A stretch of DNA of 57,222 bases from Halanaerobium saccharolyticum (GTDB lineage Bacteria; Bacillota; Halanaerobiia; Halanaerobiales; Halanaerobiaceae). The stretch covers positions 1 to 57,222 of the forward strand of contig NZ_SNWX01000018.1 in NCBI RefSeq assembly GCF_004362045.1, written 5' to 3'. Below the pieces are notes generated by a model. The model was given only the letters and a program-made list of their open reading frames with translations, was not told the origin of the DNA and ran no database searches. The position numbers and the translations under genes are program-made. Position 1 is the stretch's first letter. Every line of letters starts with the position of its first letter. Shown here one piece after another: positions 1 to 57,222 of this stretch.

Positions 1-94
1 TTTTACTAATTCAATCTGAAAATTATGCAGTAATTTCAGTAAATTTAGGTCGATTTAAACTGATAAATTTTACTGGTTTAAACTGCAAGATGAC

Positions 95-178
95 ATTATT
101 GGAAGCAAAGAATTGTCATTTTAACTGGTCACCTATAATAAATGACGAGGAGCTAGTGGTGAAACCGGCCAAATAGGG
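95..178 (+). promoter_or_regulatory. Cyclic-di-GMP-II riboswitch
   Basis: This leader RNA matches the class II c-di-GMP riboswitch in layout. A GGAAGCAAAG block at 101-110 is followed by a TTTTAACTGGTCACC strand at 119-133 and a conserved distal block at 150-170 (GAGCTAGTGGTG then AAACCGGCC). CACC at 130-133 can pair with GGTG at 157-160, and CTGG with CCGG, as in the known pseudoknotted fold. P1 can form from TATTGG (97-102) and CCAAATA (169-175) with one bulge. It ends 33 nt before the curlin start codon. No clear intrinsic terminator follows, so control may be translational. Identification is from memory of the family consensus. Confidence 0.8.
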
Positions 179-211
179 ACAAGCTTTAAATCCAATAAAG
201 GGGGATAAACA

Positions 212-862
212 ATGAGGAAAGCATTAGTGATTTTACTAGCATCTATATTTGTACTGGGAATGACAGCGATGGTTGGTGCTCAGACGAGTGATGTTGATGT
301 TGGACAGAGCGGTGATTATAATAATTTAGATATCTCACATCAACTAAAAGGACTTCCAGGGGTAGCAGATTTGAATGCTAACCAGAGTGGAGATCATAAT
401 AATGCAGATATTCATGCTCATATTCAAACACATGGGTTGTTAGATTTAGAACAGTCTGGTGATTACAATTCTGCAAATATCTGGGCTGGTTGGAGCAGAA
501 ATGTTAATATTCAAGTTGATCAATGGGGAAATAACAACTCTGCATCTGTAAATGTTGGTGGTTCTAACCAAGGTCACTCTACTGTGCTCCAGGGTGGAAA
601 CTGGAATACCGCAGTGATTAATAAAGATGGCTCAAGAGCAACTTGGGCTGAGATAAGACAGACTGGTAATAGAAATTATGCTAATATCCAACAGATAAAT
701 TCTAATGATGCTGTTGGTACAATTAATCAAACTGGTTATAGTAATGAAGCTAGATTATTACAAACTAATGTAAATGGTATGACTGGTACAATGGTAAATA
801 CTTCAATAACTCAAAGTGGAGATCATAATGATGTACTGGTAAACCAGTATTATACTCCATAG
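212..862 (+). CDS. Curlin-repeat secreted protein (CsgA/CsgB-like amyloid subunit)
   Basis: A 216-residue secreted protein with a signal peptide (about 1-23, ending VGA before Gln) and about eight imperfect curlin repeats. Each has the pattern Gln-x-Gly-x-x-Asn-x-Ala-x-[VI], for example QSGDYNNLDI near 32, QSGDHNNADI near 57, QSGDYNSANI near 81, QTGNRNYANI near 150 and QSGDHNDVLV near 200. The regularly spaced Gln and Asn residues form the stacked ladders of the curli beta-helix in known CsgA and CsgB, so the product is likely an extracellular amyloid fibre subunit. It is the only curlin gene here, so major and minor subunit roles cannot be told apart. The ATG follows AAAGGGGG. It lies behind the c-di-GMP-II riboswitch and upstream of csgF and csgG. 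Confidence 0.88.
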   Translation: MRKALVILLASIFVLGMTAMVGAQTSDVDVGQSGDYNNLDISHQLKGLPGVADLNANQSGDHNNADIHAHIQTHGLLDLEQSGDYNSANIWAGWSRNVNIQVDQWGNNNSASVNVGGSNQGHSTVLQGGNWNTAVINKDGSRATWAEIRQTGNRNYANIQQINSNDAVGTINQTGYSNEARLLQTNVNGMTGTMVNTSITQSGDHNDVLVNQYYTP

Positions 863-888
863 AAATTAATAAAAGAAAATGAGTTAGA

Positions 889-917
889 AAGGGTAGCCTG
901 AATTTCAGGTTGCCCTT
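889..917 (+). terminator. Hairpin after the curlin gene (possible attenuator)
   Basis: AAGGGTAGCCTGAA pairs with TTTCAGGTTGCCCTT to form a stable stem 27 bases after the curlin stop codon. The bases that follow (ATCTTCATT) are only moderately T-rich. It may be a weak terminator or an RNA-stabilising hairpin that lets the curlin mRNA accumulate above the downstream secretion genes. Confidence 0.5.
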
Positions 918-1070
918 ATCTTCATTAACTATATTAAAAACAGTATTCATAACTTTTAGACTAACTTTTTATTTTAGATGACTATGAAATTATGTAATAA
1001 ATAAAGCAAATATTTTATTATAATATAAATAAAGAGCTAATTAGTTAGCACATTGAAAGGGGGACAAACA

Positions 1071-1601
1071 ATGATTAAGAAAAAAACAATATTACTAATA
1101 ATTTTAACATTAAGTTTATTATTAGTTTTTACTCCGATTACTATAGCTCAAGATAAAGAAGATGAAGAGTTAGAAGAACGTCTGGAGTTAATCCAGGCTT
1201 CACAAAATTTAATGAAAGAAAAAAGAGTCATTGATCCTAAAACTCATAAATTAGCTGCTGTATTTACAACCTATGGAGAAGGAGATACAGTTATAAATAC
1301 TGGCCTCAGAGTAGCTCCCCAGCTGGCCACACCCGGAGGCATGCCTTTGCGGTTTATGGGAGAACTATTTTACCTGCGTCAGGATGATGAGTTAGCGGGT
1401 TTTCTTTCTTTAACTATTGAACCTACACCCAGCATTTATTTAGGTGCCGGGGGAGAAGTTACTGATACAGCAGATTATCAGGTGTTTGCTGGTTGGAATA
1501 TTACAGAAAATATATTTATAGAAGCAAGAGCCATCAATTCTGGTGGTAGTTTTAGTGACAGTGAGGTGGTACCAGTGGCCGGTTTCCAATTTAGTTTTTA
1601 A
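1071..1601 (+). CDS. Secreted protein of curli locus, probable outer-membrane beta-barrel (YfaZ-like)
   Basis: A 176-residue protein with an N-terminal signal peptide (about 1-26, ending TIA before Gln), a charged Glu/Asp/Lys stretch to about residue 55, then alternating polar/hydrophobic beta-strands with many Gly and aromatic residues. It ends in Phe (GFQFSF), the usual last residue of outer-membrane barrels. I place the start at the ATG eight bases after GGGGG; an in-frame TTG at 1053 lies upstream of that ribosome-binding site and is unlikely. I do not recognise a named family with certainty. YfaZ-like barrels are the nearest match by appearance. Its position between curlin and csgF suggests a role in curli export or anchoring, where other operons have CsgE. 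Confidence 0.7.
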   Translation: MIKKKTILLIILTLSLLLVFTPITIAQDKEDEELEERLELIQASQNLMKEKRVIDPKTHKLAAVFTTYGEGDTVINTGLRVAPQLATPGGMPLRFMGELFYLRQDDELAGFLSLTIEPTPSIYLGAGGEVTDTADYQVFAGWNITENIFIEARAINSGGSFSDSEVVPVAGFQFSF

Positions 1602-1643
1602 TAACTCAATATAACTAAGTATATTATACGGGAGTGATAAATA

Positions 1644-2060
1644 ATGAAAAAAGTATTTATTATTACTATAGCTTTTGTTATAATGCTGGGCTTAACATTT
1701 ACTAATGCTCATGCAAATTATAATATGAGCTGGAATTTTCAAAAGTTTAATAACCCGAATGCAAGACAGGTGGCAAATAATAAGGCAAAAACTCAGGATG
1801 GACTTGTAGAAAGCCAGGAAGATGCGCTAGATCAATTTGCACAAAGTATGGAGCGTAGACTTTATAGTTCCGTTCAGAGTCAAATAATTGATGCAATTGA
1901 AGAAGGTAATATTGGTGATGTAAAGAATTTTCAAGCTGGTGATTTAGATATTTCAGTAACTGAAGCCAATGAAGAAGTCTTTATAGAAATAACTGATACT
2001 ATAACCGGGGAGAGTACTATTGTTACCTATTCTAATAATTGGGGTAATTCATCAAATTAG
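1644..2060 (+). CDS. csgF: CsgF-like curli assembly factor
   Basis: A 138-residue exported protein with a signal peptide (about 1-24, ending AHA before Asn). The mature N-terminus has SWNFQKFNNPNA, which matches the Phe-x-Asn-Pro-Asn segment that plugs CsgG in E. coli CsgF. A helical part (ALDQFAQSMERRL...) and a C-terminal beta part follow, with VTEANEEVFIEITDT and TGESTIVTYS corresponding to the DxxTGxxTxIxV end of CsgF. In the known system CsgF binds the CsgG pore and couples secretion to fibre nucleation at the cell surface. It lies 42 bases after the barrel gene and 28 before csgG, so the three are probably co-transcribed. Confidence 0.8.
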   Translation: MKKVFIITIAFVIMLGLTFTNAHANYNMSWNFQKFNNPNARQVANNKAKTQDGLVESQEDALDQFAQSMERRLYSSVQSQIIDAIEEGNIGDVKNFQAGDLDISVTEANEEVFIEITDTITGESTIVTYSNNWGNSSN

Positions 2061-2088
2061 TAAGCTGTAAATTTGGGAGGATATAGAT

Positions 2089-2862
2089 ATGAAATTAATA
2101 AAAAAGATAAGTATACTATTTCTTTGCCTATTTCTTTTTTTCCCCACTCTTGCACTAGCCCAGGATGTAGAGACTGAATCAAAAAAAGTAATGAATAAGA
2201 TTCTGGCCAATGCCGAGCAGATTAAGTCTGCAGAAAAAAACGTGACAGCGGCTACCCAGCTTTTAGCTTCCCTGCCAGAACCTAAAAAAAAGCCCAGAAT
2301 AGCTATTTATAGTATAGCAGATAAAACCGGGAAAGTAGATGAAGACGGTTCGCGAGTTTTAACTCAGGGAGCTACTGACATGATGATTACTGCCTTAAAA
2401 AGATCACGTCAGTTTAAAGTCCTGGATAGAACAAGGCTTGGAAATTTCATGAATGAACAGCAGCTTAAAAAAGAAGATAGACTTGCTAAGGGTGAAGGAC
2501 CAACGCTTGGTAAACTATCAGGAGCAGATTATATTATTGAGGGAGCTATCACAGAATATCAGGTAGATAAAAAATCAGGGGGCTTTGGACTTACTATTGC
2601 TGGTACCGGGGGAACCAAACAATATGCGGTTGCCAGTACGGCCCTCGATATCAGGTTAGTTGATACGACTACGGGAGAAGTGGTTTGGTCTACCAGTTTA
2701 AAGGATGAAATTAAAGGACAAAAAATTGGTCTGGAATCATTCTCTTTTATGGGTAATAATATAGTTGAATTTGAAACAGGAAAAGGAAAACAGGAAGTGA
2801 TTAATTTAGTTGTGAGGACTATTATAGAAGAGGCTGTGTTTGAATTAGCTCAAACTCTCTAA
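2089..2862 (+). CDS. csgG: CsgG-like curli secretion channel
   Basis: A 257-residue protein with a signal peptide (about 1-24, ending ALA before Gln) and a CsgG domain from about 68 to 255. Recognisable parts are RIAIYSIADKTGKVD, TDMMITALKRSRQFKVLDR, ADYIIEGAITEYQ and the C-terminal strand pair with VRTIIEEAVFELA. CsgG forms the nonameric outer-membrane pore that exports unfolded curlin. E. coli CsgG is a lipoprotein anchored through its first mature Cys; no Cys follows the signal peptide here, so the anchor must differ. An extra region of about 40 residues rich in Lys and Ala precedes the domain. The ribosome-binding site is GGGAGG. Confidence 0.85.
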   Translation: MKLIKKISILFLCLFLFFPTLALAQDVETESKKVMNKILANAEQIKSAEKNVTAATQLLASLPEPKKKPRIAIYSIADKTGKVDEDGSRVLTQGATDMMITALKRSRQFKVLDRTRLGNFMNEQQLKKEDRLAKGEGPTLGKLSGADYIIEGAITEYQVDKKSGGFGLTIAGTGGTKQYAVASTALDIRLVDTTTGEVVWSTSLKDEIKGQKIGLESFSFMGNNIVEFETGKGKQEVINLVVRTIIEEAVFELAQTL

Positions 2863-2910
2863 AAGACAGTTCTTTTGGTGAATTAACTTTTGAAAGGTTT
2901 GGGTGATAAT

Positions 2911-3066
2911 ATGCCTGTCTGGTTAAAATGCAAAAATTGTGGAGCTAAATATTATACAGCCAGGAGTATCAAGAAGGTTGATTCTCCAGTAATCTGTGAT
3001 AAATGTGGAAATTCTCTAACGATAAAGAAGAAAACAGCAAAAAAGTGGGAAGATAAATCCCCTTAA
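2911..3066 (+). CDS. Small zinc-ribbon protein
   Basis: A 51-codon gene starting ATG-Pro-Val-Trp after a GGGTGAT-type ribosome-binding site, 48 bases past csgG. It carries two Cys-x-x-Cys knuckles (CKNCG near 7 and CDKCG near 30) and a Lys-rich tail. This is a four-Cys zinc ribbon of about 25 residues, seen in small nucleic-acid- or protein-binding adaptors. No signal peptide is present, so it is cytoplasmic, unlike its neighbours. The spacing suggests it is the last gene of the curli operon. The function is unknown. Confidence 0.65.
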   Translation: MPVWLKCKNCGAKYYTARSIKKVDSPVICDKCGNSLTIKKKTAKKWEDKSP

Positions 3067-3074
3067 AATATAAC

Positions 3075-3104
3075 TTGACAAAAATTTACTTATCTTGATA
3101 TAAT
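3075..3104 (+). promoter_or_regulatory. Consensus sigma-A promoter
   Basis: TTGACA at 3075-3080 and TATAAT at 3099-3104 are both perfect consensus hexamers with an 18-base spacer. Transcription would start near 3111 and run directly into the c-di-GMP-I riboswitch. Confidence 0.85.
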
Positions 3105-3138
3105 ACAGGTAGATAGAAGGGTTAATAGCTCTTTTTAA

Positions 3139-3207
3139 TAAAGGTAAACTTATCGTGAGGTAGGGACACAAAGCTGAGGATCTCAACTTGAGATAGCCGG
3201 CTGCTAA
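3139..3207 (+). promoter_or_regulatory. Cyclic-di-GMP-I (GEMM) riboswitch
   Basis: The sequence has the GEMM-I blocks in order: AAGGTAAACTT, a GTGA tetraloop hairpin, AGGGACACAAAGC, a second hairpin (GAGGATCTC...GAGATAGCC) and a closing CCGGCTGCT. The GGACxCAAAGC element and the GNRA tetraloop with its distal receptor are diagnostic. The 3' strand of the aptamer is followed within six bases by the AAGGAGG ribosome-binding site of the next gene, and no terminator hairpin is visible, so control is probably translational. Identification is by family consensus recall. Confidence 0.85.
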
Positions 3208-3219
3208 AAGGAGGAAATA

Positions 3220-3738
3220 ATGAAAGTTAAGGTTAGATTTAGTGGTATTATGATTTTTGTCTTTTTGTTTTTGTCTTTAAGTCTTTTAGCTACAGCTGAT
3301 CTGGTTGAGGCGGCTTCTGATCAAGAACAGAAGCTCAAACGGGAAGCCAGAGTTTCAGTAAAGGTCAATATTCCTATTTTTCAGAGACTTGAGATAATCG
3401 AAAAGCCCAATATTAATTATGCATTTTTAATGGATAATTATAATGGCAGTAGAGAAATTGTTTTAGAAGAAGCTCTGACTATTGAAGTTTTAAGTAATGC
3501 TGACTGGCATCTGCGCTTAAATAATAGAAATTTAAATTCTCATGCTATGATCAGAAAAAGCGGCCAGAGTGATTCCGAATGGCAGAATTTAAATTCTACT
3601 ACAGCTAAATTTAATGGAGAAAATGGTGAGCAGAGAATAACTTTTGATCTGAAATTTATTCTGGACCAGAGCTCCAGAGCTGCAGTTAATAATCTGGCTC
3701 TTGATTTAAGACACAGCCTTGCTCCGGAATTATATTAA
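3220..3738 (+). CDS. Secreted beta-rich protein under c-di-GMP-I riboswitch control
   Basis: A 172-residue protein with a clear signal peptide (about 1-31, ending VEA before Ala). The mature part is predicted mostly beta, with strands such as VSVKVNIPI, LEIIEKP, EIVLEEALTIEVLS and QRITFDLKFIL. There are no Cys residues, catalytic motifs or sortase signal. The layout resembles small surface or fimbria-like beta-sandwich domains, but I do not recognise the family. The regulatory context is the best clue: a consensus promoter and c-di-GMP-I riboswitch, directly after a curli operon with its own c-di-GMP riboswitch. I infer a biofilm-matrix or surface-adhesion role. Confidence 0.8.
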   Translation: MKVKVRFSGIMIFVFLFLSLSLLATADLVEAASDQEQKLKREARVSVKVNIPIFQRLEIIEKPNINYAFLMDNYNGSREIVLEEALTIEVLSNADWHLRLNNRNLNSHAMIRKSGQSDSEWQNLNSTTAKFNGENGEQRITFDLKFILDQSSRAAVNNLALDLRHSLAPELY

Positions 3739-3762
3739 AACAGAATTAAATTAAATTTTAAT

Positions 3763-3793
3763 AAAAAAGAGCTGATATTTTTCAGCTTTTTTT
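3763..3793. terminator. Bidirectional intrinsic terminator
   Basis: AGCTGA and TCAGCT form a short stem flanked by an A-run on the left and a T-run on the right, so it can terminate both the rightward 172-residue gene and the leftward DUF3006 gene whose stop codon lies inside it. Confidence 0.75.
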
Positions 3794-4003
3794 GTTTTTA
3801 AGCTTATCTAAAAGGCTGCTGACTCTTTTTTCGGCAGCCTTTTTTTCATCTTCTTTAAGTTCAAAATTAATTTCTAAAATACTGCCTTCTGCTGTCTTAG
3901 CTGGAAGTTCTTCAACAGGCAGCAAAAAATTTATCTTTTCCTGAGGTCTAATTAAAAGTTTGGCCTTTCCATTTTCAATTTTATCAACTGTTACCTTCAT
4001 CAA
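3782..4003 (-). CDS. DUF3006-family small protein
   Basis: A 73-residue protein of the DUF3006 type, recognisable from VDKIENGKAKLLIRPQE at the start, the central LPVEELP and ILEINFELKED, and a Lys-rich C-terminal helix ending LLDKLKNKK. Family members commonly sit beside ComEC/Rec2-like metallo-beta-lactamase proteins, as here, where the upstream gene encodes one. The biochemical role is unknown. Two adjacent ATG codons follow the ribosome-binding site; the second (starting at 4000) has better spacing. It is probably co-transcribed with the upstream gene across a 54-base gap that holds a GGTACC repeat. Confidence 0.75.
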   Translation of the reverse strand: MMKVTVDKIENGKAKLLIRPQEKINFLLPVEELPAKTAEGSILEINFELKEDEKKAAEKRVSSLLDKLKNKKS

Positions 4004-4028
4004 ATCATCCTTTCCTTATTTTATGTAT

Positions 4029-4044
4029 TTGTACCTGGTACCAA
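4029..4044. repeat. Partial GGTACC palindromic repeat
   Basis: TTGTACCTGGTACCAA is the core of the palindromic repeat seen complete at 12465, 13854 and 38381. Here only one arm is kept, in the gap between the DUF3006 and ComEC-like genes. Confidence 0.5.
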
Positions 4045-4057
4045 ACGTCTACTTATT

Positions 4058-5194
4058 TCATTTTACTGTAATTTTATCATACCAGCGTCCAAATTTACCA
4101 TCATCAATTCCATCAACTTTTTTTATTTCTTCAATTTGGCTAAAAAGTCCATTTTTCTGGCGGTAGTTTATAATTTTTTTGGCAGTTGCTGGTCCGATGC
4201 CCCAGAGTTGGTCTAAAACTGCAGCACTGGCAGTATTAATATTAATTAAATTGCTGCCTTTATCAGCCTTATTTTTGGATTCTGAATTTATTTTCTCTGC
4301 GGAAGTGTTTTCAGTTTCAGTACTGGTTTTTGTGCCGGACTTGCTATTATCTGCACTTTGATCAATTTTTACAGTATAATTTCTGCCGTCAGCGGTAACT
4401 ACAATATTACCATTTAAATCATTTCTGAAAACTCGGGCCCCCTGTTCTTGATAAAGTGCTATAACCTCAGCTGCAGGGTGGCCGTAATGATTTTCTCCGA
4501 CCTGAATTACTGCAGTTTCTGGTTGAATACTTTTTATCCAGCCGGCAAAACTGGAAGTACTACTTCCGTGATGGGGCACCTTAATTAAATCAACTTTGAG
4601 TTCGGGATTTTCGGCAAGCAGTTTTCTTTCTACTTCTGCTTCAATATCTCCGGTAAATAAAAAATTCTGCTGCCCAAATTTAAGCAGAAAGACCAGAGAA
4701 GAATTATTTAAATCATAATCATCTAAATTCTGATCAGGATGTAAAAAGTGGAGTTCACTCTCTCCGATTTTAAATTTGTCACCCCGGCGGGGAGTTTCAA
4801 AATTAATATTTTCCTGATCGATTTTGATTAAATAATTCTCATAGGTTTTAGAGGTATGGACTTTACCGCTGTCCAGCACAGTTCCAACTTTAAAACTGTC
4901 GATAATGTCTACCAATCCTCCAATATGGTCAGCATGAGGATGGGTGCTGATCAGATAATCCAGTTTTTTTAGATTTTGATCCCTGAGATAATTTATTATT
5001 CTGGCTGTAATTCTGTCTGCACGGTCACCACCATCTACCAGAATATTTTGTCCTCCGGCTTCTTCAATCAAAATTGAATCTCCCTGTCCCACATCAATAA
5101 AATGAATTTTTAAATTCTGGGCAGTAGTAGTCAAGCTAAAAATAAAGACTAGGGAAAGAAGCAGTAAAAATAAGGCCAATTTATTTTTATTCAT
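4058..5194 (-). CDS. Secreted ComEC/Rec2-like metallo-beta-lactamase with C-terminal helix-hairpin-helix
   Basis: A 378-residue protein with a signal peptide (about 1-25, ending TTA before Gln). A metallo-beta-lactamase domain follows (about 28-270) with LKIHFIDVGQGDSILIE, the metal site THPHADHIGG, FTGDIE and VPHHGSSTS. This is the form found free and as the C-terminal domain of ComEC. A low-complexity Ser/Asn/Lys linker (about 280-315) leads to a ComEA-like helix-hairpin-helix domain (INTASAAVLDQLWGIGPATA...). The pair implies a secreted DNA-binding nuclease, perhaps for DNA uptake, extracellular DNA degradation or biofilm remodelling. No ComEC membrane channel is present. DUF3006 follows. 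Confidence 0.85.
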   Translation of the reverse strand: MNKNKLALFLLLLSLVFIFSLTTTAQNLKIHFIDVGQGDSILIEEAGGQNILVDGGDRADRITARIINYLRDQNLKKLDYLISTHPHADHIGGLVDIIDSFKVGTVLDSGKVHTSKTYENYLIKIDQENINFETPRRGDKFKIGESELHFLHPDQNLDDYDLNNSSLVFLLKFGQQNFLFTGDIEAEVERKLLAENPELKVDLIKVPHHGSSTSSFAGWIKSIQPETAVIQVGENHYGHPAAEVIALYQEQGARVFRNDLNGNIVVTADGRNYTVKIDQSADNSKSGTKTSTETENTSAEKINSESKNKADKGSNLININTASAAVLDQLWGIGPATAKKIINYRQKNGLFSQIEEIKKVDGIDDGKFGRWYDKITVK

Positions 5195-5288
5195 AATTTT
5201 TCTCCTTTATGATGATTTTTCTAAAAAAATTAAAAATTATTTCTTATTCTATTATTTCTATATTTATACTGATAAACCTGCTTATTAA

Positions 5289-5317
5289 TTGAAAAAGATC
5301 TGCCAGCGATGTATACT
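5289..5317 (+). promoter_or_regulatory. Probable sigma-A promoter
   Basis: TTGAAA at 5289-5294 and TATACT at 5312-5317 with a 17-base spacer, 43 bases upstream of the metallo-hydrolase start codon. Confidence 0.65.
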
Positions 5318-5359
5318 TATATTAAGAAAAATTTCTCGATTATCAATGGAGGTTAGATA

Positions 5360-6178
5360 ATGGCCAGGAGATTAGAACTAACTATTCTGTCAGATAATAC
5401 AGTTGAAAAAAGAAAATTACTTGCAGAACATGGGCTATCCATTTATTTTGAATATAATGAGCAGCAATATTTGTTTGACACCGGCCAGGGTGAAGTTCTG
5501 GTTTCAAATGCTTTAAAGTCAGGTATAGATTTAAAGAAAATTGATACTGTTTTTTTAAGCCATGGTCATGATGATCATACAGGAGGATTGAAAAAATTAC
5601 TGGAAATTAATCCTGAAATTAGAGTTTTTGCTCACAGTGATGTTTTTCAAGCTAAATACAAAAAAGTAGATGCGGGCTTAGAATTTATTGGGATAAATTT
5701 AGCTAAATCTGATATTAGTAATTTTAGTGCAGCAGAAACTACAATTGCTGCAGCTGCCGGGGTTTATAACACTGGAGAAATTCCTGCACCTCGCGCCAGC
5801 TATCTGAATGAAAGATATGTAGTGGCTAATGAAGAGGGAGAAAAAATTGACCCCTTTGATGATGATACTTCCATATATATTGAAACTGAAAGTGGAATTG
5901 TAATTCTACTCGGCTGCAGTCATAAGGGTGTTAAAAATATAATTGACGAGATTAGAGGAGCTGTAGGCGATAAAAAAATTGCAGCTGTTTTTGGAGGAAT
6001 GCATCTTAAGAGAGCAGGTAGAAAAGAAATCAATGGGCTGATAGAATATTTTAAAGAGCTTGATCTGGATTTGCTGGTGCCAATGCACTGTACAGGCCGC
6101 CAGGCAGCAGTTTTATTTAAAGAGGCTCTTGGAGATGTGGTTCAATTAGCTTCGGTGGGAGATAAATTTGAATTATAA
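5360..6178 (+). CDS. Metallo-beta-lactamase fold hydrolase (COG1237 type)
   Basis: A 272-residue cytoplasmic protein. The metal motif is LSHGHDDHTGGL near 68-79, followed by LGCSHKGVKNII near 182, FGGMHL near 211 and VPMHCTGRQA near 240. This set is typical of the COG1237 group, often labelled as pterin-phosphate synthases after an archaeal enzyme; the real substrate is unknown in most bacteria. Length is normal for the group. It has its own promoter and a GGAGG site, and the GntR regulator follows after 17 bases, so the two are probably co-transcribed. Confidence 0.8.
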   Translation: MARRLELTILSDNTVEKRKLLAEHGLSIYFEYNEQQYLFDTGQGEVLVSNALKSGIDLKKIDTVFLSHGHDDHTGGLKKLLEINPEIRVFAHSDVFQAKYKKVDAGLEFIGINLAKSDISNFSAAETTIAAAAGVYNTGEIPAPRASYLNERYVVANEEGEKIDPFDDDTSIYIETESGIVILLGCSHKGVKNIIDEIRGAVGDKKIAAVFGGMHLKRAGRKEINGLIEYFKELDLDLLVPMHCTGRQAAVLFKEALGDVVQLASVGDKFEL

Positions 6179-6195
6179 TTTTTGGAGGAAAGATA

Positions 6196-6906
6196 ATGGA
6201 ATTTAAACAGATTAAAAATAATAAAGTCTATGAACAGATTATTGAACAGATCAGAGAATTGATTTATGAGGGAGAACTAAAAAAAGGGGATAAACTGCCT
6301 TCAGAAAGACAATTAAAAAAGGACCTGGGGGTTAGTCGAGCTTCAATCAGAGAGGCCTTTAGTGCTCTGGAGATGATCGGGTTGATCGAAAGCAGGCCGG
6401 GCGAGGGAACTTTTATCCGCGACTCTTTTGATGAAGATTTTTTTAATCCACTTTCTCTGATTTTGCTTTTAAATGATAATGTAGCAGAAGAGCTGTTGGA
6501 ATTGCGAAGAGTTTTAGAGATTGACTGTGTTAAACTGGCAGCAGAAAGAGCAACTGCAGCAGAAATTGAGGAAATGCAGTCTTATATAAATGATCTGCTT
6601 TCCAGTTCCGGTTATGAGGAAGAAAGTATTAAAGCAGATAAGATGTTTCATTATACTATAGCCCGGGCCAGTGGGAATAAAGTACTGCTGTTTTTTATGC
6701 GCTCGATTTCGGAGGCAATGGATTTCCATATTAAGAATACAAGAACTAAACTGGTCTCCAAAGAGGAAACTATGTCTAAATTTGCCAGACAGCATGAGCA
6801 AATTTTTAAGTCTTTAAAGAATCATGACCCGGAAAAAGCTGCAGCAGAAATGCGAAATCATTTAGATTATGTAGAAAAATTAATAAATAAAGAAATCGAA
6901 GGATAA
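6196..6906 (+). CDS. GntR-family regulator, FadR/LldR subfamily (probable lactate regulator)
   Basis: A 236-residue regulator. The N-terminal GntR winged helix (about 8-75) has LKKGDKLPSERQLKKDLGVS and REAFSALEMIGLIESRPGEG, followed by an all-helical FCD ligand domain (about 95-230) with DKMFHYTIARASGN and the metal-type His residues of the family. FadR/LldR proteins bind TNGTNNNACNA-type palindromes. Such a site, TGATGGTCTGACCATCA, lies at 7341-7357 before the lactate permease, so I infer this protein controls the lactate operon, probably as a repressor relieved by lactate. The position matches the regulator of Acetobacterium lct genes. Confidence 0.85.
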   Translation: MEFKQIKNNKVYEQIIEQIRELIYEGELKKGDKLPSERQLKKDLGVSRASIREAFSALEMIGLIESRPGEGTFIRDSFDEDFFNPLSLILLLNDNVAEELLELRRVLEIDCVKLAAERATAAEIEEMQSYINDLLSSSGYEEESIKADKMFHYTIARASGNKVLLFFMRSISEAMDFHIKNTRTKLVSKEETMSKFARQHEQIFKSLKNHDPEKAAAEMRNHLDYVEKLINKEIEG

Positions 6907-7004
6907 ATTATTAATTTGTTTAAATCAGTGAAATAAGACGTAAAATATAAAAATTATTAATAGCATATAATGTAAATTTAATAAAAATGTTGAATAAATA
7001 TCTA

Positions 7005-7033
7005 AAATTCGCCTGTGGAGGCGGATTTTTTTG
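7005..7033 (+). terminator. Intrinsic terminator after the GntR gene
   Basis: ATTCGCCT, GTGG loop, AGGCGGAT, then seven T residues. A classical rho-independent terminator closing the 5360-6906 transcript. Confidence 0.85.
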
Positions 7034-7302
7034 CTTTTAAATGTGAAAATAAAGATTTAATTGTTCAAATTTGCTGTATTTATAAAAAAGATTAACTTAT
7101 ATTTGATTGTTTAGTCTTTTTAACGGTTGTTAAATGTTATTAAATAGTTAATACTCAATTAGAGTATAATTTACAGCTTTTTAATAACTATTTCAATTTT
7201 TATGATAATTATGAATAATAGGAAGTCCCAAACAGAGGCAGGGGAGATGCTGTGAAATTTTTATTTATCAGACAATTGCGAAAAGTGCGAAATGAAGGCA
7301 GG

Positions 7303-7357
7303 TATAATGCTTTAAGTGTTGAAATAAGATAATAGAGTACTGATGGTCTGACCATCA
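7303..7357 (+). promoter_or_regulatory. Lactate-operon promoter -10 and GntR operator palindrome
   Basis: A TATAAT box lies at 7303-7308 without a convincing -35. The 17-bp perfect palindrome TGATGGTCTGACCATCA at 7341-7357 fits the TGGTnnnACCA core of FadR/LldR operators and would sit just downstream of the transcription start, a typical repressor position. The rest of the 544-base gap (6907-7450) is AT-rich and holds only the terminator near 7005. Confidence 0.7.
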
Positions 7358-7480
7358 AACAATTTGCTAAATGAGAAATTTGGAGGTGGAGAAAATTCTT
7401 ATTGCTGATAATTTTTATTAGAACATCCTTCTTTATCTAAACTGTTAATTGTGATAGACAACTATTATAAGGAGGAATTT

Positions 7481-9151
7481 ATGTTAGCTCTTTTAGCTGC
7501 TTTACCTATTATCATTGTTGGTGTTTTAATGATTGGTTACATGTGGCCTGCAAGTAAGGCAATGCCTTTTGGCTGGCTCAGTGCTTTAATTATAGCTGCC
7601 GTAGGCTGGGGAATGCCTGTTAAATGGTTATCTGCAGCCACAATTGGGGGAGTAATCAATGCATTTAGTATTTTACTTATAGTTTTTGGGGCTCTACTTA
7701 TTTTACAGTTAATGAAAAAAAGTGGAGGAGTATATGGCATTTCTCATTCTATGACTTCAATTTCAGTTGATAGAAGAGTACAGGTAATAATTATTGCCTG
7801 GTTAATGGGCTCATTTTTCGAAGGAGCAGCAGGTTTTGGGACACCTGCAGCAGTGGCAGCACCACTTTTAGTTGGAATGGGTTTTCCACCATTAATCGCA
7901 GCAACTTCTGCCCTGATTGCAGATAGTACTGCTGTAACGTTTGGGGCTGTTGGAGTTCCTATCTGGGGAGGATTTGCTGCTCTAGAGAATTTAATTGAAT
8001 TTCCAATCCAGTCGATGGGAAACTCAATTGGATTTACTCAGTTTTTACACAACATCGGTGCTTTTTCTGCCCTATTACATTTTTTAGTTGGTTCATTTAT
8101 ACCGTTAATTATTGTTTTATTAATGACCAAAATTGTAGATGGTTCATTTAAAAAAGGATTTGAAGTTTTACCTTTAGCCTTATTTGGTGGTTTTGTATTT
8201 ACAGTTTTTCAGTTTTCAATAGCCTATTTTGTGGGGCCAGAACTCCCTTCTTTACTGGGATCTTTAATCGCCCTGCCCCTCTTTATTTTTGCAGTATCAA
8301 AAGGGTTTTTAGTACCGAAGGATAAATGGGATTTTCCTGCCCATGACCAGTGGGGAGAAGACTGGGAAGGTGAAATCAAAGCAGGTGAGCAGGATGTAGA
8401 CGCCGCCCAAAAAGGGGTTAGCACTTTTAAAGCCTGGTTACCATATGCTTTAATTGGATTAATTCTCTTAGTTGGTAGACTGGAGTTCTTTAATTTAGCA
8501 CCACTGCTAAAAAGCTGGACATTTGGCTGGACCAATATTTTTGGAACAGGTATCGGTAAAGTAATTACTCCATTTTATAATCCGGGAGTCTTTCCCTTTA
8601 TCTTTGTTGCTCTCTTAATTCCGGCTTTACATGGACTGGACAGTGATAAAACAAAAGAAGCCTGGAAGGAAACATTTAAGATGATTAGGCCGGCTGCGAT
8701 AGCGCTTTTCTTTGCTCTTGGTATGGTTTATATTATGATGAACTCTGGTGGAGCAACTGGGGAAAATTCGATGTTGATTGTGATGGCCGAATTTGCAGCA
8801 GCTACCATGGGTTCTGTCTGGTATCTGGTGGCCCCACTTGTTGGTATTTTAGGAGCCTTTATATCGGGAAGTAATACTACTTCGGATATTATGTTTGGTC
8901 CTTTTCAGTATGGAACAGCAGTGGCCTCAGGTACAGCAGTAACTCCAATTCTTGCTTTACAGGCACTTGGAGGAGCAGCAGGTAATATGATCTGTATTCA
9001 TAATGTGGTAGCAGCAGCGACAACAGTTGGACTGGTCGGGAAAGAGGGACTTATTATCCGCAAAAACCTGCCGGTTGCACTTTTCTATGGTTTAACCGCC
9101 GGAGTACTGGCCTGGATAATTACAACTGTCTTTATGCCGGGTATATTTTAG
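7481..9151 (+). CDS. lctP: L-lactate permease (LctP family)
   Basis: A membrane protein of 556 residues with about 13 or 14 hydrophobic segments. It shows LctP-family signatures such as [30 protein letters not shown] and, near the end, [14 protein letters not shown] and [17 protein letters not shown]. It imports lactate (or glycolate) with protons or Na+ across the inner membrane. I set the start at the ATG seven bases after AAGGAGG at 7470-7476; a GTG at 7451 would put that ribosome-binding site inside the gene. It is the first gene of the lactate operon and lies behind the operator palindrome. Confidence 0.9.
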
Positions 9152-9185
9152 TCTAAAATGAATTTTACACAGGGAGGTAAAGAAA

Positions 9186-10022
9186 TTGAATATAGTTATT
9201 CCAATTAAACAGGTTCCAGAGACAAGTAATGTAAAAATGGATGAAGAGACAGGGACAATGAAACGAGAAGGGGTAGAAAGTATTATTAATCCGCTTGACC
9301 TTTATGCAATTGAAACAGGGATTCAGCTGAAAGAAGAATATGGTGGTAAAATTACGGTGATTACAATGGGGCCCCCAAGTGCTGACAAAGCTTTAAAAGA
9401 AGCAATTGCCATGGGCTGTGATGATGGTATTTTGCTTTCCGGAAGAGAGTTTGCCGGTTCCGATACCTGGGCCACCTCGTATGCCTTATCGGAAGCAATC
9501 CGCGAAATTGGTGATTTTGATTTAATTTTAGCAGGAGAAAGAGCGACAGATGGAGATACCGGCCAGGTTGGCCCGGGTATCGCATCCTGGCTTGACCTGA
9601 CACTTTCCACCTATACCTCAAAGGTAGTTGATGTTAATTTAGTTGAAGAGGAAGAAGTGAATTATACTACTGTGGAACAGAATTCGATTATAGTTGAGAG
9701 AATGGTCGAAGACGGCTACGAAAAACTTGAGCTGCCGCTGCCGGCTTTACTGACAGTTGTTAAGGAAATTTCATTTCCCCGTCTGCCAACCCTGAGAGGA
9801 AAGCAGCGCTCACGCAAGGTTGAAATTCCACAGTGGAATTTAGAAAACCTTGATCTAAAAGAAGAATTTCTTGGCCTGCAGGGTTCACCGACCAGAGTGG
9901 TCAACATTGACCACCCCAAGGTGACCAGAGGTGGAACAATCATCGATGTCAGAGAAGATGGTAAGGTAGAAAAGGCAGTATCTAAGTTAATTGACTACTT
10001 AAAAGCAAAAGAATTAGTATAG
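9186..10022 (+). CDS. etfB: Electron-transfer flavoprotein beta subunit (lactate confurcation)
   Basis: A 278-residue EtfB/FixA protein starting at TTG after GGGAGG. It has MNIVIPIKQVPETS at the start, NPLDLYAIE, ITMGPPSADKALKEAIAMGCD and the signature ERATDGDTGQVGPG. The NPxDxYAIE segment and longer form resemble flavin-bifurcating EtfB proteins rather than plain mitochondrial-type ones. With EtfA and the FAD-linked dehydrogenase downstream it should form the complex that oxidises lactate with NAD+ while consuming reduced ferredoxin, as in Acetobacterium LctBCD. That energy coupling is inferred from gene order and family. Confidence 0.9.
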   Translation: MNIVIPIKQVPETSNVKMDEETGTMKREGVESIINPLDLYAIETGIQLKEEYGGKITVITMGPPSADKALKEAIAMGCDDGILLSGREFAGSDTWATSYALSEAIREIGDFDLILAGERATDGDTGQVGPGIASWLDLTLSTYTSKVVDVNLVEEEEVNYTTVEQNSIIVERMVEDGYEKLELPLPALLTVVKEISFPRLPTLRGKQRSRKVEIPQWNLENLDLKEEFLGLQGSPTRVVNIDHPKVTRGGTIIDVREDGKVEKAVSKLIDYLKAKELV

Positions 10023-10034
10023 GAGGGTATATAA

Positions 10035-11033
10035 ATGGAGTACAAAGGTGTCTGGACTCTTGGAGAAGCAAGAGATGGGGAAATTAAAGAAGTATCATTT
10101 GAGTTATTAAGCAGAGGGCGCAAATTAGCAGATAAATTGGAGGAAGAACTGGTTTCAGTTATTCTGGGTGATCAGATTACAGATCAGCAGGCAGAAGAAT
10201 TGATTAAAAGTGGAGCCGACAAGGTATTATTAATGAATGCTCCCGCTTTAAAAGATTTTATTGTTGAAAACTACAGTAATGTTCTGCAGGATTTAATAGC
10301 AGAATATAAGCCGGAGATCATTCTGGCAGCAGCAACTTCGATGGGGAGAACGGTGATGCCCTATGTAGCAATTAAAACCAGTGCCGGCCTGACAGCTGAC
10401 TGTACTGAATTAGACATTGAAGAAGATACAGGTAATTTACTGCAGACCAGACCGGCGATCGGTGGTAATATTCTGGCCACAATTAAATCACCTAACCACA
10501 GGCCACAGATGGCGACTGTCAGACCACATTCAACCAAACCTGCCGAAAAAGATGAAAGTCGGACAGGTGAGATAGTACATCTTAAACTTGACAGCTCACT
10601 CCTGGATGGTCGAGTTAAAAAGCTGGGCTTCCGCAAAAATGAAGAGGATGCAGTTAATATTCAGGATGCAGATGTAGTTGCAGCTGGAGGTAAGGGAATG
10701 AAAAAAGGTGAAAACTTTGCTATGATTAGAGAGCTTGCCGGCTATTTTGAAGGAGCAGTTGGTGCTTCCCGGGATGCAGTTGACAGAGACTGGATCAGCT
10801 ATCCCTATCAGGTAGGATTAAGTGGGAAAACAGTTACCCCTAAACTCTATTTTGCAATTGGAATTTCCGGAGCTATTCAGCATCTGGCTGGAATGAAAAC
10901 TTCCGAAAATATTATTGCAATTAATGCAGATCCTGATGCAGATATCTTTAAGGTATCAGATTTTGGAATCGTGGGAGATCTTTTTGAAATTGTGCCTGAA
11001 CTGAACAAGCAGCTGGCTGAGGAGGTTAAATAA
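10035..11033 (+). CDS. etfA: Electron-transfer flavoprotein alpha subunit
   Basis: A 332-residue EtfA protein. The N-terminal half has EIILAAATSMGRTVMPYVA and the C-terminal FAD domain has GRVKKLGFRK, AAGGKGM, GASRDAVDRDWI, QVGLSGKTVTPKLYFAIGIS and HLAGMKTSENIIAINADPDA. There is no N-terminal ferredoxin domain or Cys cluster, unlike CarE of caffeyl-CoA reductase. It starts 12 bases after etfB, and its TAA stop overlaps the ATG of the dehydrogenase gene (TAATG), indicating translational coupling and a fixed complex of the three. Confidence 0.92.
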   Translation: MEYKGVWTLGEARDGEIKEVSFELLSRGRKLADKLEEELVSVILGDQITDQQAEELIKSGADKVLLMNAPALKDFIVENYSNVLQDLIAEYKPEIILAAATSMGRTVMPYVAIKTSAGLTADCTELDIEEDTGNLLQTRPAIGGNILATIKSPNHRPQMATVRPHSTKPAEKDESRTGEIVHLKLDSSLLDGRVKKLGFRKNEEDAVNIQDADVVAAGGKGMKKGENFAMIRELAGYFEGAVGASRDAVDRDWISYPYQVGLSGKTVTPKLYFAIGISGAIQHLAGMKTSENIIAINADPDADIFKVSDFGIVGDLFEIVPELNKQLAEEVK

Positions 11034-12451
11034 TGAAATATAATCCTGTAACTGAGGAAATTTTAGCAGAATTAAGAGAAATTGTTGGCGAAAAAAACGT
11101 AATGACTGATGAGGAAAAAATTGAAGCTTATTCTCATGATGAAACCCCGGCCGAACAGTATGCACACATGCCTGAGGTTGTTTTAACACCAAATACAGCT
11201 GAAGAAATTGCAGCAGTGATGAAGCTGGCTAATAGAGAACTGATTCCGGTAACTCCATCCGGTGCCCGCAGTGGACTTTCCGGGGGAGCTATTCCCGATC
11301 ACGGTGGGATTGTAGTTTCAGTGGAGAATATGGATGAGGTTATAGAAATAGATTATGATAATCTGATGATGGTCTTAGAACCTGGTGTAATTACCAATAG
11401 TGTTAACGAAATGCTGGAGGAAAGTGGTCTCTTTTTTGCCGGTTATCCAATGAGTGTAGAAACCTGTTTTCTCGGTGGTAATATTGCCGAAAATGCGGGT
11501 GGAGGTAAAGCTGTTAAATATGGTGTTACCGGCCGCTATGTAATGGGACTGGAAGTTGTAACTCCAACGGGAGATATTGTTCAGCTCGGTGGTAAGCGAG
11601 TTAAAGATGTAACCGGTTATGACTTAAAACAGCTGATTGTAGGTTCCGAGGGTACATTAGGGATAGTAACTAAGGCAATCATCAAACTGCTGCCCAAACC
11701 AACTCAGAGGGTAGGACTTTTAGCACTCTTTAAGGATGAGGCAGCAGCGATTTCTACAGTACCCAAGATTATGACAGAAGGAAGAATTATCCCGACCAGT
11801 ATCGAATTTATGGATAAGCTTTCGGTTAAGACTTCCTGTGAATATTTAAATGAGCATTTGCCCTATCAGGAAGCAGGTGCTATGCTTTTAATAGAGGTTG
11901 ATGGAAATAAGGAAGATGTAGTTAATGCAGATAGTGAGACAATTGGTGAACTCTGCCTGGATAATGATGCAATTGAGGTTTATGTGGCAGATAACCACAC
12001 CACCCGGGAGCGGATCTGGAGTGTGCGCCGGAATATTGCGGAAGCCTTTAAAGTGGTCAGTCCGCATCAGAGTCTGGAGGATATTGTGGTTCCAACAGCT
12101 AATATACCTAAATTAATGCCCTATCTTGATCAGATTTCTAAAAAATATGATATTCAGATTCCCTGCTACGGCCATGCGGGTGATGGTAACTTACATGCAA
12201 CTTTAGTTAAAAATCCAGATCACTCAATGGAAGAATGGTATGAGATTGAAGAAGAGGCTCTGGTTGAACTTTATCAGGCTACTAAAGAACTCGGTGGTGC
12301 CTTAAGTGGTGAACACGGTATCGGCTCCAAGCGTAAAAAGTATATGGAAATGATGCTGGATCCGGCTGAACTTAATTTAATGCGTGGTATCAAAAAAGCT
12401 TTTGATCCAAATAATATTATGAACCCCGGTAAGATATTTGATTTAGAGTAA
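11033..12451 (+). CDS. lctD: FAD-linked lactate dehydrogenase (GlcD/LctD-like)
   Basis: A 472-residue FAD enzyme of the glycolate oxidase GlcD family. The FAD-binding PCMH domain (about 40-225) has VTPSGARSGLSGGAIP, GGNIAENAGGGKAVKYGVT and GSEGTLGIVTKAIIKLLP. The FAD-oxidase C domain has YGHAGDGNLHATLVKNP and GALSGEHGIGSKRKKYM, and it ends MNPGKIFDLE. In this gene neighbourhood it is the lactate-oxidising subunit working with EtfAB. GlcD relatives usually act on the D-isomer or need a racemase for the other, and a racemase gene follows. The regular etf coupling makes a plain glycolate oxidase less likely. Confidence 0.88.
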   Translation: MKYNPVTEEILAELREIVGEKNVMTDEEKIEAYSHDETPAEQYAHMPEVVLTPNTAEEIAAVMKLANRELIPVTPSGARSGLSGGAIPDHGGIVVSVENMDEVIEIDYDNLMMVLEPGVITNSVNEMLEESGLFFAGYPMSVETCFLGGNIAENAGGGKAVKYGVTGRYVMGLEVVTPTGDIVQLGGKRVKDVTGYDLKQLIVGSEGTLGIVTKAIIKLLPKPTQRVGLLALFKDEAAAISTVPKIMTEGRIIPTSIEFMDKLSVKTSCEYLNEHLPYQEAGAMLLIEVDGNKEDVVNADSETIGELCLDNDAIEVYVADNHTTRERIWSVRRNIAEAFKVVSPHQSLEDIVVPTANIPKLMPYLDQISKKYDIQIPCYGHAGDGNLHATLVKNPDHSMEEWYEIEEEALVELYQATKELGGALSGEHGIGSKRKKYMEMMLDPAELNLMRGIKKAFDPNNIMNPGKIFDLE

Positions 12452-12464
12452 AAATCAAAGGGTA

Positions 12465-12504
12465 CCGGGTACTTGGGAAATAATTCCATTTCCCAAGTAC
12501 CCGG
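12465..12504. repeat. GGTACC-type palindromic repeat, copy upstream of larA
   Basis: A 16-bp perfect inverted repeat (CCGGGTACTTGGGAAA and its complement) with an 8-base loop, 13 bases after the lctD stop codon. It is near-identical in its arms to the copy at 13854. It could reduce read-through or stabilise mRNA ends, but there is no T-run. Confidence 0.85.
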
Positions 12505-12533
12505 AGCCAATGAAAAAGGAAGTGAATTTTATA

Positions 12534-13814
12534 ATGAAGCAGATTAAATTTCCTTTTGGAAGAGGGGAGTTAGAACTTGAAGTAGAAGCTGAGCGGCTGC
12601 AGGGAGTTTTAGTATCCCGGGCCCATCAGTTTAAAGCAGAAAAATCTGAGACTGAAATTGTTAAAGAAGCAGTGGAGAATCCAGTTGCCAGTAAAAGATT
12701 ATCAGAGCTGACCCCTGGTAAAAATGAGATTGTAATTATCTCCAGTGACCATACCAGACCTGTGCCCAGCCATATCACAATGCCGGTCCTGATAGACAAA
12801 ATAAGGAAGACAGCTCCGGAAGCAGAAATAACTATTTTGGTTGCAACTGGTTTTCATCGAGCTTCAACTGATGAGGAACTGCGGGATAAGTATGGTGATC
12901 AGATAGTTGACAGTGTAAACATTGAAATGCATGACAGCCGGGATGAATCGCAGATGGTAAATTTAGGTCAGCTGCCTTCAGGAGGAGATATGCTTTTAAA
13001 TAAAACAGCAGTAGAAGCTGATTTATTAGTTGCTGAAGGTTTTATTGAGCCGCACTTTTTTGCCGGATTTTCCGGTGGTCGTAAAAGTGTGCTGCCTGGT
13101 GTAGCAAGTAAGACTACAGTTCTGGCCAACCACTGTGCAGAATTTATTGATAGTGCCAATGCCAGAACAGGTAATCTGGAAGGCAACCCAATGCATCAGG
13201 ATATGCTGTATGCGGCAAAAGCAGCAGGACTGGCCTTTATTTTAAATGTTGTCATTGATGCAGATAAGAAAGTAATCAATGCCTTTGCCGGAGATAGAGA
13301 AAAAGCACATCTTAAGGGAACAGAATTTGTTGATTCTCTGGCCGGGGTTGATGCAGAACCTGCAGATATTGTAATTACCAGTAATGGTGGTTATCCTCTT
13401 GATCAAAATATTTACCAGTCGGTTAAGGGAATGACTGCAGCTGAGGCTACCTGCAAAGAAGGTGGAGTAATCATAATCGCTGCTGAATGTTCTGACGGTC
13501 ATGGAGGCGAAGAATTTTACCGAACTTTTAAAGACATCGCAAGTGTCCAGCAGATTATGGATCAGATTCTGGCCCGGGGAAGAAAAGAAACAGTTCCCGA
13601 TCAGTGGGAAACCCAGATTCTAGCAAGAATTATGCTCAAATTCAAAGTGATTATGGTCACTGACCCTGCCCAAAGAAATATTGTAGAAGAGATGGGGATG
13701 AACTGGGCTGCAGATCTTGATCAAGCAGTTGAGAAGGCAGAAAGCTTACTTGAAAGTAAAAAGCCTTCAATTACAGCAATTCCTGATGGGGTTTCAGTAA
13801 TAGTGAGACAGTAA
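12534..13814 (+). CDS. larA: Lactate racemase (LarA family)
   Basis: A 426-residue LarA-like protein. The start MKQIKFPFGRGELEL is typical of the family; an in-frame ATG at 12510 is closer to the repeat and gives a less typical N-terminus. Family motifs are SSDHTRPVPSH, ILVATGFHR (first catalytic His), EPHFFAGFSGGRKSVLPG (second His and the Lys that carries the nickel pincer cofactor) and GHGGEEFY. LarA interconverts D- and L-lactate, so the single dehydrogenase upstream can use both. The cofactor genes larB, larC and larE are not in this window. Palindromic repeats of one family flank the gene on both sides. Confidence 0.85.
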   Translation: MKQIKFPFGRGELELEVEAERLQGVLVSRAHQFKAEKSETEIVKEAVENPVASKRLSELTPGKNEIVIISSDHTRPVPSHITMPVLIDKIRKTAPEAEITILVATGFHRASTDEELRDKYGDQIVDSVNIEMHDSRDESQMVNLGQLPSGGDMLLNKTAVEADLLVAEGFIEPHFFAGFSGGRKSVLPGVASKTTVLANHCAEFIDSANARTGNLEGNPMHQDMLYAAKAAGLAFILNVVIDADKKVINAFAGDREKAHLKGTEFVDSLAGVDAEPADIVITSNGGYPLDQNIYQSVKGMTAAEATCKEGGVIIIAAECSDGHGGEEFYRTFKDIASVQQIMDQILARGRKETVPDQWETQILARIMLKFKVIMVTDPAQRNIVEEMGMNWAADLDQAVEKAESLLESKKPSITAIPDGVSVIVRQ

Positions 13815-13853
13815 ATTAAAATATATTACTAAAAAGATCTATATCTGTTATCT

Positions 13854-13892
13854 GTACCGGGTACTTGGAAAAAATTTCCAAGTACCCGGTAC
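13854..13892. repeat. GGTACC-type palindromic repeat, copy downstream of larA
   Basis: An 18-bp perfect inverted repeat (GTACCGGGTACTTGGAAA and its complement, 3-base loop), 39 bases after larA. The arms match the copy at 12465. Confidence 0.85.
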
Positions 13893-13916
13893 CTTTTTCG
13901 GCGGTACCTTTTTCGG
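13887..13916. repeat. Tandem 15-base direct repeat
   Basis: CGGTACCTTTTTCGG occurs twice head to tail (13887-13901 and 13902-13916). The first copy overlaps the end of the palindrome. The T-rich units after a stable stem could also serve as a terminator. Confidence 0.85.
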
Positions 13917-13930
13917 TGTTAAAAAATTAC

Positions 13931-13959
13931 TTTTCATAAACTTCAATATCTGATATGAT
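13931..13959 (+). promoter_or_regulatory. Possible promoter for the phosphoglycerol transferase gene
   Basis: TTTTCA at 13931-13936, a 17-base spacer and TATGAT at 13954-13959 with an extended TG motif, 47 bases before the TTG start. Confidence 0.45.
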
Positions 13960-14006
13960 TAAACTGAAAAGAATTAACATTTTTTTAACATTCAGGAGGA
14001 GTTTAA

Positions 14007-15899
14007 TTGCTAAAATTTAAAAAGGAGAAGCATCTGAGAATATTTTCTTTGATACTTTTCCTGGCTTTTATTATTAAATATAATTATTTGATGCTGCAGG
14101 TTTTTTATGCGCCTTCTCTGACAGCATTAATTATTCGAAATTTGTTTTTTGTTATTTTTTATTTAAAACTTATAGAACCTCTGCTTATTTCTAAAAAGAT
14201 AAGGCAGAGGTTGTTTTTAATCTTGATGATATTTACAATTTTCTTTCTGTCAAACTACTGGTATAATAGCTATTTTGGTAATTTCTTAAGCATTATTGAT
14301 ATTTTATCAGGGGAAGGAACAGGCAGCTTATCAATGTTTGAAGTCTTATTTACTCATATCTTTAAATTCTGGGATGTGATTTTTATCTTTGATCTGATGC
14401 TGCTTGGAATATTGGGATTTAATTCTCTGCCGGATTTAGAATTATATTATGAGTGGAGTCCCGGCAAGTCAGTTTTAAAAGCACTGCCCCTTAAAAATTC
14501 GGCTCTTTTAATTTTGATTTTGTTATTAGTCCAGGTAGCTGCCGGGAGTTATATAATGGGAGAAGAAAGTCCTGCTAAACTTTATAAGTCTGGCAGTCCT
14601 TATCTTGTTTCTGTTTATGGAATTTTGCCCCTGTATTCAATAGAAGCTTATAGTTATTTTGCTCGGGAAGAGGAAAAACCCAGACCAGAGTTACAAGATA
14701 TTCCTTATTATAAAAAGCAAAAACAGCTCAGTTCTATTCAGACATTACCAGAAGATACAAATGTAATATTAATCCAGGTAGAATCGCTTGATGCAAAAAT
14801 AATAGATTACAAACAGCAGGGAAAAGAAGTGACTCCTTTTTTAAATAACTTAAAGGACCGGAGTCTTTATTTTGAAAATTTTTATGCCCAGAAGGTTAAT
14901 GGAAGTTTTGATGCTGATTTATCAACTTTAACCTCACTATATCCTGTTAATCGAAGTTATGTTTTTCGAGAGATTGATTTAAGCAGTTTTCAATCTCTGC
15001 CGTTATTATTAAAAGAAAGGGGATATCAGGCTCTGGCTTTTCATAATAATGATCGTAATTTTTTCAACCGGGCAGAAGCTTATCCTGATTTAGGGTTTGA
15101 TCGCTTTTACAGTCAGCGCTATTTTCAGGAGAAAATATACCCCGTGCCTCAGGAAAGAGGACTGGGGGTAAATGATTATGATTTCTTTAACTCTGCTGCC
15201 GAAATTATTAAGAAAGCTGCTCAAAAGGAGAAACCATTTTTTGCTTATCTTATTTCTTTAACCAGTCATACTCCTTTTGATTTTTACCCCAGGGCAGCTG
15301 CAGAAAATTTTGCAGGAGTTAATAATAACCTGGTTCAAAATTACTTTAAATCCATTAATTTTACAGACCAGGCTTTAGAAAATTTTATTTCTAAACTGGA
15401 AGCAGCAGGGATTATGGAGAATACACTTTTAGTACTTTATGCTGATCACGAATCAGAAATAAAAGCGATGGAATATGAATCCGGTCGAGATTTTACCCTC
15501 TGGCGCAATATTAAGGTACCCTATCATATTCCTTTACTGATTAGTCACCCGGAGATTGAGAATAAAATTATTTCCCGTGAGGGTACAACAACAGATATAG
15601 CTCCTACTATCCTTGATTTATTGGGCTTTAGGGAATTACCCCAGCAGTTTGTGGGCAGTTCACTCTTTTTAGATAAAGAAGAACCTATCCTATTTTTACA
15701 TGAAACACCGCATATTCTAAAAGAGGGGCAGCTTTTTCTTAAAGAACTTGATAATTTGATTAAAGTTGGTCACCTAAAAGATCAGGAGAAGAAGGTAACA
15801 ATTTCTCAGGAAAAATTAGAAGAACTAGAAGAAATAATAAATTATATGCGTAAAATATTTATGATAAATCAGGGAGAAATATTCAGGGAGGTGGAATAA
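14007..15899 (+). CDS. LTA synthase/OpgB-type phosphoglycerol transferase (sulfatase fold)
   Basis: A 630-residue membrane enzyme starting at TTG after AGGAGG. Five N-terminal transmembrane segments (to about 185) lead to an extracytoplasmic sulfatase-fold domain (about 245-570) with VILIQVESLDA, NGSFDADLSTLTSLYP, LYADHESEI and a metal-binding HETPH-type end. The usual nucleophile of LtaS is Thr; the aligned residue here appears to be Ser (NGSFDAD). Such enzymes transfer phosphoglycerol from phosphatidylglycerol to lipoteichoic acid or to periplasmic glucans. In a diderm organism an OpgB-like role is as likely as true LTA synthesis. A phosphodiesterase gene follows directly. Confidence 0.82.
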   Translation: MLKFKKEKHLRIFSLILFLAFIIKYNYLMLQVFYAPSLTALIIRNLFFVIFYLKLIEPLLISKKIRQRLFLILMIFTIFFLSNYWYNSYFGNFLSIIDILSGEGTGSLSMFEVLFTHIFKFWDVIFIFDLMLLGILGFNSLPDLELYYEWSPGKSVLKALPLKNSALLILILLLVQVAAGSYIMGEESPAKLYKSGSPYLVSVYGILPLYSIEAYSYFAREEEKPRPELQDIPYYKKQKQLSSIQTLPEDTNVILIQVESLDAKIIDYKQQGKEVTPFLNNLKDRSLYFENFYAQKVNGSFDADLSTLTSLYPVNRSYVFREIDLSSFQSLPLLLKERGYQALAFHNNDRNFFNRAEAYPDLGFDRFYSQRYFQEKIYPVPQERGLGVNDYDFFNSAAEIIKKAAQKEKPFFAYLISLTSHTPFDFYPRAAAENFAGVNNNLVQNYFKSINFTDQALENFISKLEAAGIMENTLLVLYADHESEIKAMEYESGRDFTLWRNIKVPYHIPLLISHPEIENKIISREGTTTDIAPTILDLLGFRELPQQFVGSSLFLDKEEPILFLHETPHILKEGQLFLKELDNLIKVGHLKDQEKKVTISQEKLEELEEIINYMRKIFMINQGEIFREVE

Positions 15900-16951
15900 T
15901 TAAATATTTTGTAATTATTTCAGTTGTAGTATTAATATTGTTTGTTATTTATTTTGAATTTTATTATTTAATTCGACCTTCCAGACTGGGGAAGAAAATT
16001 ATTGAAAAATATAACTTTGATTATCCTGTTTTAATAGCACACAGGGGAGCCTCCTATACTGCTCCTGAGTCAACACTTCCTGCAATTAAAACTGCACTCG
16101 AAAGTGGAATTGATTATATTGAACTTGATCTACAGCGAACTAAAGATGGGGAACTGGTTATTTTTCATGATACTAATCTCCTGCGGTTAACAAATGCCAA
16201 AACTGTGTTTCCTGAAAGAGATAATTATGAGCTTCAAAATTTCACTTTAGAGGAACTTAGGAGTTTAAATTATGGTGCCTGGTTTAATGTCAGCCATCCT
16301 CAGCGAGCCAGTGATTCCTACAGTCAGCTGACAATACTTACTTTAAAAGAAGTACTGGACTTTGTGGATCCTGCAAATACGGGAATCGGGCTTGCTCTTG
16401 AGCTGAAGAGTCCCTATTTATATGAGGGAATTGAAAAACAAATTGTTGCCGTACTGGAGGCAAAAGAGATTTATGAAGCAGAAAAGGGGCCTCCCCGGAT
16501 CCTTTTCCTTTCATTTTCTCCGGCAGCTCTACAGAGACTGTCAGAATTAAGACCGGAGTCTCCCCGGATTTTGTTAACTAAAAGAAATTTTGTTTCTCCC
16601 AGACGCTGGCAGGGCTGGCTTGATATAACTGAGGAGGTTGCTGATGGGATTGGACCCAAGGGGCATGTCAGTTTCCCCTGGTATATCGGAGCTGCTCACA
16701 AAAGAGGTCTGTTTGTATTTCCCTATGTAATTAACCGCTCCTGGCAGCTTAAAATATTTTCCTGGTTTAGTGCAGATGGTTATATTACTGACCGACCGAA
16801 GCTGCTGGCCAATTTTTATGACAGAGTTCAGGAATTTGGAGAAAGTGTAGGCGAATTAGGAGAGGAAATCATGGAAGATGATCAGGATTCAAGCTTAGAA
16901 AATGGAGAATCCGGGGAAAGTGATGAAAATCAAAAAAATAATTCCAACTAA
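15899..16951 (+). CDS. Membrane-anchored glycerophosphodiester phosphodiesterase, probable ATT start
   Basis: A GDPD-family enzyme with a TIM-barrel domain (about 40-305) showing AHRGASYTAPESTLPAI, YIELDLQRTKDGELVIFHD and GLALELKSPYL, the conserved HRG and Glu/Asp metal site. An acidic tail follows. The first ATG, GTG or TTG in frame is TTG at 15938, in the middle of a transmembrane segment and without a ribosome-binding site. Extending upstream gives ATT at 15899, five bases after AGGGAGGTG, and a complete N-terminal anchor (KYFVIISVVVLILFVIYF). I therefore place the start at ATT, 350 codons. It may recycle glycerophosphoglycerol made by the upstream transferase, and the two genes overlap by one base. 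Confidence 0.8.
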   Translation: MKYFVIISVVVLILFVIYFEFYYLIRPSRLGKKIIEKYNFDYPVLIAHRGASYTAPESTLPAIKTALESGIDYIELDLQRTKDGELVIFHDTNLLRLTNAKTVFPERDNYELQNFTLEELRSLNYGAWFNVSHPQRASDSYSQLTILTLKEVLDFVDPANTGIGLALELKSPYLYEGIEKQIVAVLEAKEIYEAEKGPPRILFLSFSPAALQRLSELRPESPRILLTKRNFVSPRRWQGWLDITEEVADGIGPKGHVSFPWYIGAAHKRGLFVFPYVINRSWQLKIFSWFSADGYITDRPKLLANFYDRVQEFGESVGELGEEIMEDDQDSSLENGESGESDENQKNNSN

Positions 16952-17113
16952 TTTCTATTATTAATGGAATTATGTAAAAAGTTTATGATATAATTTAAAT
17001 AAGTAACTATTTCTAAGCTGAAAACATTTTCAGGGGAAAATTTTAAAACTTATTTTCAATTTCAAGAAACACTTTATTTAATTAAGAATCACATTAACGG
17101 GAGGTTATTTATT

Positions 17114-18280
17114 ATGGAAAATTTTACTTTTCAAAACATTACTAAAATTATCTTTGGTAAAGATACAGAAAAAGAAATTGGGGAACATACGGCCGAACAT
17201 GGATATAAGGTGCTGCTTCATTACGGTGGAGGTAGTATAAAAAAATATGGGACCTATGACAAAGTGGTTAAATCTCTGGAAAAAGCCGGTGTTGATTATG
17301 TTGAACTGGGTGGAGTGGAACCTAATCCCAAACTGTCACTGGTAAAAGAAGGAATAGAACTGGCCAGAGAGGAAAAGGTAGATTTTATCTTGGCTGTTGG
17401 TGGAGGAAGTGTTATTGACTCGGCGAAGGCAATTTCTGTTGGCTATTTTTATGATGGTGATGTCTGGGATTTCTTTACTGGAGAAGCAGAAATTAATGAG
17501 GCACTGCCGATTGGAGTTGTTTTAACTATTCCTGCTGCCGGAAGTGAATCCAGTGGATCTGCGGTAGTTACTAAAATGGATGGGATGTATAAAAGAGATA
17601 TTGGATCTGATTTAATTAGACCTCAGTTTGCAATTTTGAATCCCGAGCTTACCTTTACTCTGCCGAATTATCAGACAGCCTGTGGGGCAGCTGATATTAT
17701 GGCTCACATTATGGAGAGATATTTTACCAATACCGAAAATGTAGAATTAACAGATAGATTATCCGAGTCAGCTTTAAAAACAATTATTAAGAATGTGCCG
17801 GAAGTACTTGAAAATAATGAAGATTATGCGGCCAGAGCTGAGATCATGTGGACCGGAACAATTGCCCATAATAACTTACTGGGTACAGGTAGAGAAGAAG
17901 ACTGGTCCTCACATGGAATTGAGCACGAATTAAGTGGAATTTACGATGTTGCCCATGGTGCTGGCCTGGCAGTTGTTTTCCCGGCCTGGATGAACTATGT
18001 CTATCAGCATGACTTAGAGCGTTTTGCCCAGTTTGCTGTGCGGGTCTGGGATGTGGATCCTGATTTTAAAGATTTAGAATGGACTGCCCGTCAGGGAATT
18101 AAAAGGACAAAAGAATTCTTTAGTTCTATTGGTCTGCCTGTGACTTTAGAAGGGCTTGAGATTCCTGCTGACCGGCTGGAAGAAATGGCTGAAAAAGCGA
18201 CGGAGAATGGTCCAATTGGAAATTTTGTTAAATTAGGTAAAGAAGATGTCTTAAATATTTATCAGAGTGCATTAAAATAA
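17114..18280 (+). CDS. Iron-containing alcohol dehydrogenase (butanol dehydrogenase/YqhD type)
   Basis: A 388-residue group III alcohol dehydrogenase. The NAD(P) domain has FGKDTEKEIGEH and DFILAVGGGSVIDSAKAIS. The iron site is formed by the Asp and His residues of CGAADIMAHIMERYF, SHGIEHELSG and DVAHGAGLAVVFPAW. The best match by eye is the BdhA/YqhD branch, which reduces aldehydes such as butanal or acetaldehyde with NADPH, so it probably removes fermentation reductant. An extended -10 (TGATATAAT at 16986-16994) lies upstream. It is followed 17 bases later by the Mrp operon, although no functional link is evident. Confidence 0.88.
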   Translation: MENFTFQNITKIIFGKDTEKEIGEHTAEHGYKVLLHYGGGSIKKYGTYDKVVKSLEKAGVDYVELGGVEPNPKLSLVKEGIELAREEKVDFILAVGGGSVIDSAKAISVGYFYDGDVWDFFTGEAEINEALPIGVVLTIPAAGSESSGSAVVTKMDGMYKRDIGSDLIRPQFAILNPELTFTLPNYQTACGAADIMAHIMERYFTNTENVELTDRLSESALKTIIKNVPEVLENNEDYAARAEIMWTGTIAHNNLLGTGREEDWSSHGIEHELSGIYDVAHGAGLAVVFPAWMNYVYQHDLERFAQFAVRVWDVDPDFKDLEWTARQGIKRTKEFFSSIGLPVTLEGLEIPADRLEEMAEKATENGPIGNFVKLGKEDVLNIYQSALK

Positions 18281-18297
18281 TGGCTGGAGGTGCCTAA

Positions 18298-18804
18298 ATG
18301 CTGCAGAAATTTTCTGCCTTTATCTTTTTGTTAATTGTCTGGTTTATCTTTGCAGGAAAAATAACAGCAGATATTTTAATAGTAGGCAGTGCAGCTTCAC
18401 TTCTGATAACATTTTTCTTTAGTGATATGCTTTTCAGGGAAGTTCACCGCAAACTTCCCTGGTATCACTATCTGCGTAAGCTGGCACTTTTGTTATTATT
18501 TATTCCTGTATTTTTTTATGAAGCAATAACCGCGGCTCTCAAAGTTTCTAAACATGTTTTTGAAAAAAATCCTTCCTTTAATCCTGGAATCGTAAAAGTA
18601 AAGACTGAACTGACAGATATTACCGGTTTGAGTCTGCTGGCCAACCTGATTACACTGACCCCGGGAACATTAACTCTCGATTATGATAGAAGCGAAAGTG
18701 CCTACTATATTCACTGGATTGATGTAGAAACAGTGGAAGAGGCCGAACTGAAAAAGAAAATAATTGCTCGTTTTGAACGCTGGGTAGGGGTGATTTTTAG
18801 ATGA
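18298..18804 (+). CDS. mrpE: Mrp Na+/H+ antiporter subunit E
   Basis: A 168-residue MnhE/MrpE protein with two or three N-terminal hydrophobic segments (to about 75) and a soluble C-terminal domain. Family signatures are NPSFNPGIVKVKTEL and SLLANLITLTPGTLTLDYD. It is the first gene of the nine-gene operon; its TGA stop overlaps the ATG of mrpF. Mrp complexes exchange cytoplasmic Na+ for protons and are central to salt and pH tolerance, which suits a halophile. Confidence 0.9.
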   Translation: MLQKFSAFIFLLIVWFIFAGKITADILIVGSAASLLITFFFSDMLFREVHRKLPWYHYLRKLALLLLFIPVFFYEAITAALKVSKHVFEKNPSFNPGIVKVKTELTDITGLSLLANLITLTPGTLTLDYDRSESAYYIHWIDVETVEEAELKKKIIARFERWVGVIFR

Positions 18805-19058
18805 TTATCGGCTTTGCAATTTTTTTTAGTATACTTTCAATTATTGTTTCATACAGAGTTGTGGTGGGACCAACTATTACAGATCGCTTGATCGGAGCTG
18901 ATACAATTGGTATTTTTATGTCCCTGGTGATGCTGATGATCGCTCTGGAATATGATATTGCACTTTTAATAGATATTGTACTTGCCTATGCTGTTTTGCT
19001 TTTTATTGATATGTTGATTTATGCTAAATACTTTGAGCACGGGGAGCTGTATAGATAA
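18801..19058 (+). CDS. mrpF: Mrp antiporter subunit F
   Basis: An 85-residue MnhF/MrpF protein with three transmembrane helices. The conserved segment RVVVGPTITDRLIGADTIG sits between helices 1 and 2, followed by DIALLIDIVLAYAVLLFIDM. It overlaps mrpE by four bases and mrpG by one base. In Mrp and group 4 hydrogenase complexes this small subunit packs with MrpG and MrpC. Confidence 0.92.
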   Translation: MIIGFAIFFSILSIIVSYRVVVGPTITDRLIGADTIGIFMSLVMLMIALEYDIALLIDIVLAYAVLLFIDMLIYAKYFEHGELYR

Positions 19059-19399
19059 TGACAATTAGATTAATAGCTGCCTATCTTTTAATGGGAACCG
19101 GAGCTGCTTTTGCAGTAGTTACCGTATTAGGTCTGCTGAGGTTTCCTGATGTTTATACCCGGATGCATGCTGCGGCTGTGGTGCTGACAATGTCTGCGGT
19201 GCTGGTAACTATGGGAACTGCAATTTATGTCTGGGATTTCTTTTTAAGTGCCAAGATCATTTTGATTGGAATCTTTTTTCTCTTTTCTAATCCGATGGCA
19301 ACTCATGCTATTGCCAGAGCTTCTTACAAAAGAGAAATTGCTCTACCGAGGGAATATGAGATTGATGCTTATTCTGATTATTTAGGGAGAGATGTTTAA
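19058..19399 (+). CDS. mrpG: Mrp antiporter subunit G
   Basis: A 113-residue MnhG/MrpG protein with three hydrophobic segments and the family motif VLGLLRFPDVYTRMHAAA. The region NPMATHAIARASYKRE near 86-101 is also conserved. It overlaps both neighbours by a single base, showing strict translational coupling of this operon. Confidence 0.92.
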   Translation: MTIRLIAAYLLMGTGAAFAVVTVLGLLRFPDVYTRMHAAAVVLTMSAVLVTMGTAIYVWDFFLSAKIILIGIFFLFSNPMATHAIARASYKREIALPREYEIDAYSDYLGRDV

Positions 19400-19641
19400 T
19401 GGAAGTGCTGGAGATAATTTTAGTTATTTTTTTAGTTTTTTCAGCTTTGATGGCAGTGCGTTTTGATGAAGAGTTGATTTCTATAATTTTTTTATCTATT
19501 TTTTCTTTGATTTTAACAGCTCTATATTTACTGCATAAAGCTGCCGATGTAGCTCTGGCGGAAGCAGTTATTGGGGCTGGCTTAAATACAGCAATTTTTA
19601 TGAGTGCAATCAGTCAGATAAGACATGGAGATTCCGACTGA
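19399..19641 (+). CDS. DUF4040/MbhD-like subunit (MrpA C-terminal equivalent)
   Basis: An 80-residue protein with three transmembrane helices. It resembles the DUF4040 segment found at the C-terminus of MrpA in Bacillus and as the separate MbhD subunit in archaeal membrane-bound hydrogenases. The motif HKAADVALAEAVIGAGLNTA matches PDVALTEAxVGAG of that family. A separate gene for this part, together with the absence of a long MrpA, marks the operon as the split archaeal/Thermotoga-like arrangement. It overlaps the next gene by 17 bases. Confidence 0.85.
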   Translation: MEVLEIILVIFLVFSALMAVRFDEELISIIFLSIFSLILTALYLLHKAADVALAEAVIGAGLNTAIFMSAISQIRHGDSD

Positions 19642-20383
19642 AACTCAGCCGGAGGTGGAAAGTTTGAATAAGTTAATGAAAAAAACTTTAGTCTCAGTTG
19701 TACTGGCCGGAGTTGCGTTGGCCCTTTATCGAAGTTTTGCTCTGATGCCGGGATATCAGGGTTTAAATCTGGGCCTTTCTAATTATATAATTGAATCCGG
19801 ACTTAAGGATACAGGTTCTCTTAACTTAATTACCGCGGTTCTGTATGATTATCGGGCTTTTGATTCACTGGGAGAGAGCACAGTTATTTTTGGAGCGGTC
19901 AGTGGGATTGTCCTTATTTTGTCCCGGAAAATGCTGCCTGTTTCTTCTAAAGGTCTGTCTTTTATTGTCAAAAGAACCCTGGGGATTATGACTCCTTTTA
20001 TTGCCCTCTTCGGACTATATATAATGTCTCACGGTCACCTGACACCTGGGGGAGGTTTTCAGGGAGGAGTAATTCTGGCTGCTATTTCTATTATTTTTAG
20101 TATTGTTTATGGTAGTGCTTTTGATTACCGCCGCTACAGTCCCCAGACCAAGACTGCTCTGGAGACAGGGGGAGCTCTGACCTTTTTAGGTCTGGGTCTG
20201 GCCGGGATTTTGATGGAAGGTGCTTTTTTACAAAATTTGGGCTTTTTAACTGCAGAAACCGGGACTCTGATTTCTGCCGGTAGTATTCCCTATATTAATA
20301 TTGGAGTAGGCTTTAAAGTTGGTGCGGGACTGGCTATTATTTTCTACAGTATGATCCAGAAAACTTTTGAGGAGGATTTTTAA
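19625..20383 (+). CDS. mrpB: Mrp antiporter subunit B with MbhE-like N-terminal part
   Basis: A 252-residue protein that fuses two modules. Residues about 15-110 resemble MbhE, the second part of the MrpA C-terminus, with a transmembrane helix and VLYDYRAFDSLGE, the conserved YRGxDTLGE motif. Residues about 115-250 are MnhB, with VKRTLGIMTPFIALFGLY and HGHLTPGGGFQGGVILAA. Start choice: ATG at 19625 overlaps the preceding gene by 17 bases; a TTG at 19664 after GGAGG (19651-19655) is another possibility. The subunit forms part of the ion-conducting membrane module. Confidence 0.88.
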   Translation: MEIPTETQPEVESLNKLMKKTLVSVVLAGVALALYRSFALMPGYQGLNLGLSNYIIESGLKDTGSLNLITAVLYDYRAFDSLGESTVIFGAVSGIVLILSRKMLPVSSKGLSFIVKRTLGIMTPFIALFGLYIMSHGHLTPGGGFQGGVILAAISIIFSIVYGSAFDYRRYSPQTKTALETGGALTFLGLGLAGILMEGAFLQNLGFLTAETGTLISAGSIPYINIGVGFKVGAGLAIIFYSMIQKTFEEDF

Positions 20384-20718
20384 TGTTCAATAATTTAATT
20401 TTTATCATCCTCTTTATGCTGGGCTTTTACGCTCTGGTTATGAAAACAAATCTAATTAAAAATGTAATTGGTCTCAATATAATGGAGGCAGCCGTTTTTT
20501 TCTGGGTTATTTCTTTTTCGGATGTTGGAGGAGAAGTTTCTATCCACAAACTGGGAGAAGAAGTAACAAAGTTTAATGATCCAGTACCTCAGGCATTGAC
20601 CTTAACCGGGATTGTAATTGGGGCCAGTACAGCTGCTCTGCTTTTAACCTTGATTATAGAATTAAATAAATTTAGTGGTACTATTGATAGAGAAAAAATA
20701 GAGGGGCTGAATGACTGA
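20383..20718 (+). CDS. mrpC: Mrp antiporter subunit C (NuoK-like)
   Basis: A 111-residue MnhC/NuoK-like protein with three transmembrane helices. Family features are MKTNLIKNVIGLNIMEAAV and the C-terminal DPVPQALTLTGIVIGASTAA, the classical DPLPQALVLTAIVIG motif. It overlaps mrpB and mrpD by one base each. Confidence 0.92.
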   Translation: MFNNLIFIILFMLGFYALVMKTNLIKNVIGLNIMEAAVFFWVISFSDVGGEVSIHKLGEEVTKFNDPVPQALTLTGIVIGASTAALLLTLIIELNKFSGTIDREKIEGLND

Positions 20719-22253
20719 TGAGCTGGATGAATATAGAACTTGTTTTATTGATTGTTCTGCCTGCAGTGATTGCGGTGATTATGGCCTTTAGCTCTTCTTT
20801 TAAGCAGCGGACTCGAAATATTCTGGCAGTTACGGGGGCCGGAATAGAGCTCTGTTTAGTTTTTTCTTTGTTTTTGCTTAATTTTGAAGCAGTCAAAAGT
20901 TCTGAGTTTTTTCTTCAGTTTACCACTGGTTATAGTAATACACCTTTTGTAATTAATTTTGCCATGGATAATCTGAGCCTTTTATTTTCTTTAATTGTGA
21001 CAGCGGCTGTATTTTTAATAGTTATTTTTTCAACTCAGTATATTAGAGATAAGGAAAGTAGATATTTTGCCCTCTTTTTTCTTGTTTTAGCCTCGATTCA
21101 GGGCAGTATTTTAACTGCTGATCTTTTTACATTGTATTTATTTATTGAGGCTATTACGGTTTTTACAACTCCGTTAATATCATTTAAAAAAACAGAGAAG
21201 ACAACCAGAGCTGCCCTGCAGTATTTCTTTTATGGAATCACAGGTGGTGTATTTTTCTTTATTTCGATTATCCTTATTTATTTCAATCTGGGAACCCTTA
21301 AGATGGCCGCAGTAGCTGATTCTTTTGCTCTGATTTCTACCCCAATGCAGTTAACAATTATTATTTTCTTTTTACTGGCTTTATTGATTAAGCTGGGAAT
21401 TTTCCCCATCCATTTCTGGCTGCCCCGGGCACACAGTGCCTGTCCGGCACCGATCAGTGCTCTGCTTTCGGGAGTACTCTTAAAGGTTTATCTTTACATA
21501 TTTATGCGTTTATTCTGGACGATGATCGCCTTTGATTTTTTAGTAGAATTGCATTTGAGTGCTTTTGTGCTGGATCTGGCATTAGTCTCCAGTTTGATTG
21601 GTCATGTTTTTGCCCTGCAGGCAGATGAATTAAAGAAAATGCTTGCCTATTCCAGTATCGGTCATATTGGTATGATTTTAGCAGTGTTAATGCTGAATAC
21701 AGAAGCAGCTTTTTATGGAGGACTGCTGCACATTATTGCGCACATGATGATGAAGTCTGGACTTTTTTTAAGCAGTGGTTATCTGCTCAGAACAACACTT
21801 TCTCATCATATAGATGATCTAAAGGGAATTGGTCATAAAAACAGGCTGGTCTTTATTGCTTTTATAATTATCTGTCTGGGAACAATTGGAATGCCGCCTC
21901 TGATTGGTTTTGTTAGTAAGTGGTTTGTACTGCTTGCTTTTTTAGAAGCCCGTCATTATTTTGGTGCCTTTGTAGTTGGAGCCGGCAGTATAATTGCTCT
22001 TATTTATTATCTGCGTTATATTTCTCAGGCCTATGAGACCGTAAAAACTGAAAACAAAACTCTGCGGGAAGAACTTGTTTCTTTAAAAGTCTTTTTTAAA
22101 TCTACAAATATCATGAAAAATGTTATTTATCTTTTTACCCTGCTGATTATTATCTTTGGTCTGAGCTATCAATTTTTTGAAATGCCGATTAATACTGCAA
22201 TTTTTGAACTATTAAATCCGCAGAAGTATATAGAGCTTGTTCTGGGAGGTTGA
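20718..22253 (+). CDS. mrpD: Mrp antiporter subunit D, first copy (NuoN/NuoM-like)
   Basis: A 511-residue antiporter-like membrane protein with about 14 helices and a Proton_antipo_M domain (about 120-400). The helix-5 Glu sits in LYLFIEAITVFTTPL and the helix-7 Lys in LLIKLGIFPIHFWLPRAHS, both key for proton transfer in complex I antiporter-like subunits. HSACPAPISALLSG and YSSIGHIGMILAVLM are also conserved. It is closely related to the next gene, indicating tandem duplication: both end EKYIELVLGG or QKYIELVLGG. Confidence 0.9.
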   Translation: MSWMNIELVLLIVLPAVIAVIMAFSSSFKQRTRNILAVTGAGIELCLVFSLFLLNFEAVKSSEFFLQFTTGYSNTPFVINFAMDNLSLLFSLIVTAAVFLIVIFSTQYIRDKESRYFALFFLVLASIQGSILTADLFTLYLFIEAITVFTTPLISFKKTEKTTRAALQYFFYGITGGVFFFISIILIYFNLGTLKMAAVADSFALISTPMQLTIIIFFLLALLIKLGIFPIHFWLPRAHSACPAPISALLSGVLLKVYLYIFMRLFWTMIAFDFLVELHLSAFVLDLALVSSLIGHVFALQADELKKMLAYSSIGHIGMILAVLMLNTEAAFYGGLLHIIAHMMMKSGLFLSSGYLLRTTLSHHIDDLKGIGHKNRLVFIAFIIICLGTIGMPPLIGFVSKWFVLLAFLEARHYFGAFVVGAGSIIALIYYLRYISQAYETVKTENKTLREELVSLKVFFKSTNIMKNVIYLFTLLIIIFGLSYQFFEMPINTAIFELLNPQKYIELVLGG

Positions 22254-22256
22254 TTA

Positions 22257-23789
22257 ATGGATATTAAAATTTTATTTTTGATTTTAGTTCCTCTGGCTAC
22301 AGCCTTTTTGATTCCTTTTATTGATTTAATTAATGCTAAATTAAGGCGCTTTTTTGTACTGCTTGGAATTTTACTGGAATCATATTTAATTATAAGTATT
22401 ATCATAAATAATTTTCAGAGCCTTAAAAAGGGAGATTTTTTCCTGCAGTATTATCTCGGGGGCTGGCAGCCGCCAATTGGCATTTCTCTGGCAATGGATG
22501 GTCTCAGTCTATTATTTGCTGTAATTACGGCTTTGAGTCTTTTTCTGATAGTTATTTATTCTATTGGTTATATTGGACATCATGAGGGGAAATATTATGT
22601 GCTTTACTTTTTAATAACAGCTGCTTCGATGGGGGTTGTTTTAACTGCAGATATTTTCAATATTTATGTTTTTATCGAAATGCTGACTATAACCTCCGGG
22701 GCTCTGATTGGTTTTAAAAGAAGTCAGGAAGCAAGTGCGGCCGCAATTAAATATTTGATTTATAATGTCCTGGCAGGTTTACTTTTTTTTCTGGGAGTAC
22801 TTCTGATTTATTTCAATCTGGGAACTTTAAATATGGCAGATATTTCCCGGAATTTTGCTTCCCTGAAAAGTGGGATTCAACTTTTTATTTCAGCTATTTT
22901 TCTGACAGCAATTTTAATCAAAATGGGTATTTTCCCTTTTCTGTTCTGGCTGCCTAAAAGTTATGATACCGCACCATCACCGGTTACCGCTGTTTTATCA
23001 GGAGTGTTATCAAAGGTTTATCTCTATATTTTTATCAGGATCTTCTGGACTGTAATTGGTTTTGAGACACTGGTATCTTTAAATTTAGATATACTGCTTC
23101 TTAATCTGGCCCTGGTTTCCTCCTTTCTGGGCCATCTATTTGCTCTGCAGTCTAATAATATTAAACGATTATTAGGTTATTCGAGTATTGGACATATCGG
23201 AATGATTCTGGCTGTAATTATGCTGAATACTGATGCCGGTTTTTATGGAGGCCTGCTGCACATTATCAGCCACATGTTTATGAAGGCTGGACTTTTTGTA
23301 GCCTGTGGTTATCTGCTGCAGTATACCCGTTCACATGCTTATCGTGACTTTAAAGGAGTGGGAATTAGAAACAGGTCAGTATTTATTGCTTTTATCTTAC
23401 TTTTATTAAGTATGATTGGAATGCCGCCTCTGCTCGGTTTTGCCAGTAAATGGTATGTATTAATGGCTTTTTTAGAGTCAGGCAGCTATTTTGGAGCATT
23501 TATAGTTATTTTTGGCAGTCTGACAGCGGTTATTTATTATTTGCGCTACATAGCCAAGGGCTTTGAAGAGGTTAAATTAACTGAAGCTGATTTAAAAGAG
23601 GAGATTTTCAGCAGACCACTTTTATCAGTTTTATACAGAGAGAAAATAGTAAGTTTTATTACGTATGCCTATACAGCAATTATTGTAGGTTTTGGTCTTG
23701 GCTTTAGATTTTTTGATCTACCACTTAGAATGTCAATCAAAAGCGTCATGGATGTAGAAAAATACATAGAATTAGTGCTGGGAGGTTAA
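22257..23789 (+). CDS. Mrp antiporter subunit D, second copy
   Basis: A 510-residue paralogue of the preceding subunit, alike over its whole length, including IYFNLGTLxMA, the Lys in LIKMGIFPFLFWLPKSYD, YSSIGHIGMILAVIMLNT, and the C-terminal KYIELVLGG. The loop after WLPK reads SYDTAPSPVTAVLSG rather than the HSxAPxPxSALLSG of its partner. Divergence with both active-site residues kept suggests that both copies pump ions. It starts four bases after the first copy. Confidence 0.9.
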   Translation: MDIKILFLILVPLATAFLIPFIDLINAKLRRFFVLLGILLESYLIISIIINNFQSLKKGDFFLQYYLGGWQPPIGISLAMDGLSLLFAVITALSLFLIVIYSIGYIGHHEGKYYVLYFLITAASMGVVLTADIFNIYVFIEMLTITSGALIGFKRSQEASAAAIKYLIYNVLAGLLFFLGVLLIYFNLGTLNMADISRNFASLKSGIQLFISAIFLTAILIKMGIFPFLFWLPKSYDTAPSPVTAVLSGVLSKVYLYIFIRIFWTVIGFETLVSLNLDILLLNLALVSSFLGHLFALQSNNIKRLLGYSSIGHIGMILAVIMLNTDAGFYGGLLHIISHMFMKAGLFVACGYLLQYTRSHAYRDFKGVGIRNRSVFIAFILLLLSMIGMPPLLGFASKWYVLMAFLESGSYFGAFIVIFGSLTAVIYYLRYIAKGFEEVKLTEADLKEEIFSRPLLSVLYREKIVSFITYAYTAIIVGFGLGFRFFDLPLRMSIKSVMDVEKYIELVLGG

Positions 23790-23792
23790 ACT

Positions 23793-25334
23793 ATGGCTGT
23801 TATCTGGCAGCAGTTTTTGGCAAGTTTTCAATTTGATAGTTTTTTTCCGCTGCTGGCTGCAGTAGGAGTAATCTTGACCCTGATGACAGCTCTGGCGGCC
23901 TGGAATTATATTAGAGAAAATAAGTTCTGGTATTATGCCCTGACTGTAGTTTATCTCTTAAGTACACTGGTTGTAGTTTTAACTAGGGACTGGTTTTTCT
24001 TCCTTTTTGCCTGGGAGATGGTAACTCTGGCCACCACCTTTATGCTGGCCTGGAGTGACTGGAAGCTGGTTCGCCAGTATTTTGTAATTCAGTTCAGCGG
24101 CAGCAGTATTTTGCTTTTTGGTGCCCTGGCGGCCAATGCCTTTGGTTATACAGAGATTGGAGTAATTGATTCTGTTCCACTGCAGTTTTTATTAATTATG
24201 GGTATCGGAATGAAAAGTGGTCTCTTTTTATTTCATTTCTGGCTGCCTCCGATTCACTCAGAGGCTCCGGCCCCGGTTAGTGCAATTTTATCCGGCTGGG
24301 TTGTTAAACTGGGATACATATTTTTGCTGAAAATTATTCCGATGGAAACTGGAAATACCTTTCTCTTCCTGCTGGGTCTGGCAATGATAGTTTATGCCGG
24401 CTGGCAGGCTCTGCGTTCTGCTGATTTAAAAATTATGCTGGCTTATTCCACAGTCAGTCAGCTGGGTTTTATTGCTCTGGCAATTGGTACCGGTGGTCAA
24501 TATGCTTTTTATGGAGCGGTACTGCATATAATTGCCCATGGATTTGCCAAAACTACGCTTTTTATCAGCAGTGGTATCTGGCAGAAGGAATATGGCACCA
24601 GGATTATTTATGATTTTAAGGATGCTGTCAGCCGCCGACCACTCACCTCAGCGGCTACAATTTTGAGCTTTGCTTCTCTGGCAGCTGTAGTTTTTACAGC
24701 CGGGTATAATAGTAAATATTTAATTAAATCTGCTCAAACTCCTGGTTTGCTGACAGCGGCAGTTTTCTTTCTGCTGGGACTTTTAAGTTTTCTCTATGCA
24801 GGCAGAGTTCTCTACTGGATTTTTATTAAGGACCAGGACTACAGCACTTTTTTTGCTGATTTAAAACAGGGTTTTAATCACTATCAAATTTATACTCAGG
24901 ATGTTCTGGCGCTCCTGATAGGAATGCTGGGGATTATTATTGTTGGTTTCTGGCCGGAGATGCCGGGAGAAGTTTTATCCAGTCTGGTGGAAAAGGATTT
25001 TCACCTTTTAACTGGGCTGCGGGATACTCTGATTTATCTGGGGATTTCAGCTTATTTATTTTACAATCACAGCGGCTTTAAGGTTGAAGCGAGAGGAGAT
25101 CTTTCGCTGGAAAATTACCTGCAGCTATTTTTAAACTTTTTATATGGCTTAAGCCGCAAAAGTGTTAAATTTGATACTGAGAAAATATTTGAAACATTTT
25201 TTTATAATGCAATTTTTAATGCTTCTAAAAGGGTGCATGATTTTGTTTATCAGGACTTTACAATACAGTTGTTATGGATTCCAATTTTTATGACTCTGCT
25301 CTTACTCTGGCAGCAGATCTACAGTTATTTTTAA
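23793..25334 (+). CDS. Third antiporter-like subunit (Proton_antipo_M)
   Basis: A 513-residue membrane protein of the NuoL/M/N family, clearly different from the two preceding copies. It has FFLFAWEMVTLATTFMLAW (helix-5 Glu), MGIGMKSGLFLFHFWLPP (helix-7 Lys), HSEAPAPVSAILSGWVVK and AYSTVSQLGFIALAIGTGG. It is most like the MrpA or MbhH-type antiporter core without the C-terminal extension, the missing parts being the separate DUF4040 and MbhE modules upstream. It is the last gene of the operon. No clear terminator follows; the 180 bases to the next gene are AT-rich. Confidence 0.88.
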   Translation: MAVIWQQFLASFQFDSFFPLLAAVGVILTLMTALAAWNYIRENKFWYYALTVVYLLSTLVVVLTRDWFFFLFAWEMVTLATTFMLAWSDWKLVRQYFVIQFSGSSILLFGALAANAFGYTEIGVIDSVPLQFLLIMGIGMKSGLFLFHFWLPPIHSEAPAPVSAILSGWVVKLGYIFLLKIIPMETGNTFLFLLGLAMIVYAGWQALRSADLKIMLAYSTVSQLGFIALAIGTGGQYAFYGAVLHIIAHGFAKTTLFISSGIWQKEYGTRIIYDFKDAVSRRPLTSAATILSFASLAAVVFTAGYNSKYLIKSAQTPGLLTAAVFFLLGLLSFLYAGRVLYWIFIKDQDYSTFFADLKQGFNHYQIYTQDVLALLIGMLGIIIVGFWPEMPGEVLSSLVEKDFHLLTGLRDTLIYLGISAYLFYNHSGFKVEARGDLSLENYLQLFLNFLYGLSRKSVKFDTEKIFETFFYNAIFNASKRVHDFVYQDFTIQLLWIPIFMTLLLLWQQIYSYF

Positions 25335-25517
25335 TTTTAAAAATCACTTTATTTATGAACTTACCGGGTTAAAAGCAAATATTTAATGATCCACTAAATT
25401 TAAACTTAAACACAGTTAATTGTTATTGGTTTAATTTAGGGTTTTTTGTCGAAAAAACAGGTATTATAACAGTTATGTAAAATATTAAATAGTAGAACTA
25501 AATAAGGAGTGGTATAA

Positions 25518-25718
25518 ATGGATCCAGTGTTAGAAGGAATATTAGAAGCTATAGATGATGAGATTGCAGCTCAAAAAAAATATCAGAATTTAAAAGAGCA
25601 GACCGCTGATGAAAAGGCAAAAGCTCTTTTTGAACAGCTGATTAAAGATGAAATAGGACATGAGAAACTCCTGCGTTCACGGTATGAAGCTTTAAAAGAT
25701 CATTTAAAGGATAATTAA
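25518..25718 (+). CDS. Small ferritin-like/rubrerythrin-type half protein
   Basis: A 66-residue, all-helical protein. EAIDDEIAAQKKYQNL in the first helix and QLIKDEIGHEKLLRS in the second carry the Glu and the ExxH metal ligands of one ferritin-like half. A full rubrerythrin has four helices and a rubredoxin domain, so this product would have to dimerise to make a di-iron site. It may take part in oxygen or peroxide protection. It stands alone with a good GGAG ribosome-binding site, and the next gene follows after about 70 bases. Confidence 0.75.
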   Translation: MDPVLEGILEAIDDEIAAQKKYQNLKEQTADEKAKALFEQLIKDEIGHEKLLRSRYEALKDHLKDN

Positions 25719-25785
25719 ATTATTTATTGGGGGCTAGTATTTTGAGACAGACTAAATATGAATTAAAAATATGGGGGATAAAAAA

Positions 25786-26097
25786 ATGGAAAGTAAAATA
25801 ACTGTGATTGACAGCAATGAGGTTGTAATTAGTCCTGAAGGGGAGATAGATTTTTCGAACTCTCAGCAATTAAAAGAGGAACTGCTGCAGGTATTTGAAC
25901 AGGATTATAAGCAGGTTATATTAGATTTTTCTGAGGTTGAGAGTATTGATAGTTCAGGCCTGGGTAAACTACTGCTCTTTCAGAAAAAGTTAAAAGAAAA
26001 AGATGGAACTTTAATTATTAGAAATGTAAAAAGTGATTATATAAAAAATATGTTTGAGATGATTCATTTAAATAAGGTGATAGAAATTGAGTCTTAA
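25786..26097 (+). CDS. STAS-domain anti-sigma factor antagonist (RsbV/SpoIIAA-like)
   Basis: A 103-residue single STAS domain. The phosphorylatable Ser is in VESIDSSGLGKLLLF near 50-65, and VVISPEGEIDFSNSQQLKEEL is the typical first half. I prefer the ATG at 25786, eight bases after GGGGG; an ATG at 25771 precedes that site. In partner-switch systems the dephosphorylated form binds an RsbW-type kinase and frees its target. It opens a cluster with a SpoIIE-type phosphatase, a second STAS protein and an RsbW-like kinase. Confidence 0.85.
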   Translation: MESKITVIDSNEVVISPEGEIDFSNSQQLKEELLQVFEQDYKQVILDFSEVESIDSSGLGKLLLFQKKLKEKDGTLIIRNVKSDYIKNMFEMIHLNKVIEIES

Positions 26098-26203
26098 TTT
26101 AGTCAATTTCGGCTAAAGATTGATTTTTGGAGCTTAAAATTATATACTTAAGGTTATTAGAACCTAATTTTTAAAATATAATGATTCCAGAAGGATGAAC
26201 CTT

Positions 26204-27547
26204 ATGAATTTATCATTAATGCTGCTGCTTCTATTTTTAATGACAGCTTTAATTATAGTACTGGCAGTTAAAATTATGATTTCTAAAAAAGACTTTCGAA
26301 AACTGGAGTCCCGGGGAGAAATTAAGAACTTAAAGTTAAAAGAACAGCAAAATAAAATAAATGAACTGGAAGCTGATATTAAATCAAAACTAAAAAAGGC
26401 CAGAAACATTCATCGGCGAATGCTGCCTGATAAACTGGCTGAACCAGATGATTATTTTATCAGTGATTACTATCAACCGGCTGAATATATTGGTGGAGAT
26501 TATTATAATTTTTTCAAAATAGATCATGGAGCTCTGGATTCTTTTTTTGATCAATATTTACTTTATTTTTTCGATGTTTCCGGTCATGGAATTGACAGTA
26601 CACTTTTATCAATTTTTGTCAATGACAGTATTGAAAATTATTTTAAACTGCGGCACAGTCCGGGGGAGAAAATATCAACCAGCAAATTGATGAATTATAT
26701 TGATCAGCGTTATCAAAATGAAGGTTTTCCGGATGATTATCTGGTCTGTTTATTTATTGCTGTTCTTGATACTAAAAAAAGCACCTTAAATTACAGCAGT
26801 GGTGGTTTTCAATATCCAATCTATAAACTGGATCAGGAGGATCGGATTGAGGAAATAAATATTGGGGGCCTTCCTATTTCTGCAGCCCTGGGTGCTCTCA
26901 AAGATAGCCGCCGGGAACAGACTGTTAATTTTGAAAAAAATAATACCTTAATTCTTTCTACAGATGGTCTGCTGGAACAGAGTAATGGTGATCAGCAGTA
27001 TTTTCAGCAGCTGCAGGGGCTCTTAAAAAAGTATAAATTTTTGCCAGCACCATTTTTAAAAGATTTAATCCGCAGTGATTTTTATAAGTTTACAAATGAT
27101 AATCCCGGAAAAGATGATCTTACATTTTTGTTAATGGAAAGGCCTGCCGGAGAGATTATTAATTGTATTCTGGACCAGGAAAATATTAATTTAGAGGCAG
27201 CTGAAATTAAAGAGTTTTTAAATCAGAATTTGTGGTCTGATCACTTACATTTTCAGACATTAAAAGAGATTATAACTAATCTATTGGAAAATTCAGAGCT
27301 TGAACTCAAGATTAAAGCTCTCAATAATCAGCAGCTTTTAATGTTCAGTCTGGAACACTTAAATGATAAAAACGGCTGGGACTCAATTTTGAATTCTTAT
27401 CCGGATTTAATTTCAATTGCGGAAAAAGATCTAAATAGATCTCAAAATGGGGAAGCGGAGATTTTATTTAATGATCAGGAAATTTATTTTAGCCATACTG
27501 CTTCCAATAGCAGGATGTATTTAATGTTAGTTAAAGAGGAAACTTAA
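26204..27547 (+). CDS. Membrane-anchored SpoIIE/RsbU-type PP2C phosphatase with unusual C-terminal extension
   Basis: A 447-residue protein with one N-terminal transmembrane helix (about 2-25), a coiled-coil linker (about 30-70) and a SpoIIE phosphatase domain (about 80-312). The metal Asp residues are in YIGGDYYNFF, FFDVSGHGIDSTLLSIF, STDGLLEQSNGD and GKDDLTFLL. The remaining 130 residues are not part of the usual domain. The segment LKEIITNLLENSE faintly recalls the N-box of a degenerate GHKL ATPase. The protein should dephosphorylate the adjacent STAS antagonists in response to a signal. ATG at 26204 follows AGAAGGATGA. Confidence 0.85.
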   Translation: MNLSLMLLLLFLMTALIIVLAVKIMISKKDFRKLESRGEIKNLKLKEQQNKINELEADIKSKLKKARNIHRRMLPDKLAEPDDYFISDYYQPAEYIGGDYYNFFKIDHGALDSFFDQYLLYFFDVSGHGIDSTLLSIFVNDSIENYFKLRHSPGEKISTSKLMNYIDQRYQNEGFPDDYLVCLFIAVLDTKKSTLNYSSGGFQYPIYKLDQEDRIEEINIGGLPISAALGALKDSRREQTVNFEKNNTLILSTDGLLEQSNGDQQYFQQLQGLLKKYKFLPAPFLKDLIRSDFYKFTNDNPGKDDLTFLLMERPAGEIINCILDQENINLEAAEIKEFLNQNLWSDHLHFQTLKEIITNLLENSELELKIKALNNQQLLMFSLEHLNDKNGWDSILNSYPDLISIAEKDLNRSQNGEAEILFNDQEIYFSHTASNSRMYLMLVKEET

Positions 27548-27635
27548 ATTAATAATTTAAGGTTAAGTTTTTAATACTTAAAGCAGTCAATTTGCCTGGA
27601 CTAATAAAAACAAAATATAAATTGGGGTGTTTAAA

Positions 27636-27989
27636 TTGTTAAAAGACTCATTAAAAATGCTGGTAGAAAACAATAAAGCTGTTTTGAAGTTTGAGGGAGA
27701 AGTTATTTTTGATAATTCAAATCAGTTAAAAGAAGAAGCAAAACAGATGCTTTCTAAAAATGAAAAAGTCAACAGTCTGGTTATTGATCTTGGCAGTGTT
27801 CCTTATCTCGATAGTTCTGGAGTGGGAGTTATTTTATCTCTGTTTAAGTTTATGCGTAACAGAAATGGAGCCCTGGCTGTAGCAGAAGCAAATGAAAAAA
27901 TAAAGAGAGTTTTTGATGTCACTAAATTGAGAGAAATTATTCCGGTTTATGCTGGAGTCGAAGAGGCGATGCAGGAAGATCAGGTTTAA
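27636..27989 (+). CDS. Second STAS-domain anti-sigma factor antagonist
   Basis: A STAS protein of about 117 residues with FEGEVIFDNSNQLKEEA, the Ser motif VPYLDSSGVGVILSLF and a C-terminal VFDVTKLREIIPVY. The start is uncertain: GTG at 27627 lies inside the GGGG ribosome-binding site, so TTG at 27636 is preferred. It resembles the first STAS protein only in fold, so the two may answer to different kinases or signals. The RsbW-like gene follows after about 30 bases. Confidence 0.82.
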   Translation: MLKDSLKMLVENNKAVLKFEGEVIFDNSNQLKEEAKQMLSKNEKVNSLVIDLGSVPYLDSSGVGVILSLFKFMRNRNGALAVAEANEKIKRVFDVTKLREIIPVYAGVEEAMQEDQV

Positions 27990-28020
27990 TTTATAAACTA
28001 TCAGGGCTGAGGTGCATTAA

Positions 28021-28449
28021 ATGCAGAGTTCAATAGTGGAAAAAAGTTTTGAAATGGGCTGTAGAGCGGAGGAAATCTCTTCGATTTTAGAAAAAATATT
28101 TTCCGTGCTCAATAATTCAGCTGTTGCGGCTGAGGAAATAGAGTTTAGTCTGGAAATTGCTGCTCGCGAAATGCTGGCAAATGCAATTGAACATGGATGT
28201 ACTCTGGCCGCTGATGATAGCAGGGATCTAGAAGTTTTAAAGATTAAGCTTGAGCTTAAGGTGAGTAGAGAAAAAGTGGTGCTCAAGGTAAAAGATCCGG
28301 GGCCTGGATTTGACTGGAAAAATTGTGATTTAGAAACGATGCCCAAATTTGAAGAAAAGGGTAGAGGTCTAAAAATGATTAATCAGGTTTCAGATCAAAT
28401 AAAGTTTAATTCTGCTGGAAATAAAATAACAGCAGTTTTTAAATTATAG
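28021..28449 (+). CDS. RsbW/SpoIIAB-like anti-sigma serine kinase (HATPase_c_2)
   Basis: A 142-residue GHKL ATPase. The N-box is EIAAREMLANAIEHG, the G1 box KDPGPGFDW and the G2 box KGRGLKMI, so ATP binding should be intact. RsbW-type kinases phosphorylate STAS antagonists and hold a sigma factor or another effector. No sigma-factor gene is adjacent, so the target is unknown and could be a regulator or enzyme. The start ATG follows GAGGTG. It completes the partner-switch set. Confidence 0.85.
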   Translation: MQSSIVEKSFEMGCRAEEISSILEKIFSVLNNSAVAAEEIEFSLEIAAREMLANAIEHGCTLAADDSRDLEVLKIKLELKVSREKVVLKVKDPGPGFDWKNCDLETMPKFEEKGRGLKMINQVSDQIKFNSAGNKITAVFKL

Positions 28450-28512
28450 TGGAAAAAAATTTATAAAACAATTAAATTTGACGCAACTGGATTATCAAAC
28501 GGGGGGAAAATA

Positions 28513-30198
28513 TTGTTTAAAAAAATTAAGGGATCTATGTTTGCAAAATTTGTTCTGTCTTTTTTAGTCATTATTATTTTATTTGCTGCAGCAAGCTATG
28601 TTGAATATTATTATTCACATCAGGTAATTGAGATGGAAGAAGAGATAATGGAGATGCAGGATTTTCAATTGGAACTTGCTCAGCTGGAGATTGATCATCA
28701 TCTCTGGATGATCAGTCTTTATGAGATGATGGTTGGGGGTTCAGTACCTGAGCTGGGTGATCATACCGAATGTAATTTAGGCCAGTGGTATTATAATATT
28801 ACTCCACCAGAATATTTAGAAGAACCCTATCAGGCACTGGAGGAACCCCATACTGAGCTGCATAAATATGGTCAGGAAGTTGTAGCACTTTTTACCAGTG
28901 GTCAGCAGGAAGAAGCGAGGCGGGTCTTTAAGGAAGAGATTAAACCAAATTTAAATCTGGTGCGAGAAAATCTGGGAGAAATGATCCATTTAGCAGAAAC
29001 TGAAATTGAGGAGCTGAAAGCTGCAAAAGAAGAAATGATGGAATTATCAGATACCATTTTCTATTCAGCGAGCATAATCACCCTCTTATTATCAGCCTTA
29101 ATTGCCTGGATCTTGACCAGGACTACAGTTGGTCCAATTAATAAGCTGGTTGAGCAGGCTGATAAAGTAGCAGCAGGTGACTTAAGGAATAAAGTGCAGT
29201 CAAAGAAAACCGATGAGTTGGGAACACTGGTAAATGCTTTTAATAAGATGATTGATACCTTACGTAATCTGGTTAATAATATTGATGATAATGCAGATGC
29301 TGTTGTAACAGCAGTTAAAGATTTAAATGTGGTCTCAGAAGATACAGGTCGCGGTTCTGAAGAGATTGCCCGCAGTATTACTGAAGTTGCAGAGAGCAGC
29401 TCAGAGATTGGAAATGAAATAGCTGAGGTTAAGAATGTAGCCAATCAGCTTAATCAGGAAGGTAAAACTTTAAAAGCCAACACCGAAGAAAGTTTAAAGA
29501 TGGCAGATGAGTCTGCAGAATCTGCAGAAATGGGTCAAAAAGCTATCCGCCAGGCAATCAGTCAGCTGGATGTGGTCAGTGAGACTGTAAACTTTGCGAC
29601 TGAGGCTATTGAAAAACTGGGTAAGCGTTCTCAGGAAATTGGTCAAATGGTAGCAATGATAGAAGGTATTTCTTCTCAGACCAATCTGCTGGCTTTAAAT
29701 GCAGCAATTGAGGCAGCCCGGGCTGGAGAAAAAGGAAGAGGATTTTCTGTGGTAGCCGAAGAAGTTAGAGAGCTGGCCGAAGAATCTTCTGAGGTAACAA
29801 CTCAGATTAGTTCTTTAATTGAGGATATCCAGTCAGAAACTACAGCAACTGTTAATTCGATGGATACCAATATTGAAGAGGTTAATAAGCAGATCCGGAT
29901 TATTACCGAAGCTGGTGATTCCCTGGATCAAATGGTTACTGCTTCCGAAAAAACAAATAAAAAAGTAAAAGAAATGCATCAATTTGCAGACCATCTTGAC
30001 GATATTATTGATACAATCAATAATGCTGTGGATTCTGTAGGGAGTGCAATAGAAAATAATTCTGCCAGTGCAGAGGAAGTTTCTGCTCTAGCGGAAGAAC
30101 AGAGTGCTACAGTAGAAGAAATATCAGCTTCTGCAGATGAACTGGAAAACATGGCCAAACATTTACAGTCACTTATCAAAAATTTTGAAGTTAAATAA
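28513..30198 (+). CDS. Methyl-accepting chemotaxis protein with extracytoplasmic CZB-like sensor
   Basis: A 561-residue receptor starting at TTG after GGGGGG. TM1 spans about 10-32 and TM2 about 186-204; HAMP follows to about 258, then the signalling domain with the hairpin tip [20 protein letters not shown]. The sensor domain has His62/His63, Trp65, Cys87 in ECNLGQWYY, and His113/His117 in [11 protein letters not shown], the ligand pattern of CZB zinc-binding domains. CZB is normally a cytoplasmic C-terminal module; here the pattern lies between the two transmembrane helices. Possible stimuli are zinc or hypochlorite-type oxidants, by analogy. The last residues (SLIKNFEVK) resemble other receptor tails. 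Confidence 0.9.
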
Positions 30199-30211
30199 GA
30201 GGTGAAGTAAG

Positions 30212-31408
30212 TTGAAGCAACCTGATCTCAGTCAGAAAATAAAAGAAAAAGCAGCAGCAGTTGAGGAATTTGTTATTAAAATCAGACATCAGATTCATCA
30301 AAATCCGGAGCTGTCTTTTTCCGAAAATAAAACGGCAGCTCTGGCAGCTGCAGAAATGAAAAAATTAGGATTTGAAGTAAGAGAAAATATCTTTGGGACT
30401 GGAGTCACCGCTACTTTTAAAAACAGCAGTGATTCTGCAGCAAAAACTCTTTTAATCAGGGCTGATATGGATGCCCTGCCGGTAGAAGAAAAAAATGAGC
30501 TTAAGTTTAAATCAAAAAAGGAAGGAATTATGCATGCCTGCGGCCATGATGGACATACTGCGATTTTAATTGGAACTGCAGTTGTACTCAAAGAAATTGC
30601 TGCCGATTTTAATGGTAATCTAAAATTTCTTTTTCAACCGGGGGAGGAGACTTCAGGTGGGGCTGAAGGAATGATCAAAGAGGGAGTACTCAAAAATCCA
30701 GATGTGGATGCAGCAGTCGGTCTGCATCTCTGGGGAAGCAGTCCTGAGGGAGTTGTAGAGTATAAAAGTGGTCCCTTTATGGCCTCACCTGACCGTTTTG
30801 ATTTAAAAATAATTGGGAGAGGTGGTCATGCAGCTCGACCGCAGAATACTATTGATCCAATTCCAATCGGCGCTGAAATTATTTCTGCTCTGCAGACAAT
30901 TGTCAGCCGGCGGATTGATCCCCTGGAGTCGGCAGTTATTTCTGTCTGCAATTTTGAAGCAGGCAGCACCCATAATGTAATTCCTGATCAGGCAGTACTG
31001 AAGGCCACAGTTCGCTCTTTAAAAAGTGATATCCGGCAGCAGCTGGCAGAAAATATAGAAAAGGTAATTAAAAATATCTGTGATATTTATGATGCAGATT
31101 ACGAATTTAATTATATTTTTGGTTATCCCCCGGTAGTTAATGATTCTGAGATGACAGAAATTGTAGCCGGAGCAGCGAAAAAAATACTGGGTAAAAGCAG
31201 GGTTCGAGAAAAAGAAAAGGCGGAAATGGGAGGAGAAGATTTTTCCTATTTCGGCAGAGAAGTTCCAGCAGCTTTTTATTACCTGGGAATTGCTCCGGAG
31301 GGTGAGATAATAAATCATCATCAGTCTGATTTTAAGTTTAATGATTCGGTTTTAAAAGATGGTGTTGCTGTAATGGCTCAGGCAGCTGTAGATTTTTTAA
31401 ATTCTTAA
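30212..31408 (+). CDS. M20-family amidohydrolase (N-acyl amino acid deacylase/IAL hydrolase type)
   Basis: A 398-residue peptidase-M20D protein with a TTG start after AGAGGTGA. Metal ligands are in MHACGHDGHTAILIG, FQPGEETSGGAEGM, VGLHLWG and EMGGEDFSYFGREVPAAFYYLG. A dimerisation domain occupies about 185-300. The family hydrolyses N-acetyl, N-benzoyl or indoleacetyl amino acids, and the natural substrate cannot be told from sequence. It lies 13 bases after the chemoreceptor gene and could be co-transcribed with it, perhaps linking amino-acid conjugate use to sensing. Confidence 0.85.
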   Translation: MKQPDLSQKIKEKAAAVEEFVIKIRHQIHQNPELSFSENKTAALAAAEMKKLGFEVRENIFGTGVTATFKNSSDSAAKTLLIRADMDALPVEEKNELKFKSKKEGIMHACGHDGHTAILIGTAVVLKEIAADFNGNLKFLFQPGEETSGGAEGMIKEGVLKNPDVDAAVGLHLWGSSPEGVVEYKSGPFMASPDRFDLKIIGRGGHAARPQNTIDPIPIGAEIISALQTIVSRRIDPLESAVISVCNFEAGSTHNVIPDQAVLKATVRSLKSDIRQQLAENIEKVIKNICDIYDADYEFNYIFGYPPVVNDSEMTEIVAGAAKKILGKSRVREKEKAEMGGEDFSYFGREVPAAFYYLGIAPEGEIINHHQSDFKFNDSVLKDGVAVMAQAAVDFLNS

Positions 31409-31485
31409 ATTAAAATAGGAGATACAGTAATTTATTCAGAACCAGGATAGGGTAAAGCAGTAGTGCTGGAAGAGGAGATAGTATA

Positions 31486-32397
31486 ATGAACAGTGATAAA
31501 ACTATTTTAATAGTTGATGACAGCAAATTGAATATTCAGGTCTTAAGTGATATATTAAAAGAAAAGTCATACAGGATTGCTTTAGCCAGAAGTGGAATAA
31601 TGGCTTTAGAATTTGTGAATATGAAAAAACCTGACCTGATACTGCTCGATATCATGATGCCCGAAATTGATGGTTTTGAAGTCTGCCGCCGTTTAAAGGC
31701 TGATCCGGAAACTAAAGGTATTCCAATTATTTTTATCAGCGGTCTGGATAAAAGTGAGGATATTGTTAAGGGTTTTAAGGCGGGAGCAGTTGATTATATA
31801 GTTAAACCTTTTCAAAAAGAAGTTGTTCTGGCGAGGGTTAATACTCATTTAAAACTTAATGAGACCCAGAGAAAGCTCGAAAAAACCAATGCTGAGCTAA
31901 AAGAATTGCTGAATGAAGTCGAGTATTTATCCTTCCATGATGAAATGACAGGATTATATAACAGAAGATATTTTGAGAATGAACTTGGCAGACTATCTAC
32001 TTCACGCCGAATCCCGATTACTCTGATGGTGGCTGATATGGACAAATTGAAACTTATTAATGATAATTATGGTCATAAGATGGGAGATCAGTACATTAAG
32101 GGGACAGCAGAAGTTTTAAAAGAGTCAGGCCGGGATGAAGATATAGCTGCCAGAATTGGTGGAGATGAGTTTGCAATTATTCTGCCGGAAACAGGTTTTG
32201 AGGCTGCTGATAAGATCTATCAGCGGATTAAAACTAATTTGAGGAAATATAATCAGCAGCAGGAGCTGGTAGAACCGCTCAAGTTGTCCCTTGGATTTGC
32301 TGTTAAAACAAAAAAAGAGCAGAATCTTGATCAGGTATTTAAAAAAGCGGATAAAATAATGTATAATAATAAAAGAAAAAAGATTTATTATGACTGA
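31486..32397 (+). CDS. Response regulator diguanylate cyclase (REC-GGDEF, PleD-like)
   Basis: A 303-residue protein. The receiver domain (1-125) has the acidic pair D11-D12, phospho-acceptor D55 in LLDIMMPE, and Lys in VKPF near 108. A short coiled coil leads to a GGDEF domain (about 150-300) with the intact active site RIGGDEFAIILPE (GGDEF 225-229). The inhibitory I-site RDED is at 216-219, exactly five residues upstream. It should make cyclic di-GMP when phosphorylated and be product-inhibited. Two c-di-GMP riboswitches lie at the start of this window. No histidine kinase is adjacent. Confidence 0.92.
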   Translation: MNSDKTILIVDDSKLNIQVLSDILKEKSYRIALARSGIMALEFVNMKKPDLILLDIMMPEIDGFEVCRRLKADPETKGIPIIFISGLDKSEDIVKGFKAGAVDYIVKPFQKEVVLARVNTHLKLNETQRKLEKTNAELKELLNEVEYLSFHDEMTGLYNRRYFENELGRLSTSRRIPITLMVADMDKLKLINDNYGHKMGDQYIKGTAEVLKESGRDEDIAARIGGDEFAIILPETGFEAADKIYQRIKTNLRKYNQQQELVEPLKLSLGFAVKTKKEQNLDQVFKKADKIMYNNKRKKIYYD

Positions 32398-32446
32398 AAA
32401 GAGTTACCAGTGAGCAGCGAGTATTAAGTAAAATGGAGGCTTAAAT

Positions 32447-33661
32447 ATGGATTATATTAAAAAATCACTTAAGTTGCAAAAAGTTTGTTATGACATTCGA
32501 GGACCAGTGCTGGATGAGGCTACTCGATTAGAAGAAGAGGGCTATAATATTTATAAGTTGAATATTGGAAACACAGCTCCTTTTGGTTTTAATGCCCCGG
32601 ATGAGATTATCCATGATGTGATGTATAATTTGAAAAATTCGCAGGGATACTGTGAATCGAAAGGGATTTTTCCTGCCCGAAAAGCAGTGATGCAGTATTA
32701 TCAGAAAAAAGGAATTATGGATGTGGAGATTGATGATATTTATATCGGGAATGGGGTTAGTGAATTAATTACAATGGCTATGCAGGGGCTGCTGGATAAT
32801 GGAGATGAGGTTTTAATTCCAACACCTGATTATCCTCTCTGGACAGCTTCGGTTAATCTTGCCGGTGGTAAGGCTGTACACTATATCTGTGATGAACAGT
32901 CAAAATGGTACCCTGATCTGGATGATATTAGAGCTAAAGTTAATGAGAACACCAGGGCAATTGTGGTTATTAATCCAAATAATCCAACTGGAGCTAATTA
33001 TCCGGAGGAAATTTTAGAAGGAATTATTGAGATTGCCAAAGAAAATGAGCTGATAATCTACAGTGATGAGATTTACGAAAAAATAACCTATAATGGGGCC
33101 GAGCACACTTCAATTGCTACTCTGACTGAGGATGTGCTGGTAGTTACCTTTAGTGGACTTTCTAAATCACATCGAGTTCCTGGATTTAGAGCTGGCTGGA
33201 TGATGCTCAGCGGCCAAAAATATCATGCCGAAAGTTATATTGAAGGTTTAAATATGCTGTCTTCTATGCGGCTCTGCAGTAATGTACCTTCTCAATATGC
33301 TATTCAGACTTCTCTGGGGGGATATCAGAGTATTGATGATCTGGTACTGCCGGGTGGTCGGCTTAAAGAACAGCGTGATCTGGCCCATCAGCTGCTGACA
33401 GATATACCGGGAATTAGCTGTGTTAAACCAGAGGCAGGTTTGTATCTTTTTCCAAAAATCGATACCGAGAGGTTTAATATTACCAATGATGAACGTTTTA
33501 TTCTTGATTTTTTAACTCAGGAGAAGGTGCTTTTGGTTCCGGGGAGCGGCTTTAACTGGCCAAAACCGGATCACTTCAGACTGGTCTTTTTACCACCGGA
33601 GGAAGATTTGAAAATTGCTATTGGGCGGCTGAAGAAATTTTTAAGTACCTATCAACAGTAA
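32447..33661 (+). CDS. Class I/II aminotransferase (AlaA-like)
   Basis: A 404-residue PLP enzyme. The start KSLKLQKVCYDIRGPVLDEA is typical of AlaA/YfbQ alanine aminotransferases. Further motifs are VVINPNNPTGANYPEEIL, YSDEIYEK, SGLSKSHRVPGFRAGWMM with the PLP Lys near 241, and the substrate Arg in PDHFRLVFLPP. It likely makes alanine from pyruvate and glutamate, a known fermentation product in this type of organism. A single gene with GGAGG, no clear operon partner. Confidence 0.88.
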   Translation: MDYIKKSLKLQKVCYDIRGPVLDEATRLEEEGYNIYKLNIGNTAPFGFNAPDEIIHDVMYNLKNSQGYCESKGIFPARKAVMQYYQKKGIMDVEIDDIYIGNGVSELITMAMQGLLDNGDEVLIPTPDYPLWTASVNLAGGKAVHYICDEQSKWYPDLDDIRAKVNENTRAIVVINPNNPTGANYPEEILEGIIEIAKENELIIYSDEIYEKITYNGAEHTSIATLTEDVLVVTFSGLSKSHRVPGFRAGWMMLSGQKYHAESYIEGLNMLSSMRLCSNVPSQYAIQTSLGGYQSIDDLVLPGGRLKEQRDLAHQLLTDIPGISCVKPEAGLYLFPKIDTERFNITNDERFILDFLTQEKVLLVPGSGFNWPKPDHFRLVFLPPEEDLKIAIGRLKKFLSTYQQ

Positions 33662-33745
33662 TCATTTTGATATTTTGATTATAGAATAATATTTTGATTT
33701 TTAGTTAAAAATGAGAGTTAGTTCAATCGAAAAGGAGGCTGACAG

Positions 33746-34372
33746 ATGAAAAAGGTACTGGCCCTGGTCGGAGACTATTATCATCCTTCCGACTATTTAA
33801 AACAGGCTTTGAAAATGATAATTAAAAATAATTATCAGCTTGATATTTACAGTAATCATCAGGAAGTAGACTGGGAAGGTTTAATGAAATATGATGTTTT
33901 GATTTTAGCAACCTGGGGTAAAATAAATGATCCAGAGGATGAGGCTTACTGGCTTGATCAATATCACGAAAAGAAAATTGACCAGTTTTTAGCAGAGGGT
34001 GGAAAATTATTTTTAGTTCATTCCGGGACAGCAAGTTACCCCAAGGATGGACTTTTTAGAGAAATTGCTGGAGGACATTTTATTCAACATCCGGAGGAAC
34101 ATCCTCAAATAACAGTAAAAGCTGCTGCTGATAATTCGCTGACTCAGGGAATTAAGGACTTCGAAATTACAGATGAACAGTACTTTATGGATGTGGATCC
34201 AGAAGTTGAAATCTTTTTAAAAGCTGAAAGCGATCAATTTGGAGAGAGCACAGCCGGCTGGTGTAAAAACTACAAAAAGGGAAAGGTGATTGTTCTGACC
34301 CCGGGCCACACTCTGGAAGTATTTGAAGAAGAAATGATGCAGAAATTAATTAATAATATTTTAGAATTATAA
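33746..34372 (+). CDS. ThuA-like (glutamine-amidotransferase-fold) protein
   Basis: A 208-residue ThuA-family protein: VLALVGDYYHPSDYLKQAL, YDVLILATWGKIN, GGKLFLVHSGTASYP, and the conserved His pair in AGGHFIQHPEEHPQITV, ending KVIVLTPGHTLEVFEEE. ThuA proteins are linked to trehalose or other sugar use and have a class I amidotransferase fold without a sure enzymatic activity. The terminator at 34378 directly follows it, so it is a short single-gene unit. Confidence 0.8.
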   Translation: MKKVLALVGDYYHPSDYLKQALKMIIKNNYQLDIYSNHQEVDWEGLMKYDVLILATWGKINDPEDEAYWLDQYHEKKIDQFLAEGGKLFLVHSGTASYPKDGLFREIAGGHFIQHPEEHPQITVKAAADNSLTQGIKDFEITDEQYFMDVDPEVEIFLKAESDQFGESTAGWCKNYKKGKVIVLTPGHTLEVFEEEMMQKLINNILEL

Positions 34373-34377
34373 AGTTA

Positions 34378-34417
34378 AAACCCTCTTGAAGTAATTTAAC
34401 TTCAGAGGGCTTTTTTT
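34378..34417 (+). terminator. Intrinsic terminator between convergent genes
   Basis: CCCTCTTGAAGT and ACTTCAGAGGG pair with one bulge, followed by seven T residues; it terminates the ThuA-like gene. The left flank has only a short A-run, so termination from the other side is weaker. Confidence 0.88.
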
Positions 34418-34440
34418 GTGTGAATTTAATATTTACTGGT

Positions 34441-36375
34441 TTAGGCAGTTTTTGGCTTAAAATCTTCCTTATTTTTAAACTGCAGATATAAGACGATCCC
34501 CAGAAGTAAAATCCCCAGGATATCGGACTCCCAGCCCGGAATTAAGAGACCATAGGCACTTCCTAACAGCAGCAATCTTTCTATAATAGTAGTCTTTCGG
34601 TTTAGATAACCCAACACTGCCGCTGCCAGCGAGAATACTCCCAGAATCGAACTTCCGGTAATTAAAATTACCTGAACCACTGTAGTATCTATCAACAGCA
34701 GGGAAGGAGAATAGGCAAAGACAAAAGGAACCACAAAACCGGCAACTGCAAGTTTAACCGCCGTCAGTCCAGTTTTAAATGGATCGGAGCCCGAAATACC
34801 CGCACCTGCATAAGCAGCTAATGCTGCTGGCGGTGTCAGATCAGCTACCACACCAAAATAAAGTACAAACAGATGGGCTGCTAAAATTGGTACTCCCAGC
34901 TGAGTTAAAGCAGGAGCAGCCATTGTTGCCAGCACAATATAAGTAGCTGTTGTAGGTAAACCAGTTCCCAGAATAGTACAGGCAACCATAGTAAAAAAGA
35001 GAGCCAGAAAGAGATTTCCATTAGCAAGAGCGACAGTTAGACTTGTAAACTTAAGTCCAAGGCCGGTTAGAGTTGTGACTCCAACTATAAAGCCAACTGA
35101 GGCACAGGCTGCAGCAACTCCCAGAGCAGAAATTGCTCCTTCTCTCAAGGTATCAAGTAGATCCTGTAAGTTCATCCGGGTATCTTTTTTGAAGAAACTT
35201 AAGGCAAAAGAGACCAAAATACCAAGAAAAGCAGCCCTTAAAGGTGTATAACCTCTGAATAAATAATAGAAAATAATAATCAAAGGAGCTATCATATGAC
35301 CTCTATTTTTTAAAACAGTTAAAAACTTTGGGATCAGATCTTCTGTCATTCCCACGAGGCCCTGTTTTTTTGCCTCAAAGTGAACCATTAATCCAACTGT
35401 TATGTAATACAAAATTGCTGGTAAAATAGCGGCTCTGGCGATTGTGACATAGGGTACTCCAATAAATTCGGCCATGATAAAGGCAGCAGCCCCCATGATT
35501 GGCGGCATTATTTGTCCACCTGTAGATGCTGCGGCCTCTACAGCAGCTGCAAATTGAGAATTATAACCAACTCTCTTCATTAAAGGAATAGTAAAAGATC
35601 CAGTGGTTACTGTATTTGCTACTGAACTTCCAGAAATAGAACCCATTAAACCACTTGATACAACTGCAGCTTTAGCCGGGCCTCCGGTCGTCCTTCCTGT
35701 AAGAGAAAGAGAAAGATCAATAAATAAATCACCAAGCCCTGTTCGTTTGGCAAAGGCACCCAGGAGTAAAAATAAGAAAATATAAGTTGCTGATACTCCC
35801 AGCGGAATTCCGAAAATACCTTCAGTAGTAAAATACATATGACTTGCAATTCGGGACCAGGAATAACCGCGATGGGCCAGCATTCCAGGCATTTGTTGGC
35901 CATAATGAGCATAAATTAAAAATAGAATTGCAATGACAGGTAATTCTGGACCTAAAGCTCTTCGAGTTCCCTCCAGAACAATGATAATTGCCAGTATTGC
36001 CATCATCTGATCAACCTGAGTGTACATTCCAGCTCTGTGAACAAGTTCTACATAATTAAATATAATATAGGAAGAAATAGCAATACTTCCTAGAGCTAAA
36101 ATTAAATCAAGGGCCAGTATAAACTTACTTTCCTTTTTATCTTTTACTGCTGGATATAAAAGAAAAATAAGGGTGAAAATAAAGCCCAGATGAACCGCCC
36201 GCTGTTTTAAGGCCAGCAGTATTCCAAAACCAGCTGTATATAGGTGAAATAAAGATAAAGTTATTGCAATTGTAGAAACTAAGATTGCTGCCAGTCCAGT
36301 ATAATGTCTGTAATCTGCACTGGGATCATATTTTTTTAATAATTCATCTTCTTTTAAATGTTCTTTTTCAGCCAT
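34441..36375 (-). CDS. TRAP transporter fused permease (4TM/12TM, DctQM type)
   Basis: A 644-residue fused TRAP permease with about 18 hydrophobic segments. The N-terminal small-subunit part is about 20-130; the large DctM part has SGLMGSISGSSVANTVTTGS, EAAASTGGQIMPPIMGAAAF, GTGLPTTATYIVLATMAAP and VADLTPPAALAAYAGAGISG. These motifs define the TAXI-type fused permeases. It sits two bases after the DUF1850 gene and behind the TAXI binding protein, forming a complete TRAP-TAXI system. The substrate is unknown; characterised relatives carry carboxylates such as glutamate, coupled to Na+. Confidence 0.93.
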   Translation of the reverse strand: MAEKEHLKEDELLKKYDPSADYRHYTGLAAILVSTIAITLSLFHLYTAGFGILLALKQRAVHLGFIFTLIFLLYPAVKDKKESKFILALDLILALGSIAISSYIIFNYVELVHRAGMYTQVDQMMAILAIIIVLEGTRRALGPELPVIAILFLIYAHYGQQMPGMLAHRGYSWSRIASHMYFTTEGIFGIPLGVSATYIFLFLLLGAFAKRTGLGDLFIDLSLSLTGRTTGGPAKAAVVSSGLMGSISGSSVANTVTTGSFTIPLMKRVGYNSQFAAAVEAAASTGGQIMPPIMGAAAFIMAEFIGVPYVTIARAAILPAILYYITVGLMVHFEAKKQGLVGMTEDLIPKFLTVLKNRGHMIAPLIIIFYYLFRGYTPLRAAFLGILVSFALSFFKKDTRMNLQDLLDTLREGAISALGVAAACASVGFIVGVTTLTGLGLKFTSLTVALANGNLFLALFFTMVACTILGTGLPTTATYIVLATMAAPALTQLGVPILAAHLFVLYFGVVADLTPPAALAAYAGAGISGSDPFKTGLTAVKLAVAGFVVPFVFAYSPSLLLIDTTVVQVILITGSSILGVFSLAAAVLGYLNRKTTIIERLLLLGSAYGLLIPGWESDILGILLLGIVLYLQFKNKEDFKPKTA

Positions 36376-36376
36376 T

Positions 36377-36880
36377 TTAAAACCTCCTTAAGATAAATGT
36401 AAAATAGCTAATTTTTTCAGTCTTAATCTGCAGTAGAGTTCCTGTTTTTAAATTTTTGTATAGTTTGAAACTCTCCTGGTTGAAAATAAATTCATGTTCT
36501 GCATAATCACTGACTCTGAGCATAATTTCTGGTAGAAACTGATCTATATTTTTAATATAAAATCTGTCATTTTCTACTATATAATCTCCCTGTTCAGCAG
36601 AGGTGGGGAGACCAGCTCCATAAGACTGATATTCTGTTCCTGTTAATAATATTTTTCCATCTTTGATTTCAAAGAATTCAAGTACAGGGGTTCTGGCAAC
36701 TGAGTGCTGATACTTAATCACAAAATTATCACCAGCTTTTACTTTTTCTTCCCAGATGATTTTATCTGCTTTATAATCAATAAGCTGCAGAGTATTAACT
36801 TTAAAAACAAAGAGTGAAAATACTATAATAAAAAGCAATAATCCAAACAAAAAAAATTTAAATACTTTATTTTTATTCAT
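36377..36880 (-). CDS. DUF1850 membrane-anchored protein of TRAP-TAXI locus
   Basis: A 167-residue protein with an N-terminal membrane anchor (about 7-27) and an extracytoplasmic beta domain with VIKYQHSVARTPVLEFFEI and EYQSYGAGLPTSAEQGDY, the DUF1850 signatures. It regularly accompanies TAXI systems between binding protein and permease, but its job is unknown. No ribosome-binding site precedes the ATG directly. The only one (AAGGAGG, complement of 36917-36923) lies 37 bases upstream on the other side of a stable hairpin. Confidence 0.85.
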   Translation of the reverse strand: MNKNKVFKFFLFGLLLFIIVFSLFVFKVNTLQLIDYKADKIIWEEKVKAGDNFVIKYQHSVARTPVLEFFEIKDGKILLTGTEYQSYGAGLPTSAEQGDYIVENDRFYIKNIDQFLPEIMLRVSDYAEHEFIFNQESFKLYKNLKTGTLLQIKTEKISYFTFILRRF

Positions 36881-36888
36881 AAAAATGA

Positions 36889-36912
36889 GAGCCGGGTATT
36901 TTTCAATACCCG
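36889..36912 (-). promoter_or_regulatory. Intercistronic hairpin between TAXI receptor and DUF1850 genes
   Basis: On the minus strand ACCGGGTATT...AATACCCGGC forms a strong stem. It may slow RNA decay or cut read-through so that the binding protein is made in excess of the permease, a common pattern in such operons. Confidence 0.6.
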
Positions 36913-37012
36913 GTTTTCCTCCTTCTAGATAGATTTTAGAGGCTTAATATTAATTTAGTCCAATAATTTAAATCATTGATTTATTATAATTTAAGCCTAT
37001 TCTAAAATCTGA

Positions 37013-37972
37013 TTACTTTACCTCATCATAATATTTTTGAGCACCAGGATGAAGTTTAACTGTCATTCCATCCAGAGCACTTTCTAGTTTAATATCTTTG
37101 GCTCTATCATGAGCTGCAATTAAAGTATCTCTGTTTTCGAAAATGGCTTTGGTAATATTATAAACAACATCTTCACTTAACGCTGCATCTGCAACAAGAA
37201 TAGCTTTTAATGCCACAGTCTGAACATCCTTTTCTAAACCATTATAGGTTCCTGCTGGAACAGTTACACCGGTTAGATATGGATAAGCTTCATTTAATGA
37301 TTCAATATCTGAGTCACTAAAGTTAAGCAGTGAAATATCCTGAGTTGCTGCAACATCCATCACAGCTGCAGTTGGAATACCGGCTGTTAAAAATGCGGCA
37401 TCAATCTGTCTGTTTTTAAGTCTACTTGCTGCTTCTCCAAAGGATAGATAATCTTCTTCAATGTCTTCATAAGTTAAACCAAAGTGTTTTAAAATCTGGC
37501 TGGCATTTGCTTCAGCACCACTACCAGGAGCACCGACAGCTACACTTTTACCTTTCAGGTCTTTAATACTATCTATTCCAGACTCATCCCGAACAATAAT
37601 CTGAATAACTTCTGGATATAAAACAGCAATACCTCTCATATTATTAACCTGACTATCTGCAAATTGATTTTGACCATTTACAGCATAGCTGGCAATATCA
37701 TTCTGAAGAATTGCTAATTCAACCTGTTGATTATAAATTAGACGAGTATTTGTTACAGAAGCTCCAGTAGATTGAGCAGAGGCATTGATATTCTCTACAT
37801 TCTCGTTGAGGACTTTTGCAATTGCACCACCAATTGGATAATAAGTACCTGAGGTACCTCCGGTTGCGATTGAGAGGAAAGTAGTATCCTGTGCAGCTGC
37901 CATTCCACTAATTAAAAGACTAAAAACAATAACAGCAGTTAAAATAACTAATGAGTTTTTCTTTTTTAACAT
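37013..37972 (-). CDS. TRAP transporter solute receptor, TAXI family
   Basis: A 319-residue periplasmic binding protein with a signal peptide (about 1-27, ending AAA before Gln). TAXI motifs are LSIATGGTSGTYYPIGGAIA, QSTGASVTNTRLI, LKGKSVAVGAPGSGAE and FGEAASRLKNRQIDAAFLTAGIPT. It captures the substrate for the fused permease. No lipobox Cys is present, so it is probably free in the periplasm, consistent with a diderm envelope. The 480 bases upstream are non-coding and shared with the divergent hyd operon. Confidence 0.92.
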   Translation of the reverse strand: MLKKKNSLVILTAVIVFSLLISGMAAAQDTTFLSIATGGTSGTYYPIGGAIAKVLNENVENINASAQSTGASVTNTRLIYNQQVELAILQNDIASYAVNGQNQFADSQVNNMRGIAVLYPEVIQIIVRDESGIDSIKDLKGKSVAVGAPGSGAEANASQILKHFGLTYEDIEEDYLSFGEAASRLKNRQIDAAFLTAGIPTAAVMDVAATQDISLLNFSDSDIESLNEAYPYLTGVTVPAGTYNGLEKDVQTVALKAILVADAALSEDVVYNITKAIFENRDTLIAAHDRAKDIKLESALDGMTVKLHPGAQKYYDEVK

Positions 37973-38019
37973 ATTCTTATATCTTCTCCCTTCTTGTTGT
38001 AAAAAAAATTTAATGCTTT

Positions 38020-38056
38020 AACACTTTAATATATATTTTTTTGAGATTAAAGTGTT
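38020..38056. repeat. 11-bp inverted repeat upstream of TAXI gene
   Basis: AACACTTTAAT and ATTAAAGTGTT are perfect complements separated by 15 AT-rich bases, 48 to 84 bases before the TAXI start codon. It may be an operator or an mRNA hairpin in its leader. Confidence 0.6.
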
Positions 38057-38212
38057 CCTATCTAATTTTACTATATCTAAAGTCAAAAAGCAAGAATCTG
38101 TTACAGCATTTAAAGACAATTAAAGCTTATATCCGGGGATTATAGTATACAAATGTCTTATAAACTCACAATCCCAAAAAAATAAAAAAATTAATATTTT
38201 TTTAGTGAAAAC

Positions 38213-38241
38213 TTGAACAAAGAGTCAAAATGAGTTATAAT
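38213..38241 (+). promoter_or_regulatory. Promoter of hydrogenase-maturation operon
   Basis: TTGAAC at 38213-38218, a 17-base spacer and a perfect TATAAT at 38236-38241. The transcript would have a leader of about 205 bases before the TM1266-like gene. Confidence 0.75.
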
Positions 38242-38261
38242 ATTATCAAAGTTAATATCTG

Positions 38262-38362
38262 ATCAGCCGGGGCCACCTGTCTGAAAGGAGATCATATTTT
38301 AGCACTTCCTGAATTTAAGGATAATTTCTGAAAATCAGGGAAGGGATCTTTCTATGTCTAAA
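38262..38362 (+). ncRNA. Structured leader RNA, unassigned
   Basis: Two possible stems lie in the leader: TGATC (38260-38264) with GATCA (38290-38294) enclosing a G/C-rich CAGCCGGGGCCACCTG section, and CTTCCTGA with TCAGGGAAG (bulged) at 38306-38345. G/C-rich blocks in an otherwise AT-rich region suggest a conserved RNA. I could not match it to a known riboswitch class. Confidence 0.35.
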
Positions 38363-38380
38363 TTTAGGTAAATATATATA

Positions 38381-38418
38381 GGTACCAGGTATCAAAAAGC
38401 ATTTTTGTACCTGGTACA
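38381..38418. repeat. GGTACC-type palindromic repeat in the hyd leader
   Basis: TACCAGGTATCAAAAA and TTTTTGTACCTGGTA are near-perfect complements with a single-base bulge and a 3-base loop. The arm ends match the repeats around larA; the inner part differs. It ends 22 bases before the AATGGAGG ribosome-binding site. Confidence 0.75.
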
Positions 38419-38452
38419 AGAGAAATATATCACAATTAATGGAGGAACGAGA

Positions 38453-38710
38453 ATGAAAAAAAGAATTGGCTCAGTAGCAGTTGTTGTAGAAAAAAGAGAA
38501 AAGGTAAGTGATCGCATTAATAAAATTTTAAGTAAAAATGCTGACTGTATTATCGGCAGGATGGGAATTCCTTCAGCTGAACATGGTCTATCAATGATTT
38601 CTTTGATTGTAGAGGGAACCCCGGATGAGATTGGAGCAATGACAGGTCAATTAGGAAATCTGCCGGGAGTAAATTTAAAATCGGCTTTGACATCAGTGGA
38701 GGTTGAGTAA
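38453..38710 (+). CDS. TM1266-like iron-only hydrogenase system regulator
   Basis: An 85-residue protein with an ACT/NikR-C-like beta-alpha-beta fold: IGSVAVVVEKREKVSDRINKI, IGRMGIPSAEHGLSMISLIVE, and a second half with MTGQLGNLPGVNLKSAL. Members of this small family are found next to hydE, hydF and hydG and are called putative regulators of the iron-only hydrogenase system; no DNA-binding domain is visible. The ATG at 38453 follows TGGAGG; an upstream in-frame start at 38405 lies in the palindromic repeat and is unlikely. Confidence 0.85.
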   Translation: MKKRIGSVAVVVEKREKVSDRINKILSKNADCIIGRMGIPSAEHGLSMISLIVEGTPDEIGAMTGQLGNLPGVNLKSALTSVEVE

Positions 38711-38719
38711 ATCTTACAG

Positions 38720-38808
38720 CTACCGTTTACTTGTCGTTTTAAATAGATTTATGTCAAAAAGAATAATTTTTAGACTTTTTTCGACATAAATCGGGAGGTA
38801 AACGGTAG
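38720..38808 (+). ncRNA. Long hairpin element upstream of hydG
   Basis: Outer arms CTACCGTTTAC (38720-38730) and GTAAACGGTAG (38798-38808) are perfect complements, as are inner arms GATTTATGTC (38746-38755) and GACATAAATC (38783-38792). The whole gap between the TM1266-like gene and hydG thus folds as one stem with an asymmetric internal loop. It could be a regulatory RNA or a small palindromic insertion. Confidence 0.6.
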
Positions 38809-38847
38809 GTGCACTTTAAAAGCAAATTAAGAGGAGGAATTATATTA

Positions 38848-40296
38848 ATGAGTAATATTAATTATTTTAAAGAGGAATTTGGAGAGGATTATCGGACTGA
38901 AGTCTGTGACTATATAACTGATGAGAAAATTGAGGGAATTCTGGCTGAGGCGAAAGAGCCAGGTCAGGAGGAAGTAAATAGAATTGTAGAGAAAGCGTTA
39001 GAGTTAAAAGGGATTAGTCCAGTTGAGGCAGCAACCTTACTGCAGGTTGAGGATGAGGAGTTGATTGACCGCTTCCTGGAAGCTGCTCGAAAAGTTAAGG
39101 AAGAAATTTATGGTAAGCGGCTTGTTATTTTTGCTCCCCTATATTTTGCCAACCAGTGTGTTAATGACTGTCTTTACTGTGGTTTTCGCAAGGATAATCA
39201 CCTTGTAGATCGTAAAAAATTAACTCAGGCTGAAATCAGAAATGAAGTTGCGGCTTTAGAGAGAGAGGGTCATAAAAGATTACTGGTTTTAACTGGTGAG
39301 GCTCCTGTAACTGATTTAGATTATGTAGTGGAAAGCATTAAAACTGCCTATGATGTCAAAACTGAAAATGGGGGCGAAATTAGAAGAATTAATGCAGAAA
39401 TTGCTCCTTTAAGCACTGAAGATTTCAAAAAGCTAAAAGAATCTGAGATAGGAACTTATACCTGTTTTCAGGAAACATATAACCGCAAACAGTATGCAAA
39501 ACTACATCCCTCAGGACCAAAGAGTAATTATGAATGGCGGCTTTCAGTAATGGATCGAGCTCAGGAAGCAGGAATTGATGATGTGGGAATTGGGGCTCTG
39601 TTTGGACTTTATGATTATAAATTTGATGTTATTGGTATGCTTTTACATGCTGAGTATCTGGATAAAAAGTGGGGAGTTGGACCTCATACAGTTTCAGTTC
39701 CCAGACTTAACCCAGCAATGGGAACTCCCCTTGATGAAGTTCCTTATCCTGTCTCAGATGCTGATTTTCGCAAACTGGTAGCAGTTTTAAGACTGGCAAT
39801 TCCTTATACAGGTATGATTTTATCGACTAGAGAAACTACAGAGATGAGAAATGAATTATTTGAGCACGGGGTTTCTCAGATATCTGCTGGTTCCCGGACA
39901 ACCCCAGGTGGCTATGAGAAAAAGGAAAATAATAAGGAAGAACTGGCCCAGTTTTCACTCCATGATCTGCGTCCAATTGACGAAATTATTTCCGGGATAG
40001 CTAAAGATGGCTATATTCCGAGTTTCTGTACAGCCTGTTATCGTCTCGGTCGGACAGGAAAAGATTTTATGGATCTGGCCAAGCCGGGTAAGATTCAGGA
40101 ATTTTGTCGTCCTAATGCAATGCTAACCTTTAAAGAATACCTGGAGGATTTTGGAACAGAAGAGAGCCGCAAACACGGTAAGCAATGTTTATCTGATCTG
40201 ATGCAGAATCTGGAAAATGATAATCCGAAGTTAGCTAAAAATATTGCTGATAAGCTTGATGCGATTTCAGATGGAGAGCACGATTTGTATCTTTAG
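38848..40296 (+). CDS. hydG: [FeFe]-hydrogenase maturase HydG
   Basis: A 482-residue radical SAM enzyme. The SAM cluster motif is C104-x3-C108-x2-C111 (CVNDCLYC). The second cluster is bound near the C-terminus by CTACYRLGRTGKDFM and FCRPNAML, the CX2CX22C pattern special to HydG. The enzyme cleaves tyrosine to p-cresol and forms the Fe(CO)2CN synthon of the H-cluster. I chose ATG at 38848, five bases after GAGGAGG; a GTG at 38809 lies on the arm of the hairpin and is less likely. It follows the TM1266-like gene in the same operon. Confidence 0.95.
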   Translation: MSNINYFKEEFGEDYRTEVCDYITDEKIEGILAEAKEPGQEEVNRIVEKALELKGISPVEAATLLQVEDEELIDRFLEAARKVKEEIYGKRLVIFAPLYFANQCVNDCLYCGFRKDNHLVDRKKLTQAEIRNEVAALEREGHKRLLVLTGEAPVTDLDYVVESIKTAYDVKTENGGEIRRINAEIAPLSTEDFKKLKESEIGTYTCFQETYNRKQYAKLHPSGPKSNYEWRLSVMDRAQEAGIDDVGIGALFGLYDYKFDVIGMLLHAEYLDKKWGVGPHTVSVPRLNPAMGTPLDEVPYPVSDADFRKLVAVLRLAIPYTGMILSTRETTEMRNELFEHGVSQISAGSRTTPGGYEKKENNKEELAQFSLHDLRPIDEIISGIAKDGYIPSFCTACYRLGRTGKDFMDLAKPGKIQEFCRPNAMLTFKEYLEDFGTEESRKHGKQCLSDLMQNLENDNPKLAKNIADKLDAISDGEHDLYL

Positions 40297-40335
40297 ATTT
40301 TAAGTTGTTACCATTTTAGAATAGTTAATATTTCA

Positions 40336-40539
40336 AGCATCAAATTCTGATCTGCTCCAAATTAAGATTAAAGAAGGGAGTAAGATTATTGTTTCAGCTT
40401 AAATCTGACTTCCTTCCCGATTGCCACATCCTGTGGCACGGTCAGTGACAAACCTCGTGTTTGTCAGTCAGATTTAATCATCATAATAATCAACTTCTTC
40501 TAATTAATTTTTCTAAGTCACAGAACAGAATTTGATGCT
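40336..40539. repeat. 204-nt long imperfect palindrome with internal cruciform
   Basis: Outer arms of 19 bases (40336-40354 AGCATCAAATTCTGATCTG and 40521-40539, one mismatch) enclose further complementary blocks (AAATTAA...AAGAAG with CTTCTT...AATTTT; GATTATT with AATAATC) and an inner perfect 11-bp repeat TTAAATCTGAC (40399-40409) with GTCAGATTTAA (40467-40477). The centre holds two tight hairpins, GCCACA-TCC-TGTGGC at 40423-40437 and TGACAAAC-CTCGT-GTTTGTCA at 40446-40466. It fills most of the 390-base hydG-hydF gap, which has no gene. It looks like a MITE- or REP-type element or a structured RNA. Confidence 0.75.
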
Positions 40540-40686
40540 AAAATATTTTCCGATTTTAAATTTAAATAAAACTTAAAATCTAAAGCTAAAATTTTGATGG
40601 AGAAAGTTATTTCTATTTTACTGATGATAATTTACAGTATAACTAATTTCAAGTTAAGAAACTATTATAAATAAGGAAGTGGAAAA

Positions 40687-41973
40687 ATGAATTCAACAGC
40701 AAAGGGAGATCGGCCGCATATTGCAGTTTTTGGCAGGCGAAATGTTGGAAAGTCTTCTTTAATCAATAAACTGACAAATCAGAATCTGGCCCTTGTTTCC
40801 AGCCAGCCGGGAACAACAACTGATCCAGTCTATAAGGCAATGGAACTGCTGCCGATTGGACCGGTGATGATGATTGATACAGCAGGGATTGATGATCAGG
40901 GTGAGCTGGGAGAAATGCGAATCAAAAAGACTAAAGAAATTATGCGTAAGACTGATCTGGCACTGCTTGTTATTTCAGTTGTGCAGGGTGCAGGCGAGTT
41001 CGAAACTGAATTAATCAGGGAGTTTAAAGAAAGAGATATTCCTTTTATAACTGTTTTAAATAAGGTTGAACTTCTGGATCCAGAAGGCAAAGAGCAGGCT
41101 CCAGTTTTAGAGGAATTCGATCGATTTTTTGAAAAACATGAGCTGGAATTTATAAAAGCCAGTGCAGAAGCTGAAATCAATATAGATTTAATTAGAGAAA
41201 AAACCGCAGAGAAAATGCCTCAGGACCACAGCCGGGATACAATTATGGGAGATTTAATTGAGCCGGGAGAGGTAGCAGTTTTAGTGACTCCCATTGACAG
41301 TGCTGCTCCTAAAGGGAGACTGATTCTGCCTCAGGTGCAGACCATCAGGGATATCTTAGATCATGATGCTACAGCCCTGGTGACCAAAAAAGCGGAAGTA
41401 AGCTCTGAAATCAATAAATTAAAAAAGAAGCCTAAAATTGTAGTTACTGATTCTCAGGCTTTTGAAATGGTATCAAAAGAGGTAGCTCAAGATATTTTAA
41501 TGACAGGGTTTTCTGTTCTTTTTGCCCGCTACAAAGGTGATCTTAATACTTTTGTCCGGGGTGCAAAGGCAATGGATAAATTGAAAGCCGGTGATAAGGT
41601 TCTGGTAGCTGAAGCCTGTACCCACCGCCGCCAGAAGGATGATATTGGAACAGTTAAAATTCCCAACTGGATCCATAATCAAATCAGTCCTGAAATTGAA
41701 TTTGAACATGTGGCAGGCAGGGAGTTTCCGGATAATCTGGAAGAATACGCCCTGGTCTTGCACTGCGGCAGCTGTATGTTAAATCGCAAAGAAGTTTTAT
41801 CAAGGTTAGAGGAAGCAAAAAAGGTAGGAATTCCGGTAATTAATTATGGAATTGCAATTGCCTGGCTGCATGGAATTTTGGACCGCGCCTTAAAGCCTTT
41901 TCCAGAAGCGCTGGAGCTCTGGCAGCAGGATCAAATAGAAGTCAAGCAAGAAGAAATAGAAGAGGTGGTTTAG
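40687..41973 (+). CDS. hydF: [FeFe]-hydrogenase maturation GTPase HydF
   Basis: A 428-residue GTPase and scaffold. The GTPase domain has P-loop GRRNVGKSS (16-24), G3 DTAG, and NKVE. The C-terminal cluster domain has CTHRR near 316 and HCGSCM near 359, matching the CxH...HCxxC pattern of HydF. HydF carries the diiron precursor to the hydrogenase. It lies 390 bases after hydG across the palindromic element, and its TAG stop is directly followed by the hydE TTG start, so hydF and hydE are coupled. No hydA gene is in the window. Confidence 0.95.
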   Translation: MNSTAKGDRPHIAVFGRRNVGKSSLINKLTNQNLALVSSQPGTTTDPVYKAMELLPIGPVMMIDTAGIDDQGELGEMRIKKTKEIMRKTDLALLVISVVQGAGEFETELIREFKERDIPFITVLNKVELLDPEGKEQAPVLEEFDRFFEKHELEFIKASAEAEINIDLIREKTAEKMPQDHSRDTIMGDLIEPGEVAVLVTPIDSAAPKGRLILPQVQTIRDILDHDATALVTKKAEVSSEINKLKKKPKIVVTDSQAFEMVSKEVAQDILMTGFSVLFARYKGDLNTFVRGAKAMDKLKAGDKVLVAEACTHRRQKDDIGTVKIPNWIHNQISPEIEFEHVAGREFPDNLEEYALVLHCGSCMLNRKEVLSRLEEAKKVGIPVINYGIAIAWLHGILDRALKPFPEALELWQQDQIEVKQEEIEEVV

Positions 41974-43017
41974 TTGAATCAATTTGAAATAAAAAGGCTG
42001 GTTGATCAGGCCTATGATCAGGCAGAATTAAATAAAGAAGAAATTACAGCTCTACTGGCTGCAGATATTGATCAGCTTGATTATCTGCTGCAGCAGGCAG
42101 ATCAAAAAAGGGAAGAAATCTGTGGAGATGAGGTTCATTTAAGAGCCATCATTGAGCTTTCAAGCTACTGCAAACAGAACTGTCATTACTGCGGCTTGAG
42201 AAAAGATAATCAGAAACTTGAGCGTTATCAGTTAGAAAAAGGAGAAATTATTAAAACTGCTCAGATGGCAGCTGAACTTGGTTATCAGACCGTTGTTCTG
42301 CAGTCGGGAGAAGATGAATATCCGGCAGCTGAAATTACAGAGATTATAAAAGAGATTAAAAACACCACCGGGATGGCAATTACTTTAAGCCTCGGAGAAA
42401 GAGATTTTGCTGCCTATAAACTCTGGCGGGAAGCCGGTGCTGACCGCTACCTCTTAAAACATGAAATTGCAGATCGCGCTTTATACGAAAAGTATCATCC
42501 GGGAATGAGTTTTGAGAATAGAATTGAAAGCCTTAAATTTTTAAAAACAATTGGCTATCAGATTGGAAGTGGGGTCATAATTGACCTACCGGGACAGACT
42601 CCCGAAATTATGGCCGAAGATCTGCTTTTATCTCAGGATTTAGAGCTTGATATGATTGGCTCGGGTCCATTTATTCCCCATCAGCAGACACCGCTTAAAG
42701 ATAGTAAAACTGGAACAGTAGAAATGACTCTAAAGTTTACTGCTTTAAGTCGACTGCTGCTGCCGCTGGCCCATATTCCGGCGACTACTGCCCTGGGTAC
42801 AATTGATGATCAGGGACGGCAGAAGGCTCTGCTGGCTGGAGCCAATGTGGTAATGCCCAATGTGACAGATTCTATGTACAGAGCAAAATATCAAATTTAT
42901 CCGGAAAAAATCTGTGTTAATGAGGAAGCAGGAGACTGCCGCCAGTGTATTGGTGGAATCATTGCTTCTCTCGGCCGTTTTGTCAGTCAAAATAAAGGAC
43001 ACAGTCTGAGAAAATAA
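41974..43017 (+). CDS. hydE: [FeFe]-hydrogenase maturase HydE
   Basis: A 347-residue radical SAM protein with CX3CX2C at C66, C70, C73 (CKQNCHYC), followed by GLRKDN. A C-terminal Cys set (CVNEEAGDCRQCIGG) matches the optional second cluster seen in some HydE proteins. PFIPHQQTPLKD and VMPNVTDSMYRAKYQIYP are also HydE features. HydE acts on the iron complex made by HydG during H-cluster assembly. The TTG start abuts hydF, with GAGGTGG as ribosome-binding site. Confidence 0.94.
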   Translation: MNQFEIKRLVDQAYDQAELNKEEITALLAADIDQLDYLLQQADQKREEICGDEVHLRAIIELSSYCKQNCHYCGLRKDNQKLERYQLEKGEIIKTAQMAAELGYQTVVLQSGEDEYPAAEITEIIKEIKNTTGMAITLSLGERDFAAYKLWREAGADRYLLKHEIADRALYEKYHPGMSFENRIESLKFLKTIGYQIGSGVIIDLPGQTPEIMAEDLLLSQDLELDMIGSGPFIPHQQTPLKDSKTGTVEMTLKFTALSRLLLPLAHIPATTALGTIDDQGRQKALLAGANVVMPNVTDSMYRAKYQIYPEKICVNEEAGDCRQCIGGIIASLGRFVSQNKGHSLRK

Positions 43018-43078
43018 AAATAATCAATCGGATTATAATCGGATTAAAAAAAATTATAAAATTAAATAAGGTTTAAAA

Positions 43079-43129
43079 GAAAAAAGCTCCCATTCAGGCT
43101 GTAATTAACTTTAACAGCTGTGATGGGAG
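43079..43129 (-). terminator. Terminator of SulP gene
   Basis: On the minus strand CTCCCAT and ATGGGAG form the base of a long stem (with AGCTG/CAGCC inside), followed by a T-run (GCTTTTTTCTTTT). It closes the leftward SulP transcript; in the other direction the downstream T content is low. Confidence 0.75.
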
Positions 43130-43154
43130 TTTAGTTGTTTATTTAATTATTTTA

Positions 43155-44909
43155 TTATTCATTGTTCTTATTTTTCTGATCTTTATCTGTATTTTGCTCA
43201 TCATTATTCTCATCGTTATTCTTATCTTTTGAATTTTTTCCCTTTCCAGAATCATTTTGGCTTAAGTCGAGGGCTTTATGAGTGGCAGCAAAATATTCAG
43301 TTTCTGGTAAATAAATATTGTCTTCCCCAACTTTTTCTGCAAGTCCGATTTTGCGGAAAATTTTAAGCAGCCGCTCATTAACTCCGGTCAGCATTATTTC
43401 TCCACCATTTTCCTGCACCTGGTTTACAAATTCTTCTAACACCTTGATGATTGTAATATCAATTCTTCTAACATTTCTCAGTCTGATAACAAAATCTGTC
43501 TTCGGTTCATAAAATTCTTCCAGCTGATCCTTTAAATCATCTGCCGCACTAAAATGAACTGCTCCTTTAAGATCAACAACTCGTGCCTGTCTGGCAGAAA
43601 TGTTTGATTCAGCTGTTTTCTCATGTTTGACATGGTGTAGATGATAACCTTCGTCATCCTTTTTTTTGTCATAATATAACATATCAATATCAGCTTCTTT
43701 GGAAATTCGTAAGACTACCACTAAAGAGACCAAAACTCCGAAATAAATTGCCTGATCAATATTTGGTAGGACAATGGTGGCAATAAAGGTTGTACCAAAA
43801 ATTAAAGCGTCTCCCTTGGTAGTTTTAAGATTTCTGATTACTTCTTTTAGATCCAGGATTCCAATTGCTGCCGAGATAACAAGTCCTGCTAAAACAGAAA
43901 CTGGAATGTAGGCCAGATAAGTTCTGAAAAATAGAATAAATAGAACAATAGAAATAGCAGAGAAAAATTGTGAAACTCTATGTTTGGCTCCTGCACTTAA
44001 ATTGGCAAAAGTTTTTGCAAAAGAAGAAGAAATAGCAAAACCACTAAAAAACGAAATAACCATATTTGTAATTCCCTGACTTCTAAATTCGCGATCAAAG
44101 TTAGGTTCTTCTTTTGTTTTTAAAGCAAGTGACTGCAGGACAGCCATAGTCTGGATTAACCCAAGCAGGGCAATGGAAAAAGCTTTTGTATAAACCTGAC
44201 CTATAAGATGCCAGTCCAGGCTTAAAAGATTAAAGTCTATAATTCGTTTTGGAATTTCACCGACAAGTGGTATTGACTGATTAATTTCGGTAACTGTAGT
44301 AATAACGGTCATTAAAACAACAGTTATCAGATATTCGGGCAGTGATTTTTTAATTAAAGGAATTGTAAAGATTAAAATTAATGTTACAGCACCTACTATG
44401 AGATTAAGATAATTCAACTCGGAGATATTTGAAATAAACTGTAAGCTTTTGGTGATTACATTTGAGCCACTGACACTGACACCTGTAAAATTTTCTATTT
44501 GAGAAAATAGAATCAATACAGCTGCTCCGTGTGAAAGCCCAACCACCACCGGGTGGGAAATGTATTTTATTAATTCACTTAAGTTAAAACTGACCAGTAA
44601 AAATTGAAAGAGACCGATTAAAAAGGTGGTTAAAAATATGACCTGCAGATAATTTTCTCCCTGAAAGCTGCTTAAACTACTGTAAAGAGCCACTGTCAAC
44701 ATATTTGTAGGGCCCACAATTACATAAGAGGAAAAATTAAAGATAGAAGCAGTAAACATAGAGAAAATAGAAGCGTAAATACCATAAATGGGATTGATTC
44801 CTAAAATTAAAGCATAGGCCATATTCTGCGGTAGTGCAATAGTAGCAGTAGTTAAACCACTCAACATATCACCACTATATTTTTTAATTAAATCTTTTAT
44901 AATTTGCAA
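43155..44909 (-). CDS. SulP-family anion transporter with STAS domain
   Basis: A 584-residue SulP/SLC26 protein. About 11 to 12 helices (to about 405) include GLTTATIALPQNMAYALILG, the SulP start signature, and VLAGLVISAAIGILDLKEVI. A STAS domain spans about 430-545 (DLKGAVHFSAADDLKDQLEE). The last 35 residues are a very hydrophilic Asn/Asp/Lys tail. Possible substrates are sulfate, bicarbonate or dicarboxylates, often with Na+ or H+. The TTG start lies in the palindrome AGGTGATTCACCT, which also holds its GAGGTG ribosome-binding site, so initiation may be hairpin-controlled. Confidence 0.9.
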   Translation of the reverse strand: MQIIKDLIKKYSGDMLSGLTTATIALPQNMAYALILGINPIYGIYASIFSMFTASIFNFSSYVIVGPTNMLTVALYSSLSSFQGENYLQVIFLTTFLIGLFQFLLVSFNLSELIKYISHPVVVGLSHGAAVLILFSQIENFTGVSVSGSNVITKSLQFISNISELNYLNLIVGAVTLILIFTIPLIKKSLPEYLITVVLMTVITTVTEINQSIPLVGEIPKRIIDFNLLSLDWHLIGQVYTKAFSIALLGLIQTMAVLQSLALKTKEEPNFDREFRSQGITNMVISFFSGFAISSSFAKTFANLSAGAKHRVSQFFSAISIVLFILFFRTYLAYIPVSVLAGLVISAAIGILDLKEVIRNLKTTKGDALIFGTTFIATIVLPNIDQAIYFGVLVSLVVVLRISKEADIDMLYYDKKKDDEGYHLHHVKHEKTAESNISARQARVVDLKGAVHFSAADDLKDQLEEFYEPKTDFVIRLRNVRRIDITIIKVLEEFVNQVQENGGEIMLTGVNERLLKIFRKIGLAEKVGEDNIYLPETEYFAATHKALDLSQNDSGKGKNSKDKNNDENNDEQNTDKDQKNKNNE

Positions 44910-44921
44910 GGTGATTCACCT
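44909..44921 (-). promoter_or_regulatory. Palindrome covering SulP ribosome-binding site
   Basis: AGGTGATTCACCT is a perfect 6+6 palindrome with one central base. On the minus strand it includes the AGGTG of the ribosome-binding site and ends next to the TTG start. Confidence 0.4.
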
Positions 44922-45136
44922 CAGTTTTTTTATTATAATCAAACTTTGCTTCTAGTTTAACAGGCCAGCATGAAAGTTTCAATTGAATTTGAAAACTTTT
45001 AAAATTAATTTATCTGCAAACTGAATTTTAGTTATCAAATTTTTCTATATCCTAGAAAAAGAAATTGAAATTTGTTAAAATTAAGTGTAAAGATCTAAGT
45101 CTGGATAATGATTATTTAAGGAAAAGAGGTGCTTAA

Positions 45137-47065
45137 ATGTTTCTAACTAAAAAGAAATATTCTATAATTTTGTTTTTAATGTTGATTTTACTGATTTTTA
45201 CTTTAAATATATCTGCTCAGAACCCACAAATGAATGGACCAGTGGAGGAATTTAAGGTTCAGAAGCAGCTGAACAGCAGTATAATTTTTATTTTAATTGT
45301 AATTGCTCTCCTGCTGGTTTTATTTGTCTGGGAACCGATGCCAATTAGCTTATTAGCATTACTGGTACCAATAATTCTCACTATTTTTAATCAGTACAGC
45401 AAATTATCTGTAGAAGACTCACTATCTGGTTTTGGTAATCCGGCTACAATCACTGTGATGGCAATGTTTGTTTTTAGTGCCGGTATTCAGCGCAGTGGTG
45501 CAGTACAGCTTTTGGGAGATAGAATTTCTCAGATAACAGGTAAAAATCCTAAAAGACAGATTGCCCTGATTTCTATTTTTACAGGTTCTACCTCAGGAAT
45601 TATTAATAATACGCCTGTGGTGGCTGCACTGATTCCGATGGTCAGAGAATTGGGGCGCAAAACTAATGTGTCTCCCTCTAAATTATTGATTCCCCTCTCT
45701 TATGCAGCAATGCTGGGAGGAACCGTAACTTTAATTGGTACTTCTACTAACCTGCTGGCAAGTCAGGTTTCGGAAAGAATGCTGGGGCACCCCTTTTCGA
45801 TGTTTGAATTTTCGCTGCTGGGGATTATTGTTTTAATTATCGGTATTATTTACCTGCTGACAGTTGGTTTTAAGCTTGTTCCGGCAAGACTGGAGGTTGA
45901 AGATGATTTAACTGATGAATACGAAGTACGAGCTTATCTGACAGAGGTTTTAGTTGGAGAAGACTGCAACTTTGTGGGTAAAAGTTTTGAAGAAATTACT
46001 GAAGATAAGGAATTAGATTATGATATCATTAGAATTATACGCAATGGCAAACAGTTTATGGAGCCCTTAAATGCAAAAACGGTCAGAGTTGGAGATCATC
46101 TAATTATTAGAGCCAGACAGGATACTTTACTGGAATTGACCAGAAGCAAGGGGATGAAAACCCTGCCGGAAATGGTTGTTGATGATGATGCAATTGAGCA
46201 GCCGCTGGCTGGTGAAACCCTGGTGGAAGTTGTGGTTCCTGCTCATTCCTTTCTGGTCAATAAAACTTTAAAGGAGATTAACTTTCTGGAAAGATATAAT
46301 TGTAATGTTCTGGCCTTAAGACGTGGGGAAGAACTGACTCATCAGAAAATGGAGGATTATCGTTTTCAGCCAGGAGACCTTTTGCTATTACTGGCTACCG
46401 AAAAAACTCTGGCTAGATTACGAAAAAATAATAATTTTATTATCGATCGAGAATATGATCCAAATTTATTTGATCAGAAAAAAATGTATATTTCTCTGGC
46501 AATCCTTGTGTTTTTTATAAGTACTGTTTCCCTTGGCCTACTGCCGGTTGCGATCGCTGCTTTAAGTGGAGCTTTTTTGATGGCTTTTAGTGGCTGTATC
46601 AATAAAAATGATTTTTTTGATGCCATTGACTGGGATGTATATTTTCTGCTCTCAGGTTTAATTCCAATGGGCATGGCAATTGAAAGATCAGGTACAGCTG
46701 CCTATATTGCTGTTAATATAAATAATTTAACTTCTGTGCTCTCGCCGGTATTTATTTTGATGGTTATTTATTTGCTGACTTCTCTTTTAACAAACCTGAT
46801 TAGTAATAATGCCAGTGTACTTTTAATGCTGCCGATTGCAGTGGGAACTGCAGAACAGCTGGGTATCAATCCTTTTGCTTTTGTAATTACTACTACCTTT
46901 GCTGCCAGTGCTGCTTTTGCCAGTCCAGTTGGCTATCAAACCAATCTTATGGTTTATAGTTCGGGTGGATTTAAATTTAGAGATTTTATTATTGCAGGTG
47001 CTCCGCTGCAGCTGATGATGACTGTAATAGTTCCCCTGCTGGTCAGAATGATCTGGGGTTTTTAA
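45137..47065 (+). CDS. SLC13/DASS-type transporter with two TrkA-C domains
   Basis: A 642-residue membrane protein. The first hydrophobic segment (8-28, ending SAQ) looks like a signal peptide or first helix. The transport domain is split around two cytoplasmic TrkA-C (RCK-C) regions at about 275-340 and 365-435 (TVRVGDHLIIRA and FQPGDLLLLLATE). The transport motifs are TSGIINNTPVVAALIPM, GTVTLIGTSTNLLAS and LISNNASVLLMLPIAVG. This layout is shared by SLC13-like carriers for sulfate, dicarboxylates or other anions, probably Na+-driven. It is transcribed divergently from SulP, so both may serve anion balance. Confidence 0.88.
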   Translation: MFLTKKKYSIILFLMLILLIFTLNISAQNPQMNGPVEEFKVQKQLNSSIIFILIVIALLLVLFVWEPMPISLLALLVPIILTIFNQYSKLSVEDSLSGFGNPATITVMAMFVFSAGIQRSGAVQLLGDRISQITGKNPKRQIALISIFTGSTSGIINNTPVVAALIPMVRELGRKTNVSPSKLLIPLSYAAMLGGTVTLIGTSTNLLASQVSERMLGHPFSMFEFSLLGIIVLIIGIIYLLTVGFKLVPARLEVEDDLTDEYEVRAYLTEVLVGEDCNFVGKSFEEITEDKELDYDIIRIIRNGKQFMEPLNAKTVRVGDHLIIRARQDTLLELTRSKGMKTLPEMVVDDDAIEQPLAGETLVEVVVPAHSFLVNKTLKEINFLERYNCNVLALRRGEELTHQKMEDYRFQPGDLLLLLATEKTLARLRKNNNFIIDREYDPNLFDQKKMYISLAILVFFISTVSLGLLPVAIAALSGAFLMAFSGCINKNDFFDAIDWDVYFLLSGLIPMGMAIERSGTAAYIAVNINNLTSVLSPVFILMVIYLLTSLLTNLISNNASVLLMLPIAVGTAEQLGINPFAFVITTTFAASAAFASPVGYQTNLMVYSSGGFKFRDFIIAGAPLQLMMTVIVPLLVRMIWGF

Positions 47066-47133
47066 GTGATTTAAATAATCTAAAATATTATCTGTTCTAA
47101 AATAAAATAATTTTAAAAATAATTATTTTCTGC

Positions 47134-47178
47134 AAAAGCTGAAGCAATCAACTTTAAATTGGTTGCTTCAGCTTTTTT
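47134..47178 (+). terminator. Intrinsic terminator after SLC13 gene
   Basis: AAAAGCTGAAGCAA and TTGCTTCAGCTTTTTT form a long perfect stem with flanking A- and T-runs. Confidence 0.92.
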
Positions 47179-47238
47179 GATACCTAAATTAATATATTTA
47201 ATTTTTTTATTAATATAATTAATTTTTTTAAAAAATAC

Positions 47239-47267
47239 TTTACAAATCTTAATTTTTGTTTTATAAT
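47239..47267 (+). promoter_or_regulatory. Sigma-A promoter of DUF2089 gene
   Basis: TTTACA at 47239-47244, 17-base spacer, perfect TATAAT at 47262-47267. Confidence 0.75.
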
Positions 47268-47295
47268 ATTAAATAAGAAAGCGGGGTGAAGTTAA

Positions 47296-47670
47296 ATGAG
47301 TTATCCAATTCCATCTAAATGTCCTACCTGTGAAGGAAAATTGAATGTGACTGAACTAAAATGTAATAACTGTCAGACTAAAATCAGCGGTGATTTTTAC
47401 CTGGATGAGCTTTTTCAATTAAATTATGAGCAGCAGCAGTTTTTAAAGATTTTTATTAAAACTAGAGGCAATATCAAAAATATGGAAAAAGAGCTCGAGA
47501 TGTCCTATCCCACAGTTAGAAATAAGCTGAATGAGTTAATTAAGACTTTAGGCTATGAAGATGATTTTGTTGAGGAAGAACAGCAGGAAAAAAGAAGAGA
47601 GATTCTGGATCTGTTAGAAGCGGGAGAAATTGAAGCGGTTGAGGCAGCTCAGAAATTAAAAGAGATTTAA
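47296..47670 (+). CDS. DUF2089-family zinc-ribbon/HTH protein
   Basis: A 124-residue protein of the DUF2089 type. The N-terminal zinc ribbon (CPTCEGKLNVTELKCNNC) is followed by a helix-turn-helix-like part (FIKTRGNIKNMEKELEMSYPTVRNKLNEL) and a C-terminal SHOCT-like helical pair (KRREILDLLEAGEIEAVEAA). Family members are thought to be transcription regulators, often beside small envelope-stress genes. The next gene begins with the same SHOCT-like motif (MRILEMLQDGKINAEE), suggesting the two proteins interact or share an ancestor. Confidence 0.85.
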   Translation: MSYPIPSKCPTCEGKLNVTELKCNNCQTKISGDFYLDELFQLNYEQQQFLKIFIKTRGNIKNMEKELEMSYPTVRNKLNELIKTLGYEDDFVEEEQQEKRREILDLLEAGEIEAVEAAQKLKEI

Positions 47671-47761
47671 GTTGAATTTTGATTTTGAGCGATGATTTTG
47701 TATTGTTTAAGCTGTGTCTTAATTAAAAATATAAACTATTAAAATTAAAAGGGAGTTGAAA

Positions 47762-48166
47762 ATGATGAAAGAAGAGAAAATGAGAATTTTAGAAATGCTG
47801 CAGGATGGTAAGATTAATGCTGAAGAAACTGAGAAATTACTGGCTGCTTTAGGTGAAGAAGAGTCCGGGCAGTCAACAGCTGTTCAGTTAAAAAGCAGAA
47901 ATGAAGGTGCAATTGGGCAGGCTGGAAAGAAAAGACACTTAAGAATAATTGTTAATGAAGCTGGAAAAGATAAGGTGAATATGTCTTTACCACTTGGAAT
48001 TGCAAAAAGCCTTTTGAATTTTGTGCCTCAGTCGGCAAAAGATAAAATGGCGGCAAAGGATATTGATTTAGATTCGCTGACCAAAACTATTGATGACCTT
48101 TCGGAAGAAAAAGAAATTTTAAGAGTTGATGATGAAAATGAAACTGTGATAATTCGGGTTGAGTAG
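47762..48166 (+). CDS. SHOCT-like/YvlB-LiaX N-terminal-type small protein
   Basis: A 134-residue cytoplasmic protein. Residues about 3-32 are the SHOCT-like helix pair (KMRILEMLQDGKINAEETEKLLAAL) seen at the N-terminus of YvlB and LiaX proteins. A linker and a C-terminal alpha/beta part follow (RHLRIIVNEAGKDKVNMSLPLGI...IIRVE), which resembles a short version of a YvlB-like domain. The precise function is unknown; relatives act in cell-envelope stress. The start ATG follows GGGAG. Confidence 0.75.
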   Translation: MMKEEKMRILEMLQDGKINAEETEKLLAALGEEESGQSTAVQLKSRNEGAIGQAGKKRHLRIIVNEAGKDKVNMSLPLGIAKSLLNFVPQSAKDKMAAKDIDLDSLTKTIDDLSEEKEILRVDDENETVIIRVE

Positions 48167-48255
48167 TCTTTTTTTAAAATTTCCGAATAAAAATTGCCTT
48201 AATGATAATTAAATTATATAATTAATTTAAATTATGAGTACGAGAGGATGATATT

Positions 48256-48399
48256 ATGCCTCAAACTAAAGAAGAAATTAAACTAGATTTATATCAAAAA
48301 CTAGCTGAAGCAGAAAATGAAATAAAAAATGGTGCAGAATTATTAGATGGTAAGCAGGTTTTTTTAGAGCTAAGGAAAAAATATCAAGATTTCATTTGA
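48256..48399 (+). CDS. Orphan antitoxin-like small protein
   Basis: A 47-codon gene with GAGAGGATG ribosome-binding site. The helical sequence LYQKLAEAENEIKNGAELLD and the end DGKQVFLELRKKYQ match the C-terminal part of RelB/Phd-type antitoxins (xDGEEVFxELRxKYG), which is the toxin-binding segment. No DNA-binding N-terminus and no toxin gene are present on either side, so it may be a remnant or an orphan. The stop codon overlaps the -35 box of the next promoter. Confidence 0.55.
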   Translation: MPQTKEEIKLDLYQKLAEAENEIKNGAELLDGKQVFLELRKKYQDFI

Positions 48400-48424
48400 T
48401 TAATTTAAACTACTATTGTATAAT
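48396..48424 (+). promoter_or_regulatory. Promoter of thiT transcript
   Basis: TTGATT at 48396-48401, 17-base spacer, perfect TATAAT at 48419-48424, directly upstream of the TPP riboswitch. Confidence 0.75.
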
Positions 48425-48471
48425 ACAGCTAGATAGAGATTTCGATATGACTAGATTTAAAAAAATTAAAG

Positions 48472-48555
48472 ACTGGGGAGCCAAACTGGAGGCTGAGAGG
48501 ATGAGCAATCATCGACCCATTAACCTGAACCTGGTAATGCAGGCGTAGGTAGGCG
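48472..48555 (+). promoter_or_regulatory. TPP riboswitch upstream of thiT
   Basis: The THI-box pattern is present: CTGGGGAGCC, then GGCTGAGAGGATG, then ACCCATTAACCTGAACCTGGTAATGCAGGCGTAGG in order, i.e. the P2/P3 core with CTGAGA and the P4/P5 block with ACCTGA and the TAATGC turn. TPP binding should promote the downstream hairpin. Confidence 0.95.
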
Positions 48556-48568
48556 ATATAAAGACATT

Positions 48569-48608
48569 AAACCCTCCGGTTTGCTCCTCACAAATCAGGA
48601 GGGTTTTT
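48569..48608 (+). terminator. Riboswitch terminator overlapping thiT ribosome-binding site
   Basis: AAACCCTCC pairs with GGAGGGTTT and is followed by T residues. The 3' arm itself contains GGAGG, nine bases before the thiT ATG, so the same hairpin can stop transcription and hide the ribosome-binding site. Confidence 0.88.
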
Positions 48609-48611
48609 ATT

Positions 48612-49142
48612 ATGCAAAATAAATTTTCAACAAGAATGATGGCCGAAATTGGGGTGGCTGTTGCTCTGGCAGTTGTGCTTAATTTCCTCAAGCTCTGGCG
48701 GATGCCTCAGGGTGGTTCGGTTAGTTTAGAAATGCTGCCGATCTTTGTAATTGCTTTTCGCTGGGGTCTGGGTGCAGGAATGTTTGGTGGTCTGGCCTAT
48801 GGACTGCTGCAGCTGATGTTTGGAGCTTATATTATTCATCCAGTTCAGCTGATTATGGATTATCCTCTGCCCTATATGGTTTTAGGAGTAGCAGGAATGT
48901 TTAAGATCAGAAAAGATGAAATTATTCAGCCTCTTAAAATGTTCTGGGCGGTGGTAGTGGCCTCGGCATTAAGGTTAATTGTTCACATCTTGTCAGGAGT
49001 AATCTTTTTCAGCAGTTATGCACCAGAAGGACAGAATGTCTGGGTTTATTCCACAGTTTATAATGCGACATTTTTGATTCCGACTACTATAGTTACCTAT
49101 ATTGTACTGATAATTGTAATGAAGGCCTTAGAAAACAAATAA
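48612..49142 (+). CDS. thiT: Thiamine ECF transporter S component ThiT
   Basis: A 176-residue membrane protein with six hydrophobic segments. It carries LKLWRMPQGGSVSLEMLPIF and HPVQLIMDYPLPYMVLGVAG, the thiamine-binding signature of YuaJ/ThiT. It binds thiamine outside the cell and works with the shared ECF energising module, which is not encoded here. Control by the TPP riboswitch and terminator confirms the assignment. Confidence 0.93.
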   Translation: MQNKFSTRMMAEIGVAVALAVVLNFLKLWRMPQGGSVSLEMLPIFVIAFRWGLGAGMFGGLAYGLLQLMFGAYIIHPVQLIMDYPLPYMVLGVAGMFKIRKDEIIQPLKMFWAVVVASALRLIVHILSGVIFFSSYAPEGQNVWVYSTVYNATFLIPTTIVTYIVLIIVMKALENK

Positions 49143-49164
49143 TGCAATCGATACAATTAAATAT

Positions 49165-49247
49165 TTACAGGGGAGCCTTACGGCTGAGAGAAAGCAGATG
49201 CTTTGACCCTCAGGACCTGATCTGGATAATACCAGCGAAGGGAGTTG
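49165..49247 (+). promoter_or_regulatory. TPP riboswitch upstream of thiC operon
   Basis: ACAGGGGAGCCTTACGGCTG, the CTGAGAGAAAG block, GACCCTCAGGACCTGATCTG, GATAATACCAGCGAAGGGAG follow each other as in the THI-box consensus. This second copy governs the biosynthesis genes. Confidence 0.96.
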
Positions 49248-49285
49248 TGCAGCAGTGATTATTTTAATAATTGCTTAAGTTATTA

Positions 49286-49320
49286 AACACAGTTTCCTTA
49301 GTTGGGGGCTGTGTTTTTTG
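49286..49320 (+). terminator. Riboswitch-associated terminator before thiC
   Basis: AAACACAG and CTGTGTTTTTTG form a stem (with looser pairing inside) followed by a T-run, 110 bases before thiC. It is probably the expression platform of the second TPP riboswitch. Confidence 0.85.
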
Positions 49321-49430
49321 TATTTTAGAGAATTTAAAATTGAGGATTTAAAATAATCATTTAGTAGTAAAATTTCAAATTAAGAACAATTAAAATAAAA
49401 AACAATTCAAAATAAGAGGAGCTGACAATT

Positions 49431-50717
49431 ATGACTCAGGTAACAAGAGCAAAAAAAGGTGAGATAAGTGCAGAGATGAAGCAGGCAGCAGCGGCGGAAG
49501 GGGTAAGTGCAGAATATATTAGAGAAAAAGTGGCAGCAGGAGAAATTGTGATTCCGGCAAATATAAATCACAGTAATCTGGAAGCTGTAGCTTTTGGAAA
49601 GGGTTTAAAAACAAAGGTTAATGCTAATTTTGGAACCTCTGAAGACTGTAATCAGATTGAAAATGAATTAGAAAAATTAAAGGCAGCAGCTGCAGCTGGT
49701 GCAGATGCGGTTATGGATCTCTCAACCGGAGATAAGATTAAAGAAACCAGAAAGGCTATTTTAGATAATTCCAAACTGCCGGTGGGAACAGTACCTATTT
49801 ATCAGGCAGCTGTAGAAACCGTAAAGTCCGGCCGGGGAATAATTGAAATGGAAGTGGAAAAATTATTTGGAGTGATTGAGAAACAGGTGGAAGAGGGAGT
49901 CGATTTTATTACTGTTCACTGTGGTCTGACACTGGAAACTCTCCGGCATCTGGCAGCTGAAGGCAGGGTAACTGATATTGTCAGCCGTGGTGGTTCCTTT
50001 ATGGCAGCCTGGATGCTGCATAATGATCAGGAAAATCCACTTTTTGAGTACTATGACCGCTTATTAGAAATCTGCTATAAAAATGATGTAACTTTAAGTC
50101 TTGGTGATGCTCTCCGTCCTGGCAGCCTGGCAGATGCAACAGATAGAGCTCAGATCCATGAACTTTTAGTGCTGGGAGAGCTGGTGGATAGAGCCAGAGA
50201 AGCAGATGTTCAGGTAATGGTAGAGGGTCCGGGCCATGTGCCCTATGATCAGATTGAAACAAATATTAAACTGCAGAAAGAACTCTGTAAGGAAGCTCCT
50301 TTTTATGTGCTGGGACCTCTGGTTACAGATATTGCAGCCGGTTATGATCATATTACAGCTGCAATTGGTGGTGCGGCAGCGGCAGCGGCGGGAGCAGATT
50401 TTCTCTGTTATGTAACTCCAGCCGAACATATTGGTCTTCCGGATATTGATGATGTGCGGGAAGGAGTAATTGCCTGCAAAATTGCAGCCCATGCAGCAGA
50501 TATTGCAAAAGGAGTTAAGGGAGCAAAAGAGAGAGATAATCAGATGGCAGCAGCCAGAAAGAAATTGGACTGGGAAAAACAGATTGAACTGGCTCTGGCT
50601 CCAGAAAAATTGAGAGAATCGAGAAAAGAACATAATCAGTCTTTAAAAGCCGAAGATGCCTGTACAATGTGTGGTTCCTACTGTGCAATGAAAATAGTGG
50701 ATCAGCAGCTTAGTTAA
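49431..50717 (+). CDS. thiC: Phosphomethylpyrimidine synthase ThiC
   Basis: A 428-residue radical SAM enzyme that turns aminoimidazole ribotide into HMP phosphate. Motifs include [86 protein letters not shown], and the terminal cluster site [11 protein letters not shown] (CX2CX4C). The short form without the extended N-terminus is typical of anaerobic Firmicutes. It opens the thiamine operon after the second TPP riboswitch. Confidence 0.96.
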
Positions 50718-50833
50718 ATAATTTTTAAATTGTAATTTAGTAGAATTCAAGTAAAAATTAAAGAAGATTGGCGGCGACCAAAACTAACTATAAAACTAAT
50801 TATCAAAGAAAATATTAAATTAATTCTGAAAGG

Positions 50834-51340
50834 ATGATTAAAATGGATAATAAAAAACTGACCTTTTCTGCACTTTTAATTGCTCTGGGAACAATGACAG
50901 GACACTTGATTTACATTCCGGTGGGAGTGGCCAAAGCTTTTCCGGTTCAGCATTTAATTAACATTTTATCTGCTGTTTTACTGGGGCCGGCCTATGCAGT
51001 CTGGAATGCTTTTGCAATTTCTCTGCTCAGAAATATGCTGGGCACTGGTTCTCTGCTGGCTTTTCCGGGCAGTATGATCGGGGCCCTAATTGCCGGACTG
51101 CTTTATCAAAAGTTTAAAGATCAGCGCTGGGCCCTGGCAGGAGAGTTAGTTGGAACAGGGCTTCTGGGAGCAGTGGCCGCCTATCCGATTGCCCGTTTTT
51201 TGATGGGCAGCAGTTCGGCAGTCTTTTTCTTTGTCATTCCCTTTTCTTTGAGTGCAGCCGGAGGAGCGGTAATCGCCTATTTATTCTTAAAAGCAGTAGA
51301 AAAAGCAGATAAACTATCATTTATTGAAGATTTAAACTAA
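50834..51340 (+). CDS. thiW: ThiW, predicted thiazole ECF transporter S component
   Basis: A 168-residue membrane protein with five to six helices. It shows ThiW features: IPVGVAKAFPVQHLINILSAVLLGP near the start and SLLRNMLGTGSLLAFPGSMIGA in the middle. ThiW is the predicted uptake component for the thiazole precursor of thiamine and is usually found under TPP riboswitches next to thiM, as here. No thiazole synthesis genes (thiG, thiS, thiH) are in the operon, fitting salvage. Confidence 0.9.
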   Translation: MIKMDNKKLTFSALLIALGTMTGHLIYIPVGVAKAFPVQHLINILSAVLLGPAYAVWNAFAISLLRNMLGTGSLLAFPGSMIGALIAGLLYQKFKDQRWALAGELVGTGLLGAVAAYPIARFLMGSSSAVFFFVIPFSLSAAGGAVIAYLFLKAVEKADKLSFIEDLN

Positions 51341-51402
51341 AAAAGTAGAAATTGTTTTTTTAGATTAGAAGATTGAAATAGCAGTAAAAGGAGCTGATTA
51401 AT

Positions 51403-52242
51403 TTGAAAAAGGTTTTGACAATTGCCGGTTCTGATTCGGGAGGAGGAGCCGGGATTCAGGCCGATTTAAAAACAATGACTGTCCATCAGGTTTATGGAGC
51501 CTCTGTAATTACTGCAGTCACAGCTCAGAATACGCTGGGGGTTCAGGATGTCAAAACCCTTTCGGCACAGGCGGTTGCTTCCCAGCTGGATTCTGTTTTA
51601 AGAGATATAGAATTTTCCGCTTTAAAAACCGGGATGCTGGCCAACAGTAAAATTATTGCAGAGGTAGCTTTAAAGATCAAAGAATTTTCTCTGCCTAATC
51701 TGGTAGTGGATCCGGTTATGGTAGCCACCAGTGGAGATCTGCTTTTAGAAGCAGAGGCAGTAACGACCTATCGGGAAAAACTTTTTCCACTGGCAGAAAT
51801 TATTACACCTAACCTGCATGAAGCACGGGTGCTGGCAGGAGTCGCTCCAGAGGAAGCTGTTGATTCTCATTATCTGGCTGAAGAATTGATCAAATACGGC
51901 AGCAGCTATGTACTGATTAAGGGCGGCCACAGCAGTAAAGCAGAGCTCACAGAAAAAGCTGTTGATTTACTTTATGACGGCAGTCAGTTTATTGAATTTG
52001 AAGCAGAATATATCCCAACAAAGAATACTCACGGTACTGGCTGTACACTTTCGGCTGCAATTGCTTCTAATCTGGCTCGAGGAATGGAGATGGAAAAAGC
52101 AGTGGGCAAAGCAAAGGAATTTATTACCGGGGCCATCAAAAATCACTTTCCTGTTGGTCAGGGTAATAGCCCGGTTAACCATCTCTGGCAGCTTGAAAAG
52201 CAGCAGGAAGAACCAATCAGCAGTTCTCTTAAATTTGTCTAG
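51403..52242 (+). CDS. thiD: Hydroxymethylpyrimidine/phosphomethylpyrimidine kinase ThiD
   Basis: A 279-residue ribokinase-fold enzyme that phosphorylates HMP and HMP-P. Motifs: TIAGSDSGGGAGIQADLKTM, TAVTAQNTLGVQ, LVVDPVMVATSGDLLL, ITPNLHEARVLAG, LIKGGHSSK and NTHGTGCTLSAAIASNLARG with the catalytic GTGC. TTG start after AAGGAGC. It lies between thiW and thiE in the operon. Confidence 0.95.
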   Translation: MKKVLTIAGSDSGGGAGIQADLKTMTVHQVYGASVITAVTAQNTLGVQDVKTLSAQAVASQLDSVLRDIEFSALKTGMLANSKIIAEVALKIKEFSLPNLVVDPVMVATSGDLLLEAEAVTTYREKLFPLAEIITPNLHEARVLAGVAPEEAVDSHYLAEELIKYGSSYVLIKGGHSSKAELTEKAVDLLYDGSQFIEFEAEYIPTKNTHGTGCTLSAAIASNLARGMEMEKAVGKAKEFITGAIKNHFPVGQGNSPVNHLWQLEKQQEEPISSSLKFV

Positions 52243-52271
52243 CAGAATAACACCATAGGAGGAAAGATAAA

Positions 52272-52976
52272 ATGCTAAACTGGGATCTCTACTTAATTAC
52301 GGAAGAGAGTTTATCAGCCGGCAGAAAAAGTCTTGAAGTAGTTAGAGAAGCAGCAGCTGCAGGGGTAGATGTAATTCAGCTGCGGGAGAAAAATTTAAAC
52401 CTGCGGGAGAAATTCCAGCTGGGACAGCAGATTAAAAAAATCTGTGTCCGGCACGGAATTACCTTTATAGTCAATGACCGGCTTGATCTGACCCAGGCCT
52501 TAGATGCAGATGGGGTTCATCTGGGGCAGAGCGACCTGCCTCTGCGATCTGCCCGCAGAATTTTAGGGCCGGATAAGATTATTGGCCTTTCTGCCTGGCA
52601 GAATCAGGAAATCACAGCAGCTGAGGCTGAGGGAGCAGATTATCTGGGTGTGGGAGCAATTTTTAAAACTAAATCCAAGCAGCTCAATTCAGATAAAAAT
52701 GGAATTGGTCTGCAGAGGTTGGCCGAAATCAGACAGAGGACTGATTTACCGCTGATAGCAATTGGAGGCCTGACTAAAGATAATGCGACTCAGGTAATTA
52801 AAAGTGGTGCTGACTGTATTTCGGTAATCACAGCTCTGACCAGGGCGGAAAGAATAGAAAATGAAACCCGAGAATTTAAAAAGATTATTAGAGAAGCAAA
52901 ATCAAAAAGGAGGGCAGTAAATTGTCAGCAGAAAATGATAAAACTGCAGCAGAATTTTCTCAGAACTGGAAACTAA
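52272..52976 (+). CDS. thiE: Thiamine-phosphate synthase ThiE
   Basis: A 234-residue TIM-barrel enzyme that joins HMP-PP and thiazole phosphate. Motifs: IQLREKNLNLREK, FIVNDRLDLTQALDADGVHL, GQSDLPLRSARRILGPDKII, GADYLGVGAIFKTKSK and LPLIAIGGLTKDNA. It is about 20 residues longer than usual at the C-terminus (a basic tail), overlapping the thiM start by 55 bases in another frame. That overlap suggests thiM is read by coupling. Confidence 0.93.
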   Translation: MLNWDLYLITEESLSAGRKSLEVVREAAAAGVDVIQLREKNLNLREKFQLGQQIKKICVRHGITFIVNDRLDLTQALDADGVHLGQSDLPLRSARRILGPDKIIGLSAWQNQEITAAEAEGADYLGVGAIFKTKSKQLNSDKNGIGLQRLAEIRQRTDLPLIAIGGLTKDNATQVIKSGADCISVITALTRAERIENETREFKKIIREAKSKRRAVNCQQKMIKLQQNFLRTGN

Positions 52977-53725
52977 TTAAAAAAATCATTAAAGCAGAAA
53001 AGCCCCTGATTCATCATATTACCAATAATGTAACTGTTAATGACTGTGCTAATCTAACTTTGAACTGGGGAGCTCTGCCGGTGATGGCCCCGGCAGCAGA
53101 GGAGTCAGCTCAGATGGTAGAAAATGCAGCAGCTTTAGTTTTAAATCTGGGTACAATTTCTTCCCGGCAGCTTGATTCGATGCTGAAAGCAGGCAGGAGA
53201 GCAAATGAACTGGAAATTCCCATCATTTTAGATCCGGTTGGAGTTGGAGCAACGAAATTTAGAACTGAAGCAGCTCAGAAAATATTATCGGAGCTGAATA
53301 TTGACCTGATTAAGGGTAATAAAGGAGAAATTTCTTTTCTGGCCGGGAAAGCTGCTGAGGTCAAGGGTGTAGAATCAATTGGTGAATATAGCGATATTGG
53401 AAAAAGTGCAGGGGAGCTGGCCCGGAAGCTGGGGGCAGTAGTTGTGGTAAGTTCAGAAGTTGATTTAATTTCTGATGGTAGTCAGCTTACAGAAGTTGAT
53501 CGAGGCCATCCACTGTTGGGAGAAGTTGTAGGCACCGGCTGTATGCTGGGCTCAACCCTGGCAGTCTTTACTGCAGCTGCCGGCAGCTCAAGTTTATCTT
53601 TATTTGAGGCAGCCAAAACAGCAGTCTATTATTATTCTCTTGCCGGCGAAAAAGCAGCAAAAAAAGAAGCCACTCCTGCCAGATTCAAAATTGAATTTAT
53701 GGACCAGATTTATTTATTAAGGTAG
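52922..53725 (+). CDS. thiM: Hydroxyethylthiazole kinase ThiM
   Basis: A 267-residue ThiM that phosphorylates salvaged thiazole. Motifs: LIHHITNNVTVNDCANLTL, LPVMAPAAEE, PIILDPVGVGATKFR, LIKGNKGEISFLAGK and GEVVGTGCMLGSTLAVFTAA. TTG start after GGAGGG, inside the end of thiE. It closes the thiamine operon; a terminator follows at 53778. Confidence 0.94.
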   Translation: MSAENDKTAAEFSQNWKLIKKIIKAEKPLIHHITNNVTVNDCANLTLNWGALPVMAPAAEESAQMVENAAALVLNLGTISSRQLDSMLKAGRRANELEIPIILDPVGVGATKFRTEAAQKILSELNIDLIKGNKGEISFLAGKAAEVKGVESIGEYSDIGKSAGELARKLGAVVVVSSEVDLISDGSQLTEVDRGHPLLGEVVGTGCMLGSTLAVFTAAAGSSSLSLFEAAKTAVYYYSLAGEKAAKKEATPARFKIEFMDQIYLLR

Positions 53726-53777
53726 TCTTATTATTTCCAACATATTATTTATTTCCATTATAACTTTTTCAAACTAA

Positions 53778-53807
53778 GCCAGTCCCGGTCCAGGGCTGGT
53801 TTTTTTC
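53778..53807 (+). terminator. Intrinsic terminator of thiamine operon
   Basis: GCCAGTCCC and GGGCTGG pair with one bulge, 6-base loop, followed by seven T residues. Confidence 0.88.
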
Positions 53808-53901
53808 TGTCTAAAAGCACATCAGCCATTGCAAAAAGATAGCAGAAAAGATAAAATAAAATTAACTAAAAATTAAAACTAATTAACTGGAGGCTGATTT
53901 G

Positions 53902-55233
53902 ATGTCCGAATTTATAAATAATAATGAACAGAGAGTCCAGCAGCTGCTGGAATTTTCGCTGGGAATGATGGCCGGTAAAAATGGAAAAGAACTGATAGAT
54001 AAATATCAGGAAGCAATAGAAAATGTAACTCCCCATGACATGATTGCCATGGAGGATTTGCAGATTAAAAAAGGTATCAAACCGGCTGAGATCAAAGATG
54101 ATATAGAGAAAATAATGAATGTTTTAAATCCACAGCTGGAAAAATATGAGTGGGATAAGCCAGAGGAAGGCCATCCCCTCTATTATTTAATGCAGGAAAA
54201 TAGAGAACTGGAAAAACTGCTGCGGAAATTCAAAGACAATATTAAAAAGATAGAATTTGATTCAGAAGCGGTAAAAGAGGAAGAAATCGAGAATTTACGC
54301 AGTCTGACCGTTCAGCTGCAGGAATTTGATAAGCATTTTGTTAGAAAGGAGAATATACTCTTTCCCTATCTGGAGAAAGAATGGGAAAATTATCGGCCCT
54401 TAAAAGTTATGTGGTCTCTGCATGATGATATCCGCAAAAACTTAAAGAAACTGCTAAATTTGCTCAGCGACAGAGAAAATTTTAATCTGGAGATCAGACA
54501 GCTCCTTGGTGAAATTTTAATGTTAATGTACAGAATGATTTTTAAAGAAGAAAATGTAGTGTTTCCGGTAGCAGTGGAAACCTTAACTTTAAAAGAATGG
54601 AAACAGATTCAGCAGCAGAGTCTGCAGATGGGCTATGTCTATATTGACCCACCAGAAAAAAATATTTTAACTAAAAAAGCTAAAAACTCAGATTCGAAAA
54701 AGAAAAGTTCAGGTCAGCAGGCTCATTCTGGATCCCATCCCGGGGAAGATTCTAATTATACTCATCCGGGTTCCCTGCCGGAAATGGAATCAGATACTGT
54801 GACCGGGGGAATTCCTTTAGAAGGTGTGATGCTGGGTCTGGGGACAGGTCATTTGAGTCTGGAAGAATTAAAAATGATGATTAATAAGCTGCCGCTTGAT
54901 ATCACATACGTTGATCAGAATGACCGGGTTAAATTTTTCTCCAACCCGGAAGAGAGATTTTTTCCCCGCTCTAAAGCTATTATCGGCAGGACAGTTCAGA
55001 ACTGTCATCCACCGGAAAGTGTTCATATTGTGGAAAAAATTCTAACTGCTTTTAAAGAAGGAGAGAAAGATAAAGCCCGTTTCTGGATTCAAATGAAAGG
55101 TAAATTTGTTTTAATTGAGTATTATGCTTTAAGAGATGATAATGGAAATTATCGGGGCACAATCGAAGTCAGTCAGGATTTAACTGAACTTAGAGAATTG
55201 GAAGGTGAACAGAGGCTGCTTGACTGGGAATAA
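53902..55233 (+). CDS. DUF438/hemerythrin/PAS sensor-like protein
   Basis: A 443-residue protein with three parts. DUF438 (about 5-75), a hemerythrin-like HHE domain (about 80-240) with HPLYYLMQENRELEK, EFDKHFVRKENILFPYLE, SLHDDIRKNLKKL and FKEENVVFPVAVETL giving His/Glu iron ligands, then a Ser/His/Gly-rich linker and a PAS domain (about 325-440) with YVDQNDRVKFFSNPEERFF. Such proteins are common in anaerobes and suspected to sense oxygen, NO or redox through the di-iron site; no output domain is present. Start at ATG 53902, eight bases after CTGGAGG. Confidence 0.87.
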   Translation: MSEFINNNEQRVQQLLEFSLGMMAGKNGKELIDKYQEAIENVTPHDMIAMEDLQIKKGIKPAEIKDDIEKIMNVLNPQLEKYEWDKPEEGHPLYYLMQENRELEKLLRKFKDNIKKIEFDSEAVKEEEIENLRSLTVQLQEFDKHFVRKENILFPYLEKEWENYRPLKVMWSLHDDIRKNLKKLLNLLSDRENFNLEIRQLLGEILMLMYRMIFKEENVVFPVAVETLTLKEWKQIQQQSLQMGYVYIDPPEKNILTKKAKNSDSKKKSSGQQAHSGSHPGEDSNYTHPGSLPEMESDTVTGGIPLEGVMLGLGTGHLSLEELKMMINKLPLDITYVDQNDRVKFFSNPEERFFPRSKAIIGRTVQNCHPPESVHIVEKILTAFKEGEKDKARFWIQMKGKFVLIEYYALRDDNGNYRGTIEVSQDLTELRELEGEQRLLDWE

Positions 55234-55295
55234 AAATAAGAATAAAGTCCTCAGTAGAATTTTAAAATAATGAAAGCAGCGGGAAGGGGCAAATT

Positions 55296-56597
55296 ATGCA
55301 GTTTTTAATCAATAATCCACAGTTCTGGCGCAGTGCTGGTTTAACGGGAGAACTCCCGGAAACAGTGGAACTTAAATTAAAAGATGGTAAGCTTGAACTG
55401 CCGGAAGAATTAAAAGAAAAAATAGGTCTTGAATCCGGGACTGAAGTTAAGCTTCAATTTAATCAGGATGGGATCTATATCGAAAGAGCTGATCCCAGAC
55501 TGACAAGAATTTATATTGAACCAACGAGTGACTGCAACCTGAACTGTAAAACCTGTGTCCGGCATTCCTGGGATGAAGAGATGGGATTTATGGAGATGGA
55601 AGCTTATTCGAAATTAATAGAGGAGCTTAAAGATTTTAAGGGGCTGGAGAAAATTTCTTTCTGGGGAATTGGAGAACCGCTTTTTCATCCTCGGATTGCA
55701 GAAATGATTGGGCTGGCTTCCCGGCTGGGAGTGAAAACTCAGATAATTACCAACGGTCTTTTGCTGGATCAGGAAAAAGCAGAAGCCCTACTTGAAGCCG
55801 GCCTGGACAGCCTGGTCGTTTCTGTAGATGGGACTTCTCCGGAAACTATGGCTGATATTCGTTCCGGTGCAGATTTAAAAACTGTAATTGAAAATGTACA
55901 GAACTTTCGCAGTCTGCGGAATAAAAAACAGAAAGAGTGTGAGATTGGAATTGAATATGTAATAATGAAATCCAATGTGGATGAACTTAAGGACCTGCGC
56001 AAACTTGCCTTCAGGATGGGAGCCTCATTTATTTTTCTAACAAATTTACTGCCCTATACTGAAGATATGACAGATGAGATACTTTATTCTTTTTCTATCA
56101 GCCGCTCTCAACCTGAAATAAGAACTGAACACAGGCCGGAGATTTATCTGCCGCCAACTGATTTGAGAGAAGATATTATCCGTGATCTATCTGCAGTGGG
56201 AGGAAAGTCAAGTTCGATCAGCACAACCCAGGTTCCATTTAATCCGCATCGTGGTTACTGTAAATTTGTAGAAGATGGCTCAATTGCAGTCAACTGGCAG
56301 GGAGAGGTCAGCCCCTGTATAGCTTTAATGCACAGCTATGACCTCTATATTAGAGAACGAGAAAAACATATCAATAAATATTCTCTGGGAAAAATAACGG
56401 AAGAATCTCTCTCAGAAATCTGGAATAAGGAGCAATTTAAGGATTTTCGCAAAAAAGTTAAGGAATTTCCTTTTTCAGACTGTACTCAGTGTTCTGGCTG
56501 TGAGATGTCTAAAGAAAACGAAGAAGACTGCCACGGCAACGAATTCCCGGTCTGTGGAGACTGTCTCTGGGCTCGAGGAGTCATCCAGTGTCCTTAA
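55296..56597 (+). CDS. Radical SAM/SPASM protein of tungsten-cofactor oxidoreductase maturation type
   Basis: A 433-residue enzyme. An N-terminal region (about 25-65; LKDGKLELPEELKEKIGLES) looks like an AbrB/SpoVT swapped-hairpin module. The radical SAM core follows with CNLNCKTC near 79-86 and FWGIGEPLFHPRI. The C-terminal SPASM-like part has many Cys (CKFVEDG, SPCIALMHSY, CTQCSGCEM, CHGNEFPVCGDCLWARG). Genes of this type stand next to aldehyde:ferredoxin oxidoreductases, and one follows here, so the protein probably modifies or inserts the tungstopterin cofactor. Exact chemistry is unknown. Confidence 0.88.
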   Translation: MQFLINNPQFWRSAGLTGELPETVELKLKDGKLELPEELKEKIGLESGTEVKLQFNQDGIYIERADPRLTRIYIEPTSDCNLNCKTCVRHSWDEEMGFMEMEAYSKLIEELKDFKGLEKISFWGIGEPLFHPRIAEMIGLASRLGVKTQIITNGLLLDQEKAEALLEAGLDSLVVSVDGTSPETMADIRSGADLKTVIENVQNFRSLRNKKQKECEIGIEYVIMKSNVDELKDLRKLAFRMGASFIFLTNLLPYTEDMTDEILYSFSISRSQPEIRTEHRPEIYLPPTDLREDIIRDLSAVGGKSSSISTTQVPFNPHRGYCKFVEDGSIAVNWQGEVSPCIALMHSYDLYIREREKHINKYSLGKITEESLSEIWNKEQFKDFRKKVKEFPFSDCTQCSGCEMSKENEEDCHGNEFPVCGDCLWARGVIQCP

Positions 56598-56679
56598 TTA
56601 ATTAAAATTTAATCTAAAAATAAATAATTTTCTAAAAATTAAGCAGGAATTGAGCTCTAAATACTGAATATTAATAATA

Positions 56680-56776
56680 TACCTTCGAGTCCTTTTGCCT
56701 GTGGAATTTTCTATGGTGACTGGACCGCCGGGTTGAGGAAGAAATGACTCAGCCTCCCGTGCTTGGAAAGAAGAGT
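56680..56776 (+). promoter_or_regulatory. Moco/Wco (molybdenum or tungsten cofactor) riboswitch
   Basis: The leader has the Moco RNA blocks: ACCTTCGAGTCC, TGCCTGTGGAA, GGTGACTGGACCGCCGGG, a variable hairpin (TTGAGG...CTCAG) and the closing CCTCCCGTGCTTGGAAAG. The GGTGACTGGACCGCC and CCTCCCGTGC elements are the most telling. It ends 8 bases before a run leading to AAAGGAGG and the AOR start. Upstream of a tungsten enzyme the tungsten-responsive variant is plausible. Confidence 0.85.
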
Positions 56777-56798
56777 AATTTTAAAGGAGGTATAATTA

Positions 56799-57152
56799 AT
56801 GGGTAAAATTTATGAGTATCAGGTTTTGCGAGTAGACTTAACAAAGGAAGAAATTAAGCGAGAAACAATTACAGGTGAAAATGTTAAAAACTATCTTGGG
56901 GGTAGAGGTTTAGCATCAAAAATTCTATATGATGAAATTGATCCAAAAGTTGATCCATTAAGTCCGGAGAATAAGCTGATTTATGCGACTGGACTTTTAA
57001 CTGGAACAGCAGCTTCTACCGGTGGCCGCTATATGGTTGTCACCAAAGGGCCTCTCACAGGGACTATTGCCAGCAGTAACTCTGGTGGATTTTTTGGAGC
57101 GGAATTAAGATTTAGTGGAAATGATATTATGATTGCACTGCGAAAAGTCTAA
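56799..57152 (+). pseudogene. Truncated aldehyde:ferredoxin oxidoreductase (AOR) N-terminus
   Basis: The 117 codons encode the N-terminal AOR domain: YQVLRVDLTKEEIKRETI, YLGGRGLASKILYDEIDP, LIYATGLLTGTAASTGGR and SNSGGFFGAELRFSGND, which bind the tungstopterin in intact enzymes of roughly 600 residues. After NDIMI the family continues with a Gly-Lys-rich segment, but here the frame runs ALRKV and stops at 57152. The other two frames in the remaining 70 bases also show no AOR sequence. I infer an interruption (insertion or deletion boundary) near 57136; the rest of the gene, if it exists, is beyond the window. Promoter and riboswitch look intact. Confidence 0.8.
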
Positions 57153-57222
57153 AATAATTCAAAACGAACTAAATTTACAAAAATATTGCTAAAACAAAGC
57201 CTTCAAACCTGGGCATCCATTC
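57153..57222. other. Sequence beyond AOR break, unassigned
   Basis: AT-rich, no coding match, no recognised inverted repeat complete within the 70 bases. It could be the end of an insertion element or deleted-gene junction. Confidence 0.4.

Follow-up and report, generated by a model that had tools for sequence, protein, structure and literature searches.

A class II cyclic-di-GMP riboswitch predicted to control the curlin gene of a CsgE-less curli operon in Halanaerobium and its relatives

Analysis of a 57,222-nucleotide stretch of DNA from Halanaerobium saccharolyticum (contig NZ_SNWX01000018.1; hereafter the window) revealed a class II c-di-GMP riboswitch aptamer directly upstream of the curlin gene of a curli operon. 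The data support direct control of this gene by a c-di-GMP riboswitch, with a polarity deduced from the sequence, and the curlin leader is probably a translational ON switch that feeds a CsgE-less curli export system. The features of the leader and of the operon are as follows.

93-179, + strand: class II c-di-GMP riboswitch aptamer (RF01786), with a core conserved in an alignment of 15 aptamers
about 94-102 and 169-177, + strand: 5' and 3' strands of aptamer helix P1, from the RF01786 match
96-102, + strand: shared strand UUAUUGG, read from the sequence, whose partner would be the P1 3' strand (bound form) or 192-198 (free form)
130-133 with 158-161, + strand: aptamer pseudoknot, CACC with GGUG, from the RF01786 match and the invariant columns of the 15-aptamer alignment
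191-198, + strand: P1-mimic segment UCCAAUAA, which competes for the P1 5' strand in an 8-bp helix and abuts the Shine-Dalgarno
199-204, + strand: Shine-Dalgarno AGGGGG of the curlin gene, from the sequence (start codon at 212)
212-862, + strand: curlin-repeat amyloid subunit (CsgA/B-like) of 216 amino acids (Curlin_rpt PF07012, E 1.9e-12)
889-917, + strand: strong intercistronic hairpin of 13 bp, 3' of the curlin gene, a candidate attenuator or mRNA stabiliser
1071-1601, + strand: conserved secreted protein lacking a name, between curlin and csgF, with homologues in nearly all loci examined
1644-2060, + strand: csgF (CsgF PF10614, E 8.7e-12)
2089-2862, + strand: csgG, outer-membrane secretion channel (CsgG PF03783, E 1.7e-44)

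A c-di-GMP-II aptamer upstream of the curlin gene had been claimed in an earlier note on this DNA, and the covariance-model search that the note offered as its own test bore the claim out: scanning of the whole window with Infernal and Rfam gave a full-length RF01786 match on the + strand of 63.0 bits (E 9.7e-12), against a gathering score of 53.5 bits. All invariant core positions of the 15-aptamer alignment are kept by the window aptamer, and the c-di-GMP-II-GAG variant was rejected as its identity, since it scored 49.2 bits, below the canonical model. The aptamer ends 32 nt before the curlin start, in the 5' UTR of a gene connected with c-di-GMP physiology, and 31 GGDEF matches were found in the genome. 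The aptamer core, the pseudoknot and the 5' UTR position are common to other RF01786 riboswitches, whereas the window differs from these in the predicted target, a curlin subunit, and in its platform, where another P1-like strand lies next to the Shine-Dalgarno. The allosteric c-di-GMP-II example of C. difficile, unlike the curlin leader, drives a group I ribozyme.

Regarding the operon, the assignment of curlin, csgF and csgG in the earlier note was upheld by Pfam, but the fourth gene (1071-1601) had been left unnamed there. The curlin protein has eight QxGxxN motifs and a signal peptide, and its AlphaFold2 model is a repetitive all-beta structure of 16 short strands (pLDDT 84). The CsgG family profile matched solved CsgG in the PDB with an E of 4.5e-30, and the match of the CsgF profile to solved CsgF chains was weak (best E 0.0018). 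The product of the fourth gene is predicted to contain an N-terminal helix and an eight-stranded beta barrel (AlphaFold2, pLDDT 88); the window protein ends in Phe, and the last residue is aromatic in all family members, mostly preceded by a G(F/Y/L)(Q/K)(L/F/I/M) motif, which fits a small outer-membrane barrel as far as the model can tell. No Pfam or NCBIfam match and no PDB match by sequence were found for this protein, and assignment to a known family was rejected, the Foldseek fold matches being weak and mixed (lipocalins, OmpA, PagL). The presence of an Omp85 gene in the genome agrees with the diderm host that had been assumed. A search for a close copy on plasmids found none.

The association of RNA and operon is recurrent. 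At 16 or more sites in Halanaerobiales and in digester Bacillota metagenome-assembled genomes (MAGs), the class II aptamer immediately precedes a curlin gene, and the gene-order search in Halanaerobiales suggested by the earlier note returned the same order, again with this RNA 5' of curlin. The scan of genome contigs gave Halanaerobium kushneri, H. saccharolyticum, H. polyolivorans, Halanaerobacter jeridensis and MAGs. About 95 c-di-GMP-II matches were present in 59 genomes of the class, and 10 of these immediately precede the start of a curlin gene (window, G000 C9, two in G020, G026, G034, G012 and three in G056). Random placement in the 59 genomes would give about 0.001 such linkages, and 0.01 if intergenic bias is allowed for by a factor of ten. 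Further cases were found at loci L072, where the contig end cuts the locus, L079, L082, L084, L098 and L099. H. jeridensis carries four curlin genes in tandem; the first is preceded by a decayed aptamer and each of the other three by an aptamer of its own. Two other candidates were set aside as chance matches: L076 2014-2094 and a sequence in L066 that resembles the core.

Comparison of the leaders revealed two mutually exclusive, covarying helices, one of them at the Shine-Dalgarno, in the window and in its relatives. In all intact full-length curlin leaders, the P1 5' strand is complementary to a second P1-like segment beside the Shine-Dalgarno, and this segment competes with the P1 3' strand because both pair with the same P1 5' strand. 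The competing helix has eight contiguous pairs in 11 of the 13 full-length curlin leaders and seven in the remaining two. In an alignment of 17 leaders (13 of curlin and 4 of other genes), it was paired in 94.1% of the cells, with ten cells where both sides had changed, and its covariation score of 0.252 (shuffle mean 0.096) was reached by none of 500 shuffles; since the leaders are related, these covarying cells reflect no more than a few independent events. Slid registers of the helix each scored below the true one, and P1 itself was paired in 72.6% of the cells, mainly among the innermost four to five pairs, the outer part being less conserved. The compensated changes across leaders include UUAUUGG/CCAAUAA, CUCUUUGG/CCAAAGAG, CUCAUUGG/CCAAUGAG and CUUAUUGG/CCAAUAAG. 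In ligand-free energy calculations, the blocked form came out 2-7 kcal/mol more stable for 16 of the 17 leaders, which fits the need of a ligand-driven switch.

These competing helices suggest that ligand binding should free the ribosome site, that is, translational ON. Without c-di-GMP, the shared strand 96-102 would pair with 191-198, touching the Shine-Dalgarno at 199-204, and the ribosome site would be blocked. When c-di-GMP is bound, the aptamer would keep 96-102 in P1, together with the pseudoknot, so that the segment beside the Shine-Dalgarno would be single-stranded and curlin translated; CsgG and CsgF would then export the subunit without help from CsgE, and it may assemble into curli-like fibres. 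A comparable logic is known from the add adenine riboswitch, in which the ligand stabilises P1 and releases the ribosome site (translational ON); aptamer and ligand are different there, and in the curlin leader it is the P1 5' strand that is shared. The ON polarity is likely rather than certain, because the competing helix of the window stops at the Shine-Dalgarno edge, the calculated accessibility is inconsistent among leaders, and a weak AUCC/GGAU hairpin exists in the window leader.

This hairpin (-2.8 kcal/mol for the leader alone) might mask some of the Shine-Dalgarno when the ligand is bound, and it underlies the opposite reading, an OFF switch in which the bound form frees UCC to pair with GGA of the Shine-Dalgarno and the free form leaves the latter open. 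The small hairpin is possible in the window, G020a, G020b and G026 leaders, and the accessibility computed for the window has the sign expected from this reading: openness of the Shine-Dalgarno was 0.88 in the blocked form and 0.63 in the aptamer form (ViennaRNA, with pseudoknot and ligand outside the model), the change between forms being of mixed sign across leaders under the same restriction. However, the hairpin occurs in a minority of leaders, whereas all intact curlin leaders have a helix that adjoins or overlaps the Shine-Dalgarno, extending well into it in L033, L055 and L057; moreover, high c-di-GMP usually promotes matrix production. An OFF switch is considered unlikely. That control is exerted by transcription termination rather than by translation can be given very little credence. 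Four c-di-GMP-II RNAs of the same clade (L053, L054, L056 and L058) do carry a terminator-like GGUUU(UU) 3' of the aptamer, but no terminator-like site occurs between the aptamer and the curlin start in the window, by which a termination platform was rejected for this leader and translation became the plausible level of control, and the gap from aptamer to start is only about 25-32 nt in curlin leaders. In the four terminator-type RNAs, CGGUUU could pair with AACCGRCC of the aptamer, so that terminator formation should be blocked by the ligand-bound aptamer, again an ON arrangement.

Other readings concern the sensor and the product of the locus. Decay or re-tuning of the window aptamer, with loss of c-di-GMP sensing at this locus, has a precedent in evolutionarily near copies (L035 12607-12692 and L046 2037-2121), which kept P1-like ends and lost core bases. 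The window aptamer, with its complete set of invariant core positions and its clear preference for the canonical over the GAG model, makes such a loss improbable. Even less probable is that the cluster of CsgG, CsgF and repeat protein secretes something other than a curli-type amyloid. CsgE was found in none of the 59 genomes of the class, and CsgG-family genes are known outside curli systems too; on the other hand, curlin repeats and CsgF share one set of 12 genomes out of the 59, with CsgG adjoining, and csgE-less systems, one of a Firmicute included, have already been accepted as curli (Dueholm et al., 2012; PMC3521004).

Folding of the region downstream of the curlin gene (886-935) gave -21.4 kcal/mol with a z of -5.8, and almost every other locus examined also has a comparable hairpin 3' of its curlin gene, with energies of roughly -16 to -25 kcal/mol. 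The hairpin at 889-917 fits an attenuator or stabiliser that keeps the subunit above the channel, and it would probably hold the expression of the secretion genes below that of the subunit; the U tract of the window hairpin is weak, which makes this role a putative one.

A second riboswitch unit, overlooked in the earlier note, lies behind csgG, where a small zinc-ribbon gene is followed, in this order, by a promoter, a class I aptamer and a gene for a secreted protein:

3075-3104, + strand: sigma-70-type promoter of the next unit, TTGACA, 18 nt, TATAAT, perfect (12 of 12 matches)
3133-3208, + strand: class I c-di-GMP riboswitch aptamer (RF01051, 55.4 bits, gathering score 35)
3220-3738, + strand: secreted protein under the class I riboswitch, family not assigned, no Pfam match above cut-off

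In both L051 and L052, a homologue of the 3220-3738 gene likewise follows a c-di-GMP-I aptamer and adjoins a short, solitary curlin gene, and class I aptamers precede curlin genes in relatives too; in L044 and L079, both riboswitch classes occur at one curli locus. The class I P1 extension may run into the Shine-Dalgarno, and complementarity to a pyrimidine tract weakly supports a putative OFF polarity; as a general means of reading class I polarity, pairing between the upstream pyrimidine tract and the Shine-Dalgarno was set aside, the complementarity not being significant in most leaders. It is a doubtful but conceivable idea that a single messenger swaps amyloid subunits, with class II switching the main curlin ON and class I a second curlin OFF as c-di-GMP rises (L044, L079), and likewise the 3220-3738 gene in the window.

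Five loci showed no trace of the RNA, all from Halanaerobium, and they form one clade of the CsgG tree with SH-aLRT 100, in a quick search in which many inner branches were weak. In L034, L040, L042 and L045, a gene for a BTAD-type regulator lies just 5' of the curlin genes; in L041, the fifth, the contig ends before the position of the upstream gene. The BTAD domain (PF03704) was confirmed by Pfam in L042 and also in the riboswitch-bearing locus L033. Decayed aptamers were detected in G006 (L035 12607-12692, 40 bits with a model made in this analysis) and, by eye, before the curlin gene of G032. The simplest reading of this distribution is that the riboswitch would be ancestral, with a single loss in the RNA-less clade and decay at a small number of other loci, and we infer that a BTAD protein regulator gene may have replaced the RNA once.

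Curli in diderm Firmicutes had been called little described in the earlier note, which is right, although such systems are not undescribed (PMC3521004, PMC4551309 and passages of PMC9481103). Dueholm et al. (2012; PMC3521004) found one Firmicute curli system, which lacks csgC, csgD and csgE, and the organism is named as Halanaerobium in PMC4551309. That locus thus belongs to the same genus and is likewise without csgE; in contrast to the present one, it was reported with no mention of c-di-GMP, and some Halanaerobium loci have no riboswitch and lie next to the BTAD gene. Closer on the RNA side, passages of Sherlock et al. (2022; PMC9481103) describe glycine/c-di-GMP-I tandem riboswitches before curlin or CsgG genes in two of six cases, predicted to be ON. 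These tandems share with the window the link of a c-di-GMP riboswitch to genes for curlin secretion or the subunit, but they combine class I and glycine aptamers, whereas the window has class II. According to the same passages, tandem c-di-GMP-II riboswitches mostly precede genes of putative surface anchor proteins, and neither class II near curlin genes nor a phylogeny appears in them. Oleidesulfovibrio (PMC11124144) was rejected as a curli precedent, its single c-di-GMP-I riboswitch preceding norR. No report of class II linked to curlin genes, or of a P1-mimic platform, was found in the open-licence literature. Hence curli in Halanaerobium and, from the passages cited, glycine/c-di-GMP-I tandems near curlin and CsgG genes (2022) are already known, while class II control of curlin, its platform and its spread appear to be new.

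CsgD is a member of a very large family of proteins. In enterobacterial curli, the c-di-GMP route runs via this transcription factor, as stated in passages of PMC9481103. The system of the window shares with that of Enterobacteriaceae (csgBAC/csgDEFG) the curlin repeats, the CsgG channel, CsgF and a promotion of production by c-di-GMP, which is predicted here, and it differs in the absence of CsgE, in the extra barrel gene and in the predicted direct sensing by RNA at the subunit gene. If the amyloid subunit is indeed controlled directly by RNA, a relay of the CsgD type would be bypassed and the matrix would become a one-step response to c-di-GMP. The finding joins a known aptamer class to a known fibre, in a combination that recurs across the group, and it provides starting points for the study of a csgE-less type of curli whose operon includes a conserved but unnamed barrel gene. 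Its recurrence in Halanaerobiales and other Bacillota, with one putative replacement by a protein regulator gene, would allow RNA and protein control over the same fibre to be compared in nature.

Class I c-di-GMP riboswitches were located both in the window and immediately 5' of curlin genes at loci on relatives' contigs (handles beginning with L), as follows:

Window 3075-3104, perfect promoter upstream of the riboswitch below
Window 3133-3208, class I riboswitch 5' of a secreted-protein gene
L077 1237-1314, L078 5796-5875, L079 8151-8228, L081 2278-2355, L083 1216-1452 and L044 6618-6855, class I aptamers before curlin genes

The window curli operon is flanked by c-di-GMP riboswitches of two classes. 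The hosts of the class I-before-curlin loci are digester Bacillota MAGs and one Halanaerobiales MAG; some of these aptamers matched the c-di-GMP-I-GGC variant best, and two of the loci carry a tandem class I pair.

Class II riboswitches were found in Halanaerobacter jeridensis (L046), where three curlin genes in tandem are preceded by one each, and also before genes other than curlin:

L046 2929-3016, 3818-3905 and 4709-4796, c-di-GMP-II riboswitches
L046 2037-2121, decayed c-di-GMP-II copy at the first curlin gene
L041 4563-4648 and L057 2357-2442, c-di-GMP-II 5' of non-curlin secreted-protein genes
L054 2391-2478 and L058 1808-1896, c-di-GMP-II plus terminator-like element, 5' of type IV pilin-like genes

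The L041 and L057 secreted proteins are homologous to each other, and in one of these loci the riboswitch-gene pair lies directly 3' of a curli operon. The loci with pilin-like genes belong to the same clade of bacteria as those with curlin c-di-GMP-II RNAs.

Other elements of the window were:

1071-1601, unnamed protein, predicted eight-strand barrel, kept across Bacillota curli loci
31933-32382, GGDEF (diguanylate cyclase) domain, sharing its contig with the curli operon
48464-48568 and 49159-49260, two TPP riboswitches, same strand, about 600 nt between them
56671-56789, molybdenum cofactor riboswitch close to the contig end

The barrel protein possibly substitutes for absent csg parts. Halanaerobiales-like curli operons also occurred on contigs labelled Elusimicrobia and Nitriliruptoria (L065 and L072), which are probably mis-binned MAG contigs. 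In the Halanaerobium curli clade without a riboswitch (L034, L040, L042, L045), a BTAD-type regulator gene lies immediately 5' of the curlin genes, and its product is a candidate protein substitute for the RNA.
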